Part shown: piece after piece, positions 1 through 64,000 of the stretch
Position numbering within the stretch: the first letter of the stretch is position 1
How the letters are laid out: each line of letters begins with the position of its first letter
Source: Salipiger bermudensis HTCC2601
GTDB taxonomy: Bacteria; Pseudomonadota; Alphaproteobacteria; Rhodobacterales; Rhodobacteraceae
DNA: 64,000 bases
Assembly: GCF_000153725.1 (NCBI RefSeq)
Contig: NZ_DS022277.1
Location: 633,415 to 697,414 of the forward strand
Direction of reading: 5' to 3'
Notes under the pieces: generated by a model
The model's input: the letters and a program-made list of their open reading frames with translations, nothing else
Database searches by the model: none
What the model was told of the DNA's origin: nothing
Program-made: the position numbers and the translations under genes

Positions 1-413
1 CCGCCGCCCAGAGGCGTCGATGCCGCGCCTCCCGAACCGGCCGTGCCAGCGGTCGCAAAGGTTGCCGCGGTGCCGCAGACGCTGCCCACGGAGCCCACGG
101 TGCCGACCGAGGCGGCGGTGCCTCCGGCCTGGGTCGAGGATGCCATCGTTGCGGCGGAGGTTCCTGCTTGCTGCATGGCCATTTCCAATGCTCCTATCTG
201 ATCAATGGTTGAGGAAAGTCGGGTCTTGAAGTCCGTGAGTGTGAGGTCTGAAAGGCCGAGCTCCTTCAGATCCGCGGCCTTGGCGGATTTCAGTTTTTCA
301 TAATATTCAGGGTCATTGCGGGCTCTGAGGGCGAGGTCGGCGAGGATGAGCGCGGTCTCGTCAGGGCCGTCCGAACCGTTCGAAGCGGAGTCGTCCTGTG
401 GTTTGTCAGCCAA
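1..413 (-). CDS. Partial small protein with leader-like half and Gly/Ala/Ser/Thr-rich tail (candidate peptide precursor)
   Basis: The reading frame is open for 137 codons and runs off the left edge. I chose a TTG start at 413 because GGGAGG (427-422) lies 8 bases upstream; there is no ATG near it. Residues 1-20 are acidic and Ser-rich. Residues 21-56 look helical and charged, with NDPEYYEKLK (33-42) and LKELGLSD (49-56). From about residue 83 to the edge the protein is almost only Gly, Ala, Ser, Thr and Val, with repeated GTVGS-type units and a single Cys at 113. A leader carrying a DPxxxxxL...LxELGL pattern before a small-residue tail resembles NHLP-type leaders of ribosomally made, modified peptides, but this is inference and no modifying enzyme is in view. 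It could instead be a low-complexity surface protein. The C-terminus is missing. Confidence 0.6.
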   Translation of the reverse strand, partial: MADKPQDDSASNGSDGPDETALILADLALRARNDPEYYEKLKSAKAADLKELGLSDLTLTDFKTRLSSTIDQIGALEMAMQQAGTSAATMASSTQAGGTAASVGTVGSVGSVCGTAATFATAGTAGSGGAASTPLGG

Positions 414-450
414 AAGAAAAACCTCCCAAAGTTGCAATTAGAGAATCAAT

Positions 451-465
451 ACAACGTATAGTTGT
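451..465. promoter_or_regulatory. Short inverted repeat upstream of the left-edge gene
   Basis: ACAAC-GTATA-GTTGT is a perfect 5-bp dyad with a 5-bp spacer. It lies in the AT-rich stretch (about 428-480) just upstream of the ribosome binding site of the left-edge gene, where its promoter should be. It may be an operator; the arms are short, so chance is possible. Confidence 0.3.
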
Positions 466-555
466 TATACCGCAAACATGCTCAATTTGGAACCGTTCTG
501 TGCCTGATCGGGCGGTCCGGAGCCTTGAAAGCGACGAGCCGGAGCGGCAGTCGGC

Positions 556-1347
556 TCATCGCAGCTGCAGAAGCTGCGCCGCGCGGTGGGTGTCATAGAT
601 CCGCTGGATGTATCGGCCTGTGGGGCGCTGGCGCAGGGGCTTGTAGATCTCCTGCATGAAGACCGGGCAGCGCGCCTCGAGCGGCAGCATGCCGTGATAC
701 CCCTGCGCGAGCACCATCGGCGCCAGCGAGGCGGCGGTGGCGAGATCGGCGAAGGTCAGCGTCTCGCCCACCAGGTAGCGCCGCCCGTCGGAGAGCCTCG
801 CGTCGAGCCTGTCGAAGCCGGCGTGGATGGTCTCGAGCGCGCTGTCGGCGACGCTCTGATCGAGTTTCAGCCCCTTGTACATCAGGCTGCGGATCACCGG
901 GAAGGCGAGGCGCAGAGTAAGGGTTTCGTACCAAGGCACCCCGGTGGTCAGAGACGGCCAGACCACGGGCTTGTATTTCAGCAGGTTCCAGTAGGACCAC
1001 TGCACCACCGCGGTGCCGATGCCGAAACGTGCGTCGTGCTGCAGCGTGTCGACCTCCTTCCAGCGTTCGGGCTCGACCATCTTGTCGGGCCAGAGCCGTT
1101 TGTTGGGCGCGGCCTTCGGCTCGAGCTGGTCGAGGATGGTCTGGATGCCCGCCGATTTCGTTCCGCGATCGGCCGAGACCAGCAGCGGGTAGCCCTCCGC
1201 GCTCACGCCCCAGCTCTTCAGGGCCAGCACGTGAAAGATCGGCGCGTGGGGTCGCTCGCGATAGCTCACCCCGTAATGGCTCAGAAGCCAGCGCCCGAGA
1301 TCGACATCGGTGGAGGGCAGCAGGGTCACGAGCAGGGGCTGGGACAT
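556..1347 (-). CDS. Glutathione S-transferase-like protein
   Basis: 263 residues. The C-terminal half carries the GST helical-domain pattern LVGETLTFADLA (192-203), with the N-capping box and hydrophobic staple typical of the family. The N-terminal part fits a divergent thioredoxin-like domain, but no canonical catalytic Ser or Cys motif stands out and the domain is unusually rich in aromatic residues. ATG start at 1347, preceded by GAAGG. It is the last gene of the five-gene minus-strand operon, 9 bases after the P450 stop. A role in conjugating or isomerising a product of the peroxidase/P450 pair is inferred from context only. Assignment to the GST fold is good; the substrate is unknown. 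Confidence 0.75.
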   Translation of the reverse strand: MSQPLLVTLLPSTDVDLGRWLLSHYGVSYRERPHAPIFHVLALKSWGVSAEGYPLLVSADRGTKSAGIQTILDQLEPKAAPNKRLWPDKMVEPERWKEVDTLQHDARFGIGTAVVQWSYWNLLKYKPVVWPSLTTGVPWYETLTLRLAFPVIRSLMYKGLKLDQSVADSALETIHAGFDRLDARLSDGRRYLVGETLTFADLATAASLAPMVLAQGYHGMLPLEARCPVFMQEIYKPLRQRPTGRYIQRIYDTHRAAQLLQLR

Positions 1348-1356
1348 GGCGGACCT

Positions 1357-2703
1357 TCAGTCGTAGAGCAGGTGGAAGTGCTGCGGATGCGGGGTGCCGC
1401 CGGTGTCGATCTGCCCGGCGGGCCCCTCGGCGCGGCGCAGGTTGGGCTGGGCGATGAGCGGTTTCAGGATCGCCGGGATCACCGCCTTGTTGATTGCCGC
1501 CCCAAAGCAGGTGTGCATGCCGTAGCCCCAGATGATGTAGTCCTCCCAAGGGCGGTCGGTGCGGAAGCTGTTCGGGTCGGAAATGCGGTAGCGGTCGAAC
1601 ATCGCCGAGAGGGTGGCGGCAAAGACGATCTGGCCCTTGCGGATCTTCGCCTCGCGCAGCGTCGAGCGCGCCACCACCGTGTCGTGCAAGGCGCGGCGAT
1701 AGATCACCGGGTTGTGCGGGTTGAAGCGTAGCGCCTCCCAGATGAACTGCTCGAAGACCGGATCGTTCGATCGCGCAGCACGCTGCGCCGCCGCCAGCTC
1801 CTCGGGACGGTTCAGAAGCTCGTCGAGGGCGAGGCAGCAGGCCTTGGAGATCGTGGGGATCGCCCCGATCAGCAGCCCCAGCAGGTTGTTGCGGATGCCG
1901 AGATCATCCATCCCCGGCGTGCCAGCGCCCTGCAGTGCGAGGCAGCGGTTGAGGATCTGCGGCCGATCATCGGGGGCGGCCTTGCGGTCGGCGATGGCAC
2001 TGTCGAGATAGTCGCGCAGCCCCGCGGCACAGCGCATCGCGCGGGTGTCGAGCTCTGGATCGGCGGGCAGGTCCTCGAACAGGTACCAGAACAGGACGGT
2101 GGTCCAGTCCTGCATGGTCTCGCGCTCTCCTCCGACACCGAAATAGGTGTCGGTCATGTCCCACGGCACCTGCAGGAACAGTTCGGGCACCGCGTCGATG
2201 CGACCGCCGGCGCCGGTGACGATCTCGTCGGCCAGCTGTGCCGCGCGCGGCAGTACCACCTCGGCCACATCCGGGCGGCGCGCGGCGAGGCGCATGGCCG
2301 AAGTGTCGCGGGTGTAGTCCCAGCCGGGCTGCATTCCGAGGAAGAAGTTTTCGCCCCCGGTCAGCTTGCGCATGCGCGGGCCGTAGACGACCTCGAAATC
2401 GGCGTTGCGGTTGAGCACGTCGATGCAATCCTCGTGGCGGGTAACAACGGAGGTACCGGTGTTGTCATAGGCCTTCATCAGCACCGCCTTGAGCGACAGG
2501 TTGGGCCAGAAGGCGCGCAGCACCGCGAAACCCTTCTCCTGCGTGGCGGCGGCGGTGAAGAACGGCGCCAGCGCCGCCTTGCCGCCCTTTGCGAAGACGC
2601 CGGCCCCCTTTGCGATCAGCCATACCAGCGCCGCCAGCCCCTCGGCCATCACCATGACGAAGCGGGCGAGGGTGGTGAGACATCCTTTCAGCCGTGCCAG
2701 CAT
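1357..2703 (-). CDS. Cytochrome P450 with an altered I-helix motif
   Basis: 448 residues from the ATG at 2703 (a TTG just upstream is also in frame). The heme loop is WGYGMHTCFG with the thiolate Cys399, and the K-helix ExxR motif is EALR (323-326). The N-terminus has a hydrophobic stretch (about 13-37) that may attach it to the membrane. In the I-helix the usual (A/G)Gx(D/E)T is GAIPT (280-284): the acid is replaced by Pro283 while Thr284 stays. P450s lacking the acid-alcohol pair (the CYP152 peroxygenases, allene oxide synthases, hydroperoxide lyases) often use peroxides instead of O2 and a reductase. No ferredoxin or reductase gene is next to it, while a heme peroxidase gene is 10 bases upstream. 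The family call is secure; peroxide use is inference. Confidence 0.9.
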   Translation of the reverse strand: MLARLKGCLTTLARFVMVMAEGLAALVWLIAKGAGVFAKGGKAALAPFFTAAATQEKGFAVLRAFWPNLSLKAVLMKAYDNTGTSVVTRHEDCIDVLNRNADFEVVYGPRMRKLTGGENFFLGMQPGWDYTRDTSAMRLAARRPDVAEVVLPRAAQLADEIVTGAGGRIDAVPELFLQVPWDMTDTYFGVGGERETMQDWTTVLFWYLFEDLPADPELDTRAMRCAAGLRDYLDSAIADRKAAPDDRPQILNRCLALQGAGTPGMDDLGIRNNLLGLLIGAIPTISKACCLALDELLNRPEELAAAQRAARSNDPVFEQFIWEALRFNPHNPVIYRRALHDTVVARSTLREAKIRKGQIVFAATLSAMFDRYRISDPNSFRTDRPWEDYIIWGYGMHTCFGAAINKAVIPAILKPLIAQPNLRRAEGPAGQIDTGGTPHPQHFHLLYD

Positions 2704-2713
2704 CAAAGCGCCC

Positions 2714-4423
2714 TCACGTCGGATCGACGATGCCCATCGCGATCATCCGCAGAGCGATCATCGAGGGCACGAAGAAATAGTCGCCGCCGCGGCATTCCAC
2801 GAAGGTCTTGAGCCGCGTCATCATGTAGGGCGGCTTGCCGCTCTTCGGGTCCGACGGGATCATGTGGCGGGTGTGGTGGTCGTGGCGGCCCAGCATCGGG
2901 CAGGTGTTGTTGCCCTGGTGAAAGTCGAGCCCGTACTGGATCCATTGCTGCTGCACGAACTCGAACTGCCGGAACAGGTCGACCCCCATCACCATCATGA
3001 TCACCCCCTGTTCCGAGGCGTCGTCGCGGGGCTCGAAATTCGGCGGCCCGTAGGGCAGGCCGCGGCGCAGCACCCGGCGGCGCTTGTTGAGGGCATGGGT
3101 GGCCTTGGGGTTCTCGAATTGCTTGCCGGTCTCGGGATCGATGCCGAACTGGTTCAGCGGATCGAGGTAATCGCGGGTGTTCATCCGCCGCATATGCGCG
3201 CCGCCGGGGCACTTGAAGCCCGCCATGTCGTCGGCATAGCGGAAATCCGAGGCCGCGGGGCTGCGGATATAGGCGAGGTTCTTCTCCCAGGCGAGCGGGG
3301 TCTTCAGCATGGCCCCCGTGTCGTCGCGCCAGCCGAGCTTTGTCCCGAGGGCGATCCAGTCGTCGTAGCCGGGCACCACCGCCAGAGGCACGCCGTCCGA
3401 CCAGCGGCCGCACATCTTGGCAAGGATGGTCTCCTTGGCCTGCGGCAGGTCCACGCCCATGGTCTCGGCGTACTGCGCTGCCTCGGCGTCGACCACCTCG
3501 TGGAAGCTCGCGACGTTCTCGTGCAGCTTGCGGTAGGCCATGAAGGTGCCGTTCTGCATGAATTCTGGCGGCATCGCAGTGGGCGGCAGCTCCTGGCTTT
3601 CGCCGGGATTGCCGAGGATGAACTCGCCCGGTTCCAGCGGCTCCCAGTCGCCGCCCATGCGCTTGCCACGGCCGATCAGCGCTGTCTTCTCCTTTTCAGG
3701 CGGGTACTGGCCCTTGAAGACCGGATCGCCGATGCCGTCGGTGAAGCCGAAATGCTCGCGCGCGGTGGGCAGGGCGAGACCCTCGAAATCGTCGAACACC
3801 GCCGAAGCCGCCTGGTAGGGCTGATCGCCGGCCTTGCCATTGGCCTCGATCAACTCGACACCGCTGCCGGTGAGCGATTTCAGCCACGCGGTCTTGGCCT
3901 CGAGCTCCGGGTGCGGCTGTTTGAGCCGCGCCAGCCCCTCCGGCGTCTCGGGGTCGGCGCCGCCGAGATCGGGCTGGGCGTTGAGGGTGACGAGGATATG
4001 CACGTCCTCGGCGCCGCCCTTGCCCTCCTTGCGGTTGCCCTGCCAGATCGGATCCCAGTCGCGGTCCCAGTCGGGATCGTCATCGGCGGTCTTGGTCGGG
4101 TCCCGGTCGCCCAGCATGGAGGCGCGGCTGCGCATGCCGGAGATGAACACGTCGGGCATGCCCTGAAGCGTCCGGTCCGGCACCTCGAGCCAGTAGAGCC
4201 CCATGAAGGTGAAGGCGATGTTGACGGTGCACTCGGGCTTGTCGGCCTCCTCCGGCCAGCGCGCCGAGGTGGTCACCTGCTTGCGCACCGCATCGACGAA
4301 GGCGCGCCCGGCGGCGGGGTTGCGGATGCGGAAGAACAGGTAGCGCGCGAAAGGGAAGGAGAAGCGCCCGTAGGCGCGGGTGACGTTGCCCTGGATGTCG
4401 TGCAGGTTCAGCTGATCGGCCAT
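2714..4423 (-). CDS. DyP-type heme peroxidase
   Basis: 569 residues from the ATG at 4423, which has GGGAGGGGGAGT directly upstream; an in-frame codon 14 residues earlier has no such site. The DyP signature GFTDG (226-230, catalytic Asp229), the proximal-ligand region CPGGAHMRRMN (His410) and the RRG segment (453-455) are all present. At 569 residues it is longer than compact bacterial DyPs and fits the larger class. There is no signal peptide and no twin-arginine motif, so a cytoplasmic or membrane-associated location is likely. It is the third gene of a tight operon between two unknown proteins and a P450. The reaction would be peroxide-dependent oxidation of an organic substrate, possibly a lipid or hydroperoxide; the true substrate cannot be read from sequence. 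Confidence 0.9.
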   Translation of the reverse strand: MADQLNLHDIQGNVTRAYGRFSFPFARYLFFRIRNPAAGRAFVDAVRKQVTTSARWPEEADKPECTVNIAFTFMGLYWLEVPDRTLQGMPDVFISGMRSRASMLGDRDPTKTADDDPDWDRDWDPIWQGNRKEGKGGAEDVHILVTLNAQPDLGGADPETPEGLARLKQPHPELEAKTAWLKSLTGSGVELIEANGKAGDQPYQAASAVFDDFEGLALPTAREHFGFTDGIGDPVFKGQYPPEKEKTALIGRGKRMGGDWEPLEPGEFILGNPGESQELPPTAMPPEFMQNGTFMAYRKLHENVASFHEVVDAEAAQYAETMGVDLPQAKETILAKMCGRWSDGVPLAVVPGYDDWIALGTKLGWRDDTGAMLKTPLAWEKNLAYIRSPAASDFRYADDMAGFKCPGGAHMRRMNTRDYLDPLNQFGIDPETGKQFENPKATHALNKRRRVLRRGLPYGPPNFEPRDDASEQGVIMMVMGVDLFRQFEFVQQQWIQYGLDFHQGNNTCPMLGRHDHHTRHMIPSDPKSGKPPYMMTRLKTFVECRGGDYFFVPSMIALRMIAMGIVDPT

Positions 4424-4436
4424 GACTCCCCCTCCC

Positions 4437-5450
4437 TTACAAACCGGCGCGCGGCTGCGGCGCACTGTCCGAGATCACGCCCGGCTGCTGTGTCGGTCCG
4501 GAGACGTCGCCCGGCGCGTGCCGTTTCAGGAAATCGCCGAAAGCCGCCTGCAACGCCTCGGGCCGGGCGTGCTGGTTGGCGGCGATGAAATCGGCAAAGG
4601 CCTGCTGGGTGTAGAGCGCCTTGAGCACGGTCGGCAGGTCATCATGGCTCGCCGGGGGCAGCGGTTTGGCCCCGTTCGCGAGCGCGAAGCGTACCGAGAT
4701 CAGGAACGCCAGCGCCGTGAGCGCCAGCGCCACCAGTGCGAGCCCCAGCGTGTTCATGCCAAGCACATGGATCACCCCGAAGATCCGCAGCACCAGTGCT
4801 GCCAGCGCCACGACCGCCGGGATGCCCACGGCGGCGATCAGCCCCTTCAGCGGCAGCGTGTTGAAGGCCGGGAGCGAGAGGTAATAATCGTGGTAGGGCA
4901 TCGTCGTCTCGACATGGCAGCGCTCGAGATAGGCGCCGAACGCGGCGCCGCTGTCGGTGCCGTCGAAGCCGTGGCAATTGTCGAAGATCGCCTTGATCTC
5001 CTCTCCCATCGTCTCCCAGAGTGTCTGGGCATAGGCCAGCCGCACCTTGCGCTGCTCCTCCGGGCCGAGGTTCGAGGGAAGGGGATCGCCCTCCTTCGCG
5101 ATGGCGTCGATATCGGCGGTGAAGACGAGATAGGCCGAGCGCAGTCGGTCGACCTTGCCCGGGACGATGGTGTTGACGCCCTTCACCGTGGCCACCAGCG
5201 CATCCTGCGCGCTGCGGCCGTTGTAGACCACGTCATCAAGGACGAACATGCGGGCGAAGTGATTGCGGCTGTTGCGGGCAAAGGGCGCGGCGAACTTGGT
5301 CTTTTGCGTCGCGGGGGTCTGGTGCGCCGGGGGCAGGCGGGCAAGCTCGATGCGCACCTTCTGCTTGTAAGAGACATCGCCATGCGGTCCGCCGCGCCGG
5401 ATCGGGATCAGGTAGGTCAGAAAAAGGTGTCCGGTGTCGAGATCTGCCAT
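4437..5450 (-). CDS. Uncharacterised HFAR-motif protein with two membrane segments
   Basis: 337 residues from the ATG at 5450; the frame continues further upstream but only as antisense of the preceding gene. The stop of the upstream gene is one base away, so the two are translationally coupled. Residues 64-71 read HFARMFVL and 106-115 read AYLVFTADID, a pair of motifs also found at similar places in the preceding gene's product. Two strongly hydrophobic segments (about 202-226 and 228-255) form a hairpin near the middle, followed by a soluble helical tail ending in a Pro/Gln-rich stretch. I do not recognise a named family. The HFAR...LVF pattern could be one ferredoxin-like domain related to DyP halves, and the protein could anchor the peroxidase or P450 at the membrane; both are inferences. 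Confidence 0.7.
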   Translation of the reverse strand: MADLDTGHLFLTYLIPIRRGGPHGDVSYKQKVRIELARLPPAHQTPATQKTKFAAPFARNSRNHFARMFVLDDVVYNGRSAQDALVATVKGVNTIVPGKVDRLRSAYLVFTADIDAIAKEGDPLPSNLGPEEQRKVRLAYAQTLWETMGEEIKAIFDNCHGFDGTDSGAAFGAYLERCHVETTMPYHDYYLSLPAFNTLPLKGLIAAVGIPAVVALAALVLRIFGVIHVLGMNTLGLALVALALTALAFLISVRFALANGAKPLPPASHDDLPTVLKALYTQQAFADFIAANQHARPEALQAAFGDFLKRHAPGDVSGPTQQPGVISDSAPQPRAGL

Positions 5451-5451
5451 G

Positions 5452-6123
5452 TCATGCCCCCCGCTTGGCGGTGAAACACGCCTGTGCTGCTTCGACATAG
5501 GCCAACCGGTTGACGTCGGCGCGCTCGGTGTCGAGGCTGGCGACCGGTCCGAACCCGGGATCGCCGAGATCGTTCTGGATCTCGAGATAGGCGGCGTTGA
5601 ACGCCTTGGCGAAGGCCTCGGGCGTGTCCTTGCCATGGGCCTCGGCGAGGCTGAGCACCTGGTCATAGACCTTGAGCGCCGACTTGATGTCGCGCTGCGC
5701 CGAGCCGGGCGTGGCGTTGTAGTAATAGTCGGTGCCGATCTGGTTGTAGGTGATGTAATCCTTGAACGGCGTGATCGGGATCGAGAGCGGGTACTTGCTG
5801 GCGGAGTACCAGAACAGGTTGAGACCGTTCGGGATGCCGTCGGAAAAGGCGTCGATATACTGGTCCCAGGTGCCGTTGAAATTCGAGCAGAACAGCATGT
5901 AGTCGTTGTCGAGGCTCTCCTTGCCCTGACCGAGATCGGGCCACTGGTCGCGCTTGACGATGACCCATCGGGCGAAGTGGATGAGAGACAGTCCAAGCAG
6001 ACCCATCAGGTTCGAGGGCAGGCCGCGCGCCGCCATGAAGAGCAATCGGTTGATCCAGGTGACGGCCGGGCGACTGGGGGTCACCACGTTCATCGCATAG
6101 GCTTTTCCCGCGACGTTCGACAT
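5452..6123 (-). CDS. Uncharacterised HFAR-motif protein, first gene of the peroxidase/P450 operon
   Basis: 223 residues from the ATG at 6123, chosen because GGAGGG sits just upstream; an in-frame codon 21 residues earlier lacks one. It contains HFARWVIV (49-56), then YMLFCSNFNG (75-84), an aromatic-rich block around 100-140 (DYITYNQIG, TDYYYNATPG), and a helical tail. The 36-48 region is hydrophobic but no clear signal peptide is seen. The same HFAR and LxF(C/T)xxxx pattern occurs in the next gene, so the two may be distant paralogs. I recognise no named family with confidence. The likely operon promoter lies in the AT-rich 6130-6200 region, which includes a TTACGTAA palindrome at 6152-6159. 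Confidence 0.7.
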   Translation of the reverse strand: MSNVAGKAYAMNVVTPSRPAVTWINRLLFMAARGLPSNLMGLLGLSLIHFARWVIVKRDQWPDLGQGKESLDNDYMLFCSNFNGTWDQYIDAFSDGIPNGLNLFWYSASKYPLSIPITPFKDYITYNQIGTDYYYNATPGSAQRDIKSALKVYDQVLSLAEAHGKDTPEAFAKAFNAAYLEIQNDLGDPGFGPVASLDTERADVNRLAYVEAAQACFTAKRGA

Positions 6124-6508
6124 GGGGGCCCTCCAATGGTTTGGGTGTAATTTACGTAAGGTCAAATCACCTATAGAGTGTATCAAGACGCAACGGGTCG
6201 CCTTGAGTCAAAGGATATTTTTCGCGGCGGCGCAGCAATGCGGCACCGGCTTGGTGGACTCCAAATCGCTTGTCGGGCGTGATTTCAGTAAGTCCGTGGC
6301 CGTTTGGGCAGGCGTCTCGGCCTCGGCGGCGGACCGGCAAGATCTTGTCAAATAGATATATTTATGCGCAGGCCCGTGCGTGAGAGGGGTCGTGCGGCCA
6401 CGCGGCGCGGGTCTTTGACCTGGTGCTTTGCGGCGAGCGTTCGTGGCGGCTAGGCTGGAGCGCAGAGATCCCGCGCAGATCGCCGGGGCACAGGCAAGGA
6501 CCGTCCGC
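6124..6508. other. Intergenic stretch with no recognisable gene
   Basis: It carries the divergent upstream regions of the minus-strand peroxidase operon and of the small plus-strand lipoprotein gene. The first 80 bases are AT-rich and hold TTACGTAA (6152-6159), a possible operator. Open frames here are short, lack good ribosome binding sites and have no recognisable product. Confidence 0.5.
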
Positions 6509-6592
6509 ATGAAACCTGCACCCGTACTCCTGATGATCATCGCTGCACTTGGTCTCTCGGCCTGCGGCGTGCCCTTCGTGCCGCTGATCTGA
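6509..6592 (+). CDS. 27-residue putative lipoprotein
   Basis: ATG at 6509 with AAGGA (6496-6500) 8 bases upstream. The product starts MKPAPVLLMI, has one hydrophobic segment and a clear lipobox LSAC followed by GVPFVPLI and a TGA stop. That is a complete type II signal peptide with an eight-residue mature lipopeptide after the Cys. The good start site, intact lipobox and position in an otherwise empty gap support a real small gene. Such micro-lipoproteins are easily missed by annotation; the function is unknown. Confidence 0.6.
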   Translation: MKPAPVLLMIIAALGLSACGVPFVPLI

Positions 6593-6782
6593 CCACGGCG
6601 CGGGGGCCCGCCGCCACGCCGGACAGTCCCCATCCGCTTCGACAGAAACCCGGCCGCACGCGCGCCGGGATGCGAATGTTGTGGCTCGCGTGGCAGGCCC
6701 GCGAGACCTCGCGATCGACAGACCTATGTCGTGCCGAGACGCGGGGAGGGGCCGCGAGGCACGATGCAGGCATTTCGGCCGT

Positions 6783-6809
6783 GAAATATTTCGAGACTTG
6801 AAATGTTTC
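6783..6809. promoter_or_regulatory. Tandem palindromes, candidate MarR operator
   Basis: GAAATATTTC (6783-6792) is a perfect 10-bp palindrome. GAAATGTTTC (6800-6809) is a near copy centred 17 bp downstream, and the wider TGAAA-TG-TTTCA (6799-6810) is also symmetric. They lie 40-66 bases before the marR start, in the position expected for autoregulation by a MarR dimer pair. Confidence 0.5.
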
Positions 6810-6848
6810 AGTAGTCGAACTAATTCGCAGCGGGAAAGGGGACCGCCC

Positions 6849-7334
6849 ATGCCGACTCTCGCCGACCGCCTTCTCGATCCGTCCGGAGGCCAGCTCCCGC
6901 AAGAGCTGCGCATCCTGTTCGGGCATTTCGTGCTGTCACACGCGCTCGACGAGCAGATGGATCACTGCCAGGTGGCCAGCGCGCTGACCAAGCCCGAGCG
7001 CAAGCTGATGATGCATCTGGGCGTGCCGCGCCGCATGGGCCAGCTTGCCGAGGACCTGAACACCCAGCCCTCGACGGTGACGGCGGTGGCCGACCAGCTC
7101 GAGGCCAAGGCAATGGTGCTGCGTGAACGCGACCCCGACGACCGGCGCGCCTGGCAGCTTCGCCTGACCGAGGCAGGGCAGGAGGCGCGAAGCGATCTGA
7201 TCGAGCGGATCGTTGCGCAGTTCCGCGAGCTCTCCGGCCTGAGCCCCGACGAAATGACCCAGCTCGCCACGCTGATGGACCGCGTGGCTGAACGTATCCT
7301 GCAGAACGGACTGCCGAAGGGATTTACCCTATGA
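6849..7334 (+). CDS. MarR-family transcriptional regulator
   Basis: 161 residues from the ATG at 6849, preceded by a GGAAAGGGGA-type binding site; the frame is open further upstream but without a supported start. The winged helix-turn-helix is visible: MGQLAEDLNTQPSTVTAV, then a wing with RDPDDRRAWQLRLTEAG. It is the first gene of a marR-adaptor-RND operon, and its stop overlaps the next start by 4 bases (ATGA). It probably represses the operon through the tandem GAAATATTTC-type sites upstream and is released by a small aromatic or lipophilic ligand. The ligand is not predictable from sequence. Confidence 0.88.
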   Translation: MPTLADRLLDPSGGQLPQELRILFGHFVLSHALDEQMDHCQVASALTKPERKLMMHLGVPRRMGQLAEDLNTQPSTVTAVADQLEAKAMVLRERDPDDRRAWQLRLTEAGQEARSDLIERIVAQFRELSGLSPDEMTQLATLMDRVAERILQNGLPKGFTL

Positions 7335-8398
7335 CCATCTTCTCCCGGTTCCCCCTCGCCGCCGCCGCGGTGACGATGATCCTCGCCTCGTCGCAGGCAG
7401 CGCTCGCCCAGACCGAGCCGCAGCCCTCGCTGCGCCCGGTGAAGCTCGCCGTGGTCGAGGCCGGTACGCAGGAGCTCACCCGCCAGTTCTTCGGCAAGGT
7501 GGTGGCGCGACGCACGGTGGATCTCGCCTTTCAGGTGGGTGGCCAGATCGAGCGCTTCCCTGTCGTCGAAGGCAGTTCCATCGAGCAGGGCGCGCTGATC
7601 GCGCAGCTCGACCTTCGCCCGTTCCAGCTTTCGCTTGATCAGGCGCAGCTGCAGAAGGAGCAGGCCGACCGCAATCTCGAGCGCCTCAACAAGTTGCGCG
7701 GCAGCACGGTCAGCGAGTCGGCTCTCGACGATGCCGAAACCCAGTCCGGGCTGACCCGGATCTCCGTCGACAACGCACAGATCGCGCTCGACGATGCGAC
7801 GCTTTACGCGCCGTTCGACGCGCTCGTCGCCTCGCGCATGGTCGAGAACTACACCACGATCTCGGCCGGCACGCCGGTGGTGCGCCTGCATGACATGTCC
7901 GAGATCCGGGTCGAGATCGACGTGCCCGAGGTGCTGATCCAGAAGGCCGACGTGGCCGACGATGTGAGCGTGCTGGCGCGCTTCCCATCCTCGCCCGAAA
8001 CGTACCAGATGACCGTGCGCGAGCTGAATGCCGAGACCTCGGCGATCGGGCAGACCTATCGCGCCACCTTCGGCATGGCCCCGCCAGAGGGGCTCGACGT
8101 TCTGCCGGGCTCGTCGGTGACGGTGATCGCGAAACTGAGCCGCGGCGAGCCGCGCATCGAGATCCCGGCGGCAGCGGTGCAGATCGCCTCGGACGGATCC
8201 ACCTTCGTGTTCCGCTTCGACCCGAAGGGCGCCGCAGAGGGTACGCTCACGCGGCTGCCTGTGACGGTCGAGCCGACCGACGATGGCGGCGTGGCGGTGA
8301 TCGAGGGGCTGCAATCGGGCGACGAGATCGTCGTCGCCGGGGTCAGTGACCTTACCGACGGCATGAAGGCGCGCCGCTTCGTCGGCTTCGGCGAGTGA
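7331..8398 (+). CDS. RND efflux periplasmic adaptor (HlyD/MFP family)
   Basis: 355 residues with a Sec signal peptide (cleavage near AALA-QTEP). The order is the usual one: a beta-barrel/lipoyl entry around 50-80 (VDLAFQVGGQIERFPV), a short alpha-hairpin at about 98-140 with a QAQLQKEQADRNLERL helix, the lipoyl return LYAPFDALV, and a membrane-proximal domain to the end. It links the inner-membrane pump to an outer-membrane channel. Its start overlaps the marR stop and it is followed 10 bases later by the pump gene. No TolC-like gene is in the operon, so a channel encoded elsewhere must be used. Confidence 0.9.
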   Translation: MTIFSRFPLAAAAVTMILASSQAALAQTEPQPSLRPVKLAVVEAGTQELTRQFFGKVVARRTVDLAFQVGGQIERFPVVEGSSIEQGALIAQLDLRPFQLSLDQAQLQKEQADRNLERLNKLRGSTVSESALDDAETQSGLTRISVDNAQIALDDATLYAPFDALVASRMVENYTTISAGTPVVRLHDMSEIRVEIDVPEVLIQKADVADDVSVLARFPSSPETYQMTVRELNAETSAIGQTYRATFGMAPPEGLDVLPGSSVTVIAKLSRGEPRIEIPAAAVQIASDGSTFVFRFDPKGAAEGTLTRLPVTVEPTDDGGVAVIEGLQSGDEIVVAGVSDLTDGMKARRFVGFGE

Positions 8399-8408
8399 GG
8401 GCAGGGGT

Positions 8409-11400
8409 ATGACCACCATTGCACGCGGCTCGATCGAGCGGCCGATCTACACGTGGATCCTGATCCTCATCCTGTTCTTCGGCGGCATCTGGGGGTTCTT
8501 CTCCATCGGCCGTCTCGAAGACCCGGCCTTCACCATCAAGAACGCCGTCATCGTCACCCAGTATCCCGGCGCCTCGGCCGAGCAGGTGGCGACGGAGGTC
8601 TCGGAGCCGCTGGAATCCGAGATCCAGAAGATGGGCGAGCTGAAGACCATCACCTCGGTCAACCGCCCCGGCGTCTCGACCATCGAGGTCGAGATCAAGT
8701 CGACCTATGACGGCACCGAGCTGCCGCAGATCTGGACCGACCTGCGCAACCGGGTGGGCGATGCGCGGCTGCCCTCGGGCGCCGGTGCGCCTTACGTCAA
8801 CGACAGCTTCGGAGACGTCTACGGCCTGTTCTATGCCATCACGGCCGATGGTTTTTCGGATGCCGAGAAGCACCGGCTGGCGATCTTCCTGCGCCGCGAG
8901 TTGCTCGCGGTGGACGGGGTGGCCGATGTCGAGACCGCGGGCCTGCCCGACGAGGCGATCTTCGTCGAGCCCGACATCGCCCGCGCGGTCAACCAGAACA
9001 TCCCGCCCACAGCGCTGGCCTCGGCAATCTCGGAGGCCGACAGCGTCTCGCAAGCCGGCACGCTCGAGCGCGACGGCTCGCGCACGGTGATCCAGCGCCC
9101 TCAGGGCGAGGACACGGTCTCGGCCATCGCCGGGCTCACGGTGGGCGTGCAGGGCGAGATCATCAACCTGATCGACCTCGCCGAGGTCTATCGCGGGCGG
9201 CAGGACAACCCCGATCTGATCATCCGGCAGAATGGCCACGAGGCCTTTACCCTCGGGGTCGCGGGTCTGTCCTCGGAGAACATCGTCGAGGTCGGCGAAC
9301 GGGTCGACGCCAAGCTCGCCGAGCTCGACAAGGACATTCCGCTCGGCGTCGAGATCACGCCGATCTACCAGCAGCACGTGGTGGTGGACGAGGCGTCGAA
9401 CGCCTTCCTGCTCAACCTTGCCACCTCGGTCGCCATCGTGGTCGTCGTGCTGGCGCTGGCGATGGGCTGGCGCGCGGCGGTTGTGGTGGGCGCGACGCTG
9501 CTGCTGACCGTGATCGGGACGGTGTTCTTCATGGCGATCTTCTCGATCGAGATGGAGCGCATCTCGCTCGGGGCGCTGATCATCGCCATGGGGATGCTGG
9601 TCGACAACGCCATCGTGGTGGCCGAGGGCATGCAGGTCTCTATGCTGCACGGCAAGCGCGGCCCGGCGGCGGCGGACGAGGCGACGAAGAAGACACAGGT
9701 GCCGCTGCTCGGCGCCACGGTGATCGGCATCATGGCCTTTGCCGGGATCGGAACGAGCCCCGACGCTACCGGCGAGTTCCTGTTCTCGCTCTTCGCGGTC
9801 ATCGGCATGTCGCTGATGCTGTCGTGGATCCTCGCCATCACGGTGACGCCCTATCTTGGCAACAAGCTCTTCGTGACCAAGGACGAAGGCGATCACGATG
9901 CCTATGGCGGGTTTTTCTTCCGCCTGTTCGGGCGCACGCTCGACCTCGCGCTGCGGCTGCGCTGGCTGGTCGTGGTGGGGCTGATCGCGCTGACGGCGGT
10001 GTGTTTCAACGCCTTCGCCAAGCTGCCGCAGCAGTTCTTCCCCGACAGCAACACGCCGCTGTTCTTCGTGCACTACAAGCTGCCGCAGGGCGCCTCGATC
10101 GCGAAGACCTCTGAGGATCTGAAGGTGCTCGAGGGCTGGCTCGCGGAGCGTGACGAGGTGGTCGCGACGACCACCTTCGTGGGACAGGGTGCGACGCGCT
10201 TCATGCTGACCTATCAGGCCGAGAAGGCGAACCCGTCCTACGGCCACATCATCGTGCGCACCGCCACGCTCGACGAGATCCCGCAGCTCAAGTCCGATCT
10301 TGACGCCTTCGGCGCCGAGGCCTTGCCGCAGGGCGAGATGCGCACCAAGCGGCTGGTCTTCGGCCCCGGTGGCGGCGATCCGGTGGCGGCGCGGTTCTCC
10401 GGGCCCGACCCGGAGGTGCTGCGCAACCTTGCCATCGAGGCGCAGGCGGTGATGAAAGAGGCCAGCGACAAGATCACCACCACCCGTACCGATTGGCGCG
10501 AACAGGAGTTGGTGCTGCGCCCGCGCTACGCCACCGACCGGGCGCAGGCGGCGGGGATCAGCCGCGACGACGTCTCGAAGACCCTGCTGACGGCCACCGA
10601 CGGCACGCAGGCGGGCACCTATCGCGAGGGCGAGCGCCTGATCCCGATCCTCGTGCGCGAGGATCCCGACAGCGATCTGACCCTGATGGACCAGGTGATC
10701 TATTCCAGCGCGGCGGAATCCTTCGTGCCCATCGAGCAGGTGGTCGACGGCTTCGAGTTCATCCCCGAGAACACGCTTGTGCATCGCCGCGACCGCGTGC
10801 TGACCATCACCGTGGGCGCCGACATCGTCGACGGCGTGACCGCCGCAACGGCCTTTGGCGAGGTGCGCGGCGCGGTCGAGGCGATGGAGTTGCCGCTGGG
10901 CTACAAGCTCGAATGGGGCGGCGACTACGAGAGCTCGAGCGAGGCGCAGGCGGCGCTCGGGACCCAGCTTCCGGTCAGCTTCCTGATCATGGTGCTGATC
11001 TCGATCCTGCTGTTCAACGCGCTGCGCCAGCCGCTGATCATCTGGCTGCTTGTCCCGATGTCGGTCAACGGCGTGGTGCTGGGGCTTGGCCTTACCGGGC
11101 TGCCGTTCAGCTTTACCGCGCTGCTCGGCCTGCTGTCGCTGTCGGGGATGCTGATCAAGAACGGCATCGTGCTGGTCGAGGAAATCGACCTGCTGCGCGA
11201 AGATGGCGAGGCGCTGCGCCCGGCGATCATCCGGGCCTCCACATCGCGCCTGCGCCCGGTGGTGCTGGCGGCGGCGACGACGATCCTCGGCATGGCGCCG
11301 CTGCTGGGAGACGCGTTCTTCGTGTCGATGGCGGTGACGATCATGGGCGGTCTGGCCTTCGCCACCGTGCTGACGCTGGTGGCTGCCCCGGTGCTCTACT

Positions 11401-11459
11401 ACATCTTCTTCCGAAGGGAAGAGCGCCGCAACGTGGCGGCGCGCGAGGCAACCGCCTGA
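8409..11459 (+). CDS. RND efflux transporter permease (HAE-1-like)
   Basis: 1016 residues, the usual size for this family. The N-terminus has the entry motif of a first membrane helix (WILILILFFGGIWGF), followed by large periplasmic loops and the fourth-helix relay motif GMLVDNAIVVAEG with the proton-coupling Asp. The second half repeats the plan and has LSGMLIKNGIVLVEEI in the tenth helix. It exports drugs or lipophilic compounds by proton antiport. Overall it resembles the single-adaptor environmental RND pumps more than AcrB. It is the last gene of the marR operon and ends just before a strong hairpin. Confidence 0.92.
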   Translation: MTTIARGSIERPIYTWILILILFFGGIWGFFSIGRLEDPAFTIKNAVIVTQYPGASAEQVATEVSEPLESEIQKMGELKTITSVNRPGVSTIEVEIKSTYDGTELPQIWTDLRNRVGDARLPSGAGAPYVNDSFGDVYGLFYAITADGFSDAEKHRLAIFLRRELLAVDGVADVETAGLPDEAIFVEPDIARAVNQNIPPTALASAISEADSVSQAGTLERDGSRTVIQRPQGEDTVSAIAGLTVGVQGEIINLIDLAEVYRGRQDNPDLIIRQNGHEAFTLGVAGLSSENIVEVGERVDAKLAELDKDIPLGVEITPIYQQHVVVDEASNAFLLNLATSVAIVVVVLALAMGWRAAVVVGATLLLTVIGTVFFMAIFSIEMERISLGALIIAMGMLVDNAIVVAEGMQVSMLHGKRGPAAADEATKKTQVPLLGATVIGIMAFAGIGTSPDATGEFLFSLFAVIGMSLMLSWILAITVTPYLGNKLFVTKDEGDHDAYGGFFFRLFGRTLDLALRLRWLVVVGLIALTAVCFNAFAKLPQQFFPDSNTPLFFVHYKLPQGASIAKTSEDLKVLEGWLAERDEVVATTTFVGQGATRFMLTYQAEKANPSYGHIIVRTATLDEIPQLKSDLDAFGAEALPQGEMRTKRLVFGPGGGDPVAARFSGPDPEVLRNLAIEAQAVMKEASDKITTTRTDWREQELVLRPRYATDRAQAAGISRDDVSKTLLTATDGTQAGTYREGERLIPILVREDPDSDLTLMDQVIYSSAAESFVPIEQVVDGFEFIPENTLVHRRDRVLTITVGADIVDGVTAATAFGEVRGAVEAMELPLGYKLEWGGDYESSSEAQAALGTQLPVSFLIMVLISILLFNALRQPLIIWLLVPMSVNGVVLGLGLTGLPFSFTALLGLLSLSGMLIKNGIVLVEEIDLLREDGEALRPAIIRASTSRLRPVVLAAATTILGMAPLLGDAFFVSMAVTIMGGLAFATVLTLVAAPVLYYIFFRREERRNVAAREATA

Positions 11460-11511
11460 CAGATACAAAAAAGGGGGGGGGGGGGATAAAATAAAACCCC
11501 CCGCCTGTCAG
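11456..11511. terminator. Hairpin between convergent genes with a 13-G tract
   Basis: CTGACAG (11456-11462, overlapping the RND stop) pairs with CTGTCAG (11505-11511). Inside, a run of 13 G (11473-11485) faces CCCCCC (11497-11502) across an AT-rich loop. A-tracts before the G run and the AT loop allow a bidirectional terminator between the RND gene and the MFS gene. The exact G count is error-prone in sequencing. Confidence 0.6.
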
Positions 11512-11542
11512 AATCAGCCGGGTGCCGCCCGGTTCTCGGGCC

Positions 11543-12736
11543 TCAGGCCGGCAGCGGGCGGGCTGCGGGATCGCGCGGCGCCCGCAGGCCGATCAATGCC
11601 ACCAGTGCCAGCAGCGTCAGCAGCGCACCGGTCGCGAGGAAGGTCGTGGCATAGCCCAGCGAGGCAATCAGCGGCGTTGAGGCGAAGGGCGAGAGGAACT
11701 GCCCAAGGAAGATGCTCGTGGTGATGGCGCCAGCCGCTAGCCCGCGGCGATGCGCAGGTGCGATGCCCACCGCGAGGCCGAGGAAGGTCGGCATCAGCAG
11801 GCCGCCGCCGGCTCCGATGAAGGCCGCGCCCAGCAGGGTCAGGCCAAAGCTCGGGGCGATCCCGAACAGGTAGAACCCGGTTGCGAAGCCCATGAAGCCG
11901 AGTGCCGGGGTGCCCGAGCGGCCCAGCCGCATCCGGACCTTGCCGAAGAACAGCGAGACAATGCCGCCGGCCAGCGTCATCGCGCCCATCAGCATGCCGG
12001 CGGCCTGCGGCTCGGGATGACCGATCGAGGCGAGGAAATAGGGCGCCTGTGTCGGCAGCAGGTAGAAGCAGACGAAGCACAGCCCGGCCAGCAGGATCAC
12101 CAGCACCAGCGTGGCCACCCAGTTGGCCTCTCCGTCGGAGGCGGCGGGCTCGACCTGCGATGCGCTGCGGTCGGATTTCTCCAGCGTCAGCATCATGATC
12201 GGCAGGTAGACTAGCGCGATGCCGTAGATCGCGAAGGGCGCAAGGGGCGTGAAGGCGGCCAGCCAGCCGGCCAGCATCAGCAAGATGAGGCCGCCGAAAT
12301 TGGTTGCCGCGATTTGCAGGCCCATGAAGTTGCCGCGCTTCTCGCCCTTGAAATAGTCACCGATCAGCGCTGTCTGGGCGGTCATGATCATCGCCACGGC
12401 AACCCCGAGGAACAGTCGGCTGAACAGCACCAGCTTGAGGGTCGGCAGGTAGAGACCCGCGGTCCCGGCGATGGCGAAGAGCGCCACGCCCGCGAGAAGC
12501 TGAAGGCGGCGGCCGAAGCGGTCGGCCAGCGCGCCGGCGAAGGGCGCGAGAATCGCCACCATCAGCGAGGGCGCGGTGACCAGCAGGCGCGCCAGCAACG
12601 CGGCGTTCTCCTCGTCGGCGAAGCGCGCCTCGATGCCCGGCAGGGACGGGCTGATCAGGCTGTTGGAGAGGATCGTCAGCGACGCGGCCAATAGCAGCGC
12701 GACGGCCCGGGAATCCTTGAGCAAGCTCAACATCAT
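11543..12736 (-). CDS. MFS transporter (drug or sugar exporter type)
   Basis: 397 residues with twelve hydrophobic segments. The loop 2-3 motif GALADRFGRR, typical of major facilitator proteins, is present, and the central loop at about 188-208 is charged. Two ATGs stand at the start (12736 and 12733). It is divergent from a TetR-type regulator across a 192-bp gap with a 24-bp dyad, the standard layout of a regulated exporter. The substrate is unknown; proton-driven efflux is the family expectation. Confidence 0.88.
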   Translation of the reverse strand: MMLSLLKDSRAVALLLAASLTILSNSLISPSLPGIEARFADEENAALLARLLVTAPSLMVAILAPFAGALADRFGRRLQLLAGVALFAIAGTAGLYLPTLKLVLFSRLFLGVAVAMIMTAQTALIGDYFKGEKRGNFMGLQIAATNFGGLILLMLAGWLAAFTPLAPFAIYGIALVYLPIMMLTLEKSDRSASQVEPAASDGEANWVATLVLVILLAGLCFVCFYLLPTQAPYFLASIGHPEPQAAGMLMGAMTLAGGIVSLFFGKVRMRLGRSGTPALGFMGFATGFYLFGIAPSFGLTLLGAAFIGAGGGLLMPTFLGLAVGIAPAHRRGLAAGAITTSIFLGQFLSPFASTPLIASLGYATTFLATGALLTLLALVALIGLRAPRDPAARPLPA

Positions 12737-12872
12737 ATGGTCTTTCGGTTGGACCGCCGAAACTCACGGCGCCCGGCCCCGGCCAGGGTCCGCGGCAGTT
12801 CCGTGCAGGCATGTCGACATAGAGAAACCCGCGAACGCCGAAAATCATCGGGAAGAGGCGCGCGGGCAGTTG

Positions 12873-12896
12873 ATTACATTTTTCTAATTCTGTAAT
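12873..12896. promoter_or_regulatory. Inverted repeat, candidate TetR operator
   Basis: ATTACA (12873-12878) and TGTAAT (12891-12896) form a perfect 6-bp dyad over an AT-rich 12-bp spacer. It lies between the divergent MFS and TetR genes, 33 bases before the TetR start, so one bound regulator could control both promoters. Confidence 0.45.
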
Positions 12897-12928
12897 TGGC
12901 GAAAACCGATGCGTCAAGGAGGAGCGGC

Positions 12929-13518
12929 GTGCCACGGACAGGTCTCAGCCCGGAAGAAGCGCGGCAGCGTGCCGTAGAGATCGCGGTTGCCCGGATCCGT
13001 GAAAACGGGTTCGTGAAGCTGCGGCTGGCGGATGTGGCGCGCGAGATGGGCGTGAGTCACGCAGCGCTTTACGCGCATTTTCGCGACAAGGCGGCGCTGC
13101 TCGACGCAGTGACCGAAAGCTGGCTGGTCGATGCGCGGGCGCGCACCGCCGCGATCTGTGGCGGCAGTGCGCCGCCGGCGGAGCGCATCGAGGACTGGTT
13201 CGTCGCGCGCTACCGGATCAAGAGCGCTCGCGTGCGCACGGATCCCGAGATCTTCTACGGCTTCAACGAGGCGACGGCCGGCGAGCGCCCGGTGATCCGC
13301 GATCACATGCTCCGCCTGCATCAGGAGCTTGCGGGTTTGCTTGGCGAAGCCGGCCTCGGCGCAGAGGCCGAGGCGACGATGCTCGAAGAGGCGCTGGCGG
13401 GATTTCTGCACCCGGCGCTGATCGGCCCGGGGCCGAAGCCGGAGCGCGAAGACGCGCTCCGGCGATTGCTCAAGGTGGTGCTGGCCGGTCTGGCCGCATT
13501 GCAGGAGGGCGGTGGGGC

Positions 13519-13522
<4 letters not shown>
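12929..13522 (+). CDS. TetR/AcrR-family transcriptional regulator
   Basis: 197 residues from a GTG at 12929. I prefer this start over a TTG 33 bases upstream because AAGGAGG (12916-12922) is 6 bases before the GTG. The N-terminal helix-turn-helix is clear (LRLADVAREMGVSHAALYAHF), followed by a ligand domain with the WFVARY segment. It is divergent from an MFS exporter that it most likely represses. Its stop overlaps by 4 bases the stop of the convergent ABC ATPase gene. Confidence 0.87.
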
Positions 13523-14595
<1,073 letters not shown>

Positions 14596-14637
14596 GTGGT
14601 CCTCCCTGACCTGCGGCCCCGGAATTGTGGGGTTGCA

Positions 14638-14671
14638 TTATCGATATTTGTGATGTTATCGATATTGATAA
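14638..14671. promoter_or_regulatory. Repeated TTATCGATA sites, candidate GntR operators
   Basis: TTATCGATA occurs at 14638-14646 and 14656-14664, 18 bp apart, and the second extends to the dyad TTATC-GATATT-GATAA (14656-14671). They sit in the divergent promoter gap between the ABC ATPase and GntR genes. Spacing close to two helical turns fits cooperative binding. Confidence 0.5.
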
Positions 14672-14728
14672 TGGACGACAAGGGCAAAGCCGCAAGGCCC
14701 CGCCCTACGGGAGGAGGACCGGCACAGG

Positions 14729-15430
14729 ATGGCCGTGGAGAGTTTCACCAGCATGACCGTGAGCGATGTCACGCCGCGCCGCACGAGCAAGCGCAGCCAT
14801 GCGCTGTTCGAGGCGCTGGAGAAGGAGATCGTGCTGGGAACTCTCAAGCCCGAGCAGGCGCTGACCGAGATGGATCTCGCACAGCGCTTCGAGTGCAGCC
14901 AGGGCACGGTGCGCGAGGCCTTGATGCGGCTCAACGAGGAGGGGCTGGTGAACCGCCTGCCCAATCGCGGCACCACCGTCGCGCCGTGCCATGCCGACGA
15001 CGCGCGCGCGCTGTTGCATGTGCGCCGCGAGGTCGAATGCTCTTATCTCGACCGCGTGGTGGCCCGCGCCGACGCGATGCTCGAGCGTGATCTGCACGAC
15101 CGGCTCAATGCCATGCGCAACGCCGCCCGGGACGGCGACGAGTACCGGCTCTCGGTCTTCGACCGCGCCTTCCACCGGCGCCTGTTCGAGGCCGCCGACC
15201 TGCCCTTGGTGGCGCCGATCCTGACCCGCTGCCTGATCCACAACCACCGCTTCAAGATCCTCAACGCCCAGCCCAATCGCGAGCTGGAGGCGACGGCGGA
15301 GCGCCACGTACCGATCCTTGATGCGTTGGCCGAGCGGGATGTCGAGACGCTGCGCGAGTTGCTCTCGCACCACATCGCCACGATCGTCGATTTCGGGCCC
15401 GACCTCAGCAACACCGGAGAAAGCGCATGA
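14729..15430 (+). CDS. GntR-family regulator (FCD/FadR subfamily)
   Basis: 233 residues. The N-terminal winged helix has LAQRFECSQGTVREALMRL and the wing NRGTTVAP; the C-terminal FCD-type helical domain carries the spaced Asp/His residues (DRAFHRRLF, HVPILDAL, LLSHH) that bind a metal and a ligand. It starts at ATG 14729 with GGAGGA upstream and overlaps the next gene by 4 bases. It likely senses the substrate or an intermediate of the sugar import cluster and acts on the TTATCGATA sites. Confidence 0.88.
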   Translation: MAVESFTSMTVSDVTPRRTSKRSHALFEALEKEIVLGTLKPEQALTEMDLAQRFECSQGTVREALMRLNEEGLVNRLPNRGTTVAPCHADDARALLHVRREVECSYLDRVVARADAMLERDLHDRLNAMRNAARDGDEYRLSVFDRAFHRRLFEAADLPLVAPILTRCLIHNHRFKILNAQPNRELEATAERHVPILDALAERDVETLRELLSHHIATIVDFGPDLSNTGESA

Positions 15431-16338
15431 GCGCGCCCACCGCTAACATGCGCGCCGTGCTCGAGCGGCTGGCGCAGGAGGATGCCGGGCTTGGCGACCC
15501 GACGCTGATGCCGCCGCAGCACGCCCGCGCGCTGGCCGAGCTGACCAACCAGCGCTGGAACGCAGAGCTGCCAGAGATGGCCGAAGCGCGCACGGTGATG
15601 CATGCCGGGATGCCAGCCCGCTGGGTGGTGCCGGCCAACGACACCGGCACCGAGGCGATCCTGCACGTGCATGGCGGAGGCTGGGCGCTGTGTTCGCCGA
15701 TGACCCACGAGGCTGCGTCGCGGCGCATCGCCGAGGCCTGCGCCTGCCCGGTGCTGACGGTGGATTACCGCCTCGCGCCAGAGCATCCATATCCCGCGGG
15801 TCTCGACGACATTCTTCGCGCGTGGAAAGCCCTCGAGCCGGGCCGGCGCTGGAGCATCGGTGGCGACAGCGCTGGGGCAAACCTTTCGCTCGCGGCAATG
15901 CTGCGGCTGATCGACGAGGGCGCCGAGCTGCCGGCCTGCGGGCTGCTGTTCTACGGCGTCTACGGTGCGGATTTTGACAGCGACAGCTACATCAGCAACG
16001 CCGAGGGCCCGGGCCTGACCCGCGCCAAGATGATGCGCTACTGGGACTGGTACGTCTCCGAGCCCAAGCGCGACGCGCCCGCCGTGGCACCTCTGGCCGC
16101 CAGCGACGCACAGCTCGCCGGGCTGCCGCCGCTTTACTTGAACGCCGCCGAGCTCGACCCGCTGCTCTCGGACACCGAGGCGCTGGTCGCGCGGCTCCGT
16201 GCGCTTGGCCGCGACGATGCATACGACCTGATCGCGGGTGTCGTGCACGGCTTCATGCAAATGGGCTCTGCCCTGCCGGAGGCGCGTGACGCGTTCACGC
16301 GGGCGGGCGAGGTCTTTCGCAGGATTGCCGCTCCGTAG
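15427..16338 (+). CDS. Alpha/beta hydrolase, hormone-sensitive lipase family
   Basis: 303 residues. The oxyanion motif HGGGW (82-86), the nucleophile GDSAG with Ser148, Asp244 in ELDPLL and His274 in VVHGF form a complete catalytic set. There is no signal peptide, so it acts on small esters in the cytoplasm. It overlaps the GntR gene and precedes the sugar-binding protein by 24 bases, so the imported compound may be esterified (an acyl sugar or sugar lactone). The exact substrate is not evident. Confidence 0.88.
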   Translation: MSAPTANMRAVLERLAQEDAGLGDPTLMPPQHARALAELTNQRWNAELPEMAEARTVMHAGMPARWVVPANDTGTEAILHVHGGGWALCSPMTHEAASRRIAEACACPVLTVDYRLAPEHPYPAGLDDILRAWKALEPGRRWSIGGDSAGANLSLAAMLRLIDEGAELPACGLLFYGVYGADFDSDSYISNAEGPGLTRAKMMRYWDWYVSEPKRDAPAVAPLAASDAQLAGLPPLYLNAAELDPLLSDTEALVARLRALGRDDAYDLIAGVVHGFMQMGSALPEARDAFTRAGEVFRRIAAP

Positions 16339-16362
16339 GGGCGGAAACACAGGGAGGAAGTT

Positions 16363-17577
16363 ATGAAATTCAAGACATTGACAGGCATCGCCTCGACGCT
16401 GGCACTCTGCGCGGGCATGGCCAGCGCCGACAGCACGGTGCGGTTCTGGTACCACTTCGACAATGCCGACAACCCGATGGATGCGCTTGTCGCCGCCTTC
16501 GAGGAGGCCAACCCCGACATCACCGTCGAGGCCGAGAACATCCCGTGGAACAGCTATTACGACCAGCTTTATACCGCGGTGATCGGGGGCAACGCGCCCG
16601 ACGCGGCGATGGTCAAGATGTTCGCCCAGCCCCGCCTCGTCGAGATGGGTGCGCTGGCGCCGATCGATGACTGGCTGGCGGACTGGGACGGCGCCGACGG
16701 GCTGCAGGACAACCTGATCGAGCTCACCAGGGGCCCGGACGGCCAGCAGTATTACCTGCCGGTGCAATACGTGGTGCTGTATCTCTACTACCGCCCCGAC
16801 ATGTTCGAGGAGCTGGGCCTGTCGGTGCCCACCACCTGCGACGAGTTCCGCGAGACCGCCAAGGCGCTGACCCGCGACACCGATGGCGACGGCCAGACCG
16901 ATGTCTATGGCTTCGGCTTCCGTGGTGCCAAGGGCGGGCACGATCATTGGGCAACCTTCACGCTCGGCGCCGAGGGCGTCAGCCTGACTGAGGGCCTCAC
17001 CTCCGAGGCGGGCGTCGCCGGCACGCAGTTCGTGGCGGATCTCTTCCAGCAGGACGGGGTCTTCCCGCCCTCGGCCCCCAACGATGGCTTCCAGGAGATC
17101 ATCGGCGCCTTCAAGGCCGGCAAGACCGCGATGACCATCCACCATATCGGCTCGGCCAACGGCATGGTGGAAGCGCTGGGAGACAATGTCTCCGCCGCGC
17201 CGGTGCCGGAATGCGGCGGCGGCCACTGGACCGCCTTCGGCGACGAGAGCACCGCGGTGCTCTCGTCGGCCGAGGATCCAGAAGCGGCATGGAAGTGGAT
17301 CACCTTCCTGTCCACCGAGGGCAACAACACGATGTTCAACGAGGCCACCGGCCAGCTGCCCGTGGTCAAGGCCGACAGCGAAAGCTGGACGCTGCACCCG
17401 CAACGCTTCGTACAGGCCACCGTCGACAGCCTGCCCTTCGCCGAGATGCTGCCCAACAGCTCGGCCACGGCGGATTTCGTCAACACCGCATGGCCCACGA
17501 ACATGCAGCGTGTGCTGACCGGCGATATCGAGCCGGCCGAGATGAACGCCAAGATCGAAGAGCTCTTCGCCGAGTAA
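16363..17577 (+). CDS. Sugar ABC transporter extracellular binding protein (family 1)
   Basis: 404 residues with a signal peptide cleaved after GMASA, and a GGAGG site before the ATG. The body has the features of family 1 solute-binding proteins: VRFWYHFDN at the mature N-terminus, an ENIPWNSYYDQL region and a C-terminal segment with WKWITFLST. It captures a sugar or polyol in the periplasm for the two permeases that follow. A GC-rich hairpin lies directly behind its stop. Confidence 0.9.
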   Translation: MKFKTLTGIASTLALCAGMASADSTVRFWYHFDNADNPMDALVAAFEEANPDITVEAENIPWNSYYDQLYTAVIGGNAPDAAMVKMFAQPRLVEMGALAPIDDWLADWDGADGLQDNLIELTRGPDGQQYYLPVQYVVLYLYYRPDMFEELGLSVPTTCDEFRETAKALTRDTDGDGQTDVYGFGFRGAKGGHDHWATFTLGAEGVSLTEGLTSEAGVAGTQFVADLFQQDGVFPPSAPNDGFQEIIGAFKAGKTAMTIHHIGSANGMVEALGDNVSAAPVPECGGGHWTAFGDESTAVLSSAEDPEAAWKWITFLSTEGNNTMFNEATGQLPVVKADSESWTLHPQRFVQATVDSLPFAEMLPNSSATADFVNTAWPTNMQRVLTGDIEPAEMNAKIEELFAE

Positions 17578-17591
17578 GCGCTCTGCCACGA

Positions 17592-17618
17592 TCCGGGCGC
17601 CCGAGTGCGGCGCCCGGA
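17592..17618 (+). promoter_or_regulatory. GC-rich hairpin after the binding-protein gene
   Basis: TCCGGGCGCC (17592-17601) and GGCGCCCGGA (17609-17618) make a perfect 10-bp stem with a 7-base loop. There is no T run, so it is more likely an mRNA-protecting or attenuating element between the binding protein and permease genes than a full terminator. Confidence 0.6.
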
Positions 17619-17653
17619 CACCCTCGCTCCCCAAGCCGAAAGCCCCGTGCCCC

Positions 17654-18577
17654 ATGACGGACGCGACCATGACCCATGTCTCCGAGACACCCAAGCACCG
17701 CGCCTCTCTGGGCCGTCAGGTGCTGCCCTACGCGATGCTTACCCCGGCGGTGCTCGTCACGCTCGCCATCGTGTTCTTCCCGATGCTGCAGACCGCGTGG
17801 ATGAGCCTGCACGAATACGTGCTCTTCCGGCCCAATGACTTCACCTGGGTCGGGCTCGACAACTTCAAGGCGGCGCTCAACGACGAGGTGTTCTGGATCT
17901 CGCTCAAGCACACCATCATCTGGATGTGCACGACGATCCCGGCGCAGCTCCTGCTTGGCCTGGTGACCGCGCTGCTGCTCAACCAGGAGTTCCCGTGGCG
18001 CCCGGTGGCCCGTGCCCTGATCATCATCCCGTGGGCGCTGCCCTCGGTGGTGATCGCGCTGATGTGGGTGTGGATCTACGACAGCAATTACGGCATCGCC
18101 AACGAGTTCCTGCTGCGCATGGGGCTGATCCAGCAGGCGATCCCGTGGCTTGCCGATCCCGACACCGCGCTGGCCTCGATCATCCTCACGCTGACCTGGC
18201 AGGGCTTCCCGTTCTTCGCGGTGATGATCCTCGCCGGCCTGCAATCGATCCCGCAGAGCTACTATGAGGCCGCCTCGATCGACGGCGCCTCGGCATGGCG
18301 CCAGTTCTGGCACATCACCCTGCCCGGCATCTCGGGCGTGATGATGACCGCGGTGCTGCTGCGGATGATCTGGGTCGCCAACAGCTTCGACGTGATCTTC
18401 GTGATGACCGGCGGTGGCCCGGGCTACGCCACCCACACGCTGCCGCTCTACGCCTTCATCAAGGCCCGCACCAATCTCGATTTCGGCTACGGCTCGGCCA
18501 TTGCCGTGCTCTTCACCCTGCTGCTGATGGTGGTCGTGGTCTTCTACCTCAAGCGCACCGGAAAGGCGGCGTCCTGA
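17654..18577 (+). CDS. Sugar ABC transporter permease (MalF/UgpA type)
   Basis: 307 residues with six hydrophobic segments. The cytoplasmic EAA loop that docks the ATPase reads YYEAASIDGASAWRQFWHITLPG. ATG at 17654; another Met five codons on is a possible alternative. It overlaps the next permease by one base (TGATG), so the two are translated together. It forms half of the inner-membrane channel. Confidence 0.9.
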   Translation: MTDATMTHVSETPKHRASLGRQVLPYAMLTPAVLVTLAIVFFPMLQTAWMSLHEYVLFRPNDFTWVGLDNFKAALNDEVFWISLKHTIIWMCTTIPAQLLLGLVTALLLNQEFPWRPVARALIIIPWALPSVVIALMWVWIYDSNYGIANEFLLRMGLIQQAIPWLADPDTALASIILTLTWQGFPFFAVMILAGLQSIPQSYYEAASIDGASAWRQFWHITLPGISGVMMTAVLLRMIWVANSFDVIFVMTGGGPGYATHTLPLYAFIKARTNLDFGYGSAIAVLFTLLLMVVVVFYLKRTGKAAS

Positions 18578-19410
18578 TGGCACTGCACAAACCCTCGACC
18601 ACCAAGCGCATCCTGACGGTCGACCTGCCGATGCTGGCCATTCTGGTCTTCACGCTCGGGCCTTACCTGTGGATGTTCATCACCTCGATCAGCGACGAGA
18701 GCACGCTCTTCACCGAAGGCCCGTCGCTGCTCAATGCCACCATCGAGAACTACACGCGGCTGTTCCGCACCGTGGGCTTCGCCGAGAACCTGCTCGACAG
18801 CTTCATCGTTGCCGGCGGCACGGTGATCGTCGGGCTCTCGCTCAGCGTCACGGCGGCCTATTCGTTCTCGCGCTTCAACTTCAGGGGAAAGCGCATCCTG
18901 ATGCTGCAGTTCCTGCTCATCAACATGTTCCCGCTGGTGCTGCTGATCCTGCCGCTTTTCGTGCTGATGCGGGTGCTTGGGCTGCTCGACACCCATATCG
19001 CGCTGATCATCGCCAACTCGACCGTGGCGATCCCGTTCTCGATCTGGATGATGGTCAGCTACATGAACGGCATTCCGCGCTCGCTTGACGAGGCGGCGAT
19101 GACCGATGGCTGCACACGAATGCAGGCGCTGCGCCGCGTGGTGCTGCCGCTCTGCCTGCCCGGCATCATCGCCACCGGCATCTACATCTTCATCACCTCG
19201 TGGAACGAGTATCTCTATGCCCTCACACTCGGTGGTCGCAACGTGCGCACCATCACCGTCGCCGTGCAGACGCTGATCGGCGAATACGAGGTGCAATGGG
19301 GGCTGCTCACCGCCGGCGGCATCGTCGGCGCCCTCCCCGCCACCGTGCTCTTCCTGCTGGTGCAGAAACGCCTGATCTCCGGCCTCACGCAAGGTGCGGT
19401 CAAGGGCTGA
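18577..19410 (+). CDS. Sugar ABC transporter permease (MalG/UgpE type)
   Basis: 277 residues from the ATG at 18577; the longer open frame upstream is antisense-like overlap with the previous gene. Six membrane segments and the EAA loop [20 protein letters not shown] are visible. It ends with [16 protein letters not shown], the standard C-terminal motif of this permease class. It pairs with the preceding permease. Confidence 0.9.
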
Positions 19411-19427
19411 CGGAAAGGACAAGAAAC

Positions 19428-20315
19428 GTGAAAAACCCCATCGGCATCATCTCCATGCAGTTCATCCGGCCCTTTGCCGGCAAGGATCTGCACTATTTCC
19501 AGAAGGCCGCCGATCTCGGCTTCGACTTCGTCGAGCTTCTGGTCCCCGAGCCCGAGGACGACCTCTCGATCGCCGACGTGAAGAAGGCCGCCGACGATGC
19601 CGGCATCTTCACCGTACTGGCCGCCCGCGTGAACCAGCAGCGCTCCATCGCCTCGGAGGATGCGGCCAACCGGCAGGGCGGCATGGATTACCTCAAGCTC
19701 TGCATCGACGTCGCGGCCGAGCTTGGCGGCGGCATCGTCGGCGGGCCGCTCTACGGTGAGCCTATGGTGTTTGCCGGTCGCCCGCCGGTGCCGCGCACCG
19801 ACGACGAGATCGCCGCCCGCGCCGAGCGCACGATCTCGGCCTTCCAGACCATCGCGCCGCAGGCCGAGGCCGCCGGCGTGACCTTCGCGGTCGAGGCGCT
19901 GAACCGGTTCGAGACCGATATCCTGTCGACAACCCGGCAGGCCTGCGAGGTGGTGGACGCGGTCGACAACCCCGGCTTCAAGCTGATGCTCGACACCTTC
20001 CACATGAACATGGAAGAGCGCTCGATCCCCGACGCGATCCGCATGGCGGGCGACCGCATCGTGCATTTCCAGGCCAACGAGAACCATCGCGGCCATCCCG
20101 GCACCGGCCATATCGACTGGACCGCCGTGATGCGCGCGCTGGCGCAGGTGAACTATGCCGGGCCGATCTCGCTCGAGCCGTTCCGCCGCGCCGATGACCG
20201 TATCGCGCTGCCAATCGCCCACTGGCGCGCCCCGCGCGAGGATGAGAGCGACAAGCTCATGGCCGGGCTCGGCGTCATCCGAAACGCGCTGGCGCTGGCT
20301 GAGGTGGACCAATGA
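19428..20315 (+). CDS. Sugar phosphate isomerase/epimerase-family TIM-barrel protein
   Basis: 295 residues from a GTG at 19428 with GGAAAGGA 8 bases upstream. It has the metal-binding pattern of the D-tagatose/D-psicose 3-epimerase group: Glu in VEALNRFE, Asp and His in [11 protein letters not shown], and Glu near the end in SLEPF. It probably epimerises or isomerises the imported sugar or its keto form. It overlaps the next gene by 4 bases. Confidence 0.85.
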
Positions 20316-21307
20316 TCAATATCGGCTGGATCGGCTGCGGCCGTCACGCGCGCCAGATGCTGCTGCCGCAGCTCGGGCGCAACGACATCCGCATCGCCGC
20401 GCTCTGCGACCGCGACGGCGAGGCGCTGAAGAAGACCGCAGCAGAATACGGCGTCACCGCGCTGCACGACGATTTCCGCGAGATGATCAAGACGCCGGGG
20501 CTCGACGCCATCGGCATGGCGGTCGGCCCCGAGCTGCACCGCATGGCGACGCTGGCGGCGCTCGAGGCGGGGCTGCCGGTGTTCATGGAAAAGCCCCCCG
20601 CCGCCACCGCCGCCGGCGCGCTGGAGATCGCCAAGGCCTCGGAGGCCGCCGGCAAACCGGTGATGGTCGGCTTCATGAAGCGCTATTCCACCGGCAACCG
20701 CATGGCGATGAACGTGCTCAGGGGCGGCGATTTCGGCGATGTTCTGGGCATCACCGGCGCCTACATGACCGCGCCCACCTATTTCGAGGGCGAGCCCGAT
20801 TATACCGGCTTCTACCTGCATCACTGCGTGCATTACATGGATCTGATCCCGTGGTTCGCCGGTGAGGATTTCGGCGACATGCAGGTCCGCTCTGTCTCGC
20901 CGCAGCCGGGCAAACTGTTGCTGCACCTCAACTTCACGACGGAGCAGGGCAAGATCGGCAACATCGTCATGGGCACGGTGCAGTCGCGTGGCACGCCGAT
21001 GGAAGAGATCCGCATCATGGGCGATCACGCCCGGCTGCACGTCGACAACATCATCAACGTGGCGCTCTACCGCGATCCGCCCTTCAAGGCCGAGGATCCC
21101 GGCGCGGTGCTCGACCCGGCCTGCGACACGCTGAGCTGGACGCCGAACTTCACCGCCGCCGCCAACGAGGATCACAAGGGCTACGCGGCGCTGCTGGCGG
21201 ACGTGGCCGCCGTCCTGCGCGGCGAGAGCCGCAACGTGCCCGATATCGGCGACGGGGTGCGCGCGATGGAGCGCCTCGAGCGGATGATCTCGCAGATCGA
21301 GGCCTGA
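20312..21307 (+). CDS. Gfo/Idh/MocA-family oxidoreductase
   Basis: 331 residues. The N-terminal Rossmann fold is [13 protein letters not shown], followed by the family's [11 protein letters not shown] motif with the catalytic-region Lys, and a C-terminal sheet domain with [12 protein letters not shown]. It should oxidise or reduce a sugar or cyclitol with NAD(P). Its start overlaps the epimerase stop (ATGA), and a terminator follows, so it is the last gene of the operon. Together they suggest a keto-sugar route; the precise sugar is unknown. Confidence 0.87.
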
Positions 21308-21318
21308 CCGGGCCATCC

Positions 21319-21354
21319 CCGCCGCCGGGAGCCACGTGCTCGCGGCGGCGGTTT
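21319..21354 (+). terminator. Hairpin terminator after the sugar operon
   Basis: CCGCCGCC (21319-21326) pairs with GGCGGCGG (21344-21351), followed by TTT. It lies 12 bases beyond the oxidoreductase stop. Confidence 0.6.
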
Positions 21355-21516
21355 CCCGGGTCCGGCAGGTCCAATCCCAGGGCCATGACGCTTGGCGGTC
21401 GACAAATGCCGGGTGCCCGTGCTTTCCTTCTTGGTGAACGACGCCTGCGCGCTAGGTCCGACGGGGAAACGCCCTGAACGGGCACGGCCACCTACCCCGG
21501 AGGAGCTCAGACCGCC

Positions 21517-22422
21517 ATGAAATCCCAGATCCTTACCGCCGCCCTCGCGCTTGCATCCGCGCTCGGAACCGCCGCCCATGCCGAGATCACCGTCTCGTCC
21601 AAGATCGACACCGAGGGCGGGTTGCTTGGCAACATGATCGCGCTGGCGCTCGAGGATGCCGGACTGCCGGTGGAGCGCCGGCTGCAGCTTGGCGGCACCC
21701 AGGTGGTGCGCGAGGCGCTGCTCGCGGGGCAGATCGACATCTACCCGGAATATACCGGCAACGCGGCGTATTTCTTCAACGAGGCCGACAGCGAGGTCTG
21801 GAAGAACCCCGAAGAGGCCTATGCCCGCGCCGCCGAGCTCGACACCGAGAACGATTTGACGTGGCTGCAATCGGCGCCCGCGAACAACACCTGGGCCATC
21901 GCGCTGACCGGGCCGCTGGCCGAGGAAAACGAGCTGGTCACCATGTCGGATTTCGGCGCCTGGGTGGCGGATGGCGGCGAGATCAAGCTCGCGGCCTCGA
22001 CCGAGTTCGTCTCCTCTCCGGCGGTGCTGCCGGCGATGCAGGAGACCTATGGCTTCGAGCTTGGCCCCGACCAGACCGTGATCCTGTCGGGCGGTGACAC
22101 CGCGGCGACGATCCAGGCGGCGGCGCGCGGCACCTCGGGTGTGAACGCGGCGATGGCCTATGGCACCGATGGCGGTGTCGGCGCCGCGGGCCTCGTGGTG
22201 ATGGAGGACGACAAGGGTGTGCAGCCGGTCTACGAGCCGGCGCCTGTGGTGCGCGATACCGTGCTCGAGGAATACCCGGCCATCTCCGAGGTGCTGAACC
22301 CGATCTTCAGCGATCTCGACATGGCGACCCTGCAAGAGCTCAATGGCCGCATCCAGGTCGGTGGCGAACCCGCCGAGGCGGTCGCGCGCGAGTATCTGAC
22401 CACCATCGGCGTGCTCGACTGA
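21517..22422 (+). CDS. osmF: Glycine betaine-type ABC transporter binding protein (OsmF/YehZ family)
   Basis: 301 residues with a signal peptide ending near AAHA. The QAT-type binding domain is visible: KIDTEGGLLGNMI at the start and the conserved DIYPEYTGN motif around residue 72-80. It is the first of four genes in the order binding protein-permease-ATPase-permease, the same as E. coli yehZYXW, and all four lengths match. The E. coli homologue binds betaine weakly, so the true ligand here is uncertain. Confidence 0.88.
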   Translation: MKSQILTAALALASALGTAAHAEITVSSKIDTEGGLLGNMIALALEDAGLPVERRLQLGGTQVVREALLAGQIDIYPEYTGNAAYFFNEADSEVWKNPEEAYARAAELDTENDLTWLQSAPANNTWAIALTGPLAEENELVTMSDFGAWVADGGEIKLAASTEFVSSPAVLPAMQETYGFELGPDQTVILSGGDTAATIQAAARGTSGVNAAMAYGTDGGVGAAGLVVMEDDKGVQPVYEPAPVVRDTVLEEYPAISEVLNPIFSDLDMATLQELNGRIQVGGEPAEAVAREYLTTIGVLD

Positions 22423-22433
22423 TCGCCCTCGCG

Positions 22434-23603
22434 GTGCCTGCCCGAACTCTTCCGGCCGTCTCGCCGCCCGGCGCGCTGTTCGCGGCGCTGGGGGCGCTGG
22501 CGCTGCTGGCGCCTTTCATGACGCTCGCCGCGAACCGCATCGTGGCGGGCGAGGGTGTGGGCGTCTGGATGGTTGCGCCCTCCGGCGCGGTGGCAGCGGG
22601 GCTTGCCGCCGTTGTTGCAGCGCTGGCGCTCGGGCTGCTGCCGCGCTGGCCGTGGCTGCGGCTCGCAGGGGCGGCGCTCGGCCTTGCCGGGGTGGTCTGG
22701 TTGCTGGGGCAGGGCACGCAAACCCTGCTCGAGGGGGCCGGGACCTATGCCCGCGTGTCGCCGGCGCCGGGCTTCTGGTACCTCTTGGTAATCCTCGGCC
22801 TGCTGATGGCCGACGCGCTCTCGGCGCTGTCGCCCGGGCCGCTCGCGCGGGCCGGGCTGCTGGCCGTGGCACTGCTTGCGGTCGCACTGGTGCTTCGGAT
22901 GGACGCGTTGACGCAGCTGTCGATCTTCCGGGAATATGATGGCCGGCGCGCCGCCTTCGCCACCGCCTTCTGGCGTCATCTCGGCCTTGCCTTCGGCTCG
23001 CTCGCGGTGGCCGCGGCGATAGGCTTTCCGCTCGGCATCCTTTGCCATCGCAACGCCCGAATGCGCGCCGCGCTGCTGCCGGTGCTGAGCTTTCTCCAGA
23101 CCATTCCCTCGCTTGCCATGTTTGGCATCATGATCCCGTTGCTCGGCTGGGTTGGTGACAGTGTGCCCGGCGCCGAAGCGCTCGGTATCGCGGGCATCGG
23201 CTTCGCCCCGGCCTTCCTCGCGCTGGTGCTCTATTCGCTGCTGCCGGTGGTCGCCAACACCGTGGCCGGGCTCGACAGCACGCCGCCTGCCGCCCGCGAC
23301 GCGGCGCGCGGCATGGGCATGACCTCGCGCCAGCGGCTGTGGCAGGTCGAGCTGCCGCTCGGTCTGCCGGTGATCCTTGCCGGGCTGCGCATCGTGCTGG
23401 TGCAGAACATCGGCCTTGCGGTGATCGCGGCACTTATCGGCGGCGGCGGCTTCGGCACCTTCGTCTTTCAGGGCCTCAACCAGACCGCCACCGACCTGAT
23501 CCTGCTCGGCGCCCTGCCGACCGTGGCGCTGGCGCTGATCGCCGCCATCGTGATGGACATCCTGGTCGAGCTGGCCAGCCCGACCCCGGAGACCCGCCCA
23601 TGA
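22434..23603 (+). CDS. yehY: Betaine-type ABC transporter permease (YehY family)
   Basis: 389 residues from a GTG at 22434. The first half is an extra block of hydrophobic helices, a hallmark of YehY; the second half is the transport domain with an EAA-like loop (AARDAARGMGMTSRQRLWQVELP). Spacing to the binding-protein gene is 11 bases and it overlaps the ATPase gene by 4. Confidence 0.87.
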   Translation: MPARTLPAVSPPGALFAALGALALLAPFMTLAANRIVAGEGVGVWMVAPSGAVAAGLAAVVAALALGLLPRWPWLRLAGAALGLAGVVWLLGQGTQTLLEGAGTYARVSPAPGFWYLLVILGLLMADALSALSPGPLARAGLLAVALLAVALVLRMDALTQLSIFREYDGRRAAFATAFWRHLGLAFGSLAVAAAIGFPLGILCHRNARMRAALLPVLSFLQTIPSLAMFGIMIPLLGWVGDSVPGAEALGIAGIGFAPAFLALVLYSLLPVVANTVAGLDSTPPAARDAARGMGMTSRQRLWQVELPLGLPVILAGLRIVLVQNIGLAVIAALIGGGGFGTFVFQGLNQTATDLILLGALPTVALALIAAIVMDILVELASPTPETRP

Positions 23604-24535
23604 TCGAGATCGACGCCATCACCAAGATCTATGACGGCACGCCGGCGGTGGACGCGGTCTCGCTCACCGTCGAGACCGGCACCATCACCGCCATCGTCGG
23701 GACCTCCGGTTCCGGCAAGACCACGCTGCTGCGGATGATCAACCGCCTTGTCGAGCCAAGCTCTGGCGAGGTCCGGATCAACGGCGAGCCGACCACCGGC
23801 CTGCCCAAGGAGGCGCTGCGGCGGCGCATCGGCTATGCCATTCAGGGCCACGGTCTGTTTCCGCATCACAGCGTGGCGCGCAACATCGGCGCCGTGCCGC
23901 GGCTGCTCGGCTGGCCGCGCGACAAGATCCGCGCTCGCGTCGACGAACTGCTCGATCTGTTCTCGATGCCGCCCGACGAGTTTCGCGACCGCTATCCCGG
24001 CGAGCTGTCCGGCGGTCAGCAGCAGCGTGTCGGCGTGGCGCGGGCGCTGGCCTCGCGGCCCGACATGATCCTGATGGACGAGCCCTTCGGGGCGCTCGAC
24101 CCGATCATCCGCACCCGCGCGCAGGAGGATCTGCGGCGCATCCAGAGGGCGCTCGGCTCGACCATCCTGATCGTCACCCATGACATGGAAGAGGCGATCC
24201 AGCTTGGCGACAAGGTGGCGGTGATGGATGCTGGCAAGCTGGTGCAATACGCGGCCCCTGCCGAGATCATCGCCAAGCCCGCCACCGAGTTCGTGTCCGA
24301 GATGGTTGGCGGCGTCGATCGTCCGCTGAAGCTGCTGTCGCTGTTCCCGGTCTCCGAGATTGTCGAAGAGGGCACTGTCGACGGTCCGGTCGTCGATGCG
24401 TCGACCAGCCTGCGCGATGCACTCTCGACCTGCCTGTGGAGCGGGAGGGATGCGCTGCGCGTGGAGCGCGATGGCGCCGCCCTCGGTCATGTCACGCTGG
24501 CGGCGATCCGTGCCCGTGCCGAGGCGCACGGGTGA
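23600..24535 (+). CDS. yehX: Betaine-type ABC transporter ATP-binding protein (YehX family)
   Basis: 311 residues from the ATG at 23600; the longer upstream frame overlaps the permease and is not real. Walker A GTSGSGKTT, signature LSGGQQQRV and Walker B ILMDEPFGALD are intact. The C-terminal part (about 240-311) is a single CBS-like stretch, shorter than in OpuA/ProV. ATP hydrolysis here drives import by YehY and YehW. Confidence 0.9.
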   Translation: MIEIDAITKIYDGTPAVDAVSLTVETGTITAIVGTSGSGKTTLLRMINRLVEPSSGEVRINGEPTTGLPKEALRRRIGYAIQGHGLFPHHSVARNIGAVPRLLGWPRDKIRARVDELLDLFSMPPDEFRDRYPGELSGGQQQRVGVARALASRPDMILMDEPFGALDPIIRTRAQEDLRRIQRALGSTILIVTHDMEEAIQLGDKVAVMDAGKLVQYAAPAEIIAKPATEFVSEMVGGVDRPLKLLSLFPVSEIVEEGTVDGPVVDASTSLRDALSTCLWSGRDALRVERDGAALGHVTLAAIRARAEAHG

Positions 24536-25272
24536 GCCGGGGTGCGGCCCTCCGCGCGGCGCTGATTGCGCTGCTGCTGGCGCTGGTGCTGCGGCCCGCT
24601 TGGTTCGAGCCGCTCTTCGCGCCGGCCGCTCCCGCGGGCGGCCCGGTCATCTATGAACGTGCCTCGCTGCTGTCGCTGTCGCTGAGCCATCTGGGGCTGG
24701 TGGCGCTGGCCTCGGGGGCGGCGACGCTGGTGGCGGTGACGCTGGCGGTTCTGGTGACGCGGCCCGCAGGCGCGGCCTTCCGGCCGCTGTCGCGCACCAT
24801 CACCAATATCGGCCAGACCTTCCCGCCCGTCGCGGTGCTGGCGTTGGCGGTGCCGGCGCTTGGCTTCGGGGCCGGGCCGACGCTGGTGGCGCTGTTCCTC
24901 TACGGGCTGTTGCCGATTTTCGAGAACGCGGTGACGGGCCTGTCGAGCTTGCCGCCCTCGGCGATGGAGGCGGCGCGGGGCATCGGGCTTGACCGGCGCC
25001 AGCGGCTGTTTCAGGTCGAGCTGCCGCTTGCCCTTCCGGTGATCCTGACCGGGATCAGGCTCTCGGTGGTGATCGCGCTCGGCACCGCCACGATCGGCTC
25101 CACGGTGGCCGCGCGCACGCTGGGCGAGGTGATCATCGCCGGGCTTTTGACCAACAACACCGCCTATGTGCTGCAAGGCGGCCTGATCGTCGGCCTGTTC
25201 GCGGTGCTGATCTATGACGCGCTGGTGCAGCTCGAGCGACGGCTGGCGCGGCGGCTCGGGGTTGCAGGCTGA
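24532..25272 (+). CDS. yehW: Betaine-type ABC transporter permease (YehW family)
   Basis: 246 residues from a GTG at 24532 that overlaps the ATPase stop (GTGA). It is a compact permease with five to six hydrophobic segments and an EAA-like loop (AMEAARGIGLDRRQRLFQVELP). This pairs with YehY as the second membrane subunit. The gene ends the operon; no clear terminator follows before the convergent small gene. Confidence 0.88.
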   Translation: MSRGAALRAALIALLLALVLRPAWFEPLFAPAAPAGGPVIYERASLLSLSLSHLGLVALASGAATLVAVTLAVLVTRPAGAAFRPLSRTITNIGQTFPPVAVLALAVPALGFGAGPTLVALFLYGLLPIFENAVTGLSSLPPSAMEAARGIGLDRRQRLFQVELPLALPVILTGIRLSVVIALGTATIGSTVAARTLGEVIIAGLLTNNTAYVLQGGLIVGLFAVLIYDALVQLERRLARRLGVAG

Positions 25273-25375
25273 ACGGGGCTGGCTGAGGCAAGCCGGTGCA
25301 GGCGACGGGGCGGTGGGTTTCCCGGCCGCGCGCGTCGCAGGAGACACGCGGAACGCCCGCGCGGCTGCTCTCGTC

Positions 25376-25690
25376 TCAGGGGCGGCTCTCGACCGCAATG
25401 CGTTGCCGGATCTCTCCCGAGGCGCGGTCGAAGATCAGGATCTCGTCGTCGGCCGTCACCACCGCGTACCAGTCGGACCCTTGCGTGTACGCGGTGGCGG
25501 TGGTGCCGTCGGGCAGGGTGATGATCTCGGGCAGCGGCACGCGGGTGGTGCGGTACTGGATGACAATCATCGCAAGGATCGCTAGAAGCCCGGCGATCAT
25601 CACGCCCGTGAGCACGGTGACCAGCAGGCGCAGGAAGCGCAGGTTGGTCGGCTCGGGCAACTGTTCGTCGGGATCGGGAGTCTGGGACAT
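25376..25690 (-). CDS. Small membrane protein (DUF6476-like)
   Basis: 104 residues from the ATG at 25690. A charged, Pro-rich N-terminus (MSQTPDPDEQLPEP) is followed by one long membrane helix (about 20-45) and a short outer domain with LPEIITLPDGTTA and ILIFDRASGEIRQ. I recall this layout from a Rhodobacteraceae family found beside the RluA-family gene; the function is unknown. Its start codon overlaps the divergent gene's start codon (CATG, 25688-25691), so its promoter must lie inside the neighbouring coding sequence. Confidence 0.75.
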   Translation of the reverse strand: MSQTPDPDEQLPEPTNLRFLRLLVTVLTGVMIAGLLAILAMIVIQYRTTRVPLPEIITLPDGTTATAYTQGSDWYAVVTADDEILIFDRASGEIRQRIAVESRP

Positions 25691-26720
25691 GGACAAGGCC
25701 TTGCGCATCATCATCGGGGAAGCCCCGCCTGCGCGCCTTGATAAGGCGCTGGCGCGGGATGTGCCAGAGGCAGCGGCGCTGTCGCGGACCCGGCTTGCCA
25801 AGCTCATCGCCGAAGGTGCGGTGACGCGTGGCGGAGAGGTGCTGAGCGATCCCAAGGTCAAGGTTGCCGAGGGTGACGAGATCGTCATCGCCGTCCCGCA
25901 GGCCGAAGAGAGCCATATCGGCCCCGAAGACATCCCCCTCGATATCGTCTGGGAGGATGACGACCTCGTGGTGGTGAACAAGCCCGCCGGCATGGTGGTG
26001 CACCCCGCGCCGGGCACGCCCACGGGCACGCTCGTCAATGCGCTGCTGCACCACTTCGGCGGCAAGCTCTCGGGGGTCGGCGGTGTGGCGCGGCCGGGCA
26101 TCGTGCACCGCATCGACAAGGACACCAGTGGGCTTCTGGTGGTGGCCAAGTCGGACCGCGCGCATCACGGGCTCGCGGCGCAGTTCGAGGCGCACAGTGC
26201 AGACCGCGCCTACCGGGCGATCTGCTACGGCGTGCCCAACCAGGGCGATCCACGGCTTCTGGGCACCCGTGGCGTGTCGGTTGAGCCGGGCGGGGTGCTC
26301 TGCATCCAGTCCGGGCTGGCGCGGCATAAGACCGACCGGCAGCGGCAGGCGGTGTTCTTCGACGGGCAGGGCCGGCACGCGGTGACCCGGGCGCGGGTCC
26401 TCGAGAGCTTTGGCGCGCCGCCGGCGATGGCGCTGCTCGAGTGTCGGCTCGAGACCGGGCGCACGCATCAGATCCGCGTGCATATGGCCCATGCCGGGCA
26501 CGGGCTGGTGGGTGATCCGGTCTATGGCGGACGCCGCAAACCGCCGGTCAAGGCGATCGGCGAGGCGGTGGCAACCGAGGTCGCCGGCTTCGACCGGCAG
26601 GCGCTGCACGCTGCCGAGCTGGGCTTCGATCATCCGGCCACCGGCGAGCGGCTGCGCTTCGAGGCGCCGCTGCCCGCGGACATGCAGAGCCTGCTCGAGG
26701 CGCTCCGCAACGCCGGGTGA
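25689..26720 (+). CDS. rluD: RluA-family 23S rRNA pseudouridine synthase (probably RluD-like)
   Basis: 343 residues from the ATG at 25689 with GGGAG (25676-25680) 8 bases upstream. An S4 RNA-binding domain (about 14-70, RLDKALARDV...SRTRLAKLI) precedes the catalytic domain, whose motif HRIDKDTSGLLVV holds the nucleophilic Asp143. A second RNA-contact motif is LETGRTHQIRVH. It converts uridines in the large-subunit rRNA to pseudouridine. RluD rather than RluC is inferred from length and from position before rpoH. Confidence 0.85.
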   Translation: MDKALRIIIGEAPPARLDKALARDVPEAAALSRTRLAKLIAEGAVTRGGEVLSDPKVKVAEGDEIVIAVPQAEESHIGPEDIPLDIVWEDDDLVVVNKPAGMVVHPAPGTPTGTLVNALLHHFGGKLSGVGGVARPGIVHRIDKDTSGLLVVAKSDRAHHGLAAQFEAHSADRAYRAICYGVPNQGDPRLLGTRGVSVEPGGVLCIQSGLARHKTDRQRQAVFFDGQGRHAVTRARVLESFGAPPAMALLECRLETGRTHQIRVHMAHAGHGLVGDPVYGGRRKPPVKAIGEAVATEVAGFDRQALHAAELGFDHPATGERLRFEAPLPADMQSLLEALRNAG

Positions 26721-26724
26721 CACG

Positions 26725-26750
26725 ATTGTGTGTGCCTATGCGCACACAAT
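26725..26750. promoter_or_regulatory. Long inverted repeat upstream of rpoH
   Basis: ATTGTGTGTGC (26725-26735) and GCGCACACAAT (26740-26750) form an 11-bp stem with one G-T pair and a CTAT loop. It begins 5 bases after the rluD-like stop and has no T run on the plus strand. It could be a weak terminator or a regulator site about 200 bases before rpoH. Confidence 0.5.
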
Positions 26751-26885
26751 TCCCGCCGTATCGGCCGTTTACGTGCATCCCGCACATATGACATCAAGTT
26801 CCCAACCGCGTGAGCGCGGCGTTTTGACGGACCCGTCCGACGGAAGCCTGCGTTAACGTCGTATAAAGGTCTCAAGGTGACACAC

Positions 26886-26914
26886 CTTGCAAACTCATGG
26901 TGGCGCTCCCATAT
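26886..26914 (+). promoter_or_regulatory. Heat-shock sigma-type promoter of rpoH
   Basis: CTTG (26886-26889) and CCCATAT (26908-26914) are separated by 18 bases. They match the RpoH (sigma-32) promoter pattern with a CTTG -35 and a CCCATaT -10. Start of transcription would be near 26921, giving a leader of about 32 bases. Autoregulation by RpoH or its paralog is inferred. Confidence 0.55.
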
Positions 26915-26952
26915 GGGATGTTAAGCCCCGTAACATTGGAGGAACCGGGCAC

Positions 26953-27858
26953 GTGAGCAACGTGAGCAAATATGCCAATCTGCCGGCACCGTCCCCAGAG
27001 GCGGGCCTGAGCCGCTATCTGTCCGAAATCCGGAAGTTCCCGCTTCTGGAGCCCGAAGAAGAGTACATGCTGGCCAAGCGTTGGGTCGAGGATCAGGACG
27101 CCGAGTCGGCGCACCGTCTCGTCACCAGCCACCTGCGCCTCGCTGCCAAGATCGCCATGGGCTACCGTGGTTACGGTCTGCCGCAGGCTGAGGTGATCTC
27201 GGAGGCCAACGTGGGCCTGATGCAGGCGGTCAAGCGCTTCGACCCCGAAAAGGGCTTCCGCCTCGCGACCTACGCCATGTGGTGGATCCGTGCCTCCATT
27301 CAGGAATATATCCTGCGCTCGTGGTCGCTGGTGAAGCTCGGCACGACGAGCGCTCAGAAGAAGCTGTTCTTCAACCTGCGCAAGGCCAAGAGCCGCATCG
27401 GTGCGCTCGAGGACGGTGACCTGCGGCCCGAGCACGTCGAGCGTATCGCCACCGATCTTGGCGTGACGCATGACGAAGTGATCTCGATGAACCGCCGCCT
27501 TTCGGGTGGCGATGCTTCGCTGAACGCCACGGTGGGCAGCGATGACGAGAGTTCGATGCAATGGCAGGACTGGCTCGAGGATGAGAGCGCCGATCAGGCT
27601 GGCGACTACGCCGAGCGCAACGAGCTCGAGGCGCGCCGCGAGCTGCTGACCGAGGCGATGGACGTTCTCAACGAGCGCGAGCGCGACATCCTCACCCAGC
27701 GTCGACTGGCCGAGCAGCCGGTGACACTCGAGGAGTTGTCGGGCGTCTACGATGTCAGCCGCGAGCGCATCCGCCAGATCGAGGTCCGCGCCTTCGAGAA
27801 ACTGCAGAAGCGCATGCGCGATCTCGCGCAGGAGCAGGGCATGCTGAGCAGCGCCTGA
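26953..27858 (+). CDS. rpoH: RNA polymerase sigma factor RpoH (sigma-32)
   Basis: 301 residues from a GTG at 26953, chosen because GGAGGAA (26938-26944) is 8 bases upstream. Region 2 with SEANVGLMQAVKRFDPEKGF and YAMWWIRASIQEYILRSW is typical of RpoH, and region 4 has TLEELSGVYDVSRERIRQIE. It directs polymerase to heat-shock and protein-stress genes. Rhodobacteraceae usually carry two RpoH paralogs; the rluD-like neighbour and the sequence favour the RpoH-I type. A strong terminator follows. Confidence 0.95.
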   Translation: MSNVSKYANLPAPSPEAGLSRYLSEIRKFPLLEPEEEYMLAKRWVEDQDAESAHRLVTSHLRLAAKIAMGYRGYGLPQAEVISEANVGLMQAVKRFDPEKGFRLATYAMWWIRASIQEYILRSWSLVKLGTTSAQKKLFFNLRKAKSRIGALEDGDLRPEHVERIATDLGVTHDEVISMNRRLSGGDASLNATVGSDDESSMQWQDWLEDESADQAGDYAERNELEARRELLTEAMDVLNERERDILTQRRLAEQPVTLEELSGVYDVSRERIRQIEVRAFEKLQKRMRDLAQEQGMLSSA

Positions 27859-27884
27859 GCCCGGACGTTACGGTAGATGGTACG

Positions 27885-27915
27885 CGCCTGCCCCTTCCGG
27901 GGGCGGGCGTTTTTT
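27885..27915 (+). terminator. Rho-independent terminator of rpoH
   Basis: CGCCTGCCCC (27885-27894) pairs fully with GGGGCGGGCG (27900-27909, one G-T pair) across a TTCCG loop, followed by six T. Confidence 0.88.
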
Positions 27916-27994
27916 ATTCGCTGACGCTTGAGGGCCGGGTTGCGCGCCCCGCCCGTGGCGCTACCGTCAGCGGTAACGGAAAAGGAGCATCATC

Positions 27995-28966
27995 ATGGCC
28001 GATCACTTGCGCTGGGGTATTCTGGGCGCCTCGAACTTCGCCCGTCAGCAGATGGCGCCCGCGATCCACGCGGCGCGCGGCGGGGCGCTGTCGGCCATCG
28101 CCACCTCGGCGCCCGAGAAGGCTGCGCCCTTTGCCGAATTCGCGCCCGGACTGCGGGTCTTCGATGATTACGACGCGCTGCTCGCCGATCCCGAGATCGA
28201 CGCGGTCTATATCCCGCTGCCCAATTCGATGCATGTGGCGTGGAGCGAGAAGGCCGCCGAGGCCGGCAAGCACGTGCTGTGCGAAAAGCCCATCGCGATG
28301 GAGGCGTCCGGGATCGACCGGCTGATCGAAACCCGCGACCGCACTGGCAAGCTGATCGCCGAGGCGTGGATGATCGCGCATCACCCCCAGTTCGCCAAGG
28401 CGCGCGAGCTGATCCAGGATGGTGCCTTGGGAAAGATCGTGCGCATCGACTCGACCCACAGCTTTTTCAACGACGATCTCGACAACATCCGCAACCGTCC
28501 CGAGACCGGCGGCGGTGCCCTTGGCGACATTGGCATCTATGCCTTCGGCTCGATCCGGCTGATCACCGGGCAGGAGCCGGAAGAGCTGCTGGCGGTCGAG
28601 ACCGACTGGGTCAATGGCATCGACGCCAGCACCCACATCATGGCCCGCTTTCCGGAGTTTCTCTACACCGGGCGGGTTTCGATGCGCGCGGCGCCGTGGC
28701 AGGAGATCGTGGTGCATGGGGAGCGCGCGGTGCTGCGCCTGCCGGTTCCCTTCAACGTCCAGGTCTTCGGCCAGGCCTCGCTCGAACTGCACCGCCCGGG
28801 CGGGCACGTGGAGAGCTGGCGTTGGCCGGCTGAGAACCACTACGTGCTGCAGGTCGAGGCGTTCAACCGCGCGGTGTCAGAGCAGGCAGACTGGCCGTTG
28901 CCGTTGGAATTCTCGCGCGGGACACAGGCGTGGATCGACTGGATTCTCGCTGCGTCGCGGGGCTGA
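27995..28966 (+). CDS. Gfo/Idh/MocA-family oxidoreductase
   Basis: 323 residues from the ATG at 27995, preceded by AAAGGAG. It has a Rossmann start (WGILGASNFARQQMAP), the family motif CEKPIAMEA around 90-100 and GGGALGDIGIYAFGS in the sheet domain. This resembles the D-xylose/dihydrodiol dehydrogenase branch. It stands alone between rpoH and phaR, so no pathway is suggested. Confidence 0.85.
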   Translation: MADHLRWGILGASNFARQQMAPAIHAARGGALSAIATSAPEKAAPFAEFAPGLRVFDDYDALLADPEIDAVYIPLPNSMHVAWSEKAAEAGKHVLCEKPIAMEASGIDRLIETRDRTGKLIAEAWMIAHHPQFAKARELIQDGALGKIVRIDSTHSFFNDDLDNIRNRPETGGGALGDIGIYAFGSIRLITGQEPEELLAVETDWVNGIDASTHIMARFPEFLYTGRVSMRAAPWQEIVVHGERAVLRLPVPFNVQVFGQASLELHRPGGHVESWRWPAENHYVLQVEAFNRAVSEQADWPLPLEFSRGTQAWIDWILAASRG

Positions 28967-29059
28967 TCGCGGGCTTCATGCTTGCACGCAAAGGCTTTTC
29001 TTTTTTTCTGCGCTCGCATAGGCTTTCGCTGCAATGCTGCATGCCAGGGAGGGCACCAG

Positions 29060-29620
29060 GTGGCCGATACGGAAAAACCGCTGCTGATCAAGCGCTATGC
29101 CAGCCGCCGTCTCTACAACACCGAGACGAGCGACTACGTCACGCTGGAGGACATCGCGGGCTTCATTCGCGATGGGCGCGACGTGCAGATCGTCGATCTG
29201 AAATCCGGTGACGACCTGACCCGGCAATACCTGCTGCAAATCGTGGCCGAGCACGAGAGCCGCGGCGAAAGCGTGCTGCCGATCAATGTGCTCACCGATC
29301 TGGTGCGCAGCTACACCACGCAGGCCACCTCGTCGGTGCCGCAGTTCCTTGCCGCGTCGTTCGAGATGTTTCGCGAAAGTCAGTCGAAATGGGCCGAGAC
29401 CGTCAACGCCAACCCGATGATGCCGAAGATCCCCGGCTTCGAGGCGATGCAGGCCCAGCAGGAGGCCTTTCTCAAGGCGATGACCGGCAACATGGGCAAG
29501 CAGTGGTCCGGCCCCGAGGCCGAAGGCGAGACGCCGGGCAAGGGTGAAGAGGAAGACCTTGACGCCATAAAGAAACAGCTGGCCGAGCTGCAGAGCAAGC
29601 TTTCCAAGATGAACAAGTGA
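29060..29620 (+). CDS. phaR: Polyhydroxyalkanoate synthesis regulator PhaR
   Basis: 186 residues from a GTG at 29060; GGGAGGG (29047-29053) is 6 bases upstream. The N-terminal PHB/PHA accumulation DNA-binding domain starts IKRYASRRLYNTETSDYVTL, and the PHB-binding region follows (GESVLPINVLTDLVRSY). The C-terminal third is a charged coiled segment with KKQLAELQSKLSKM. It represses phasin and PHA genes until polymer granules titrate it. phaC, phaZ and phaP are not adjacent in this window. Confidence 0.93.
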   Translation: MADTEKPLLIKRYASRRLYNTETSDYVTLEDIAGFIRDGRDVQIVDLKSGDDLTRQYLLQIVAEHESRGESVLPINVLTDLVRSYTTQATSSVPQFLAASFEMFRESQSKWAETVNANPMMPKIPGFEAMQAQQEAFLKAMTGNMGKQWSGPEAEGETPGKGEEEDLDAIKKQLAELQSKLSKMNK

Positions 29621-29664
29621 CCCGCGCGGCCCTCACGGGCCGCCGCGTGTGCGCAAAGACGCAG

Positions 29665-29692
29665 AACGGGCGGGGAGATCCCCGCCCGTTTT
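29665..29692 (+). terminator. Terminator after phaR
   Basis: AACGGGCGGGG (29665-29675) and CCCCGCCCGTT (29680-29690) make a perfect 11-bp stem with an AGAT loop, ending in TTTT. Confidence 0.85.
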
Positions 29693-29727
29693 CCGTTCGT
29701 CGTGAGTGGTCTTGGTCTTGATGGGTC

Positions 29728-30939
29728 TCAGGTGCCGTAGGCGCGGGTCTCGCCCATCACCGCCTCGGCGGCGTTGATCAGGATATCGGCCACGCCGGCA
29801 CAATCCTCGAGCGTCAGACGCGCCGGCAGGCGGGTGTCGCAGGCGCGCTCGAGCATGGCGCGGGTCTGCGGCAGCTCGGGGATCTCGCGCAGGAACTGCC
29901 AATTCCAGAAGGCGCGGGCGTTGTCCGAGGACAGGCCGAAAACCTGCACCTTCACGCCCATCGCGGCGGCGGTTTCGGCAAAGGCGCGCATCTCCTCGCG
30001 ATCCATGCCGACAAGGTTGAACTGCAGCGAATCCGGTGCGCGCTCCTCGCGCTCGAGCTTGGCCGGGACCTCGATCCACGGGCTCATCTCGATGCGTTCG
30101 GCGACGAAGTCGTGGTTGCGGCGGCCGTCTTCGACGCGGCGCGCCACATGCGGCAGCTGCGGCCGGATCACCGCCGCCGAGAGGTTCGACATACGCAGAT
30201 TGTAGAGCGGCAGCTTGTTCTGCCAGCGCGCAAAGGCCTCTTCGAGGTCGGCCCGGTTGTCACCGCGCGCCATGTGCTTTTGCCAGTTGTGCTCGTAGGC
30301 ACCCGACAGGATCACCGCCTGCGCCACCACATCGGCATCGTCGGTGATCAGGATGCCGCCCTCGCCGGCATTGACCAGCTTGTAGCTCTGGAACGAGAAG
30401 CAGCCGATCTTGCCGATGGTGCCGATGTTGCGCCCGCCCCAGATCGTGCCGAGGCTGTGCGCCGCGTCTTCCACCACCGGAATGCCGCGGGCGTCGCAGA
30501 GCGCCATGATCGCGTCCATGTCCGAGGTGTGGCCACGCATGTGGCTGATGATGACCGCCTGAACACCGCTGAGCTTGGCTTCGAAATCCGCCATGTCGAT
30601 GCGGTAGTTGTCGCCGACCTCGCAGAGCACCGGCACGCAATCGGCATGGACGATGGCCGAGGGCACGGCGGCGAAGGTGAAGCCCGGGATCATCACGCGC
30701 GCGTCGCGCGGCAGGCCGAGCGCCTTCAGTGACAGGAACAGCGCCGCCGAGCAGCTCGACACCGCCAGCGCGTATTTGCTGCCCAGCATCGCGGCGAACT
30801 CGCGCTCGAGCAGCGCCACCGGCGCATCCTCGGGGGCGGTGTAGCGGAACAGGTCTCCGGATTGCAGAAGCCGGTCGATCTCGGCGCGCGCTTCCGCGGG
30901 GATCGGCTCTGCGTCGTGCATGTTGGGCAGGCTGCTCAT
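29728..30939 (-). CDS. DegT/DnrJ/EryC1-family PLP aminotransferase
   Basis: 403 residues. The PLP lysine is Lys187 in FSFQSYKLVNAGEGG, and the acidic PLP-ring contact lies in VVEDAAHSLG. Relatives aminate keto-sugars for polysaccharides or antibiotics, but no sugar-nucleotide genes are nearby. It is the last of the minus-strand run containing the amine-breakdown genes, though a 120-bp gap with its own dyad separates it. It may act on an amine or keto acid of that pathway, or be independent. Confidence 0.87.
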   Translation of the reverse strand: MSSLPNMHDAEPIPAEARAEIDRLLQSGDLFRYTAPEDAPVALLEREFAAMLGSKYALAVSSCSAALFLSLKALGLPRDARVMIPGFTFAAVPSAIVHADCVPVLCEVGDNYRIDMADFEAKLSGVQAVIISHMRGHTSDMDAIMALCDARGIPVVEDAAHSLGTIWGGRNIGTIGKIGCFSFQSYKLVNAGEGGILITDDADVVAQAVILSGAYEHNWQKHMARGDNRADLEEAFARWQNKLPLYNLRMSNLSAAVIRPQLPHVARRVEDGRRNHDFVAERIEMSPWIEVPAKLEREERAPDSLQFNLVGMDREEMRAFAETAAAMGVKVQVFGLSSDNARAFWNWQFLREIPELPQTRAMLERACDTRLPARLTLEDCAGVADILINAAEAVMGETRAYGT

Positions 30940-30948
30940 ATTTCAAAA

Positions 30949-30969
30949 TCCTGAATGTCGTATTCTGGA
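30949..30969. promoter_or_regulatory. Inverted repeat upstream of the DegT aminotransferase
   Basis: TCCTGAAT (30949-30956) and ATTCTGGA (30962-30969) are inverted copies with one internal mismatch around GTCGT. The dyad sits 10 bases before the start codon of the minus-strand gene, in an AT-rich segment likely to contain the promoter. Confidence 0.4.
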
Positions 30970-31059
30970 AATCTTAAACATCAGTTCTGTGACAGCCAAG
31001 TGAAAACCGCCTCCGGAGGGAGCCGGTGCGGGGCAGAGCCGTTGCGAAAAGGTCGCGGT

Positions 31060-32361
31060 TCAGAGCCCGATGCGGTCGCGCAGCGCGAACCAGGTCATCG
31101 CGAGCGTGAGCAGCGGCGTGCGGAAGGCGGGCCCGCCGGGGAAGGGCGGGACGGGCAGGGCGGCCATGGCGTCGAAGCCCTGCGACTGGCCGCGCACCGC
31201 CTCGGCCAGCAGCCGCCCGGCATGGACGGCGGTGCCGACCCCGTGGCCGGAATAGCCCGAGGCGCTGAGCACGTTGGGCGCGAGCCGCGCGAGGAACGGC
31301 AGGCGCTTCATGGTGATCCCCAGCGTGCCGCCCCAGGCGTAATCGAGCCGTACGCCGGCGAGCTGCGGGAAGATCTCCAGCATCGGCTTGCGCACCTTGG
31401 CCTTGATGTCGGCGGGGAACTTGTAACCATAGCTCTCGCCGCCGCCGAACAGCAGGCGGCCGTCATGGCTGAGCCGGAAGTAGTTCACCACGTGGCGCGA
31501 GTCGGCCACCGCGATGTCGCGGGTCAGCACCTCGGCGGTGCGCGCCCCCAGCGGCTCGGTGGCGGCGATGAAATTGTTGATCGGCATCACCCGCCGCGCC
31601 ACCCGGGGCTGAAGCTTGCCGAGATAGCCGTTGCCGGCATAGATCACGTGATCGGCGCGCACCGATCCGCGCTCGCAGGTCACGACGCAGTCGGCACCTT
31701 CCTGCACCTCCGTCACGAAGCTCTGCTCGAAGATCCGCGCCCCGGCGCCCACCGCCGCCTTGGCCAGCCCCTGCGAGAAGCGGAGCGGATGTAGATGCGC
31801 CGCCCCCATGTCGACCACGCCGCCGCAATAATCCGGCGAGGGGCAGATGGCGCGGAAGCTCTCGGCATCGTGGCGCTCGATCTCGTAGCCATATTGCGCG
31901 CCCATGTGCTCGGCGTACTCGTGCAGATGCTGCACCTCGCCGGGGCGCGAGCCGCACCAGGCGACGCCGTCGCGCAGGTGGCAGTCGATGTCGTGCTTCG
32001 CGATCAGGTCGCGCACGAGATCCTTGGCCTCCTCGCCCAGATCCCAGTACTTGCGCGCGTCCTCGCGCCCGAGCATCTCCTCGAGCGTCAACTGGTCCTG
32101 CCGCTGGCCCGAGCCCAGCTGGCCGCCATTGCGCCCCGAGGCGCCGAACCCCACCCGATGCGCCTCGAGCAGCACCACGTCGAGCCCGGCCTCGGCCATG
32201 TGCAGCGCCGCCGAGAGCCCGGTGAATCCCGCCCCGATGATGCAGACATCGGCCCGCGCCTCGCCCTCGAGAACCGGGAAGGCCCCGAGATCGGTCGCGG
32301 TGGCCGCATACCAGCTCTCCGGGTAGTGCCCGCGTCGGTCATTGGAAAACAGCAGGTCCAC
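31060..32361 (-). CDS. FAD-dependent oxidoreductase (DAO family, gamma-glutamylputrescine oxidase-like)
   Basis: 433 residues from a GTG at 32361. The Rossmann motif DVCIIGAGFTGLSAALHMAEAG is near residue 38-59, and GFGASGRNGGQLGSG follows, typical of the PuuB/GbuB branch. The C-terminal FAD contact is SGYSGHGVGTAVHAG. It should oxidise a gamma-glutamylated amine to an aldehyde with release of ammonia and peroxide. Neighbouring ligase and amidotransferase genes support this; the actual amine is unproven. Confidence 0.85.
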   Translation of the reverse strand: MDLLFSNDRRGHYPESWYAATATDLGAFPVLEGEARADVCIIGAGFTGLSAALHMAEAGLDVVLLEAHRVGFGASGRNGGQLGSGQRQDQLTLEEMLGREDARKYWDLGEEAKDLVRDLIAKHDIDCHLRDGVAWCGSRPGEVQHLHEYAEHMGAQYGYEIERHDAESFRAICPSPDYCGGVVDMGAAHLHPLRFSQGLAKAAVGAGARIFEQSFVTEVQEGADCVVTCERGSVRADHVIYAGNGYLGKLQPRVARRVMPINNFIAATEPLGARTAEVLTRDIAVADSRHVVNYFRLSHDGRLLFGGGESYGYKFPADIKAKVRKPMLEIFPQLAGVRLDYAWGGTLGITMKRLPFLARLAPNVLSASGYSGHGVGTAVHAGRLLAEAVRGQSQGFDAMAALPVPPFPGGPAFRTPLLTLAMTWFALRDRIGL

Positions 32362-32370
32362 AACCCAGCC

Positions 32371-32450
32371 CTTCTCTTCGTCAAAAATACTCCGGGGTGA
32401 ATTGGCCGAAGGCCAAGAGGGGCAGCGCCCCTTCCGCCCCCGGCAGAGCG
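32371..32450. repeat. REP-like intergenic element, copy 1
   Basis: On the plus strand it reads CTTCT...CAAAAATACTCCGGGG, then a central hairpin TTGGCC-GAA-GGCCAA, then GGGGCAGCGCCCC (32419-32431) and GGCAGAGCGCT. The same end motifs recur at 37368-37440 with a different central hairpin. It lies between the oxidase and ligase genes. Confidence 0.6.
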
Positions 32451-32451
32451 C

Positions 32452-33813
32452 TCACACGTTGAGCAGCAGGTGCTCGCGCTCCCACGGGCTGATCACCGAC
32501 AGGAATTCCTCGTATTCCGCCCGCTTCACGATCGAGTAGACCCGCGCGAAATCCTTGCCCATCACCTCGTGCAGCGCCTCGGCCTCGTCCCAGAGCTCCA
32601 GCGCCGAGCCCAGAACGCGCGGGATGTCTCCCTCGCCCTCGTAGGCGTCACCGCGGAACTGCTTCGACGGGCGGCGTTCTTCCATCAGCCCGAGATAGCC
32701 GCAGGCCAGCGAGGCCGCGATGCCGAGATAGGGGTTGCAATCCATCCCCGCGAGCCGGTTCTCGACCCGTCGGCTCTCAGATCCCGAGAGCGGGATGCGG
32801 ATGCCGGTGGTGCGGTTGTCGCGGCCCCATTCGAGGTTGATCGGCGCGGCGTGGTCGCGCACGTATCGGCGATACGAATTGACATAGGGCGCCATCACCG
32901 CCACCGCCGCCGGGAGGTAGGTCTGCAGCCCGCCGATGAAGTGGTAGAACGCGTCGGTCTCGCCGCCCTGAGGTCCGGAGAAGATGTTGCGCCCGGTCTC
33001 GCGATCCATCACCGAGTGGTGGATATGCATCGCCGAGCCCGGCTCGTTGGCGATCGGCTTGGCCATGAAGGTGGCGAAGCAGTCATGCCGCAGCGCCGCC
33101 TCGCGGATCAGCCGCTTGAAGTAGAACACTTCGTCGGCCAGCTTCACCGGATCGCCGTGCAGCAGGTTGATCTCGAGCTGGCCGGCGCCGCCTTCCTGGG
33201 TGATGCCGTCGATCTCGAAGCCCTGCGCCTCGGCGAAATCGTAGATGTCGTCGATCACCGGGCCGAACTCGTCCACCGCGGTCATCGAATAGGCCTGACG
33301 CGCCGCCGCGGGGCGGCCCGAGCGGCCCATCATCGGTTCGATATCCTTGGCCGGGTCGAGGTTGCGGGCGACGATGAAGAACTCCATCTCCGGCGCCACG
33401 ATCGGCTCCCAGCCCTGATCTTCGTAGAGCTTGACCACGCGCTTGAGCACGTTGCGCGGCGCGTATTCGATCGGATCGCCGTGCCGGTCGAAGGCGTCAT
33501 GGATCACCTGCAGCGTCCAGTCCCCGGTCCAGGGCGCGGCGCTGGCGGTGGTCATGTCAGGCTTGAGGATCATGTCGCGCTCGATGAATCCCTCTTCGCC
33601 GGCGGCCTCGCCCCATTCGCCGGTGATGGTCTGGAAGAAGATCGAGTCGGGCAGGTGGAAATACGCCTGCCGGGCGAATTTCGATGCCGGCACGGCCTTG
33701 CCGCGGGCGATGCCCGGCAGATCGGAGATGATGCACTCGACTTCGTCGAGCCTGCGGCCCTCGAGATAGGCGGCGGCGGATTCCGGCAGGCTGGCGGTCC
33801 ATTCGGTGCTCAT
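32452..33813 (-). CDS. Glutamine synthetase-family ligase (gamma-glutamylamine synthetase-like)
   Basis: 453 residues. The GS catalytic pattern is visible: the ATP/ammonia region EPGSAMHIHHSVMDRETGRN, the FMAKPIA segment and the C-terminal NPYLGIAASLACGYLG. It lacks the adenylylation loop of housekeeping GlnA, as expected for PuuA-type enzymes. It overlaps the amidotransferase start by 4 bases. The likely reaction is ATP-dependent linking of glutamate to putrescine or a similar amine. Confidence 0.87.
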   Translation of the reverse strand: MSTEWTASLPESAAAYLEGRRLDEVECIISDLPGIARGKAVPASKFARQAYFHLPDSIFFQTITGEWGEAAGEEGFIERDMILKPDMTTASAAPWTGDWTLQVIHDAFDRHGDPIEYAPRNVLKRVVKLYEDQGWEPIVAPEMEFFIVARNLDPAKDIEPMMGRSGRPAAARQAYSMTAVDEFGPVIDDIYDFAEAQGFEIDGITQEGGAGQLEINLLHGDPVKLADEVFYFKRLIREAALRHDCFATFMAKPIANEPGSAMHIHHSVMDRETGRNIFSGPQGGETDAFYHFIGGLQTYLPAAVAVMAPYVNSYRRYVRDHAAPINLEWGRDNRTTGIRIPLSGSESRRVENRLAGMDCNPYLGIAASLACGYLGLMEERRPSKQFRGDAYEGEGDIPRVLGSALELWDEAEALHEVMGKDFARVYSIVKRAEYEEFLSVISPWEREHLLLNV

Positions 33814-34490
33814 AGCCGCTTCTCCTTGAAGAACCGCGCGAATTGGGCGCCCACGTCGCCGCTGTCGAGCGGCATCTCGAGCTTGGTCTTGGCGTCTTCG
33901 ATGAGCTCGGCCGGCACCACGCCCGGGGCGCGGTGCTCGATGAGGCTGTCGACATAGTTGCGGCGGAATTCAGGGTGCGGCTGCACCGTGTAGGCGTGGC
34001 CGGGATAGAGGATCGCGGCGTTGCGGCACTTTTCCGACGAGGCCACCACCTCGGCCCCGGGCGGCAGCTCGGTGACCTGATCCTGGTGCCAAGCGTTCAC
34101 CAGCCGGGTGCTGTCGGGATACTTGTAGAGCGTGGGTCCGATGACCCAGCCCTTGTCGGATTTCTCGACCTTGCCGCCAAGCGCCTGCGCGATGACCTGA
34201 TGGCCGAAGCAGACCCCGATCAGCGGCTTGCCGGCGGCGTGGATCGCGCGGATCAGCTCTTCGAGCGGTGCCATCCACGGGTGATCCTCGTAGGCGCCGT
34301 GGCGCGAGCCGGTGATCAGCCAGCCATCGGCAGCGTCAGGCCCGTCGGGGAAGTCGCCGTTGACCACTTTCCAGGTCTCGAACTCGAAGCCATGCCCGTC
34401 GAGCAGGGCGTGGAATTGCGTGTCGTAATCCCCGACCTCTTCGAGGATCACGTCCGGGACGAGCCCGGGTTGCAGAATGCCGATTTTCAT
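33810..34490 (-). CDS. Class I glutamine amidotransferase-like protein
   Basis: 226 residues from the ATG at 34490; the frame is open further upstream but without a supported start. The triad is complete: Cys94 in GVCFGHQVIAQALGG, His172 and Glu174 in VQPHPEF. With no synthetase domain it is likely a free gamma-glutamyl hydrolase. Placed between two ligases, it may release glutamate from the oxidised gamma-glutamyl intermediate as PuuD does, though its sequence is closer to the GMP-synthase-type class than to PuuD itself. Confidence 0.85.
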   Translation of the reverse strand: MKIGILQPGLVPDVILEEVGDYDTQFHALLDGHGFEFETWKVVNGDFPDGPDAADGWLITGSRHGAYEDHPWMAPLEELIRAIHAAGKPLIGVCFGHQVIAQALGGKVEKSDKGWVIGPTLYKYPDSTRLVNAWHQDQVTELPPGAEVVASSEKCRNAAILYPGHAYTVQPHPEFRRNYVDSLIEHRAPGVVPAELIEDAKTKLEMPLDSGDVGAQFARFFKEKRL

Positions 34491-34526
34491 GAAGCACCGA
34501 TATCGTTGATGGCCGGAGGGTAGTCC

Positions 34527-34544
34527 TGCCGCCCTTGGGCGGCA
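34527..34544 (-). promoter_or_regulatory. GC hairpin between ligase and amidotransferase genes
   Basis: TGCCGCCC (34527-34534) and GGGCGGCA (34537-34544) form a perfect 8-bp stem. No T run follows on the minus strand, so it may moderate rather than stop readthrough. Confidence 0.45.
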
Positions 34545-34552
34545 AGAGGGCC

Positions 34553-35896
34553 TCAGACGGTGTCGAGATAGATTTCCACCTGCTCCTGGGGCGAGAGCTC
34601 GGACATGAAATGCAGCTCCTGCCGCTTGGTCAGCAGCAGGTTGCGGATCAGCCCCTCGGGCAGGATGCGCGGCATCACCTCGCTGGCCTCGAACGCGTCC
34701 ATGGCCTTTTCCCAGCTGCCCGGGATCAGCGGCAGGTCCTGCGCATAGGCGTTGCCGGTGATCGGTGCCGGCGGCTCGGTGCCGTCCTCGATGCCGTTCA
34801 GCGCTGCGCCCAGCAGGGTGGCCAGCAGCAGGTAGGGGTTCACGTCGCCGCCCGCCACGCGGTGCTCGATGCGGCGGCCCTTGGGGCTGCCGCCGGGGAT
34901 GCGGATGGCCGAGGTGCGGTTCTCGTAGGCCCACGAGATGCCGCAGGGCGCGTGGTTCTCGGGCACCAGCCGGTCGTAGCTGTTGCCGTGCGGGGCGAAG
35001 ATCAGCGTGCTGTCATGCATCGCATCCATCAGCCCGCCCACCGCATGGCGCATCTTGTCGGTGCCCTTGGGGCCGCCATCGTCGAAGATGTTGTTGCCGT
35101 CCTCGTCGAGCACCGAGAAATGCACGTGCATGCCGGAGCCCGGGTAATCCTCGTAGGGCTTCGCCATGAACGAGGCGGCAAAGCCGTGGCGCCGGGCGAG
35201 CCCGCGCACCAGCATCTTGAAGAACCACGCATCGTCGGCGGCGCGCAGCGCGTCGGGTTGGTGCATGAGGTTGAGCTCGAACTGCCCGAGCCCGGCCTCC
35301 GAGATCGCCGTGTCGGCGGGGATGTCCATGTCCTCGCAGGCGTCGTAGAGATCGGTGAAGAAGATGTCGAAGGCGTCGAGCGCCCGGATCGACATCACCT
35401 CCGCCGCCTTGCGGCGTTTCTGCGAGCGCGGTGACAGCGGCACCTGAAGCGACTTGCCGCTGTCGTCGATGAGGAAGAACTCGAGCTCGATCGCCACCAC
35501 CGGCGTGAGGCCGAGCTTGCGGTAGCGCTTGAGCACCGCCGAGAGCGCGTGGCGCGGGTCGCCGTCGAAGGGCCGGCCGTCCTCGCGATACATCCAGATC
35601 GGCAAGAGCGCGGTGGGCGCCTCGAGCCACGGCATCGGCACAAAGCCGCGCTCGGTCGGATAGAGCACGCCGTCGCGGTCGCCGGTCTCGAAGACGAGGG
35701 GGCTTTCGTCGATATCCTCGCCCCAGATGTCGAGATTGAGCACCGAGAGCGGGAAGCGGGTGCCGTCCTCGACCACCTTGTCGGCGAAGCGCGCGGGCAC
35801 ACGCTTGCCGCGTGGTTGTCCGTTGAGGTCGCTTGCAGCCACACGGATGGTGCGGACCTGCGGGTTCTTGCGCAGCCAGCTTTTGGGGTCGTTCAT
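34553..35896 (-). CDS. Second glutamine synthetase-family ligase
   Basis: 447 residues from the ATG at 35896. It contains the same GS landmarks (FMAKPYEDYPGSGMHVHFS, ENHAPCGISWAYENRTSAIR, GGDVNPYLLLATLLGAAL). It shares the PuuA-like size and no adenylylation site. Two ligase paralogs in one operon suggest two amine substrates or an intermediate needing a second glutamylation. It is first after a predicted promoter with an 18-bp palindrome. Confidence 0.87.
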   Translation of the reverse strand: MNDPKSWLRKNPQVRTIRVAASDLNGQPRGKRVPARFADKVVEDGTRFPLSVLNLDIWGEDIDESPLVFETGDRDGVLYPTERGFVPMPWLEAPTALLPIWMYREDGRPFDGDPRHALSAVLKRYRKLGLTPVVAIELEFFLIDDSGKSLQVPLSPRSQKRRKAAEVMSIRALDAFDIFFTDLYDACEDMDIPADTAISEAGLGQFELNLMHQPDALRAADDAWFFKMLVRGLARRHGFAASFMAKPYEDYPGSGMHVHFSVLDEDGNNIFDDGGPKGTDKMRHAVGGLMDAMHDSTLIFAPHGNSYDRLVPENHAPCGISWAYENRTSAIRIPGGSPKGRRIEHRVAGGDVNPYLLLATLLGAALNGIEDGTEPPAPITGNAYAQDLPLIPGSWEKAMDAFEASEVMPRILPEGLIRNLLLTKRQELHFMSELSPQEQVEIYLDTV

Positions 35897-35906
35897 GGGT
35901 CACCGT

Positions 35907-35924
35907 AGAATTTGATCAAATTCT
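35907..35924. promoter_or_regulatory. Perfect 18-bp palindrome, operator of the amine operon
   Basis: AGAATTTGATCAAATTCT is a complete 18-bp palindrome. It starts 10 bases before the ligase ATG and abuts the predicted -10 box, so a bound repressor would block transcription start. The regulator gene is not in this window. Confidence 0.7.
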
Positions 35925-35953
35925 GGATAACGTGCCGCGCGGGGGGCTGGCAA
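35925..35953 (-). promoter_or_regulatory. Predicted sigma-70-type promoter of the amine operon
   Basis: Read on the minus strand: TTGCCA (35953-35948), 17 bases, then TTATCC (35930-35925). Transcription would start within the adjoining palindrome, giving a leader of only about 20-28 bases and a weak GGTGA binding site. Confidence 0.5.
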
Positions 35954-36005
35954 GGAAAATTCCGGCGTTGTGGCGTCGCGCGGGGGGCGGGTTCCGGAAA
36001 GCTGC

Positions 36006-36422
36006 TCAGCGGATCGCCACAGGCAGCAGAAAGCCCACCGTCTTCCCGGCATCGCGGTCATTGCCCATCAGGTAGACCCGAAGGGTGTAATCGCCACTCT
36101 CGGGCAGCACGACGCTGGCCTTGCGGCCTTCCCTCTGGCCTAGGAAGATTGCCTCGTAGGTGGCGCCTGGCGGCATGATGTTGAAATAGATCGTGCCGTC
36201 GCCATTGGTGCCGTCGACTGCGATGCTCGCCTCGAGCGTCTGGCCCGCCGAGGCGCCGAGCGCGTAGTCGATGACCTCCTGGCCGGTGATGGTGCCGCTG
36301 ATCGTGGCGCTCGACGCGCCTGGCTCGAACGCGACGCGCGACTGTTGCTGCGCGGCGGCCGGCTCGGCGCTGAACTCGGCGGCGATGGCGAGGAAGATGG
36401 CTGTGGTGATACGTGTCGGCAT
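36006..36422 (-). CDS. Secreted PliG-like protein (inhibitor of g-type lysozyme fold)
   Basis: 138 residues from the ATG at 36422, with GGAGGGAGG upstream. A signal peptide (MPTRITTAIFLAIAAEFS, cleaved near PAAA) leads to an all-beta domain with ASSATISGTITGQEVIDYAL, AGQTLEASI and the C-terminal YTLRVYLMGNDRDAGKT. This order matches the PliG-like/pre-peptidase C-like family as I remember it. A role in blocking lysozymes in the periplasm is only possible. It lies between the transporter genes and the ligase genes, same strand. Confidence 0.6.
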   Translation of the reverse strand: MPTRITTAIFLAIAAEFSAEPAAAQQQSRVAFEPGASSATISGTITGQEVIDYALGASAGQTLEASIAVDGTNGDGTIYFNIMPPGATYEAIFLGQREGRKASVVLPESGDYTLRVYLMGNDRDAGKTVGFLLPVAIR

Positions 36423-36531
36423 GGCTGCCTCCCTCCGGTCCCGGATGCGGAGCGCCGCGCCTGTGCGGGCGCCGCCCGCAGCCCCATCCTGCACCGGGCA
36501 GGCGGATCGGCAAAGCCTTTTTGACCGGACC

Positions 36532-37338
36532 TCAGCGCAGCAGGTTGGGCCGGTATCTGACCTTTGAGCGGCGGGCCTGCGGCAGGTGCCGGTTGAGCCG
36601 CCGGTTGATCGCCCCGAACAGCCAGATGATCAGCAGCGTCAGCACGATGAAATAGCCGGCGAGGATCGGGTAGGCCACGAAGGGGTTGAAGGTCTTGTCG
36701 GCGAAGTAGTTGGCATAATAAAGCGCGTCGCCGCGCTGCTGCCAGGCCGGGAAACCAGAGAAGAACACCAGCGTGGTGGCGTGGAACAGGAAGATCGCCT
36801 CGTTGGTATAGGCGGGCCAGGCCAGCCGCAGCATTGTCGGCCAGACGATGCGGCGGAATCGCGGCCAGCCCGAGAAGCCGTAGGCGTCGGCGGCCTCGAC
36901 ATCGCCCTTGGGCACAGAGAGCAGCGCGCCGTAGAAGATCTCGCCACTATAGGCGGCGGTGTTGAAGAACAACACCACCAGCGCGCCGAGCCACGCCGAG
37001 GAGAAGGGCGCGAAGATCGGCGAGACGGACTTCAGACTCAGGAACAGGAAATAGGCAAAGAAGAACTGGATGAAGAGCGGAGAGCCGCGGAACAGGAAGA
37101 TGAACCATTCCGAGAGCTTGCGCGGCAGCCAGCGGGGCGAGGCCTTGCCGACCGCCAGCGCGGTGGCGAGGAAGAACCCCGAGACCAGCGCCACGATGCC
37201 GAAATAGACGTTCCAGATCATCCCCGAGCCGATCAGCACCGCCTGCTTGCACAGGGTGAAATCGTCCCGCGGCAGCAGCCGCTCGCCGATCCCCAGCGAG
37301 CGCAGCCCGTAATCGGCCACCACGTCCCAGCAGCTCAT
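36532..37338 (-). CDS. Polar amino acid ABC transporter permease (HisM type)
   Basis: 268 residues from the ATG at 37338 with GGGAGG just upstream; the longer upstream frame runs through the REP-like element. Five membrane segments are visible, with the EAA-like loop VPKGDVEAADAYGFSGWPRFRRIVWP. It is slightly longer than usual because of an N-terminal extension. It pairs with the other permease of this operon. Confidence 0.87.
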   Translation of the reverse strand: MSCWDVVADYGLRSLGIGERLLPRDDFTLCKQAVLIGSGMIWNVYFGIVALVSGFFLATALAVGKASPRWLPRKLSEWFIFLFRGSPLFIQFFFAYFLFLSLKSVSPIFAPFSSAWLGALVVLFFNTAAYSGEIFYGALLSVPKGDVEAADAYGFSGWPRFRRIVWPTMLRLAWPAYTNEAIFLFHATTLVFFSGFPAWQQRGDALYYANYFADKTFNPFVAYPILAGYFIVLTLLIIWLFGAINRRLNRHLPQARRSKVRYRPNLLR

Positions 37339-37367
37339 GCCCGGCCTCCCTTGCCAAAGGCCCGCAT

Positions 37368-37440
37368 CTTCTTCTGGCCAAAAATATCCCGGGGGAGTCC
37401 GTGCTTGCACGGGCGGGGGCAGAGCCCCCAAACAGCGCTC
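37368..37440. repeat. REP-like intergenic element, copy 2
   Basis: CTTCTTCTGGCCAAAAATATCCCGGGGG at one end, a central hairpin CCGTGC-TT-GCACGG, then GGGGGCAGAGCCCCC (37415-37429) and CAGCGCT. End motifs agree with the copy at 32371-32450 while the middle hairpin differs in sequence. Confidence 0.6.
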
Positions 37441-37450
37441 CTCACACTCA

Positions 37451-38332
37451 TCACGCTGCCTTTCTCTGGGCCTCGCCACCCACGGTGGCCTGGCCATGGG
37501 TCAGCCGCGTCATCAGCTTCGCCAGCGCGATCTCAGAGACCCGGGTGAACAGTAGGTAGAACACCAGCAGCCCGAGGAAGTACCACACCCGCCAGTCCGC
37601 ATGCGGGTAGTCCGAGAACCGCGCCGTCTTGGCGCCGCCCAGTTCGCGGGCCCAGTAGACGATGTCCTCGACGCCCAGCAGGAACAGCAGCGGCGTGGCC
37701 TTGATCAGCACCATCCAGAGGTTCGACAGCCCGGGCAGGGCATAGACCCACATCTGCGGTATCAGGACGCGCCAGAAGGTCTGGCGGTGCGTCATGCCAT
37801 AGGCCTCTGCGGTCTCGAGCTGGGCATGAGGCACCGCGCGCATGGCGCCGTAGAGCACGTTGGCGGCGAAGGCCCCGAACACGATCGAGAAGGTCAGTAC
37901 CGCCAGCGAGAAGCCGTAGACCTCGTGCCAGATCTGTGGCGCGGTCGAGAGCGGCAGCTTGGCGGCGTCGCAGACGATGAAATCCGAGCCCTGCCGGATC
38001 GGATCGGTCCAGTCGGGGCATTTCACCTTGTGCCGCAGGTACTCGAAGCCTTGGTCGAGCGCGATCACGAAGAACAGGAAGAACACGATGTCCGGCACGC
38101 CGCGCACCATGGCGATGTAGAGCTTGCCCAGCCAGCTCAGCGGCGCAAAGCGCGCACGGGCCGCGGCGGCGCCGGCGAAGCCGAAGCCGAGCGCCACCGG
38201 CGCGGTGATCGCGAGCAGCAGCAGCACCGTCCCGAAGGAGGCGTAGAACAGCATCAGCTTGCCGGTGGTGAAGTAGCAGGCAAACCAGGCCGGGGTCGAC
38301 AGGACCGAGGGGTCGGTGCAGAAGGAAAACAT
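37451..38332 (-). CDS. Polar amino acid ABC transporter permease (HisQ type)
   Basis: 293 residues. Hydrophobic segments and the docking loop VPHAQLETAEAYGMTHRQTFWRVLIP fit the HisQ/ArtQ family. A periplasmic insert of about 60 residues (near 95-150, with two Cys) is longer than in the E. coli proteins. It is followed by the companion permease after the REP-like element. Confidence 0.87.
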   Translation of the reverse strand: MFSFCTDPSVLSTPAWFACYFTTGKLMLFYASFGTVLLLLAITAPVALGFGFAGAAAARARFAPLSWLGKLYIAMVRGVPDIVFFLFFVIALDQGFEYLRHKVKCPDWTDPIRQGSDFIVCDAAKLPLSTAPQIWHEVYGFSLAVLTFSIVFGAFAANVLYGAMRAVPHAQLETAEAYGMTHRQTFWRVLIPQMWVYALPGLSNLWMVLIKATPLLFLLGVEDIVYWARELGGAKTARFSDYPHADWRVWYFLGLLVFYLLFTRVSEIALAKLMTRLTHGQATVGGEAQRKAA

Positions 38333-38349
38333 GCGGGTCCGGGGCTGGG

Positions 38350-38369
38350 GCGCCGCGACAGCGCGGCGC
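38350..38369 (-). promoter_or_regulatory. GC hairpin after the amino-acid binding-protein gene
   Basis: GCGCCGCG (38350-38357) and CGCGGCGC (38362-38369) form a perfect 8-bp stem with a 4-base loop, between the binding-protein stop and the first permease. A role in mRNA stability or attenuation is inferred. Confidence 0.55.
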
Positions 38370-38433
38370 AGGGCGGCGGAACGGAGGTCGGAGACGCGAG
38401 CGGGCCCGCGCCTCCGGTGTCAGGTCGGGACGA

Positions 38434-39156
38434 TCAGTAGGTGTCGGTGCCTTCGCCGAACCACTTGATCAGCAACTCGTTGAGCGAGCCGTCTTCCTTC
38501 ATCGAGGTGATCGCGGTGTCGAAGGTGTCCTTCAGCTCGCCGTCGCTTTCGCGGATGCCCATGCCGGTGCCGCGGCCGAGGGTGACGGTCTCGCCCACGA
38601 ACATCAGCTCGCCGGCGGATTCCTCGACGATCGGCGTCAGGTAGTCGGTGTCGAAGAACACCGCGTCGGCTTCGCCGTTGCGCAGGGCCGAGATGATCTC
38701 GTCGGCGGTGGCATACTCGAGCAGCGTCGCGCCGCTTTCCGAGATGTAGCCCGACTGCAGGGTCGAGGTCTGCGCCGCGACCACGCCGTCAAGCGGGGCG
38801 TCCTCGCTCAGCGCCACGTAGGACGAGGTCGCCGGCGGGATGTAGTCCTGGGTGAAGTCGATCACCTCTTCGCGCTCGTCGTTGATCGACATGCCGGCGA
38901 TGATGGTGTCGTAGTTGCCCGAAACGAGGTTGGGGATGATCGAGTCCCACTCGTTGGTGACCCACTCGCAGGTCAGCTCGGCGCGGGCGCAAAGCTCGTC
39001 GCCGAGATCGCGTTCGAAGCCGTCGACCTCGCCGTCATCGTTGATGAAGTTGTACGGAGGGTAGGCGCCCTCGGTGCCCATGCGCACGACGTCTTGCGCC
39101 AGAGCCATCGAGGCGGTCATGGCAAGTGCGGCGGTGCCGAGAAGGATGTTCTTCAT
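38434..39156 (-). CDS. Polar amino acid ABC transporter binding protein (LAO/HisJ type)
   Basis: 240 residues with a signal peptide cleaved after SMALA. Family 3 features are clear: RMGTEGAYPPYNFIND, WDSIIPNLVSGNYDTIIAGMSIND, and a C-terminal DGSLNELLIKWFG. Ligand contacts suit a basic amino acid or related amine. It probably delivers the substrate handled by the ligase genes in the same operon. Confidence 0.9.
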   Translation of the reverse strand: MKNILLGTAALAMTASMALAQDVVRMGTEGAYPPYNFINDDGEVDGFERDLGDELCARAELTCEWVTNEWDSIIPNLVSGNYDTIIAGMSINDEREEVIDFTQDYIPPATSSYVALSEDAPLDGVVAAQTSTLQSGYISESGATLLEYATADEIISALRNGEADAVFFDTDYLTPIVEESAGELMFVGETVTLGRGTGMGIRESDGELKDTFDTAITSMKEDGSLNELLIKWFGEGTDTY

Positions 39157-39195
39157 AAGTTAGCTCCCTTGGTTGGTCTCTTTGGACCCCGCCGG

Positions 39196-39972
39196 TCAGG
39201 CGTGGGTCGTGGATTTCAGGAATCCGCGCAGGCGCTCGGACTTGGGGGCGCCGAACAGCGTCTCCGGCGGGCCCTGTTCCTCGATCAGGCCCTGATGCAG
39301 GAACACCACGTGATCGCTCACGTCATGGGCCATCTTCATGTCATGGGTGACGATGATCATCGTGCGGCCCTCGCCGGCGAGGTCCTTGATGACCTTGACC
39401 ACCTCCTGTTCGAGCTCCGGGTCGAGTGCCGAGGTCGGCTCGTCGAAGAGCAGCGCTTCGGGTTCCATGCAGAGCGCCCGCGCGATTGCTGCGCGCTGCT
39501 GCTGGCCGCCCGAGAGCTGCGCCGGGTAAACATCGCACTTGTCGCCGATGCCGACCTTCTCGAGATAGCCGCGGGCGGCCTTTTCGACCGAGCCGCGGTC
39601 GCGCGCCAGCACGGTGACGGGGGCCTCCATGACGTTTTGCAGGATCGTCATGTGGGCCCAGAGATTGAATTGCTGGAACACCATCGACAGGTTCGTCCGG
39701 ATGCGCAGCACCTGTTTGGGATCTGCGGGGCGACGGTGATGGCTCTCGCCCTTCCAGACCACGGGCTCGCCCTTGAACAGGATCTCGCCCTGCTGGCTGT
39801 CCTCGAGCAGGTTGCAGCAGCGCAGCAGCGTCGACTTGCCCGAGCCCGACGACCCGATCAGCGACACCACGTCGCCGCGATGGGCGGTCACGTCCACGCC
39901 CTTGAGCACCTCGAGGCTGCCATAGGCCTTGTGCAGGTTGCGGATCTCGATGACGGGCGTTGGATTTGGCAA
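39196..39972 (-). CDS. Polar amino acid ABC transporter ATP-binding protein (HisP type)
   Basis: 258 residues. The start is a TTG at 39972, with AGAGGT about 7 bases upstream; no ATG exists near the N-terminus. Walker A IGSSGSGKST, signature LSGGQQQRA and Walker B LLFDEPTSALD are intact, and the HisP-type insert HRRPADPKQVLRIR is present. It is the first gene of the operon. Confidence 0.9.
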   Translation of the reverse strand: MPNPTPVIEIRNLHKAYGSLEVLKGVDVTAHRGDVVSLIGSSGSGKSTLLRCCNLLEDSQQGEILFKGEPVVWKGESHHRRPADPKQVLRIRTNLSMVFQQFNLWAHMTILQNVMEAPVTVLARDRGSVEKAARGYLEKVGIGDKCDVYPAQLSGGQQQRAAIARALCMEPEALLFDEPTSALDPELEQEVVKVIKDLAGEGRTMIIVTHDMKMAHDVSDHVVFLHQGLIEEQGPPETLFGAPKSERLRGFLKSTTHA

Positions 39973-40029
39973 GCCTGACCTCTGGCGGCGGTTTCGATCA
40001 GGGGGGAGGATGGGCGCAAACAGCCGCAG

Positions 40030-40044
40030 TTTGCAATGCGCAAA
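40030..40044. promoter_or_regulatory. Short inverted repeat upstream of the amino-acid ABC operon
   Basis: TTTGC-AATGC-GCAAA is a perfect 5-bp dyad, 58 bases before the ATPase start. Its position fits an operator for a LysR- or Lrp-type regulator. Confidence 0.35.
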
Positions 40045-40163
40045 ACGCGACCAAAGGCAGGGTTATCGCCGCGTCAATCGGCAAATGCCTCGTTTCGAGG
40101 CGCCGGTCTGCGCAAGGGCTGCGCCGCCCAATGGCTCTTAGGGTTGAGGTAAGTGGGCGCCGC

Positions 40164-40610
40164 TCAGCTTCCGCGTTCAACCCGCTGCCGGGCGAGGGCG
40201 GAATCGCGGTCGTTGATGCCAAGAAGGTTTGACACCAGCCGCAGCAGCGCATCCTCCTCGGCGTCGCGCACCCCGTCGGCAAGCACCACCTGCCAGAGCG
40301 CCTCGATCACGCCGATGCGGTGATCGTAATCGACCGCATCCTTGATGGCGCGGGTGAAACGCACCGTGTCGGGCGCTTCGGCCTCGAGCTGCTCGCCCTC
40401 GCTGCGCAGCTTGGCGGCCTCGAAGGGCGACAGGCCGTAACGCGCGACATTGATGCGGTCGATGCGCTGGCGCTCGCTCTCGTCATAGGTTTCGTCGGCG
40501 CGGGCGACACGCACCAGCAGCGCGGTCAGCGCCAGCCGCGCGTCGGCATCGGGAAGGGTTTGCGGGCCGGGCTCGACGAGCCGCTTGAGGAAATCTGCGA
40601 ACATGGGCAT
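40164..40610 (-). CDS. TerB-like protein, copy 1
   Basis: 148 residues from ATG 40610, or 146 from ATG 40604. It is an all-helical TerB-type domain: ALTALLVRVARADETYDESE and a second half EALWQVVLADGVRDAEEDALL, with the paired acidic residues that may bind metal. It is the nearest of three related genes in a row. The ribosome binding site is weak. The function of free-standing TerB-like proteins is not known with certainty. Confidence 0.75.
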   Translation of the reverse strand: MPMFADFLKRLVEPGPQTLPDADARLALTALLVRVARADETYDESERQRIDRINVARYGLSPFEAAKLRSEGEQLEAEAPDTVRFTRAIKDAVDYDHRIGVIEALWQVVLADGVRDAEEDALLRLVSNLLGINDRDSALARQRVERGS

Positions 40611-40671
40611 GGATATAGCGCCAGTCGGGCCCGCGGGAAAGAGACGCTCTCGCCCGCGTGAGCCGAGGCCG

Positions 40672-41115
40672 TCAGGGGATGACGGCGCTGGCGCGGGCCT
40701 CCTCTGAATCGGTGCGCTCGAGCCCGAGGTGATCCTCGATCAGCTCGACCAGCGCGGTCTCGTCGGCATCGCTGATGCCATCGATCTCGGCCAGCTTCCA
40801 CATCGCCTCGACCGCGGCACGGCGGTGCTCGTAATCGACGCCGTCGCGGATGCGGGCTGCCATCTCCTCGATGCCGGGCATCTCGAAGGCCAGCCGCTCG
40901 CATTCCGCCCGCATCTTGGCCGCCTGCAGCGGTTTGAGATGATAGGCTTCGGCGAGAATGCGGTCGATCTGCTCGACTTCCTCGAAAAGATAGGTGTGAT
41001 CGGCGATCGCCACCTTCACCAGCAGCGCGCCCATGGCATGGGCGGCGTCGAGCTCGTGCAGCGGCTTTGCCGGTGCTGCGCGGTGATGAAAGAACGATTT
41101 CAGTCGCTCGAACAT
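40672..41115 (-). CDS. TerB-like protein, copy 2
   Basis: 147 residues from ATG 41115 with GGAGA upstream. Two helical halves repeat the TerB pattern: GALLVKVAIADHTYLFEEVEQIDR and VEAMWKLAEIDGISDADETAL. It resembles copy 1 throughout (the shared acidic DxxxDxxE segment and a YDHR/YEHR motif), so the two arose by duplication. Confidence 0.78.
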   Translation of the reverse strand: MFERLKSFFHHRAAPAKPLHELDAAHAMGALLVKVAIADHTYLFEEVEQIDRILAEAYHLKPLQAAKMRAECERLAFEMPGIEEMAARIRDGVDYEHRRAAVEAMWKLAEIDGISDADETALVELIEDHLGLERTDSEEARASAVIP

Positions 41116-41178
41116 TGGGGGTCTCCTGCGTGGTTCCGCCAGTGTGACAGCAGTGCAGGCGTGGCAACAGGGGATTCG

Positions 41179-41670
41179 TCAGCCCGCGCGCAAGGGCGCC
41201 GGGTTTGTTGCGGAATGAGCGCCAAGAAACAGCTTCGAGAGCGCCTCGAGCTGCGGGTTCTGCGAGGGGCCGACCGCCAGAAGCACCTGATGCAGGCTCA
41301 GGGCAAAGCGCTGCCGGTCGCTGAGGCCCACGGCGCGCTGCAGGATCTCGGCGAAGCTGGCGCAGTCCGGCGCCACCGCCTCGACCCGTTCGCAGGCCTC
41401 GCGCATCTCCGACGCCTCGCGCGCGGTCAGGTCGTAGCACAGCGCCAGAACCGCCTCGAAGGTGGCGGGCTCGGCGAACAGGCCGGCGTGGTCGGTGCGC
41501 GACGCTCGCAGGAGCAGCGCTCCCAGCGCCAGCGGCGCATCGCCGGGATCGAACGGCGCCGCAAAGGGCGATGCGAGCCAGAATCTCAGGTTGCGTCCCA
41601 AGCTGGCCGCTCCCGAGGCTTCGTATCGGTCGGTGCAGTCGGCAGGTGTTGCATCGCGATCCTTTCTCAT
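41179..41670 (-). CDS. TerB-like protein, copy 3 (divergent)
   Basis: 163 residues from ATG 41670; a TTG inside (LGRNLRFWLA, preceded by GGGAG) is an equally good start. The order GALLLRASRTDHAGLF, AREASEMREACERV and LHQVLLAVGPSQNPQLEAL matches the TerB plan but with fewer acidic residues than in the other two. It may have lost metal binding. Confidence 0.65.
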   Translation of the reverse strand: MRKDRDATPADCTDRYEASGAASLGRNLRFWLASPFAAPFDPGDAPLALGALLLRASRTDHAGLFAEPATFEAVLALCYDLTAREASEMREACERVEAVAPDCASFAEILQRAVGLSDRQRFALSLHQVLLAVGPSQNPQLEALSKLFLGAHSATNPAPLRAG

Positions 41671-41806
41671 GGCGCGCCGTCGTAAATTGGGGCACGAACG
41701 CGCACTCGGCAATGCTTGTGATGCGACAGGGACCGGCGCAACGGTCCGGGGTGGGCGGCAGCCTGCCGCGAGGGCAGCGGCGTGCCGCCGTATGAGCCTC
41801 CGGGTC

Positions 41807-42493
41807 TCATCCGCGTCGCGCCCGGTCCGGCAGGGGCCGCGCGCCCATGAGTTCGTGAAACTCGAAGCGCAGGTTGTCGATGCCGAGCCCCTCGGGATCG
41901 GCGTTCTCGACGGTGAAGCCGGCGATGTCGGGCAGGGCGCCACGGCGCAGCAGGGTCAGCGTGCCTGTATCGCGGTCGACCTGCTTGCGAAGGCTGTGGA
42001 TCGGCGCGCCGGTGCGGTCGAAGAACACCAGCGTCACCGTGCCGCCCTCGCCGCCGCGGATGTCGAGCGCCAGTGCTGGCTGGTCACGGTCGAAAAGCGC
42101 CGCGATGGACCCTTCGCCCACCGCCCCGGCATCGGGGAAGCCGCGCGGCCCGTGGCCCTTGAGCACATTGTCACCCCAGAGGCTTATGGTGCCGAGATTG
42201 CTGCCATCCTCGCCCGCCAGCAGCGTCAGCGGCGGCAGAGGGCGTCCGACGAGATGATCGTGGCCGGTGTCGATCTCGAGTAACTGGCCGAGGAAGCGCT
42301 CGCCGAAGCGCACGCCCTTGCCGTCGACGACGCCCGACAGCGCCCGCCCGACGCCGTAGCCCGAGGGGAAGGTCTGGAAGTCGATCAGCCGGGTGAAATC
42401 GAGGCTGTCCGGCGGGACCTCGCAGATCGGGTCCTCGCAGGCGAGCGCCGGGGCGGCGCAGACAAGGCAGAAAAGGCGGGCAAGCCAGCGCAT
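41807..42493 (-). CDS. Secreted protein of unknown function
   Basis: 228 residues with a signal peptide cleaved near APALA-CEDP. The mature part looks like one beta-sandwich: RLIDFQTFPSGYGV, GERFLGQLLEIDTGHD, VTLVFFDRTGAPIHSL and a C-terminal LGIDNLRFEFHE. This last motif recalls carbohydrate- or surface-binding sandwich domains. I recognise no named family. It probably sits in the periplasm or outside the cell. Confidence 0.65.
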   Translation of the reverse strand: MRWLARLFCLVCAAPALACEDPICEVPPDSLDFTRLIDFQTFPSGYGVGRALSGVVDGKGVRFGERFLGQLLEIDTGHDHLVGRPLPPLTLLAGEDGSNLGTISLWGDNVLKGHGPRGFPDAGAVGEGSIAALFDRDQPALALDIRGGEGGTVTLVFFDRTGAPIHSLRKQVDRDTGTLTLLRRGALPDIAGFTVENADPEGLGIDNLRFEFHELMGARPLPDRARRG

Positions 42494-42526
42494 GGGGTGC
42501 AGGCTACACCCGTTCCGATATTCCGG

Positions 42527-43312
42527 TCAGCGTTTTTTCGCGCTTTGAAAGAGCCGGTCGAGCCGTTTTGCCTCCTCCTGCATCCCCCAGGTCGGGTTGA
42601 TCACGAACATGCCCGAGCCGACCATGCGGTGGCCCTCGCGGATCGGCGGGAAGCGCAACTCGTGGCGCAGGGCCCCGGGATGGTCGCGCTCGAGCGCCGC
42701 CAGCATCGGCGCGTGCAGGTTCGAGGTCAGGATCGGATACCAGAGCGCGAGGATGCCGACGTTCCATTTCTTCGCCACCTTGGCGAGGAATTTCGGGATG
42801 CGCTCGTAATCCTGCTTCACCTCGTAGGAGGGATCGACCAGCAGCACGCCGCGGCGCGGCTCGGGCGGGCAGAGGCTCTGCGCCAGCTCGAACCCGTCCT
42901 GCTGGTGGATCGCCACGTTATGGGCGCCGAGCGCGCCAAGCAGGGCCGCGTGTTCCTGCGGGTGCAGCTCTGCAAGGTGCAGCCGGTCTTGATCGCGCAG
43001 CAGAGTGCGCGCGATCAGCGGCGAGCCGGGATAGGCGTTTGGCCCGTGGTCGGCGCGAATCCGGGCCAGCGCGCGGGCGTAGGGGTGGCTCTTGGGCAGT
43101 GCGGCGGCCAGCACGCCGATCCCCTGTTCCGCCTCGCCGGTCTTCACCGCCTCGGCGGCGGAGAGATCGTAGAGCCCGCGCCCGGCATGAGTCTCGATAT
43201 AGCTGAGCGGCTTGTCCTTCTGGGTGAGGTAGTCGAGCATCCACGCCATCAGCGCGTGCTTCTGCACATCGGCAAGGTTTCCGGCGTGGTAAAGGTGCTG
43301 GTAGGACAGCAT
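42527..43312 (-). CDS. rlmJ: 23S rRNA (adenine(2030)-N6)-methyltransferase
   Basis: 261 residues from the ATG at 43312 with AAGGA upstream. It starts MLSYQHLYHAGNLADVQKH, a hallmark of RlmJ, and has the SAM-binding YIETHAGRG and the catalytic DPSY motif (VDPSYEVKQDY). It methylates A2030 of 23S rRNA in the cytoplasm. Monocistronic as far as can be seen. Confidence 0.92.
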   Translation of the reverse strand: MLSYQHLYHAGNLADVQKHALMAWMLDYLTQKDKPLSYIETHAGRGLYDLSAAEAVKTGEAEQGIGVLAAALPKSHPYARALARIRADHGPNAYPGSPLIARTLLRDQDRLHLAELHPQEHAALLGALGAHNVAIHQQDGFELAQSLCPPEPRRGVLLVDPSYEVKQDYERIPKFLAKVAKKWNVGILALWYPILTSNLHAPMLAALERDHPGALRHELRFPPIREGHRMVGSGMFVINPTWGMQEEAKRLDRLFQSAKKR

Positions 43313-43594
43313 GGTCGTTCCTTGGTCGAGTGACGCCGCAGCGGGATCGTCACGTGCGTAAGGTCTGTCCGACGGCTCGCGTCGGGGGTTCGACCCGTCC
43401 ATACGTGCTTTCGGCGCCACTGTCGCCCCGGCTCTTTGTTTGGCGTCATGGCGTTTGCAGGGCTGTCGCCGGGCACGGGTCTTGCTCCGGTCCGATATGG
43501 GCCCGTTTTCGTCGCCTCAAATGGCATTCCATATTTTCGAGAGGCTCGGTGTCGGGTATAAAATCGGCAACAGACCAGCGAGGTATGCCGGCCC

Positions 43595-44242
43595 GTGACC
43601 GTGCTCTTGATGAACCCCAATTCCTGCCGCGAGACGACGCAGACCATGTGCCGCATCGCCGGCGGCGTGCTGGGCGATGTGCCGTCTGGCTGGACCGCAG
43701 ACGCGGGGCCCCTGCTCCTCACCAGCCCCGAGGCGCTGGACGCGGCGGCGGCTTGCGTTGCCACGGTGCGTGTCCCGGCTGATGCGCAAGCCGTCATCGT
43801 CGCGGCGTTCGGCGATCCGGGGGCGGGTGCGTTGCAGCGCCGGATCCCGGTGCCGGTGATCGGCATCGGTGCCGCGGCCGCCCGCGCCTGCGGGCGTGCC
43901 GGTGCGCGCTTCGCCGTCGCCACGACAACGCCGGCGCTTCGGGGGCGGATCGACTCTCTCATGGCTGCGGGTCGCGGCGGGTATCTCGGGTGTTTTCTGG
44001 CAGAAGGAGACCCGGTGGAGCTTATGGCCAGCGAAGACACGCTGGACCGGGGGCTTCTCGCCGCGGTCGAACGCGCCGCCTTGGCGGGGGCCGAGCGGGT
44101 GATCATCGGCGGCGGTCCGCTGGGGGCGGCCGCGGAGCGGCTGTCGCAGGTCAGCCCGGTGCGGCTGGTGAACCCGTTACGCGCCGCCGCCGAAGAGGTT
44201 CTGGGCCATCTGGCGGCAGCGCAGACAGCCCACATGGCGTGA
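43595..44242 (+). CDS. Asp/Glu/hydantoin racemase-family protein
   Basis: 215 residues from a GTG at 43595. MNPNSCRETTQTMC at the N-terminus corresponds to the NPNT motif of hydantoin racemases; AAFGDPGAGALQRRIPVPVIG and IIGGGPLG are further landmarks, although the usual catalytic Cys of the first half is not in the classic position. A -10-like TATAAA lies at 43557-43562. It is convergent with remnants of another gene of the same family. Confidence 0.75.
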   Translation: MTVLLMNPNSCRETTQTMCRIAGGVLGDVPSGWTADAGPLLLTSPEALDAAAACVATVRVPADAQAVIVAAFGDPGAGALQRRIPVPVIGIGAAAARACGRAGARFAVATTTPALRGRIDSLMAAGRGGYLGCFLAEGDPVELMASEDTLDRGLLAAVERAALAGAERVIIGGGPLGAAAERLSQVSPVRLVNPLRAAAEEVLGHLAAAQTAHMA

Positions 44243-44259
44243 GAGGCGGGACAGGCGGT

Positions 44260-44862
44260 CTACTGCGCCGTCTCCCGGGCGATGACATGCGTGAGCGCGG
44301 TCGAGAGGCCCACCGAGGCCTTGGCGATGGGCTTGCAGGCCCGGCCCTCGAAGCGCGCCTTGAGCGAACTCAGCGAACTCAGCGAACTCAGCGTGATCGC
44401 CTGCGCCACCGCGGCGGCGATCGGGTCGATGACGATCGCAGGGATCTCGGCGTCGATCTCGGGGGCGAGCCCGGCCAGAGGCGCGCCGCCAAGGATCACC
44501 ACGTCGGCGCCATCCTCGGCGACGGCGCGCCGGGCCAGCGCGATGAGATCGCCGCGCATGTCCTGCGCGGCATTGGCGCCATTGCCACCATGGGCCTCGG
44601 GCGCGCGCACGCCGGTGAAGCGTGCGGCGAGCCCGGTATCGTGGACGCAGTCGGTGTACCAGCGTGTCATCACCGGCGAGAACGTCACGATGGAAAAGCG
44701 CTCTCCCAGCATCGCCGCGGGCATCACCGCCGCATCCGCCATGCCGACGATGGGCACGTCGAACAGTTCGCGCGCGCCGGCGAGGCTCGGATCTCCGAAG
44801 GCGGCGATCACCACCGCGTCGATGCCGTCGAGACTATCGGCGATCATCTCGAGCGCGATGCC
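44260..44862 (-). pseudogene. Hydantoin racemase-like gene, 5' end missing
   Basis: About 200 codons encode the middle and end of an Asp/Glu racemase: VVIAAFGDPSLAGARELF, VPIVGMADAAVMPA, FSIVTFSPVMTRWY and VVILGGAPLAG. The usual first 60 or so residues with the NPNT motif are absent; instead the frame continues into a deacetylase fragment. Without its own start it is probably not functional, unless expressed as part of the fusion. Confidence 0.7.
44364..44390. repeat. Three tandem 9-bp repeats inside the racemase remnant
   Basis: GCGAACTCA is repeated exactly three times with a partial fourth unit. In the coding frame it adds repeated Ser-Ser-Leu units near the C-terminus, which is atypical for this family and suggests slippage expansion. 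Confidence 0.85.
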
Positions 44863-45225
44863 TCCATGCGCTGCGGCCCAGCACGCCGCAATGTCGCGGC
44901 GCGGTGCGATCCAGACGTCCTCGTGCCGGGCGATGTGCGCGAGCACGTCCTCGAGCCCTGCGATGCGCCCCGGCCGGCCGATCAGCCGCAGGTGCAGGCC
45001 GATCGACATCATCCGCGCGGCGCGTGCACCCTCGGCGTAGAGCCGGTCGAAGGCGCCCGTCACGTAGGTGCTGAAATCCGCCGCCTGCACGAAGCCGCCG
45101 CCGGGCGAGAAGCGCATGTCGTTGGTGTCGAACGCATAAGGAAGGAGTACGTGATCGCCTGCCATCCGCGGGATGTCATCGTCGTAGACATCGCTGTCAT
45201 AGAGAAAGTCGCCGCGGTCGAGCAG
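44863..45225 (-). pseudogene. Polysaccharide deacetylase/allantoinase-like C-terminal fragment
   Basis: About 120 codons in the same frame as its two neighbours. Landmarks of the PuuE-like deacetylase family are DFLYDSDVYDDDIPRM, LLPYAFDTNDMRF, MMSIGLHLRLIGRPGR and WIAPRRDIAACW. The catalytic N-terminal half is missing. Relatives occur in purine breakdown clusters. Confidence 0.7.
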
Positions 45226-45495
45226 CAGGGATTTCAGTTCGACCGGCATGGTCTCGCGCAGCTTGCGGTCGAGCGCCGAGAACGGCTCGTCGAGCAGCAA
45301 AAGATCGGGGCCGACGACCAGCGCGCGGGCCACGGCGACGCGCAGCTGCTGGCCACCCGAGAGGGCGGCGATGGGACGATCCGCGAACTCGGTCATGCGC
45401 ACCAGTGAGAGCGCCTCGGCCACTGGCGTGCCGGTGGCGGCCTTGGCCATGCCGCGCGCCCGCAACCCGAAGGCCACGTTCTCGGCCACCGTCGC
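45226..45495 (-). pseudogene. ABC transporter ATPase middle fragment
   Basis: About 90 codons from TVAENVAFGLRARG through the signature LSGGQQLRVAVARAL and Walker B LLLLDEPFSALDRKL to VELKSLL. Walker A is lost on one side and the switch histidine on the other. The frame fuses directly into the deacetylase fragment. It most resembles the nitrate/taurine/pyrimidine-type ATPases. Confidence 0.75.
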
Positions 45496-45778
45496 CGGGG
45501 CGGAGGCGCTGAAGGGGCACGGTGCGGCCGGGCAACTGCGGGTCGGAGATCCCGCCGACCTGATCCTGCTGGATCCGCTGGCGCCGAACCTGCGCCCGGT
45601 CATCGACGGCTTCGGCGTGGTGGCGCATTCCGCCTCGGCGGGCAACGTCACCGATGTCATGGTGCAAGGGGCGTGGCTGATCCGCGACCGCAAGCCCACC
45701 CGGGTGAACGCCGCCGAGGTCGTGGCCGAGGCGCAGCGCGTTGCGGAGGGCCTCTGGGCCCGGGCCGAGGCGGGCTGA
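45485..45778 (+). pseudogene. Amidohydrolase (deaminase-type) C-terminal fragment
   Basis: About 97 codons on the opposite strand: ATVAGAEALKGHG, then VGDPADLILLDPLAPNLRP, a VTDVMVQGAWLIRDRK motif and a helical tail to a TGA at 45776. These are the C-terminal landmarks of cytosine/guanine-deaminase-like amidohydrolases. The metal-binding barrel is missing; the upstream side runs into the antisense ABC fragment. Confidence 0.72.
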
Positions 45779-45782
45779 GCCG

Positions 45783-46451
45783 CTAGAGCAGGGCGGCGAC
45801 GGTGGCGCCGGTGTGCAGCAGGTGCCTCCGCCAGATCCGTCCGGCGCCGTCCGCATCGCCGGCGCGCAGCGCCTGCATCGGCTCTTCGTGTTCCGCGACC
45901 GCTTCCTGGAGGCGCTCGGGCTTCATGATCGCGAGGAAGCGCCTGCGACGGGCGCGCGCCATCAGCTTGCGATGCGTCTCGGTGACGATGGGGTTGCCGC
46001 AGGCCCCGACGATCAGGTCATGAATCTCGGAATTGGTGTCGAAATAGTCCGAGTGGTTGCCGACCTTGTGATAGGTCAGCATCCGGTCGTGCATCTCTTC
46101 GAGCCGGTCGAGGGTCTCGGGGTCGATGCGCTCTGCCAGTCTCTCGGCGGCAAGACTCTCGAGCGAGGCGATCACGTCGAACAGGGCCAGCGCCTCCTCG
46201 GCGCCGTATTGCAGCACCTGCGCGCCCTTGTTGCGCGAAATGGTGATCAGCCCGTCCGCATCGATCAGCTTCAGCGCCTCGCGGACCGGTGTGCGCGACA
46301 CTTCGAGCTCGGCCGAGATCTTGCGTTCGACGATCCGCGAGCCGGGCGGGTAGACCCCCTTGACGATGCGGTCGCGGAGGATGTCCGCGACCCATTGCGC
46401 GGTTGCCGTTGCGCTGTCCGGTCTGTGCGTAGGGGCCGTGTCTGCAACCAT
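45783..46451 (-). CDS. GntR-family regulator (FCD subfamily)
   Basis: 222 residues from the ATG at 46451, with AAAGG upstream; the frame is open for 38 more codons without a better site. The winged helix is KISAELEVSRTPVREALKLI, followed by FCD residues (DTNSEIHDLIV, HEEPMQAL). It ends 5 bases from the amidohydrolase remnant, so it probably once controlled that lost catabolic cluster; whether it has targets now is unclear. Confidence 0.85.
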   Translation of the reverse strand: MVADTAPTHRPDSATATAQWVADILRDRIVKGVYPPGSRIVERKISAELEVSRTPVREALKLIDADGLITISRNKGAQVLQYGAEEALALFDVIASLESLAAERLAERIDPETLDRLEEMHDRMLTYHKVGNHSDYFDTNSEIHDLIVGACGNPIVTETHRKLMARARRRRFLAIMKPERLQEAVAEHEEPMQALRAGDADGAGRIWRRHLLHTGATVAALL

Positions 46452-46481
46452 GTCCGATGCCTTTGCGGGCGATCCGCTGAT

Positions 46482-46493
46482 ATGGCATGCCAT
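46482..46493. promoter_or_regulatory. 12-bp palindrome, candidate GntR operator
   Basis: ATGGCATGCCAT is a perfect 12-bp palindrome 31-42 bases upstream of the GntR start, consistent with an autoregulatory site. Confidence 0.4.
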
Positions 46494-46589
46494 TCTGGTG
46501 CGGCGCCATAGGAAATCAAGCCCAAGCTGCCTCGCGGTCGGCCGCGCGTTGCTATGGCCGCGCATTCATCGGCGTGGAGGCGGGTCCGC

Positions 46590-47918
46590 TCAGTAGGACA
46601 GGAAGCGGGTTTCTTCATCCCGCGTCGGCGCGTCGCTGAAATCCGCCTCCTCGGGGATGCGGCCGAAGGCGATCTTTGCACCGACATAGCCACCGGGAAT
46701 GTCGTCCTGCACCCCCAGCGACAGGGCCTTCGTGCCGTGCGAACGGCGCAGGCTGTCCATCAGGTCGCTGACCTTCTCCCATCTCTCGCGCGAAGCCGTG
46801 TCGCCTCCGTCCTCGAGTGCGCCGCCGAACAGGTCGCCGGTGATCTCGTCATCCGAGACCAGCCCGTGCAACGTCACGCTGACCGAGTGCGGCGCGAACC
46901 GAAGGGAATGGCGCGCCTCCGTCAGCGCCTTTGAAAGCGCACGGGTGAAACTGCGGTCGTCGCGCGCGGCGGGAAATGCCTCGCGCCACGTCCATTGCGC
47001 CGTCTCGGGGCCGCGCCCGCCACGGAAACCGAGGCTCAGCTCGGTCGCGCGAAGCTCGTCTCGGCGCAGTCGCCGCGCGGCGCTCAGCAGAAGCTGCCGG
47101 GCGCAGGCTTCGACCTGATCCGGGCTGCGCCCGTCGCGCGGCAGCACGCGGCCGTGGCCATACATGCTTTTCCTGATCTCGGGCCGCTCGGCATGGAAGC
47201 CGTGAAACTCGTTCCAGAAACGCTCGCCCTCGACATTGCCCCAGATCTTGCGCGCCTGCTTCGGCGCGAGGCGCCAGAGGCCGTCGATGTCCTGCACCCC
47301 CGAGGCGGCGAGCCGCGCGCCGATGCCCTTGGAGATGCCGGGCAAATCGCGGAGGTCGAGATGGGAAAGGCTGCGGGGCAAGCCCCGCGCCTCGATCAGC
47401 GCGAAGCCGTCGGGTTTGTTCATTTCGGCGCCAACCTTGGCAAGCAACTCGGTGGGAGCCATGCCGATGGAGCAGGTGAGCGCCGGGCTGAACGCCTCTT
47501 CCAACGCGGACTTGATGCGGTCGGACAAGGTCTTGCCCTGCGCCGCCTCGCCGGGTGAGAGATGGCAGACCACCTCGTCGATGGAGCGCACCTTGGCCAC
47601 TGGCAGGATGGTGCCCACGACGTCGAGAATGCGTTTGTGCAGCCGGACATAGGCGTCGTGCCGCGCGATCACGAAGATCATGTCCGGGAGGATCCGGCGC
47701 GCCTCACGGACCGAACTGCCCGAGGCCACGCCGCGCGCCTTGGCCTCGCGGCTGACGGCAATGCAGGAGGTGTGCGGGGAATCGAGCGGCACGACCCCCA
47801 AGGGGCGGCCGCGCAGGTCGGCGTTGAAATGCTGCTCGGCGGAGGCGAAGAAGCTGTCGAAATCGAGATACAGGCGTTCCACCTTCGGCCCGTCTGCCCT
47901 CTCGTGAGTCCCACTCAT
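46590..47918 (-). CDS. dinB: Y-family DNA polymerase (DinB/Pol IV-like)
   Basis: 442 residues from the ATG at 47918, which has GGAAAGG 8 bases upstream (another ATG is 21 bases earlier). Palm motifs are YLDFDSFFASAEQ and RSIDEVV with catalytic acidic residues; the thumb helix-hairpin-helix is LRDLPGISKGIGARLA, and the little finger domain extends to the end. It copies damaged DNA with low fidelity. No clear beta-clamp motif or LexA box was found. SIDEVV in place of SIDEAY/F is mildly unusual. Confidence 0.85.
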   Translation of the reverse strand: MSGTHERADGPKVERLYLDFDSFFASAEQHFNADLRGRPLGVVPLDSPHTSCIAVSREAKARGVASGSSVREARRILPDMIFVIARHDAYVRLHKRILDVVGTILPVAKVRSIDEVVCHLSPGEAAQGKTLSDRIKSALEEAFSPALTCSIGMAPTELLAKVGAEMNKPDGFALIEARGLPRSLSHLDLRDLPGISKGIGARLAASGVQDIDGLWRLAPKQARKIWGNVEGERFWNEFHGFHAERPEIRKSMYGHGRVLPRDGRSPDQVEACARQLLLSAARRLRRDELRATELSLGFRGGRGPETAQWTWREAFPAARDDRSFTRALSKALTEARHSLRFAPHSVSVTLHGLVSDDEITGDLFGGALEDGGDTASRERWEKVSDLMDSLRRSHGTKALSLGVQDDIPGGYVGAKIAFGRIPEEADFSDAPTRDEETRFLSY

Positions 47919-48012
47919 GCCGCGCGCCCTTTCCTGCATACTTCAAGCGATATGTCGGGTCTGCGGGGCCGTCGTCAACGCCCCCGGGGCGTCGGCGCAG
48001 ATCGGAAACAGA

Positions 48013-48040
48013 ACGGGCGAAGCCGTGAAGCTCCGCCCGT
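48013..48040 (-). terminator. Hairpin after the semialdehyde dehydrogenase gene
   Basis: ACGGGCGAAGC (48013-48023) and GCTCCGCCCGT (48030-48040) pair with one mismatch or G-T pair and a 6-base loop, downstream of the minus-strand gene; the following bases on that strand are T-rich (TCTGTTT). Confidence 0.6.
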
Positions 48041-48059
48041 CATGCTTGTTGCCTTCGGG

Positions 48060-49457
48060 TCAGCCCGGCAGGGTGATGGCCTTAGCGTTGATGAACTCGG
48101 TCATGCCGAAGCCGCCATGTTCGCGCCCGTAACCACTGTCCTTGACGCCGCCGAAGGGCATTTCCGGCGTCGCGAGGTTGAAGTGGTTGATGAACACCAT
48201 GCCGGTGTCGAAATGCTGCTTCGCCAGTTCCAGCGCGCGGTCCTCATCCTTGCTGAAGATGCCGCCGCCAAGGCCGAAGCGGCTGTCATTGGCGATGCGC
48301 ATGGCATCGTTGTCATCCTTGGCGCGGATCACCGACGCCACCGGGCCGAAAAGCTCTTCGTCATAAGCCGGCTGGCCGGGTTCCACTTCAGTCAGAACGG
48401 TGGCCGGATAGTAGTAGCCGGTGCCCTCGGGCATGGTCCCGCCCACGGCAATCTTCGCGCCCTTGGCGACGGATTTCTCGACCTGCTCGTGCAGTGTCTC
48501 GCGCAAGTCCTTGCGCGCCATCGGGCCAAGATCAGTGTCTTCCTTGGTAGGATCGCCGAGGCTCACTTCGCCCATCGCCTTGACGTAGCCGTCGACGAAG
48601 GCGTCATAGACCTTGTCTGCCACCACGAAGCGCTTGGCGTTCACGCAGGTCTGGCCATTGTTGTAGATCCGGCCCGCGACGCAGGTCTTCACGGCAAGAT
48701 CGATATCGGCATCTTCCAGCACGAGGTAGGCGTCGTTGGAGCCAAGCTCCATCACCGTTTTCTTCAGGTGCTCGCCCGCCTTGGCGGCGATGATGCTGCC
48801 GGACTTGGCACTGCCGGTCATGGTCACGCCGCGCACCAGCTCGTGGGCGATCAGCTCATCGGACTGATCGTGATCGATCAGCATTACGGTGAAGAGGTTC
48901 TTCGGCAGGCCAGCCTCCTCGAAGATATCACGCAGCATGAGGCCCGAGCCGGTACAGATCTCGGCATGCTTCAGCAGCACACCGTTGCCGGCCATCAGGT
49001 TGGCGATGGCGTAGCGGACCGCCTGATAAGCGGGGAAGTTCCAGGGCTGAATGCCGTAGATCACGCCGATCGGCGACTTGCTGATAACGCCCTTGCGACC
49101 GTCCTGAAGTTCACGGGTTTCGTCCGCAAGGACCTCAGGACCGGCCCGTGCGGTCCAGTCGCAGATCGCGGAGCAAAGATCGATCTCGTCACGGCTGTCC
49201 TCCAGCCGCTTGCCCATCTCGCGGGTCATCAGGGCGGCAAACTCGTCCTTGCGCTCCTGCAGCTTCGCGCCGATGGCCTTCAGGACCTTGCCGCGCTCTT
49301 CATGCGACGTCATCCGCCAGTCGGAGAAGGCTGCGTGGCAGGCGTCGAGCGCTGCGTGCATCTCCTCGTCGCTCATCAGCGGGTAGGTGTCGATCACCTC
49401 TTCCGTGGCCGGATTGGTCGTGGTCATGGCGCGGTCGGGACTGTGGGTGTCCTTCAT
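48060..49457 (-). CDS. NAD(P)-dependent succinate-semialdehyde dehydrogenase-like protein
   Basis: 465 residues from the ATG at 49457, with GGAAAGGA 6 bases upstream; an ATG ten codons on is an alternative. The aldehyde dehydrogenase active site has Glu237 (MELGSND) and Cys271 (NNGQTCVNAKR), and PWNFP is in the cofactor region. Its type matches the YneI/Sad group, which oxidises succinate semialdehyde from GABA and putrescine breakdown. It could finish the amine route encoded at 31060-35896, but it is 12 kb away and separately transcribed. Confidence 0.87.
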   Translation of the reverse strand: MKDTHSPDRAMTTTNPATEEVIDTYPLMSDEEMHAALDACHAAFSDWRMTSHEERGKVLKAIGAKLQERKDEFAALMTREMGKRLEDSRDEIDLCSAICDWTARAGPEVLADETRELQDGRKGVISKSPIGVIYGIQPWNFPAYQAVRYAIANLMAGNGVLLKHAEICTGSGLMLRDIFEEAGLPKNLFTVMLIDHDQSDELIAHELVRGVTMTGSAKSGSIIAAKAGEHLKKTVMELGSNDAYLVLEDADIDLAVKTCVAGRIYNNGQTCVNAKRFVVADKVYDAFVDGYVKAMGEVSLGDPTKEDTDLGPMARKDLRETLHEQVEKSVAKGAKIAVGGTMPEGTGYYYPATVLTEVEPGQPAYDEELFGPVASVIRAKDDNDAMRIANDSRFGLGGGIFSKDEDRALELAKQHFDTGMVFINHFNLATPEMPFGGVKDSGYGREHGGFGMTEFINAKAITLPG

Positions 49458-49693
49458 CTCGTGTCCTTTCCAAATCGGTATCTGCCACCCAACGTGCGCC
49501 AAAGGCCCGCGTTCCTTGACGGCGCTCACGAGCGCTTGATTGCAAGGTCATAGGGGGTCACCGCCCAGGAACAGTGACACTGCGCCCGCCGCGCGGACGA
49601 CCACGCCCTCATGCCGAGGCTGGCGCAGTGGACGCTGGTCGATCCTGTCGGCCGGAACCTCCAAGCGAGCAAAAGCCTGTCGCCGCTCCCCGC

Positions 49694-50683
49694 TTATGTG
49701 TTGCGGAACCTGTATGTCGTCCGGTTGCGATGGATCTGGCCGGGACGGACCACCGGGTTCGGAAAGGTCGGATGGTTCGGGGCGTCGGGCCATTCCTGCG
49801 TCTCCAGCGCGATGGCGGCGCGTGGCCCACAGGCGGCACGGTCGGGATCAGGCCCCGCCGGCGCTGCGATGTGATCGGCGGTATAGACCTGGAGCCCGGG
49901 GGCATCGGTCTCGACCTCGAGCTGCAGGCCCGACGGTGCCGTGAGCCGAGCCGCAGGCCCTGTCCCGCGTGCGAGACAGAAGTTGTGATCGATCGTTTGC
50001 GGGCCCAGAGACCGCGGACGTCGAAAATCGAAGGGCGTGTCCGCGACGGACGCGATTTCGCCGGTCGGGATCTGCTCTGCGGTCACCGGCAGGTAGCGTT
50101 CCGCCGCGATCTGGAGACGACACTGGTCAATATTGCCCTCATCGCTCAGCGCGAAATAGGAATGATGCGCGAAGGAGAGCGGGCAGGGCGCCGAGGGCGT
50201 GGCTTCGGTCACGATCTCCAGGCAGCTGTCTTGGCAGCGGTAGGTGGTGGTGATGGCGAGCTCTCCGGGAAAGCCCATGTGGCCGTCGGGCAGTTCGAGC
50301 GCGAAGGTGGCGTGATCGGCGCCATGATCGACCAGGTCCCAAGGCAGGGTTGCAGTGCCGTCGTGACCGCCATGAAGGCAGGTGCGGCCTGCTTCGTTGC
50401 GGTCGAGCGTCACCTCATGGCCGTCGAGTGTGAACCGCCCGCCGCCGATCCGGTTGGCGTAGCGGCCGACGGTGGCGCCGAAATAGGCCATCGCGCCAAG
50501 ATAGGGCGCGAGGCTGGAGGCGCCGAGCACCAGAGGATGCGACACCCCGTCAAGCCGCAGGTCGCGCAGGCGGGCGCCATGGCTCAGGAGCGAGGCGCGC
50601 AGCGCGCCACGTCCGATCTCGACCTGCATGACCTGCGTGCCGTCCGGGAGTGTGCCGAAGGCGGTGACCTGGTCGCGTGCCAT
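49694..50683 (-). CDS. galM: Aldose 1-epimerase (mutarotase)
   Basis: 329 residues from the ATG at 50683; one base separates it from the preceding lactonase stop. Family motifs are GRYANRIGGGRFTLDG, the histidine-bearing LHGGHDG and SFAHHSYFAL, and the C-terminal ETQEWPDAPNH with the catalytic Glu. It interconverts alpha and beta anomers of the sugar before oxidation. It is the last gene of the arabinose operon. Confidence 0.9.
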   Translation of the reverse strand: MARDQVTAFGTLPDGTQVMQVEIGRGALRASLLSHGARLRDLRLDGVSHPLVLGASSLAPYLGAMAYFGATVGRYANRIGGGRFTLDGHEVTLDRNEAGRTCLHGGHDGTATLPWDLVDHGADHATFALELPDGHMGFPGELAITTTYRCQDSCLEIVTEATPSAPCPLSFAHHSYFALSDEGNIDQCRLQIAAERYLPVTAEQIPTGEIASVADTPFDFRRPRSLGPQTIDHNFCLARGTGPAARLTAPSGLQLEVETDAPGLQVYTADHIAAPAGPDPDRAACGPRAAIALETQEWPDAPNHPTFPNPVVRPGQIHRNRTTYRFRNT

Positions 50684-50684
50684 G

Positions 50685-51533
50685 TCAGGCCCGCACCCGC
50701 GGCTCGGCCAGGCCCGCGACCGGGCCGTCGGCCTGATAAAGCAGCCCCTGCGCCGCGTCGGGATGCTCGATCCCCTCACGCGCGGTGGTGATGTAGAGTC
50801 GCCGCAGGTCAGGACCGCCGAAGGCCGGGCAGGAGCTGTGCCGTCCGCCCACGAGGATCTCCCGGTCGAACTGCCCGTCGGGGAGGTAGCGCGCGACCCG
50901 GCCCGCGCCCCACTGGGCGTTCCAAAGCCCGCCCTCGGCGTCGATCACCGCTCCGTCGGGAAACAGCCCCTGCGCGCGCAGGTCGAGGAAGACCTCGCGC
51001 TCCCCGCACGGCCAGCCGTCCGCGTCGAGCTCGACCCGCCAGATGATCTGTCGGCGCGTGTCGGCGAAATGGGCGGTCCTGCCGTCGGGGCTGAAACAGA
51101 TCGCGTTGGGGATCGAGATGCTGTCGTAGAGCCGGGTCACCTTGCCATCCAAGTAGCGATAGATTGCCCCGGCCCCCGGCTCCGCGTGTTTGCCCATGGT
51201 GCCGATCCAGAAGCCGCCTTGAGGGTCGGCCCGGCCATCGTTCGAGCGGGTGCGGTCATCCTCTGCCTCGATCTCCGCCAGCCGCTCGCGTTGGCCCGAA
51301 CCGATGTCGAAGCGCCAGAGCCCGGTCTCGGAGGCGAGCAGCAGCGTGTCGCGGTCGATCCAGCCGGCGGCAGAGTGCATCTCGTCGAACTGCCACGCCA
51401 GCGGACCGGTGGCGTCGAAGGACAGCAACCGCGCGCTCAGGATATCGAACCAGAACAACTGCTGCCGTTCCGGGTGCCAGAACGCGCCCTCGCCCAGCTC
51501 GCAGGGGCGCGTGTCGCAGATGGTCGCGGTCAT
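50685..51533 (-). CDS. SMP-30/gluconolactonase-family sugar lactonase
   Basis: 282 residues. It has the beta-propeller hallmarks: LGEGAFWHPERQQLFWFDI with the metal-binding Glu, RSNDGRADPQGGFWIGTM and SIPNAICFSPDGRTAHFADT. It opens the sugar-1,5/1,4-lactone made by the dehydrogenase to the sugar acid, e.g. L-arabonate. It precedes galM and follows the semialdehyde dehydrogenase gene. Confidence 0.9.
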   Translation of the reverse strand: MTATICDTRPCELGEGAFWHPERQQLFWFDILSARLLSFDATGPLAWQFDEMHSAAGWIDRDTLLLASETGLWRFDIGSGQRERLAEIEAEDDRTRSNDGRADPQGGFWIGTMGKHAEPGAGAIYRYLDGKVTRLYDSISIPNAICFSPDGRTAHFADTRRQIIWRVELDADGWPCGEREVFLDLRAQGLFPDGAVIDAEGGLWNAQWGAGRVARYLPDGQFDREILVGGRHSSCPAFGGPDLRRLYITTAREGIEHPDAAQGLLYQADGPVAGLAEPRVRA

Positions 51534-51626
51534 GGCGTCACACCTTCGGGCCGGAACGACGGGGGCTTGGGAGCACTCTGGCCGGTTTGGCCCCCGTCCC
51601 GCAAGAAGCCGGTCGCGTCACGACGG

Positions 51627-53135
51627 TCATTGCAGGTCCCGTGGCAGCAGCGCTTCGGGGAGGTTCTGGTAGCAGACCGGGCGCAGGAAGCGCCGGATCG
51701 CCATGGTCCCGACCGAGGTCGCGCCGAAATTCGTCGAGGCGGGGTAGGGGCCACCATGCACCATGGCATCGCAGACCTCGACCCCGGTGGGGAACCCGTT
51801 GGCCAGCACCCGGCCCGCCATGCGCTCGAGCACCGGCAACAGGCGTTGCGCCAGAGGAGTGTCGTCCTCGCCCATCATCAGCGTTGCGGTGAGCTGCCCG
51901 GCAAAACTCTTGGCGACGGCCAGCATCTCGTCCGCGTCGTGGACCACGATGGCGATGCCCAGCGGGCCGAAGACCTCGTGGCCCAGCGTCTCGTTCTCCA
52001 TCCACTCCGCGCCGGTGGTGCGCAGCAGGTAGGGCGCGGCGTTGCGCAGATCGCAGGTCGAGGTCATCACCTCCTGCACGCCGCTCTGCGACGACAGCGT
52101 CTCGGCCCCGGTGCGGTAGGCATCTGCGATGCCCTCGGTGAGCATGGTCTGCGGCGCGGTCTCTTCCAGCGCCGCCTTCGCCGCGGCGAGGAAGGCCTCG
52201 GTCTCGGGGCCTTCGATCAGCACAAGAGCGCCGGGGTTGGTGCAGAACTGCCCGGCCCCCATGGTGAGCGAGCCGGCCCAGCCTTTGGCCATCTCCTCGG
52301 CGCGCGAGGCCGTCGCGGCGGGCAGGAAGAACATCGGGTTGATCGAGCCGAGCTCGCCGAAGAACGGGATCGGCTCGGGGCGCTGCGCGCAAAGATCGAA
52401 CAGCGCCTTGCCGCCGCGCAGCGAGCCGGTGAAGCCGACCGCCTTGATCAGCGGATGCCGGACCAGCGCGCCGCCGACCTCGTGGCTGCCGCCATGGATC
52501 ATCGAGAACGTTCCGGCGGGCATCCCGGTGGCCTCGATGGCGGCGTGGATCGCCTCGGCGACGACCTCGGCGGTGCCGGGATGGGCCTCGTGGCCCTTCA
52601 CCACCACCGGACATCCGGCGGCGAGGGCCGACGCGGTGTCGCCGCCGGCGGTGGAGAAGGCCAGCGGGAAGTTCGAGGCGCCGAAAACTGCCACCGGGCC
52701 GGTCGGGCGCTGCATCATCCGCAGGTCCGGGCGCGGCAGCGGCGCGCGGTCGGGCAGTGCTTCGTCATGGCGGCGGTCGAGATAGGCGCCGTCGCGGATA
52801 TGCGCCGCGAAGAGCCGCAGCTGGCCGGTGGTGCGGCCGCGCTCCCCCTCGAGGCGGCCGGCGGGCAGGCCGGTCTCGGCGGTGCCGATCTCGGTGATCG
52901 TGTCGCCGCGAGCCTCGATCTCGTCGGCGATGGCCTCGAGAAAGGTGGCGCGGGTCTCGCGCGTGGTGGCGGCGTAGGCCGGGAAGGCCGCCTCGGCAGC
53001 CTGTGCCGCCGCGTCGACCTGTGCTGGCGTCCCCTTCGAGACCGCGATCGGCGTGCCGGCGACCGGTGTCGAGGAGAAGGTGTCGTCGCTGCCGACCCAA
53101 GCGCCGGCGATCAGGTGTTTGCCGTGGAAAGTCAT
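51627..53135 (-). CDS. Alpha-ketoglutarate-semialdehyde dehydrogenase
   Basis: 502 residues from the ATG at 53135, with AGAGGAGC upstream. Active-site residues are Glu261 (FFGELGSINP) and Cys298 (GAGQFCTN), and FGASNFPLAFS marks the subgroup that uses 2-oxoglutarate semialdehyde. It makes 2-oxoglutarate, the last step of the non-phosphorylative pentose route. It is 13 bases after the dehydratase gene. Confidence 0.9.
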   Translation of the reverse strand: MTFHGKHLIAGAWVGSDDTFSSTPVAGTPIAVSKGTPAQVDAAAQAAEAAFPAYAATTRETRATFLEAIADEIEARGDTITEIGTAETGLPAGRLEGERGRTTGQLRLFAAHIRDGAYLDRRHDEALPDRAPLPRPDLRMMQRPTGPVAVFGASNFPLAFSTAGGDTASALAAGCPVVVKGHEAHPGTAEVVAEAIHAAIEATGMPAGTFSMIHGGSHEVGGALVRHPLIKAVGFTGSLRGGKALFDLCAQRPEPIPFFGELGSINPMFFLPAATASRAEEMAKGWAGSLTMGAGQFCTNPGALVLIEGPETEAFLAAAKAALEETAPQTMLTEGIADAYRTGAETLSSQSGVQEVMTSTCDLRNAAPYLLRTTGAEWMENETLGHEVFGPLGIAIVVHDADEMLAVAKSFAGQLTATLMMGEDDTPLAQRLLPVLERMAGRVLANGFPTGVEVCDAMVHGGPYPASTNFGATSVGTMAIRRFLRPVCYQNLPEALLPRDLQ

Positions 53136-53148
53136 ATCGTTGCTCCTC

Positions 53149-54078
53149 TTATTTGCCCCAGCGCAGCGCCATGATGTCGAGATCACGCGCGAGCTCCAGA
53201 AGCCGGGTGCGGGTGCGGGGCGTCATCGGCTTGAGCGGGTGACGCACATGGTCCGAGGCAATCACGCCGCCTTCCTTGTAGATCACCTTGCAGGCGCGCA
53301 GACCGCACTGACGGTTCTCGTGGTTGATCAGCGGCAGGCAAAGCTGCCACTGCGCCAGCGCCGCCGCCTTGTCGCCGGCGAGGTAGTGGCTGACGATGGG
53401 GCGGATCTTCTCGGCGAACATACCCGAGGTCATGGTGCCGGTGGCTCCGGCATCGAGATCGGCCAGCAGCGTGACCGCTTCTTCCCCGTCAAAGGGGCCG
53501 ATGATGTCGCTGCCGCCTGCGGCAATCAGCGCCTCGAGCTTGTCGGCGGCAAACGGGGTTTCCATCTTGAAATAGCAGACATTCTCGATCTCGCGCGCCA
53601 TCTTGGCCAAGAGCGGCACCGGCAGCGTGACGCCCGAGAGCGGCGCGTCCTGGATCATGATCGGGATCGAGATCGCGTCGGAGACCGCGGCGAAATGCTC
53701 GAAGATGCCGTCCGCCGCGGGCACCAGTCCGACGCCGTGATAGGGCGGCATCATCATGAGCATCGCGGCGCCGAGCGATTGCGCGTGGGTCGCGCGTTCG
53801 ATCGCCACCTGGGTCGAGAAATGCGAGATCGTGACGATCACCGGAACCCGGCCCGCCACATGCTCGAGGCAGAGCTTGGTGAGGACGCGGCGCTCCTCGT
53901 CGGAGAGCACGAACTGCTCGGAATAGTTGGCAAGGATGCAGATCGCGTCGACGCCCTGATCGATCAGGCAGTCGAGCGTGTTCTTCATGCCCTGAAGGTC
54001 GAGCGTGCCATCCTCGAAGAAGGGCGTGGGCGCGACGGGCAGGATGCCGGTGAGCGGGGTTGTCTTGAGGTCGGTCAC
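53149..54078 (-). CDS. L-2-keto-3-deoxyarabonate dehydratase (DHDPS family)
   Basis: 309 residues. The TIM-barrel Schiff-base lysine is Lys171 in YFKMETP, and the GILPVAPTPFFEDGTLD start is typical. Among the DHDPS family, the neighbours point to L-2-keto-3-deoxyarabonate as substrate, giving 2-oxoglutarate semialdehyde. N-acetylneuraminate lyase- or aldolase-type reactions are less likely here. Confidence 0.87.
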   Translation of the reverse strand: MTDLKTTPLTGILPVAPTPFFEDGTLDLQGMKNTLDCLIDQGVDAICILANYSEQFVLSDEERRVLTKLCLEHVAGRVPVIVTISHFSTQVAIERATHAQSLGAAMLMMMPPYHGVGLVPAADGIFEHFAAVSDAISIPIMIQDAPLSGVTLPVPLLAKMAREIENVCYFKMETPFAADKLEALIAAGGSDIIGPFDGEEAVTLLADLDAGATGTMTSGMFAEKIRPIVSHYLAGDKAAALAQWQLCLPLINHENRQCGLRACKVIYKEGGVIASDHVRHPLKPMTPRTRTRLLELARDLDIMALRWGK

Positions 54079-54093
54079 GAAAATTCCTCGACG

Positions 54094-55020
54094 TCAGAAA
54101 TGGAAGGGGGCGACGGTCTCGCGCCGGCCCAACAGGAAGGCATCGGCGACGTGGCGCATCGGCGAAAGGTCCATGTCGATCCGGCCGTTGCGCACGAGCT
54201 GCGCCATCTTGGCGTAGAGCCGGGGGTATTCCCCGGCGAGCCCGGTGAGCGCCTCGCCCGCGGGGGCGCCGTCGACGAACATCTGGGCGCCGCCATGGGT
54301 GAGCCGCAGCGTGCCCTCGGCGCAGATGGCCTCGATCTCCCAGGTCTGCTCGCCCTCCTGCCGGAAGTCGAAATCACAGCTGACCGCCGCATTGCCGGGG
54401 TGGCGGAAGCCGAGCGTCGCCGCGATCGGCGCTTGCCGGTTGTCGGGGAAGGAGAGCACCGCCTCGCGAAGGTGGATCGCGTCGGGCAGGATCTCGGTCA
54501 GGATCGACAGCGCGTTGATGCCGGGATCGAACACGCCGAGCCCGCCGGGCTCGAAGATCCAGTCCTGCCCGGGATGCCAGCGCCGGACATCCTCGCGCCA
54601 CGTGATATGAAGAGATTTCAGGGTTTTGTCCGCGAGCCACGCCTTGGCGGCGGCAACCTGCTGCGCCTCGCGCGAGTGCCACGTGGCATAGATCGACAGC
54701 CCGCGCGCGCGCGCCATGCGCTCAAGCTCGGCGCATTCCGAGAGCGTCGCGCCCGGCGGCTTCTCGAGCATCACGTGCCGCCCGGCGGCCAGCGCCTTGG
54801 CGGCGTACTCGAAGCGCGGAACCGGGGGCAGACAGAGAGACACCACCCGGATCTCGGGGCAGGCCTCGAGCATCGCGTCGAGGCTGTCGAAGGCGTCGAC
54901 CCCGTCGACCGTGCCGGAGCGCGAGACCGTGGCGGCAAGCTCCCAGTCTTCAGACGCCGAGAGGGCGGGGACATGCTGGTCGATGGCGATCTTGCCGATG
55001 CCTGCGAGTGCGATCTGCAT
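54094..55020 (-). CDS. L-arabinose/D-galactose 1-dehydrogenase (Gfo/Idh/MocA family)
   Basis: 308 residues. N-terminal Rossmann motif is LAGIGKIAIDQHVPAL, followed by EKPPGATLSECAEL and the dehydrogenase-specific TWHSREAQQV and WIFEPGGLGVFDPGINAL. It oxidises the pyranose C1 to a lactone with NAD(P). Its start overlaps the arabonate dehydratase stop by one base. Closely related enzymes accept both L-arabinose and D-galactose. Confidence 0.88.
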   Translation of the reverse strand: MQIALAGIGKIAIDQHVPALSASEDWELAATVSRSGTVDGVDAFDSLDAMLEACPEIRVVSLCLPPVPRFEYAAKALAAGRHVMLEKPPGATLSECAELERMARARGLSIYATWHSREAQQVAAAKAWLADKTLKSLHITWREDVRRWHPGQDWIFEPGGLGVFDPGINALSILTEILPDAIHLREAVLSFPDNRQAPIAATLGFRHPGNAAVSCDFDFRQEGEQTWEIEAICAEGTLRLTHGGAQMFVDGAPAGEALTGLAGEYPRLYAKMAQLVRNGRIDMDLSPMRHVADAFLLGRRETVAPFHF

Positions 55021-56765
55021 CAGTGCGAGTCCTTTCCGACGGCGTTGCCCCGGCAGCCCTTTAGGAAGTCGAGATCGGCGCCGGTATCGGCGCCCTCCAC
55101 GTGCTGCTGGTGCAGCCAGCCATAGCCACTCTCAAAGCGCTCCGAGGTCGGAACCCAGTTGGCAAGGCGCTCGGCCAGCTCGGCCTCGGAGATGTCGAGA
55201 TGCAGGCGCCGGCCCGGCACGTCGAGCTCGATCATGTCACCGCTGCGCACCACCGCCAGCGGACCACCGGCTGCGGCCTCGGGCGAGGTGTGCAGGACGA
55301 CGGTGCCGTAGGCGGTACCCGACATGCGCGCGTCCGAGATCCGCACCATGTCGGTGATGCCCTTTTGCAGGATCTTCGGCGGCAGGCCCATGTTGCCGAC
55401 CTCGGACATGCCTGGATAGCCCTTCGGACCGCAGTTCTTCAGCACCATCACGCAGGTCTCGTCGATGTCGAGATCGGGATCGTTGATGCGGGCCTTGTAG
55501 TCGTCGATATCCTCGAAGACGACGGCACGGCCCTTGTGCTGCAGCAGGTGCTTCGAGGCGGCCGAGGGCTTCAGCACCGCGCCGTTCGGCGCGAGATTGC
55601 CGCGCAGAACGGCGATGCCGCCTTGCGGGGTGAGGCCCTTGCCGACCGGGCGGATGACGTCCTCGTTGTGGTTGAGCACGTCGCGAACCTCGTCCCAGAT
55701 GCTCTCGCCCGAGACCGTGAGCGCGTCCTTGTGCAGAAGGCCCGCCTCTCCGAGCCGCTTGAGCACCACCGGCAGGCCGCCGGCATAGAAGAACTCCTCC
55801 ATCAGGTACTCGCCCGATGGCATGAGGTTGACGATGGTCTCGACATCGCGGCCGCAGCGGTCCCAGTCGTCGAGCGTGAGGTCCACGCCCTCGACCCGGC
55901 CCGCGATGGCCAGCAGGTGGATCACCGCGTTGGTCGAGCCGCCAATGGCCCCGTTGGTTCGAATGGCGTTCTCGAAGGCCTGCTTGGTCATGATGTCAGA
56001 TGGCTTGAGGTCATCCTTGACCATCTGCACGATGCGCCGCCCCGAGAGCTGCGCCATGACTCGGCGACGGCTGTCGACCGCCGGGATCGCGGCGTTGCCC
56101 GAGAGCGCCATGCCAAGCGCCTCGGCCATCGACGCCATGGTCGAGGCGGTGCCCATGGTGTTGCAGGTGCCGGTCGAGCGCGACATGCCGGCCTCGGCCT
56201 CGAGGAACTCTTCCTGCGTCATCTCGCCGGCCTTCACCGCCTCGGAGAACTTCCACAGGTGGGTGCCGGAGCCCACGCGCTCGCCGCGGAAATAGCCGTT
56301 CAGCATCGGCCCGCCGGTGACCACGATCGAGGGCACGTCGCAGGAGGCAGCGGCCATCAGCAGCGAGGGCGTGGTCTTGTCGCAGCCCACCATCAGAACC
56401 GCGCCGTCGATGGGTTGGCCGCGCAGCTGCTCTTCGATCGAGAGCGCCGCGAGGTTGCGGTACATCATCGCCGTCGGGCGGAAGGTGTTCTCGGAGGCCG
56501 AAAAGGCCGGAACCTCGACCGGGAAGCCGCCGGCCTCCCAGATGCCCGCCTTCACCTTCTCGGCCAGCTCGCGCAGGTGGCCATTGCAGGGGGTCAGGTC
56601 GGACCAGGTGTTCATGATCCCGATGATCGGGCGCCCGTCGAAGAGATCGTGCGGATGGCCTTGGTTCTTCAGCCAGCCGCGGTGGTAGATCGTGTCGCGG
56701 GAATTGCCGCCGTACCATTCCTGCGAGCGCAGGCGCCGGGGCCAGGGGGCAGGTTTGAAGGTCAT
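55020..56765 (-). CDS. L-arabonate dehydratase (IlvD/EDD family)
   Basis: 581 residues from the ATG at 56765; the frame is open further upstream only across the gap and the permease gene. The three cluster cysteines are Cys60 (LTPCNGHL), Cys128 (VGCDKTTP) and Cys201 (GTCNTMGTAS), as in sugar-acid dehydratases with an iron-sulfur cluster. It dehydrates L-arabonate to 2-keto-3-deoxyarabonate. It is first of the enzyme genes after the gguB permease. Confidence 0.92.
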   Translation of the reverse strand: MTFKPAPWPRRLRSQEWYGGNSRDTIYHRGWLKNQGHPHDLFDGRPIIGIMNTWSDLTPCNGHLRELAEKVKAGIWEAGGFPVEVPAFSASENTFRPTAMMYRNLAALSIEEQLRGQPIDGAVLMVGCDKTTPSLLMAAASCDVPSIVVTGGPMLNGYFRGERVGSGTHLWKFSEAVKAGEMTQEEFLEAEAGMSRSTGTCNTMGTASTMASMAEALGMALSGNAAIPAVDSRRRVMAQLSGRRIVQMVKDDLKPSDIMTKQAFENAIRTNGAIGGSTNAVIHLLAIAGRVEGVDLTLDDWDRCGRDVETIVNLMPSGEYLMEEFFYAGGLPVVLKRLGEAGLLHKDALTVSGESIWDEVRDVLNHNEDVIRPVGKGLTPQGGIAVLRGNLAPNGAVLKPSAASKHLLQHKGRAVVFEDIDDYKARINDPDLDIDETCVMVLKNCGPKGYPGMSEVGNMGLPPKILQKGITDMVRISDARMSGTAYGTVVLHTSPEAAAGGPLAVVRSGDMIELDVPGRRLHLDISEAELAERLANWVPTSERFESGYGWLHQQHVEGADTGADLDFLKGCRGNAVGKDSH

Positions 56766-56839
56766 GTCGGTCGGTCCATTGCTAGGGAGATCTTGGCAAG
56801 GCGGGCAGGGCGCGACAGCCGCGCGCCCGTGATGGCGCC

Positions 56840-58033
56840 TCAGGCCTTGTTTTTCTGGTAGACGTCGAAGAACACCGCGGCGAGCAGCACGAGGCCCTTG
56901 ATGACCTGCTGGTAGTCGATGCCGATGCCCATGATCGACATGCCGTTGTTCAGCACGCCCATGATGAAGGCGCCGACCACCGCACCGATGATCTTGCCGG
57001 AGCCGCCGGACATCGACGCGCCGCCGATGAACACCGCCGCGATCACGTCGAGCTCGAAGCCGAAACCGGCCTTGGGTGTCGCGGTGTTGAGACGGGCGGC
57101 AAAGATCAGCCCGGCCAGCGCCGCGAGCATCCCCATGTTCACGAAGGCCAGGAAGGTGAGCCGCTCGGTCTTGATGCCCGAGAGCTTGGCCGCCTTCTCG
57201 TTGCCGCCGAGCGCATAGATGCGGCGGCCGAGCGTGGTGTTCTCGGTGATGAAGGCATAGATCAGCGTCAGGACCACCATCGAGATCATCACGTTGGGCA
57301 GGCCACGGAACCCCGCGAGCTTGTACATGACGTAGAACAGCGCGCCGCTGACGATGATGGTGCGCGCCCAGAAGAAGGCGGCGGGTTCTTCCTCCATGCC
57401 GTACTTGCGGTTGGTGATGCGCTGGCGCAGTCCGAGCCAGACGATCAGCATGACCGCGATGACCCCGGCGACCAGCGCCGTGCCGTTGGGGCGGCCAAGC
57501 CCGGTAAAGTCGGGGATGAAGCCGGTCGAGAGCGACTGGAAGCTGCGCTCGAACGGGCCGACGGACTGGCCCTCGAGCAGCCACAGCGACAGGCCGCGGA
57601 ACACCAGCATGCCCGCCAGCGTGACGATGAAGGCCGGGATCTTCCAGTAGGCGACCCAGTAGCCCTGCCAGGCACCGATCACGATGCCGGCCACGAGGCA
57701 GGCCGGGATCGTGGCCCAGACCGGCCAGCCCCAGTTCACCATCATCACCGCCGCCAGAGCGCCGATGAAGCCCATCACCGAGCCGACCGAGAGATCGATA
57801 TGCCCGGCCACGATGACGATCAGCATGCCGAGCGCCATGATGATGATATAGCTGTTCTGCAGGAACAGGTTGGTGATGTTGACGGGTTTCAGCAGGGTGC
57901 CGTCGGTCACCACCTGGAAGAAGAGCATGATCGCGATGAGCGCCACCAGAAGCCCGTATTCTCGCAGGTGCTTCGACAGGTACTGAACGAGACTTCCGCC
58001 GTTGTTCCCGCGTTTGTTTTCAGCCAGTTCCAA
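56840..58033 (-). CDS. gguB: Multiple-monosaccharide ABC transporter permease (GguB/MmsB)
   Basis: 397 residues with about ten hydrophobic segments. The ribose/xylose-permease motif NITNLFLQNSYIIIMALGM and GHIDLSVGSVMGFIGALAAV are present, and a mid-protein insert around 195-220 fits the MmsB/GguB subgroup. It forms the channel for the ChvE-bound sugar. It is 12 bases after gguA. Confidence 0.9.
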   Translation of the reverse strand: MELAENKRGNNGGSLVQYLSKHLREYGLLVALIAIMLFFQVVTDGTLLKPVNITNLFLQNSYIIIMALGMLIVIVAGHIDLSVGSVMGFIGALAAVMMVNWGWPVWATIPACLVAGIVIGAWQGYWVAYWKIPAFIVTLAGMLVFRGLSLWLLEGQSVGPFERSFQSLSTGFIPDFTGLGRPNGTALVAGVIAVMLIVWLGLRQRITNRKYGMEEEPAAFFWARTIIVSGALFYVMYKLAGFRGLPNVMISMVVLTLIYAFITENTTLGRRIYALGGNEKAAKLSGIKTERLTFLAFVNMGMLAALAGLIFAARLNTATPKAGFGFELDVIAAVFIGGASMSGGSGKIIGAVVGAFIMGVLNNGMSIMGIGIDYQQVIKGLVLLAAVFFDVYQKNKA

Positions 58034-58045
58034 CTGTCCCTCTCC

Positions 58046-59599
58046 CTATTCCGCCGCGCCCATGGCGGGCTCGTCGACCACGTCGGTCACGATCATCGAC
58101 ATGATCCGCTCCTGGCTCGCTTCGGCTGCACTCAGCTCGCCGACCAGCGCGCCCTCGTTCATCACGTAAATCCGGTCGCACATGCCCAGAAGTTCCGGCA
58201 TCTCCGACGAGATCATCACCACGCCCTTGCCCTGCTCGGACAGGCTGTTGATGATGTTGTAGATTTCAAATTTCGCGCCCACGTCGATGCCGCGCGTGGG
58301 CTCGTCGAGGATCAACACCTCGGGCTCCGAGAACAGCCATTTCGACAGCACCACCTTCTGCTGGTTGCCTCCGGAGAGGTTCATCACCTTCTGGAAGACC
58401 GAGGGGGTCCGGATGTTCATCGCCTGCCGGTAGCGCTCGGCCACGCGGGTTTCCTCGCCCTCCGAGATGATGCCGTTGCGCGAGACGCTGGGCAGGTTCG
58501 CCAGCGTGGTGTTCTTCTGGATCGTCTCCTCGAGGATCAGGCCCAGCGACTTGCGGTCCTCGGTGACATAGGCGAGCCCGGACTCGATGGCGCGCCCGAC
58601 GGTCGAGGTGTCGACCTCGCGCCCGTGCATCTTGACCCGGCCCGAGATGTTCTGGCCGTAGCTGCGGCCGAAGATCGACATCGCAAGCTCGGTCCGGCCC
58701 GAGCCCATCAGCCCGGCGATGCCCACCACCTCGCCGGCGCGGACCCGGAACGAGGCGTTGCGGATCACCTGCCTGTCCTTGTGCTCGGGGTGCCAGACCG
58801 ACCAATCCTCGACCTCCATCAGCATCTCGCCGGCGCGATGCGGGCGTGGCGGGTAGCGGTTCGACATGTCGCGGCCCACCATGTCGCGGACGATGCGGTC
58901 CTCGGTGATGTCGTCGGTGCGGGTGTTCATCGTCGACACGGTCGCGCCGTCGCGGATCACCGTGACGCTGTCGGCCACGCGGCGCACCTCGTTGAGCTTA
59001 TGGCTGATGATGATCTGGGTGACGCCCTGCGCCTTCAGCTCGAGCATCAGGTCGAGCAGCGCCTGGCTGTCGTGCTCGGACAGGGCCGCGGTCGGCTCGT
59101 CGAGGATCAGCAGCTTCACGTCCTTGGACAGCGCCTTGGCGATCTCGACCAGCTGCTGCTTGCCGACGCCGAGGCTGTCGACCAGCGTGCCCGGCGGTTC
59201 GCTCAGCCCGACCTTGTCGAGCAGGTCGGTGGTCATCCGGAAGGTCTCGCGCCAGTCAACGACACCCTTGGTGGCGCGTTCGTTGCCGAGAAAGATGTTC
59301 TCGGCGATCGACAGCAGCGGCACCAGCGCCAGCTCCTGGTGGATGATGATGATCCCCAGCTCTTCGCTGTCGTTGATGTCGGCGAACTGTGCGGTCTGGC
59401 CGTCATAGCGGATTTCGCCGTCATAGGTGCCGGCGGGATAGACGCCGGAGAGCACCTTCATCAGGGTCGACTTGCCGGCGCCGTTCTCACCGCAGATGGC
59501 GTGGATCTCACCCCGGGCCACCGTCAGGTTGACGTTGTCGAGCGCCTTCACGCCGGGGAATTCCTTGGTGATGGCGCACATCTCGAGCAGGGATGTCAT
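58046..59599 (-). CDS. gguA: Multiple-monosaccharide ABC transporter ATPase (GguA/MmsA)
   Basis: 517 residues holding two ABC domains in tandem. The first has Walker [10 protein letters not shown] and signature/Walker [30 protein letters not shown]; the second has the degenerate [10 protein letters not shown] and [15 protein letters not shown] with [12 protein letters not shown]. This is the usual layout of sugar ATPases such as XylG and MglA. Order chvE-gguA-gguB is as in Agrobacterium. Confidence 0.92.
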
Positions 59600-59719
59600 G
59601 CCGTTGACCTCTCGTATTCAGGGGTGGGATCCGCGCGGGGCGGCGATGCGCGCCCGCTCCGTGGGAGACCGGTGCGGATCCCTCTGGGTCGACGCCGTGG
59701 CCGGCCCGGGTCCGGGCGT

Positions 59720-59738
59720 CCGGGGCCGGTGGCCCCGG
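59720..59738 (-). promoter_or_regulatory. GC hairpin between chvE and gguA
   Basis: CCGGGGCC (59720-59727) and GGCCCCGG (59731-59738) form a perfect 8-bp stem 12 bases beyond the chvE stop. It may let the binding protein be made in excess over the ATPase and permease. Confidence 0.55.
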
Positions 59739-59749
59739 CTCCGGTTTGC

Positions 59750-60799
59750 TCAGAACTCCGAGGCGTCGTGATAGCCGCTCTCGACGACGATCTCTTCCCA
59801 GTTCGAGCTGTCCACAAGCACCGGCTTGAGCAGGTAGGACGGGACCACCTTCTCGCCGTTGTCGTAGGTCTCGGTGTCGTTGATCTCGGGCTCGGTGCCG
59901 TTCTGCAGCGCCTCGACCATGTCGACGGCCACGCCCGCCAGTTCGCGGGTGTCCTTGAACACGGTGGAATACTGCTCGCCGGCGATGATCGACTTCACCG
60001 AGGGCAGCTCCGCGTCCTGACCGGTGACGATGGGCATCTCGAGATCGCCATTGCCGTAGCCCACACCCTTGAGCGAGCTCAGAATGCCGATCGACAGCCC
60101 GTCATAGGGGGACAGGACGCCGTGCACCCGCTCATCGGTGTAATGCGCGGAGAGCAGGTTATCCATCCGCGCCTGCGCCACCGCGCCGTCCCAGCGCAGG
60201 GTACCCACGGTGTCCATGCCCATCTGGCCCGAGACGATATTGATGGTGCCGTCATCGATCAGCGGCTGCAGCACCGACATTGCACCATTGTAGAAGAAAT
60301 ACGCGTTGTTGTCGTCCGGCGAGCCGCCGAACAGTTCGACATTGTAGGGCCCGTCGCCGAACCGCTCCTTCATGCCGTCGACCAGGGACGAGGCCTGCAG
60401 AACGCCGACCTGGAAGTTGTCGAAGGTGGCGTAATAGCTGACATAGGGGCTGTCGCGGATCAGGCGGTCGTAGCTGATCACCTCGATATCGGCGTAGTAG
60501 GCATTCTCCAGTGCGTTCGAGAGCGTGGTGCCGTCGATCGCCGCAATCACGAGGACATCCACGCCGCGGGTGATCATGTTCTCGATCTGGCTGACCTGGT
60601 TCGGGATGTCGTCTTCGGCATATTGCAGGATCGTCTCGTAGCCGGCGGCCTGAAGCTGCTCCTCCATCGAGTTGCCGTCGGAAATCCAGCGGGCGGACGA
60701 CTTGGTCGGCATGGCGATGCCAATCAGGCCGTCGGCATAGGCGCCGGTAGCCAGCACGAGAGCGGCGGCCGAAACGGCCGCAAGTGACTTGATAGTCAT
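59750..60799 (-). CDS. chvE: Sugar-binding protein ChvE
   Basis: 349 residues from the ATG at 60799, with GGAGGAG upstream. A signal peptide ending TGAYA precedes a periplasmic-binding fold ([45 protein letters not shown]) close to Agrobacterium ChvE. It binds L-arabinose, D-galactose, xylose and other sugars; in Agrobacterium it also signals to VirA, but no vir genes are seen here. Confidence 0.9.
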
Positions 60800-60920
60800 G
60801 ATCTCCTCCACATTCGCGGCCGGCTCCTCACGCCTTGGTGGCCGCTGATCAGTTCCTGGTCTCCTCAACCATCAACTGCGTAGCGCTTTCGATCTATATC
60901 TGTAAAATGCTATTATGAAA

Positions 60921-60937
60921 GAAATGCATATCATTTC
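60921..60937. promoter_or_regulatory. Inverted repeat, candidate GbpR operator
   Basis: GAAATG-CATAT-CATTTC is a perfect 6-bp dyad in the AT-rich gap between divergent chvE and gbpR, 16 bases before the gbpR start. LysR proteins bind such sites next to the promoters they control. Confidence 0.5.
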
Positions 60938-60952
60938 AGGTATGGCGACCGG

Positions 60953-61870
60953 ATGGATCTGAGCAGACGGCTGAAGCCGAACCACCTCAAGTTGATCGAT
61001 GAGATCGCGAAGAAGCAGAAGCTGCAACTCGCGGCCGAGGCGCTGTCTATCTCGCAGCCGGCGGCAAGCCGGATGCTGGCGGATATCGAGACCAATATGG
61101 GCACGCCGCTATTCGTGCGGCACCCCCGCTGGATGGAGCTTACCCAGGCGGGGCAGGCGGTCCTGCGCCACGTGCGCGTGGTCCTTTGGGAGCTCGAGAC
61201 GCTCGAGGCCGAGGTCGAGAGCATCGCGGGCGGCCGGTCAGGCGTGGTGCGGGTCGGAGCGGTGACCGGTCCGGCGGTGGGCTGCCTGATGCCGGCGCTG
61301 CGCAAGGTGAAGGACGAGAGCCCCGATATCGAGACCACGATCGAGGTCGGCCCGTCGGTGCAACTGGTTCGCGGCCTGCGCGAGGGTCGGCTTGATTTCA
61401 TTATCGCGCGGCTGACGCCGGAGCAGGACAGCAGCGAGTTCCACGTCTACCCGGCCCGCTCGGAGCGCGTCACGCTACTGGTGCGCGACACGCATCCGCT
61501 GGCGGGCGTACCGGATCTGCCCCTCGAGGCGGTGGCGGGTTACGAATGGGTGATTCAGGAGCGCGGCTCTCCGATCCGGCAGGCGGTGGAGGCGGCGTTC
61601 CTCGAGGCCGGCACGCCGGTGCCGGCGAACGTCTCGAACTCCTCGTCGCTGTTGATCGTGCTCTCGATCATCGCGCAGGCGGACGTGATCTCGCCGCAGT
61701 CCGAGGAGGTCGCCGAGATCCTGACCGGCAGCGCGCTCGGGGCGCGGCTGGTGGCGCTGCAGATGGCCTGCGACATGACGGTCTCGCCGTATTTCGTCCT
61801 TTCCAACCGCAGCCAGCAACTGCCGCGCGCCTCCGAACGGGTTCTGAAGGAAGTGCTGAGGCGGTTGTGA
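60953..61870 (+). CDS. gbpR: LysR-family regulator GbpR
   Basis: 305 residues. The N-terminal helix-turn-helix is QLAAEALSISQPAASRMLADIE, followed by the linker helix and a ligand domain (VRVGAVTGPAVGCLMPAL). It closely fits GbpR, the galactose-binding-protein regulator that activates chvE in response to sugars. It is divergent from chvE. Control of the downstream arabinose enzyme genes is likely because they lie in the same strand and run. Confidence 0.87.
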   Translation: MDLSRRLKPNHLKLIDEIAKKQKLQLAAEALSISQPAASRMLADIETNMGTPLFVRHPRWMELTQAGQAVLRHVRVVLWELETLEAEVESIAGGRSGVVRVGAVTGPAVGCLMPALRKVKDESPDIETTIEVGPSVQLVRGLREGRLDFIIARLTPEQDSSEFHVYPARSERVTLLVRDTHPLAGVPDLPLEAVAGYEWVIQERGSPIRQAVEAAFLEAGTPVPANVSNSSSLLIVLSIIAQADVISPQSEEVAEILTGSALGARLVALQMACDMTVSPYFVLSNRSQQLPRASERVLKEVLRRL

Positions 61871-61906
61871 GCAAGGCCCCGCGCGCGGCCCGAGATGACC
61901 TGACAG

Positions 61907-62659
61907 CTAGAGCATCGCGGACAGGCCACGCGCGCCGGCCGAGAGGGCGGTCGCGAGCAGCACCGAGAGCGACACCAGCCGGTAGCGTTTCTCGCTGGTC
62001 AGCGCGAACAGCCTGCCGCCGAGCCAGGTGCCGCCAAGCATCACCGGAAAGGCACAGAGCGCCGCGACGAGGTCGCTGCCGTGCAGGAGGCCTGCGACGG
62101 CAAGACCGGGCAGCGCGATGGCGGCGGTGATGGCCACGAAGATCATCAGGCTCGCCCGCATTCGCGCGGCGGCTGCGCCCGTATAGAGGAAATAGGTGAT
62201 CGCCGGCGGTCCCGGCATGGCGGCAAGCCCGCCGAAGAATCCCCCCGCGAGCCCGGCCGGAAAGGCCAGCCGCAGCGCCCCGGCACCGCGCGGTTTCTGC
62301 GGCAGCGCCAGCATCGGGATGGCAAGGCAGATGATCGCCGCGATCACCACGCGCATCACGTCGGGATCGAGCCAGCCCAGAAGCAGGATGCCCGGCGGCG
62401 TGCCGATCAAGGCGCCAAGGCCCATGCGGCCGAGCTCGCCTCGGTCGAATTGGCCGTGGAGGCTGATCAGGTCGCGCACCCCCACGAGGCACTGCAGCAG
62501 CACCGCGATCACCACCGCCTGCGCTGGCGGGATCACGAGGCTGAGCAGCGGCACCGCGGCGAGCGCGAAGCCGAAGCCGGTGAGGCCGCGGAGCACCGCC
62601 GCGATCCCCACCACGCCGCAGATCTCTGCGATCGTCACGAAGGAAAGACCGGTCAGCAT
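61907..62659 (-). CDS. TauE/SafE-family membrane permease
   Basis: 250 residues with eight hydrophobic segments. The duplicated family motif GLTGFGFALAAVPLLSLVIPP and GFFGGLAAMPGPPAITYFLY are clear. Members export sulfite or sulfonate-derived anions, or other organic acids. Its start overlaps the upstream aldehyde dehydrogenase stop by one base (TGATG), so it may export an acid made by that enzyme. Confidence 0.85.
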   Translation of the reverse strand: MLTGLSFVTIAEICGVVGIAAVLRGLTGFGFALAAVPLLSLVIPPAQAVVIAVLLQCLVGVRDLISLHGQFDRGELGRMGLGALIGTPPGILLLGWLDPDVMRVVIAAIICLAIPMLALPQKPRGAGALRLAFPAGLAGGFFGGLAAMPGPPAITYFLYTGAAAARMRASLMIFVAITAAIALPGLAVAGLLHGSDLVAALCAFPVMLGGTWLGGRLFALTSEKRYRLVSLSVLLATALSAGARGLSAML

Positions 62660-64000
62660 CAGCTCATCGATAGCACGACGGTCTTCTTGCGGGTGAAATG
62701 TTCGAGCATCGACTCGAGCGAGGCCTCCTTGCCAAGCCCCGAGCGCCCAAAGCCGCCATAGGAGAGGTTCGGCTGGATGGTGAAGCCGGCATTGACCTGC
62801 ACGAATCCCGCATCGAGCTGCTTGGACGCGGTCAGCGCGGTGGCGAGGTCCTTGGTCCAGATCGAGGCGGCGAGGCCGAACTCGGTGTCGTTGGCCTGCG
62901 CCATGACCTCGTCATAGCTGGTCCATTTCCGGATCACCGTGACCGGGCCGAAGATCTCTTCCTGCACCACCGGGCTCTGCGGGTCGATGCCGAGAACCAG
63001 CGTCGGCTGAAGGAAGAGATCGGGCGCGACCGTGTCGGCCTCGGGCAGTTTTGCGCAGCGGATCACCTCGGCCTCGGGCGCGGCATCGGCCAGCGCGACG
63101 TAGCCTTTCACCTTTGCCACCTGCTGCGGCGAGGAGATGGTGCCGATATCGGTGGCCTCATCGAGCGGATCGCCGATCACCAGGGTGTCGAGCCGCGCCT
63201 TCAGCGCCGCGACAAAGGCGTCGTGGATGTCCGCGTGCACGTAGATCCGGCTGGCGGCAGTGCAGCTCTGGCCCTGCCGGGTAAACCGCATGCCGGTCAC
63301 GGCACCTTCGACGGCGCGCTCGAGATCGACATCCGCGCAGACGATCATCGGGCTCTTGCCGCCGAGTTCGAGCGACACCGGGATCAGCCGTTTCGCGGCC
63401 GAGATGTAGATCTTCTCGCCGACGGCTTCCGAACCGGTGAAGGTGATCTTGGCAACGTCGCGATGATCGACAAGCGCCTGTCCGCATTCGGCACCGCTGC
63501 CGCAGACCACGTTGATCACTCCCTCGGGCAGCAGCGCGGCCAGCATCTCGGCGCAGGCATAGGTGGCGAAGGGGGCGACCTCGGAGGCCTTGATCACCAC
63601 CGGGTTGCCGGCAACCAGCGCCGGCGCGATCTTGAGCATCATCAGCACCAGCGGCACGTTCCACGGCAGGATCGCACCGACCACGCCCACCGGCTCGCGG
63701 GTGGTGGCGGCGAAGACGTCAGGGGCGAATGGAAGGGTCTCACCCTTGATCTCGGAGCCCAGCCCGCCGAACATCTCGAGCAGGTCGGCGGCGACGCGGA
63801 TCTCGCCGCGGCACTCGGTGCGGATCGCCTTGCCGGTCTCGCGGGCCAGCAGATGCGCCAGCGGCTCGAGTTGCGCCAGCATGATGCGGCCGGCTTCGGC
63901 CACCAGCCGGCCGCGCTCGCGCGCCGGGGTCTCGGCCCAGTCATGCGCGGCGGCCTTTGCGGCGGCGACGGCGGCATCCACGTCGGCGGCGTCGTTGGCG
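62659..64000 (-). CDS. Aldehyde dehydrogenase, N-terminus beyond the window
   Basis: At least 446 residues; the frame continues through the right edge, so about 30 N-terminal residues are missing. The active site is RQGQSCTAASRIY with the nucleophile Cys and ELGGKSPM with the Glu; PWNVP is in the cofactor region. It belongs to the broad benzaldehyde/vanillin-type or betaine-type aldehyde dehydrogenases. Coupled to a TauE/SafE permease, it may oxidise a sulfo- or carboxy-aldehyde; the substrate is unknown. Confidence 0.87.
   Translation of the reverse strand, partial: ANDAADVDAAVAAAKAAAHDWAETPARERGRLVAEAGRIMLAQLEPLAHLLARETGKAIRTECRGEIRVAADLLEMFGGLGSEIKGETLPFAPDVFAATTREPVGVVGAILPWNVPLVLMMLKIAPALVAGNPVVIKASEVAPFATYACAEMLAALLPEGVINVVCGSGAECGQALVDHRDVAKITFTGSEAVGEKIYISAAKRLIPVSLELGGKSPMIVCADVDLERAVEGAVTGMRFTRQGQSCTAASRIYVHADIHDAFVAALKARLDTLVIGDPLDEATDIGTISSPQQVAKVKGYVALADAAPEAEVIRCAKLPEADTVAPDLFLQPTLVLGIDPQSPVVQEEIFGPVTVIRKWTSYDEVMAQANDTEFGLAASIWTKDLATALTASKQLDAGFVQVNAGFTIQPNLSYGGFGRSGLGKEASLESMLEHFTRKKTVVLSMS

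Follow-up and report, generated by a model that had tools for sequence, protein, structure and literature searches.

The window, a stretch of 64,000 nt of the forward strand of Salipiger bermudensis HTCC2601 (GCF_000153725.1, NZ_DS022277.1 positions 633,415-697,414), carries a group of five genes, here named A to E, which are read from the minus strand in the order A-B-C-D-E between positions 6123 and 556. Translation yielded five complete open reading frames without internal stops, separated by gaps of 1, 13, 10 and 9 bases, in agreement with the sequence-only reading of this DNA as five tightly packed same-strand genes for a DyP peroxidase, a P450, a GST-like protein and two HFAR-motif proteins. 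Gene A (5452..6123, 223 aa) specifies an HFAR-domain protein, and gene B (4437..5450, 337 aa) a protein with a second HFAR domain, then a membrane hairpin of two helices (approximately residues 201-260) and two further helices. Gene C (2714..4423, 569 aa) encodes a DyP-type heme peroxidase, gene D (1357..2703, 448 aa) a cytochrome P450 with a hydrophobic N-terminal stretch, and gene E (556..1347, 263 aa) a GST-like protein, an optional member in which both GST_C_2 and GST_C score above the Pfam cut-off. A common promoter 5' of A was looked for, and the candidate was not convincing.

The HFAR motif reads IHFARW in A and NHFARM in B. In profile comparisons, A aligned with the HFAR domain found in distant proteins and in fusions at an hhalign probability of 99.3, and B with the HFAR domain at 88.7; the two proteins, earlier called unknown, are members of one domain family. 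No match to this family was found in Pfam, NCBIfam or the PDB: protein A had none in the two family libraries and 0 in a PDB sequence-profile search, and B had only weak, unrelated ones, including four PDB sequence-profile matches at chance level. The HFAR domain is a putative scaffold domain that is undescribed in the family libraries searched. A Dirigent identity of B was dismissed, as the Pfam match lay far below the cut-off (E 0.0095). The structure model of A was poor (pLDDT 63.7), and that of B (pLDDT 88.0) matched no PDB fold at E<=0.001. By hydropathy analysis, 65 of 75 B homologues have two or more hydrophobic segments, and at one locus (L076) A and B lie within one frame.

In protein C, DyP_N was matched at 36.4 bits (Pfam cut-off 27.5), and TIGR01413 at 66.8 bits, below its cut-off of 100.5. 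The distal Asp of the GXXDG motif, the distal Arg and the proximal His are intact in C, as they are in all 88 aligned sequences, of which C is one. Protein D scored 47.4 bits against Pfam p450 (cut-off 22.8), and its heme-thiolate ligand Cys399 and the ExxR residues E323 and R326 are invariant in 37 close P450s. The acid of the I-helix is missing from all 37 of these sequences, in which Pro283 is invariant (GAIPT in D), and from all 21 distant P450s, where its place is taken by Pro in 20 and by Ala in one; the close and distant sets overlap, at least one locus (L166/L015) being counted in both as L166 is probably L015. The D family thus lacks the acid-alcohol pair [AG]Gx[DE]T of O2-activating P450 monooxygenases, which was present in 30 of 30 control P450s, although these PF00067 loci, drawn from 21 relatives mostly of one genus, are biased to typical P450s and represent many copies of few types. 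The best NCBIfam matches of D, all far below cut-off, were secondary-metabolism P450s, and none of the best 60 of 99 PDB matches was a CYP74 by name.

The earlier observation that no ferredoxin lies beside the P450 held for the Fer2 type within the window, as the 18 Fer2 matches of the genome all lie elsewhere; at C5:162662 the genome holds a further P450 match, and there a Fer2 match (C5:162509) lies at a distance of 152 bases. Loss of the acid, together with the absence of a Fer2 gene from the window, fits peroxide use by D. It does not, however, amount to proof, since P450nor, from which the acid is also missing, uses NADH, and since the close D family retains the I-helix Thr.

Co-occurrence of the genes, proposed earlier as a check, was assessed in the best 80 of 250 matches to A, so that the following counts describe close relatives, a locus being assessable where its contig reaches far enough for the gene in question. 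In this set B adjoins A in 76/76 assessable loci, C is present in 74/74, D in 53/70 and E in 26/68. At least A-B was found in 79 of the 80 kept loci, A-B-C in 76, A-B-C-D in 55 and A-B-C-D-E in 26, on a single strand, with median gaps of 4 to 13 bases and with no gene order other than A-B-C-D-E. The genes accordingly do travel together, A-B-C in 74/74 assessable loci; the proposed five-gene set stands as to order and linkage, but its core is A-B-C only, the P450 being optional and the GST rarer still. A complete A-B-C-D-E was also present in a far relative (L102), with A, C, D and E at 33-50% identity and part of B at 25%, and this, together with the fixed order in 80 related loci, indicates that the operon is more than a chance assembly. 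Since 17 of the 70 assessable loci have no D beside C, the DyP core must be able to work without an adjacent P450. Where D is missing, no shared gene was seen in its place after C; a strong family P450 was detected elsewhere in 4 of 19 such genomes, as a stand-alone gene in Azospirillum and within a frame of ~1,440 residues in three Mesorhizobium. Beyond A-E, with shadow ORFs (other reading frames of the A-E genes) set aside, neighbour families were common to at most 8 of these best 80 loci. Among 398 sampled genomes, 16 were matched by the A profile.

A distant set of 43 loci was assembled from phylum-sample genomes, hand-picked plasmid matches (18 of 45 records from one match list, and both records of another, one of which is also H22) and one P450-only locus (L097). 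DyP lies on the same strand as HFAR in all 42 distant HFAR loci scanned, and the partner of these HFAR-DyP modules is a related P450 in 20, a catalase-family protein in 14, neither in 8 and both in none; L169-L174 were classed by annotation alone, the P450 of L160 has a weak family score (44 bits), "neither" means little for L154 and L155 on their short contigs, and some of the loci scored with the catalase and DyP profiles had also gone into building them. Within the phylum sample, the 27 positive genomes comprised 16 with a P450, 7 with a catalase-family protein and 4 with neither. Ten of the 20 distant loci of P450 type (Mesorhizobium and others) have P450, HFAR and DyP in one open frame of at least 1,440 residues, the fused protein of L096 measuring 1,441, and at L163 DyP and a catalase-like protein share one frame of 911 codons. 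Alignment of the catalase-family partners identified the proximal R-x3-Y-x6-R in 10/10, placing them in the catalase superfamily, although of nine scanned against Pfam Catalase two were above the cut-off, one (L145) at it (25.0 of 25), two below and four unmatched. Their distal pair is Ala-His in 7/10 and Val-His in 1/10, and lacks the His in 2/10.

Among known systems, one close likeness is to the dioxygenase-P450 fusions of fungi (linoleate diol synthases, Ppo; DOX-AOS, DOX-EAS), which, like the bacterial fusions, combine a heme peroxidase-type domain and a self-sufficient P450 in each polypeptide. The fungal peroxidase is, however, of the cyclooxygenase type and N-terminal to the P450, whereas the bacterial one is a DyP, C-terminal to the P450 and separated from it by two HFAR-type regions and hydrophobic segments, which sets the bacterial proteins outside the DOX-CYP group; the bacterial system is, moreover, mostly encoded by split genes, the window's DyP among them. 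SRS4 of fungal 9S-DOX-AOS has a Pro near the Thr, as (V/A)PxT (PMC13049297), while the Pro-Thr here occurs in GAIPT or GFVPT, with different spacing. In the CYP152 peroxygenases, which are peroxide-using P450s, the acid-alcohol pair is likewise disturbed and a Pro stands in the I-helix, but as Arg-Pro; the D family has Pro-Thr (or Pro-Gln), none of its 21 distant and 37 close sequences carries an Arg ahead of the Pro, and it is thus distinct from CYP152. CYP152s are not known to be tied to a DyP. The catalase-related allene oxide synthases and hydroperoxide lyases of corals and cyanobacteria likewise employ a catalase-fold heme protein where a P450 stands elsewhere, but their partner is a lipoxygenase rather than a DyP; a distal Thr-His, reportedly the hallmark of fatty-acid-hydroperoxide catalases, occurs in 0/10 of the catalase-family partners, which separates them from these enzymes and counts against the lipid reading. 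Deinococcus radiodurans (L144) has an HFAR gene directly upstream of DyP and catalase-family genes, probably DRA0145-DRA0146, with the catalase-family protein in the place of the P450. The EfeUOB iron-uptake operon also places a DyP in a conserved membrane-linked operon, but it serves iron transport and no P450 is named in the portion of the source consulted (PMC8197335).

Evidence for a lipid link comes from gene neighbourhoods. Fatty-acid genes (oleate hydratase, 3-hydroxyacyl-CoA dehydrogenase, thioesterase or phospholipase) lie near catalase-type modules in 7/13 annotated plasmid stretches, a count that includes related plasmids (three Sphingomonas), and none was present among 100 features of two control stretches. 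At P450-type loci, oleate hydratase, patatin and thioesterase had no match in the close set (best 80 of 250), 3-hydroxyacyl-CoA dehydrogenase only weak ones at L001 and L036, and all four kinds were absent from four annotated P450-type plasmid stretches. The lipid clue is therefore borrowed from the catalase-type sister branch, and the evidence for a lipid substrate in the P450 branch is indirect. A lipoxygenase search gave no match in the S. bermudensis genome, nor in the control genomes, so that the negative carries no weight. Elsewhere among organisms, proteins of both the P450 and the catalase fold are known to take fatty-acid hydroperoxides as substrates (PMC10813956).

The co-conservation of these genes, the P450-HFAR-DyP fusion, the intact heme residues of both enzymes, the acid loss in the P450 and its exchange for a catalase-family protein are best explained, in our judgement with evenly balanced confidence, by one membrane-associated, peroxide-driven two-heme oxidation system that would most likely take unsaturated fatty acids or the corresponding hydroperoxides as substrates, or possibly an isoprenoid; the system probably acts on fatty-acyl or similar chains. 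In such a complex, which may also form in S. bermudensis, A and B would contribute two copies of the HFAR domain and B would anchor the assembly by its membrane hairpin. With a peroxide as oxidant, the DyP would act on a hydrophobic molecule bound within the complex; the P450 would then rearrange, cleave or oxygenate the resulting (hydro)peroxide, or use peroxide directly, and would need neither NAD(P)H nor ferredoxin nor O2 activation. Where a GST-like protein is present, it may handle the electrophilic product. A more tentative extension is that HFAR-DyP modules are a widespread and hitherto undescribed class of bacterial oxylipin-type synthases, in which a scaffold family brings together a DyP, as producer or activator of a lipid hydroperoxide, and an exchangeable second heme enzyme, which may be a catalase-family protein or a self-sufficient P450, the peroxidase-P450 pairing having been reached independently of fungi and animals. 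In fungi and animals, lipid mediators are known products of peroxidase-P450 pairs, and a bacterial counterpart with a different peroxidase would represent an independent solution to this chemistry, with a P450 exchangeable for a catalase-family protein on a scaffold domain new to the libraries searched. It would also be a source of self-sufficient, membrane-bound P450s needing peroxide alone, and could explain catalase-family proteins reported without catalase activity, such as DRA0146. No paper on the HFAR-DyP-P450 system was found in the open-access literature searched.

It is conceivable, though we favour it much less, that the complex clears membrane lipid hydroperoxides and reactive products as an oxidative-stress defence instead of making signals, with the DyP as a reducing peroxidase, the P450 as a hydroperoxide lyase or isomerase and the GST acting on aldehydes. 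The GST in 26/68 assessable loci (best 80 of 250), Fur and KatG genes near the Granulicella A-B-C, and TetR and efflux genes near catalase-type modules are consistent with such a role, as is the increase of DRA0145 and DRA0146 of D. radiodurans after UVC and vacuum described in one report (PMC5731708). The scattered distribution (16/398 genomes by the A profile) and the recurrence of other neighbours in at most 8/80 loci (best 80 of 250) are, however, unlike a housekeeping stress defence, and DRA0146 is stated to be without catalase activity in one source (PMC7247583) but to be a weaker H2O2 scavenger in another (PMC7143949).

A role in tailoring a small molecule other than a lipid, be it aromatic, isoprenoid or peptide and with or without peroxide as driver, appears unlikely: DyPs are known to act on aromatic dyes and carotenoids (PMC8197335), a module lies beside a tyrosinase at L151 and beside a RoxA-like cytochrome at L154 (single loci), and the far-below-cut-off NCBIfam matches of D are to secondary-metabolism P450s, yet none of the recurrent cassette neighbours was recognised as a scaffold-building gene, and a fusion that includes a membrane hairpin points to a hydrophobic substrate carried in the membrane. 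That D is a conventional P450 supplied by a ferredoxin encoded elsewhere, in a loose collection of oxidative enzymes, would suit the 18 Fer2 matches outside the window and the other P450s of the genome; we consider it improbable, given that the O2-activating acid is missing in every family sequence examined (37 and 21), that P450, HFAR and DyP are fused and that the gene order is fixed. A defence reading suggested by the neighbours of L142 (endonuclease, CHAT and restriction genes) was set aside as it concerns a single locus. Across 129 loci, RoxA-like, di-heme and tyrosinase neighbours were observed at one locus each.

Five open reading frames lie consecutively on the minus strand of the window, namely A (6123-5452), B (5450-4437), the DyP-type peroxidase C (4423-2714), the P450 D (2703-1357) and the GST-like protein E (1347-556), separated by gaps of 1, 13, 10 and 9 bases, respectively, which bears out the tightly packed peroxidase, P450 and GST-like set with two unknown proteins described in the sequence-only reading. 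A and B, which carry the HFAR motif (IHFARW and NHFARM, respectively), gave no family match above cut-off in a Pfam/NCBIfam search. The reported lack of a ferredoxin in this P450 operon holds for the Fer2 type, as the window contains no Fer2 match; a different P450 match of the same 5.48-Mb genome has one 152 bases away. Divergent from A are a MarR-like regulator (6849-7334), an RND adaptor (7331-8398) and an RND pump (8409-11459), all named by sequence reading rather than family search. Among 129 related loci, the MarR gene found no match, and the pump and adaptor have counterparts only in L021. Sequence immediately upstream of A (CTTTGAC...TTGATACA, window 6124-6210) is common to locus L001 and, in part, to L002, L003 and L008.

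Co-occurrence of the five genes, the check proposed for this set, was assessed among relatives of A: a contig scan returned 250, and the best 80 were searched by tblastn with all five proteins and tallied. Among these best 80 of 250 loci, the closest is from Salipiger bermudensis (95% identity in A), and B, C, D and E are present in 79, 76, 55 and 26 of 80, respectively (76/76, 74/74, 53/70 and 26/68 where the downstream contig suffices). The proposed co-occurrence was confirmed in a single order: A (1 locus), AB (3), ABC (21), ABCD (29) and ABCDE (26) were the only arrangements, the genes always sharing one strand and the median spacing being 4 to 13 bases. Across the five proteins, pairwise distances are correlated (r 0.65 to 0.93), in part through mere shared ancestry. 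The cassette looks like a self-standing unit, since any other flanking gene family recurs in at most 8 of the 80 loci. The complete A-B-C-D-E set also occurs in the far relative L102, and the A-B-C trio on an Acidobacteriota plasmid.

A P450 profile was run over the whole genomes of the 19 loci lacking D, and in three Mesorhizobium genomes the family P450 sits within an open frame some 1,440 residues long. In one of these (L096), and in L098, a single frame comprises the P450, a B-like stretch containing hydrophobic segments, HFAR and a C-terminal DyP; this fusion is strong evidence that the separately encoded proteins belong to a single system. Of the 20 P450-type distant loci, 10 carry P450, HFAR and DyP within a single frame (L096, L098, L139, L141, L143, L153, L156, L157, L158 and L162). 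Directly upstream of the fused gene, six of these ten carry an adenylate/guanylate cyclase-like gene (L096:8366-10240, L098:1958-2539, L139:3082-3600, L153:3712-4278, L156:11405-11980 and L157:3836-4396), as identified by tblastn with the L096 protein and also by Pfam for L096 and annotation for L139; in L141 and L143 its place is taken by a TPR protein. An HFAR-DyP fusion (L142:6197-9127) was observed on a conjugative Rhizobium leguminosarum plasmid, neighboured by CHAT-domain, nuclease and restriction-modification genes.

Alignment of 37 family P450s revealed invariant Cys399, E323 and R326, with Pro283 standing in place of the conserved acid and followed by an invariant Thr284. The acid is present in none of 21 distant family P450s (Pro in 20, Ala in one), the adjacent residue being Thr in 17, Gln in three and Val in one, while [AG]Gx[DE]T was found in 30/30 control P450s from relatives, these being many copies of few types. 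The DyP Asp, Arg and His are retained in 88/88 proteins, B shows two or more hydrophobic segments in 65/75 and D a hydrophobic N-terminus in 33/52. We infer that the proteins form a membrane-bound complex whose two heme enzymes would both work without a reductase. Self-sufficiency is described for fungal DOX-P450 fusions, some of which carry a Pro close to the Thr in SRS4 (PMC13049297). The suggested kinship to such fungal heme-peroxidase/P450 fusions stands as a likeness in working but not as membership: in our reading the system would operate like fungal DOX-P450 and lipoxygenase-AOS pairs, yet it belongs to neither, because its peroxidase fold, domain order and tested distal motif differ. 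The main text of a DyP review nowhere mentions P450, fusion or fatty acid (PMC8197335); within the open-access literature, where absence is not proven, no report of a DyP-P450 fusion was found, nor did a broader search of it find a title or abstract on an HFAR-DyP-P450 system.

The HFAR domain defines a protein family, the profiles of A and B matching the HFAR domain of distant proteins with hhalign probabilities of 99.3 and 88.7, respectively. Six profiles were scanned over 43 distant loci; HFAR occurs in 42, each with a same-strand DyP within the stretch (42/42), and L097 is a P450 alone. The partner in these 42 loci is a P450 in 20, a catalase-family protein in 14, neither within the stretch in eight and both in none. 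HFAR matches occur in 27 of 398 sampled genomes of the phylum, the window's genome among the 27, with a P450 in 16, a catalase-family protein in seven and neither in four. The catalase profile found no match in the 80 close loci. Annotated catalase-type modules stem from Deinococcus, Rhodococcus, Acinetobacter, Paracoccus, Haematobacter, Sphingomonas, Agrobacterium, Shinella, Microvirga, Ketogulonicigenium and Rhizobium, and in L163 one open frame of 911 codons encodes both DyP and a catalase-like protein. The partner in L144 is taken to be DRA0146 of D. radiodurans, which is reported to lack catalase activity (PMC7247583) but is elsewhere ranked a weaker H2O2 scavenger than KatE1 (PMC7143949).

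Fatty-acid hydroperoxides are described as substrates of both CYP74-clan P450s and catalase-related proteins (PMC10813956). Among 13 annotated catalase-type stretches (L138, L144, L145, L146, L148, L149, L150 and L169-L174), seven (L144, L149, L150, L169, L170, L172 and L173) contain a lipid-type gene, counted as oleate hydratase, 3-hydroxyacyl-CoA dehydrogenase, acyl-CoA thioesterase/thioesterase-family or patatin-like phospholipase; in L152 the module adjoins an oleate hydratase homologue. None of these genes occurs in the two control stretches of 49 kb (100 annotated features) taken from two of the plasmids; one stretch has a catalase-family gene with no HFAR or DyP annotation beside it. 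Counting against this neighbourhood clue, oleate hydratase, patatin and thioesterase have no match in the 80 close P450-type loci, 3-hydroxyacyl-CoA dehydrogenase has weak matches in L001 and L036 only, and four annotated P450-type plasmid stretches contain none of the counted genes.

In L154, an HFAR-DyP pair with no P450 or catalase-like partner within its short contig is directly followed downstream by a gene for a di-heme cytochrome c of RoxA-like type (PF21419; 4385-5779), a possible dioxygenase partner. A tyrosinase gene (PF00264; L151:5558-6373) lies upstream of another HFAR-DyP pair, in a stretch with no P450. The row at L099:274-9029 encodes a protein of 803 residues that contains two CxxCH motifs, a GMC oxidoreductase that might supply H2O2, a 147-residue unknown protein, a tandem HFAR protein, DyP and a catalase-like protein.
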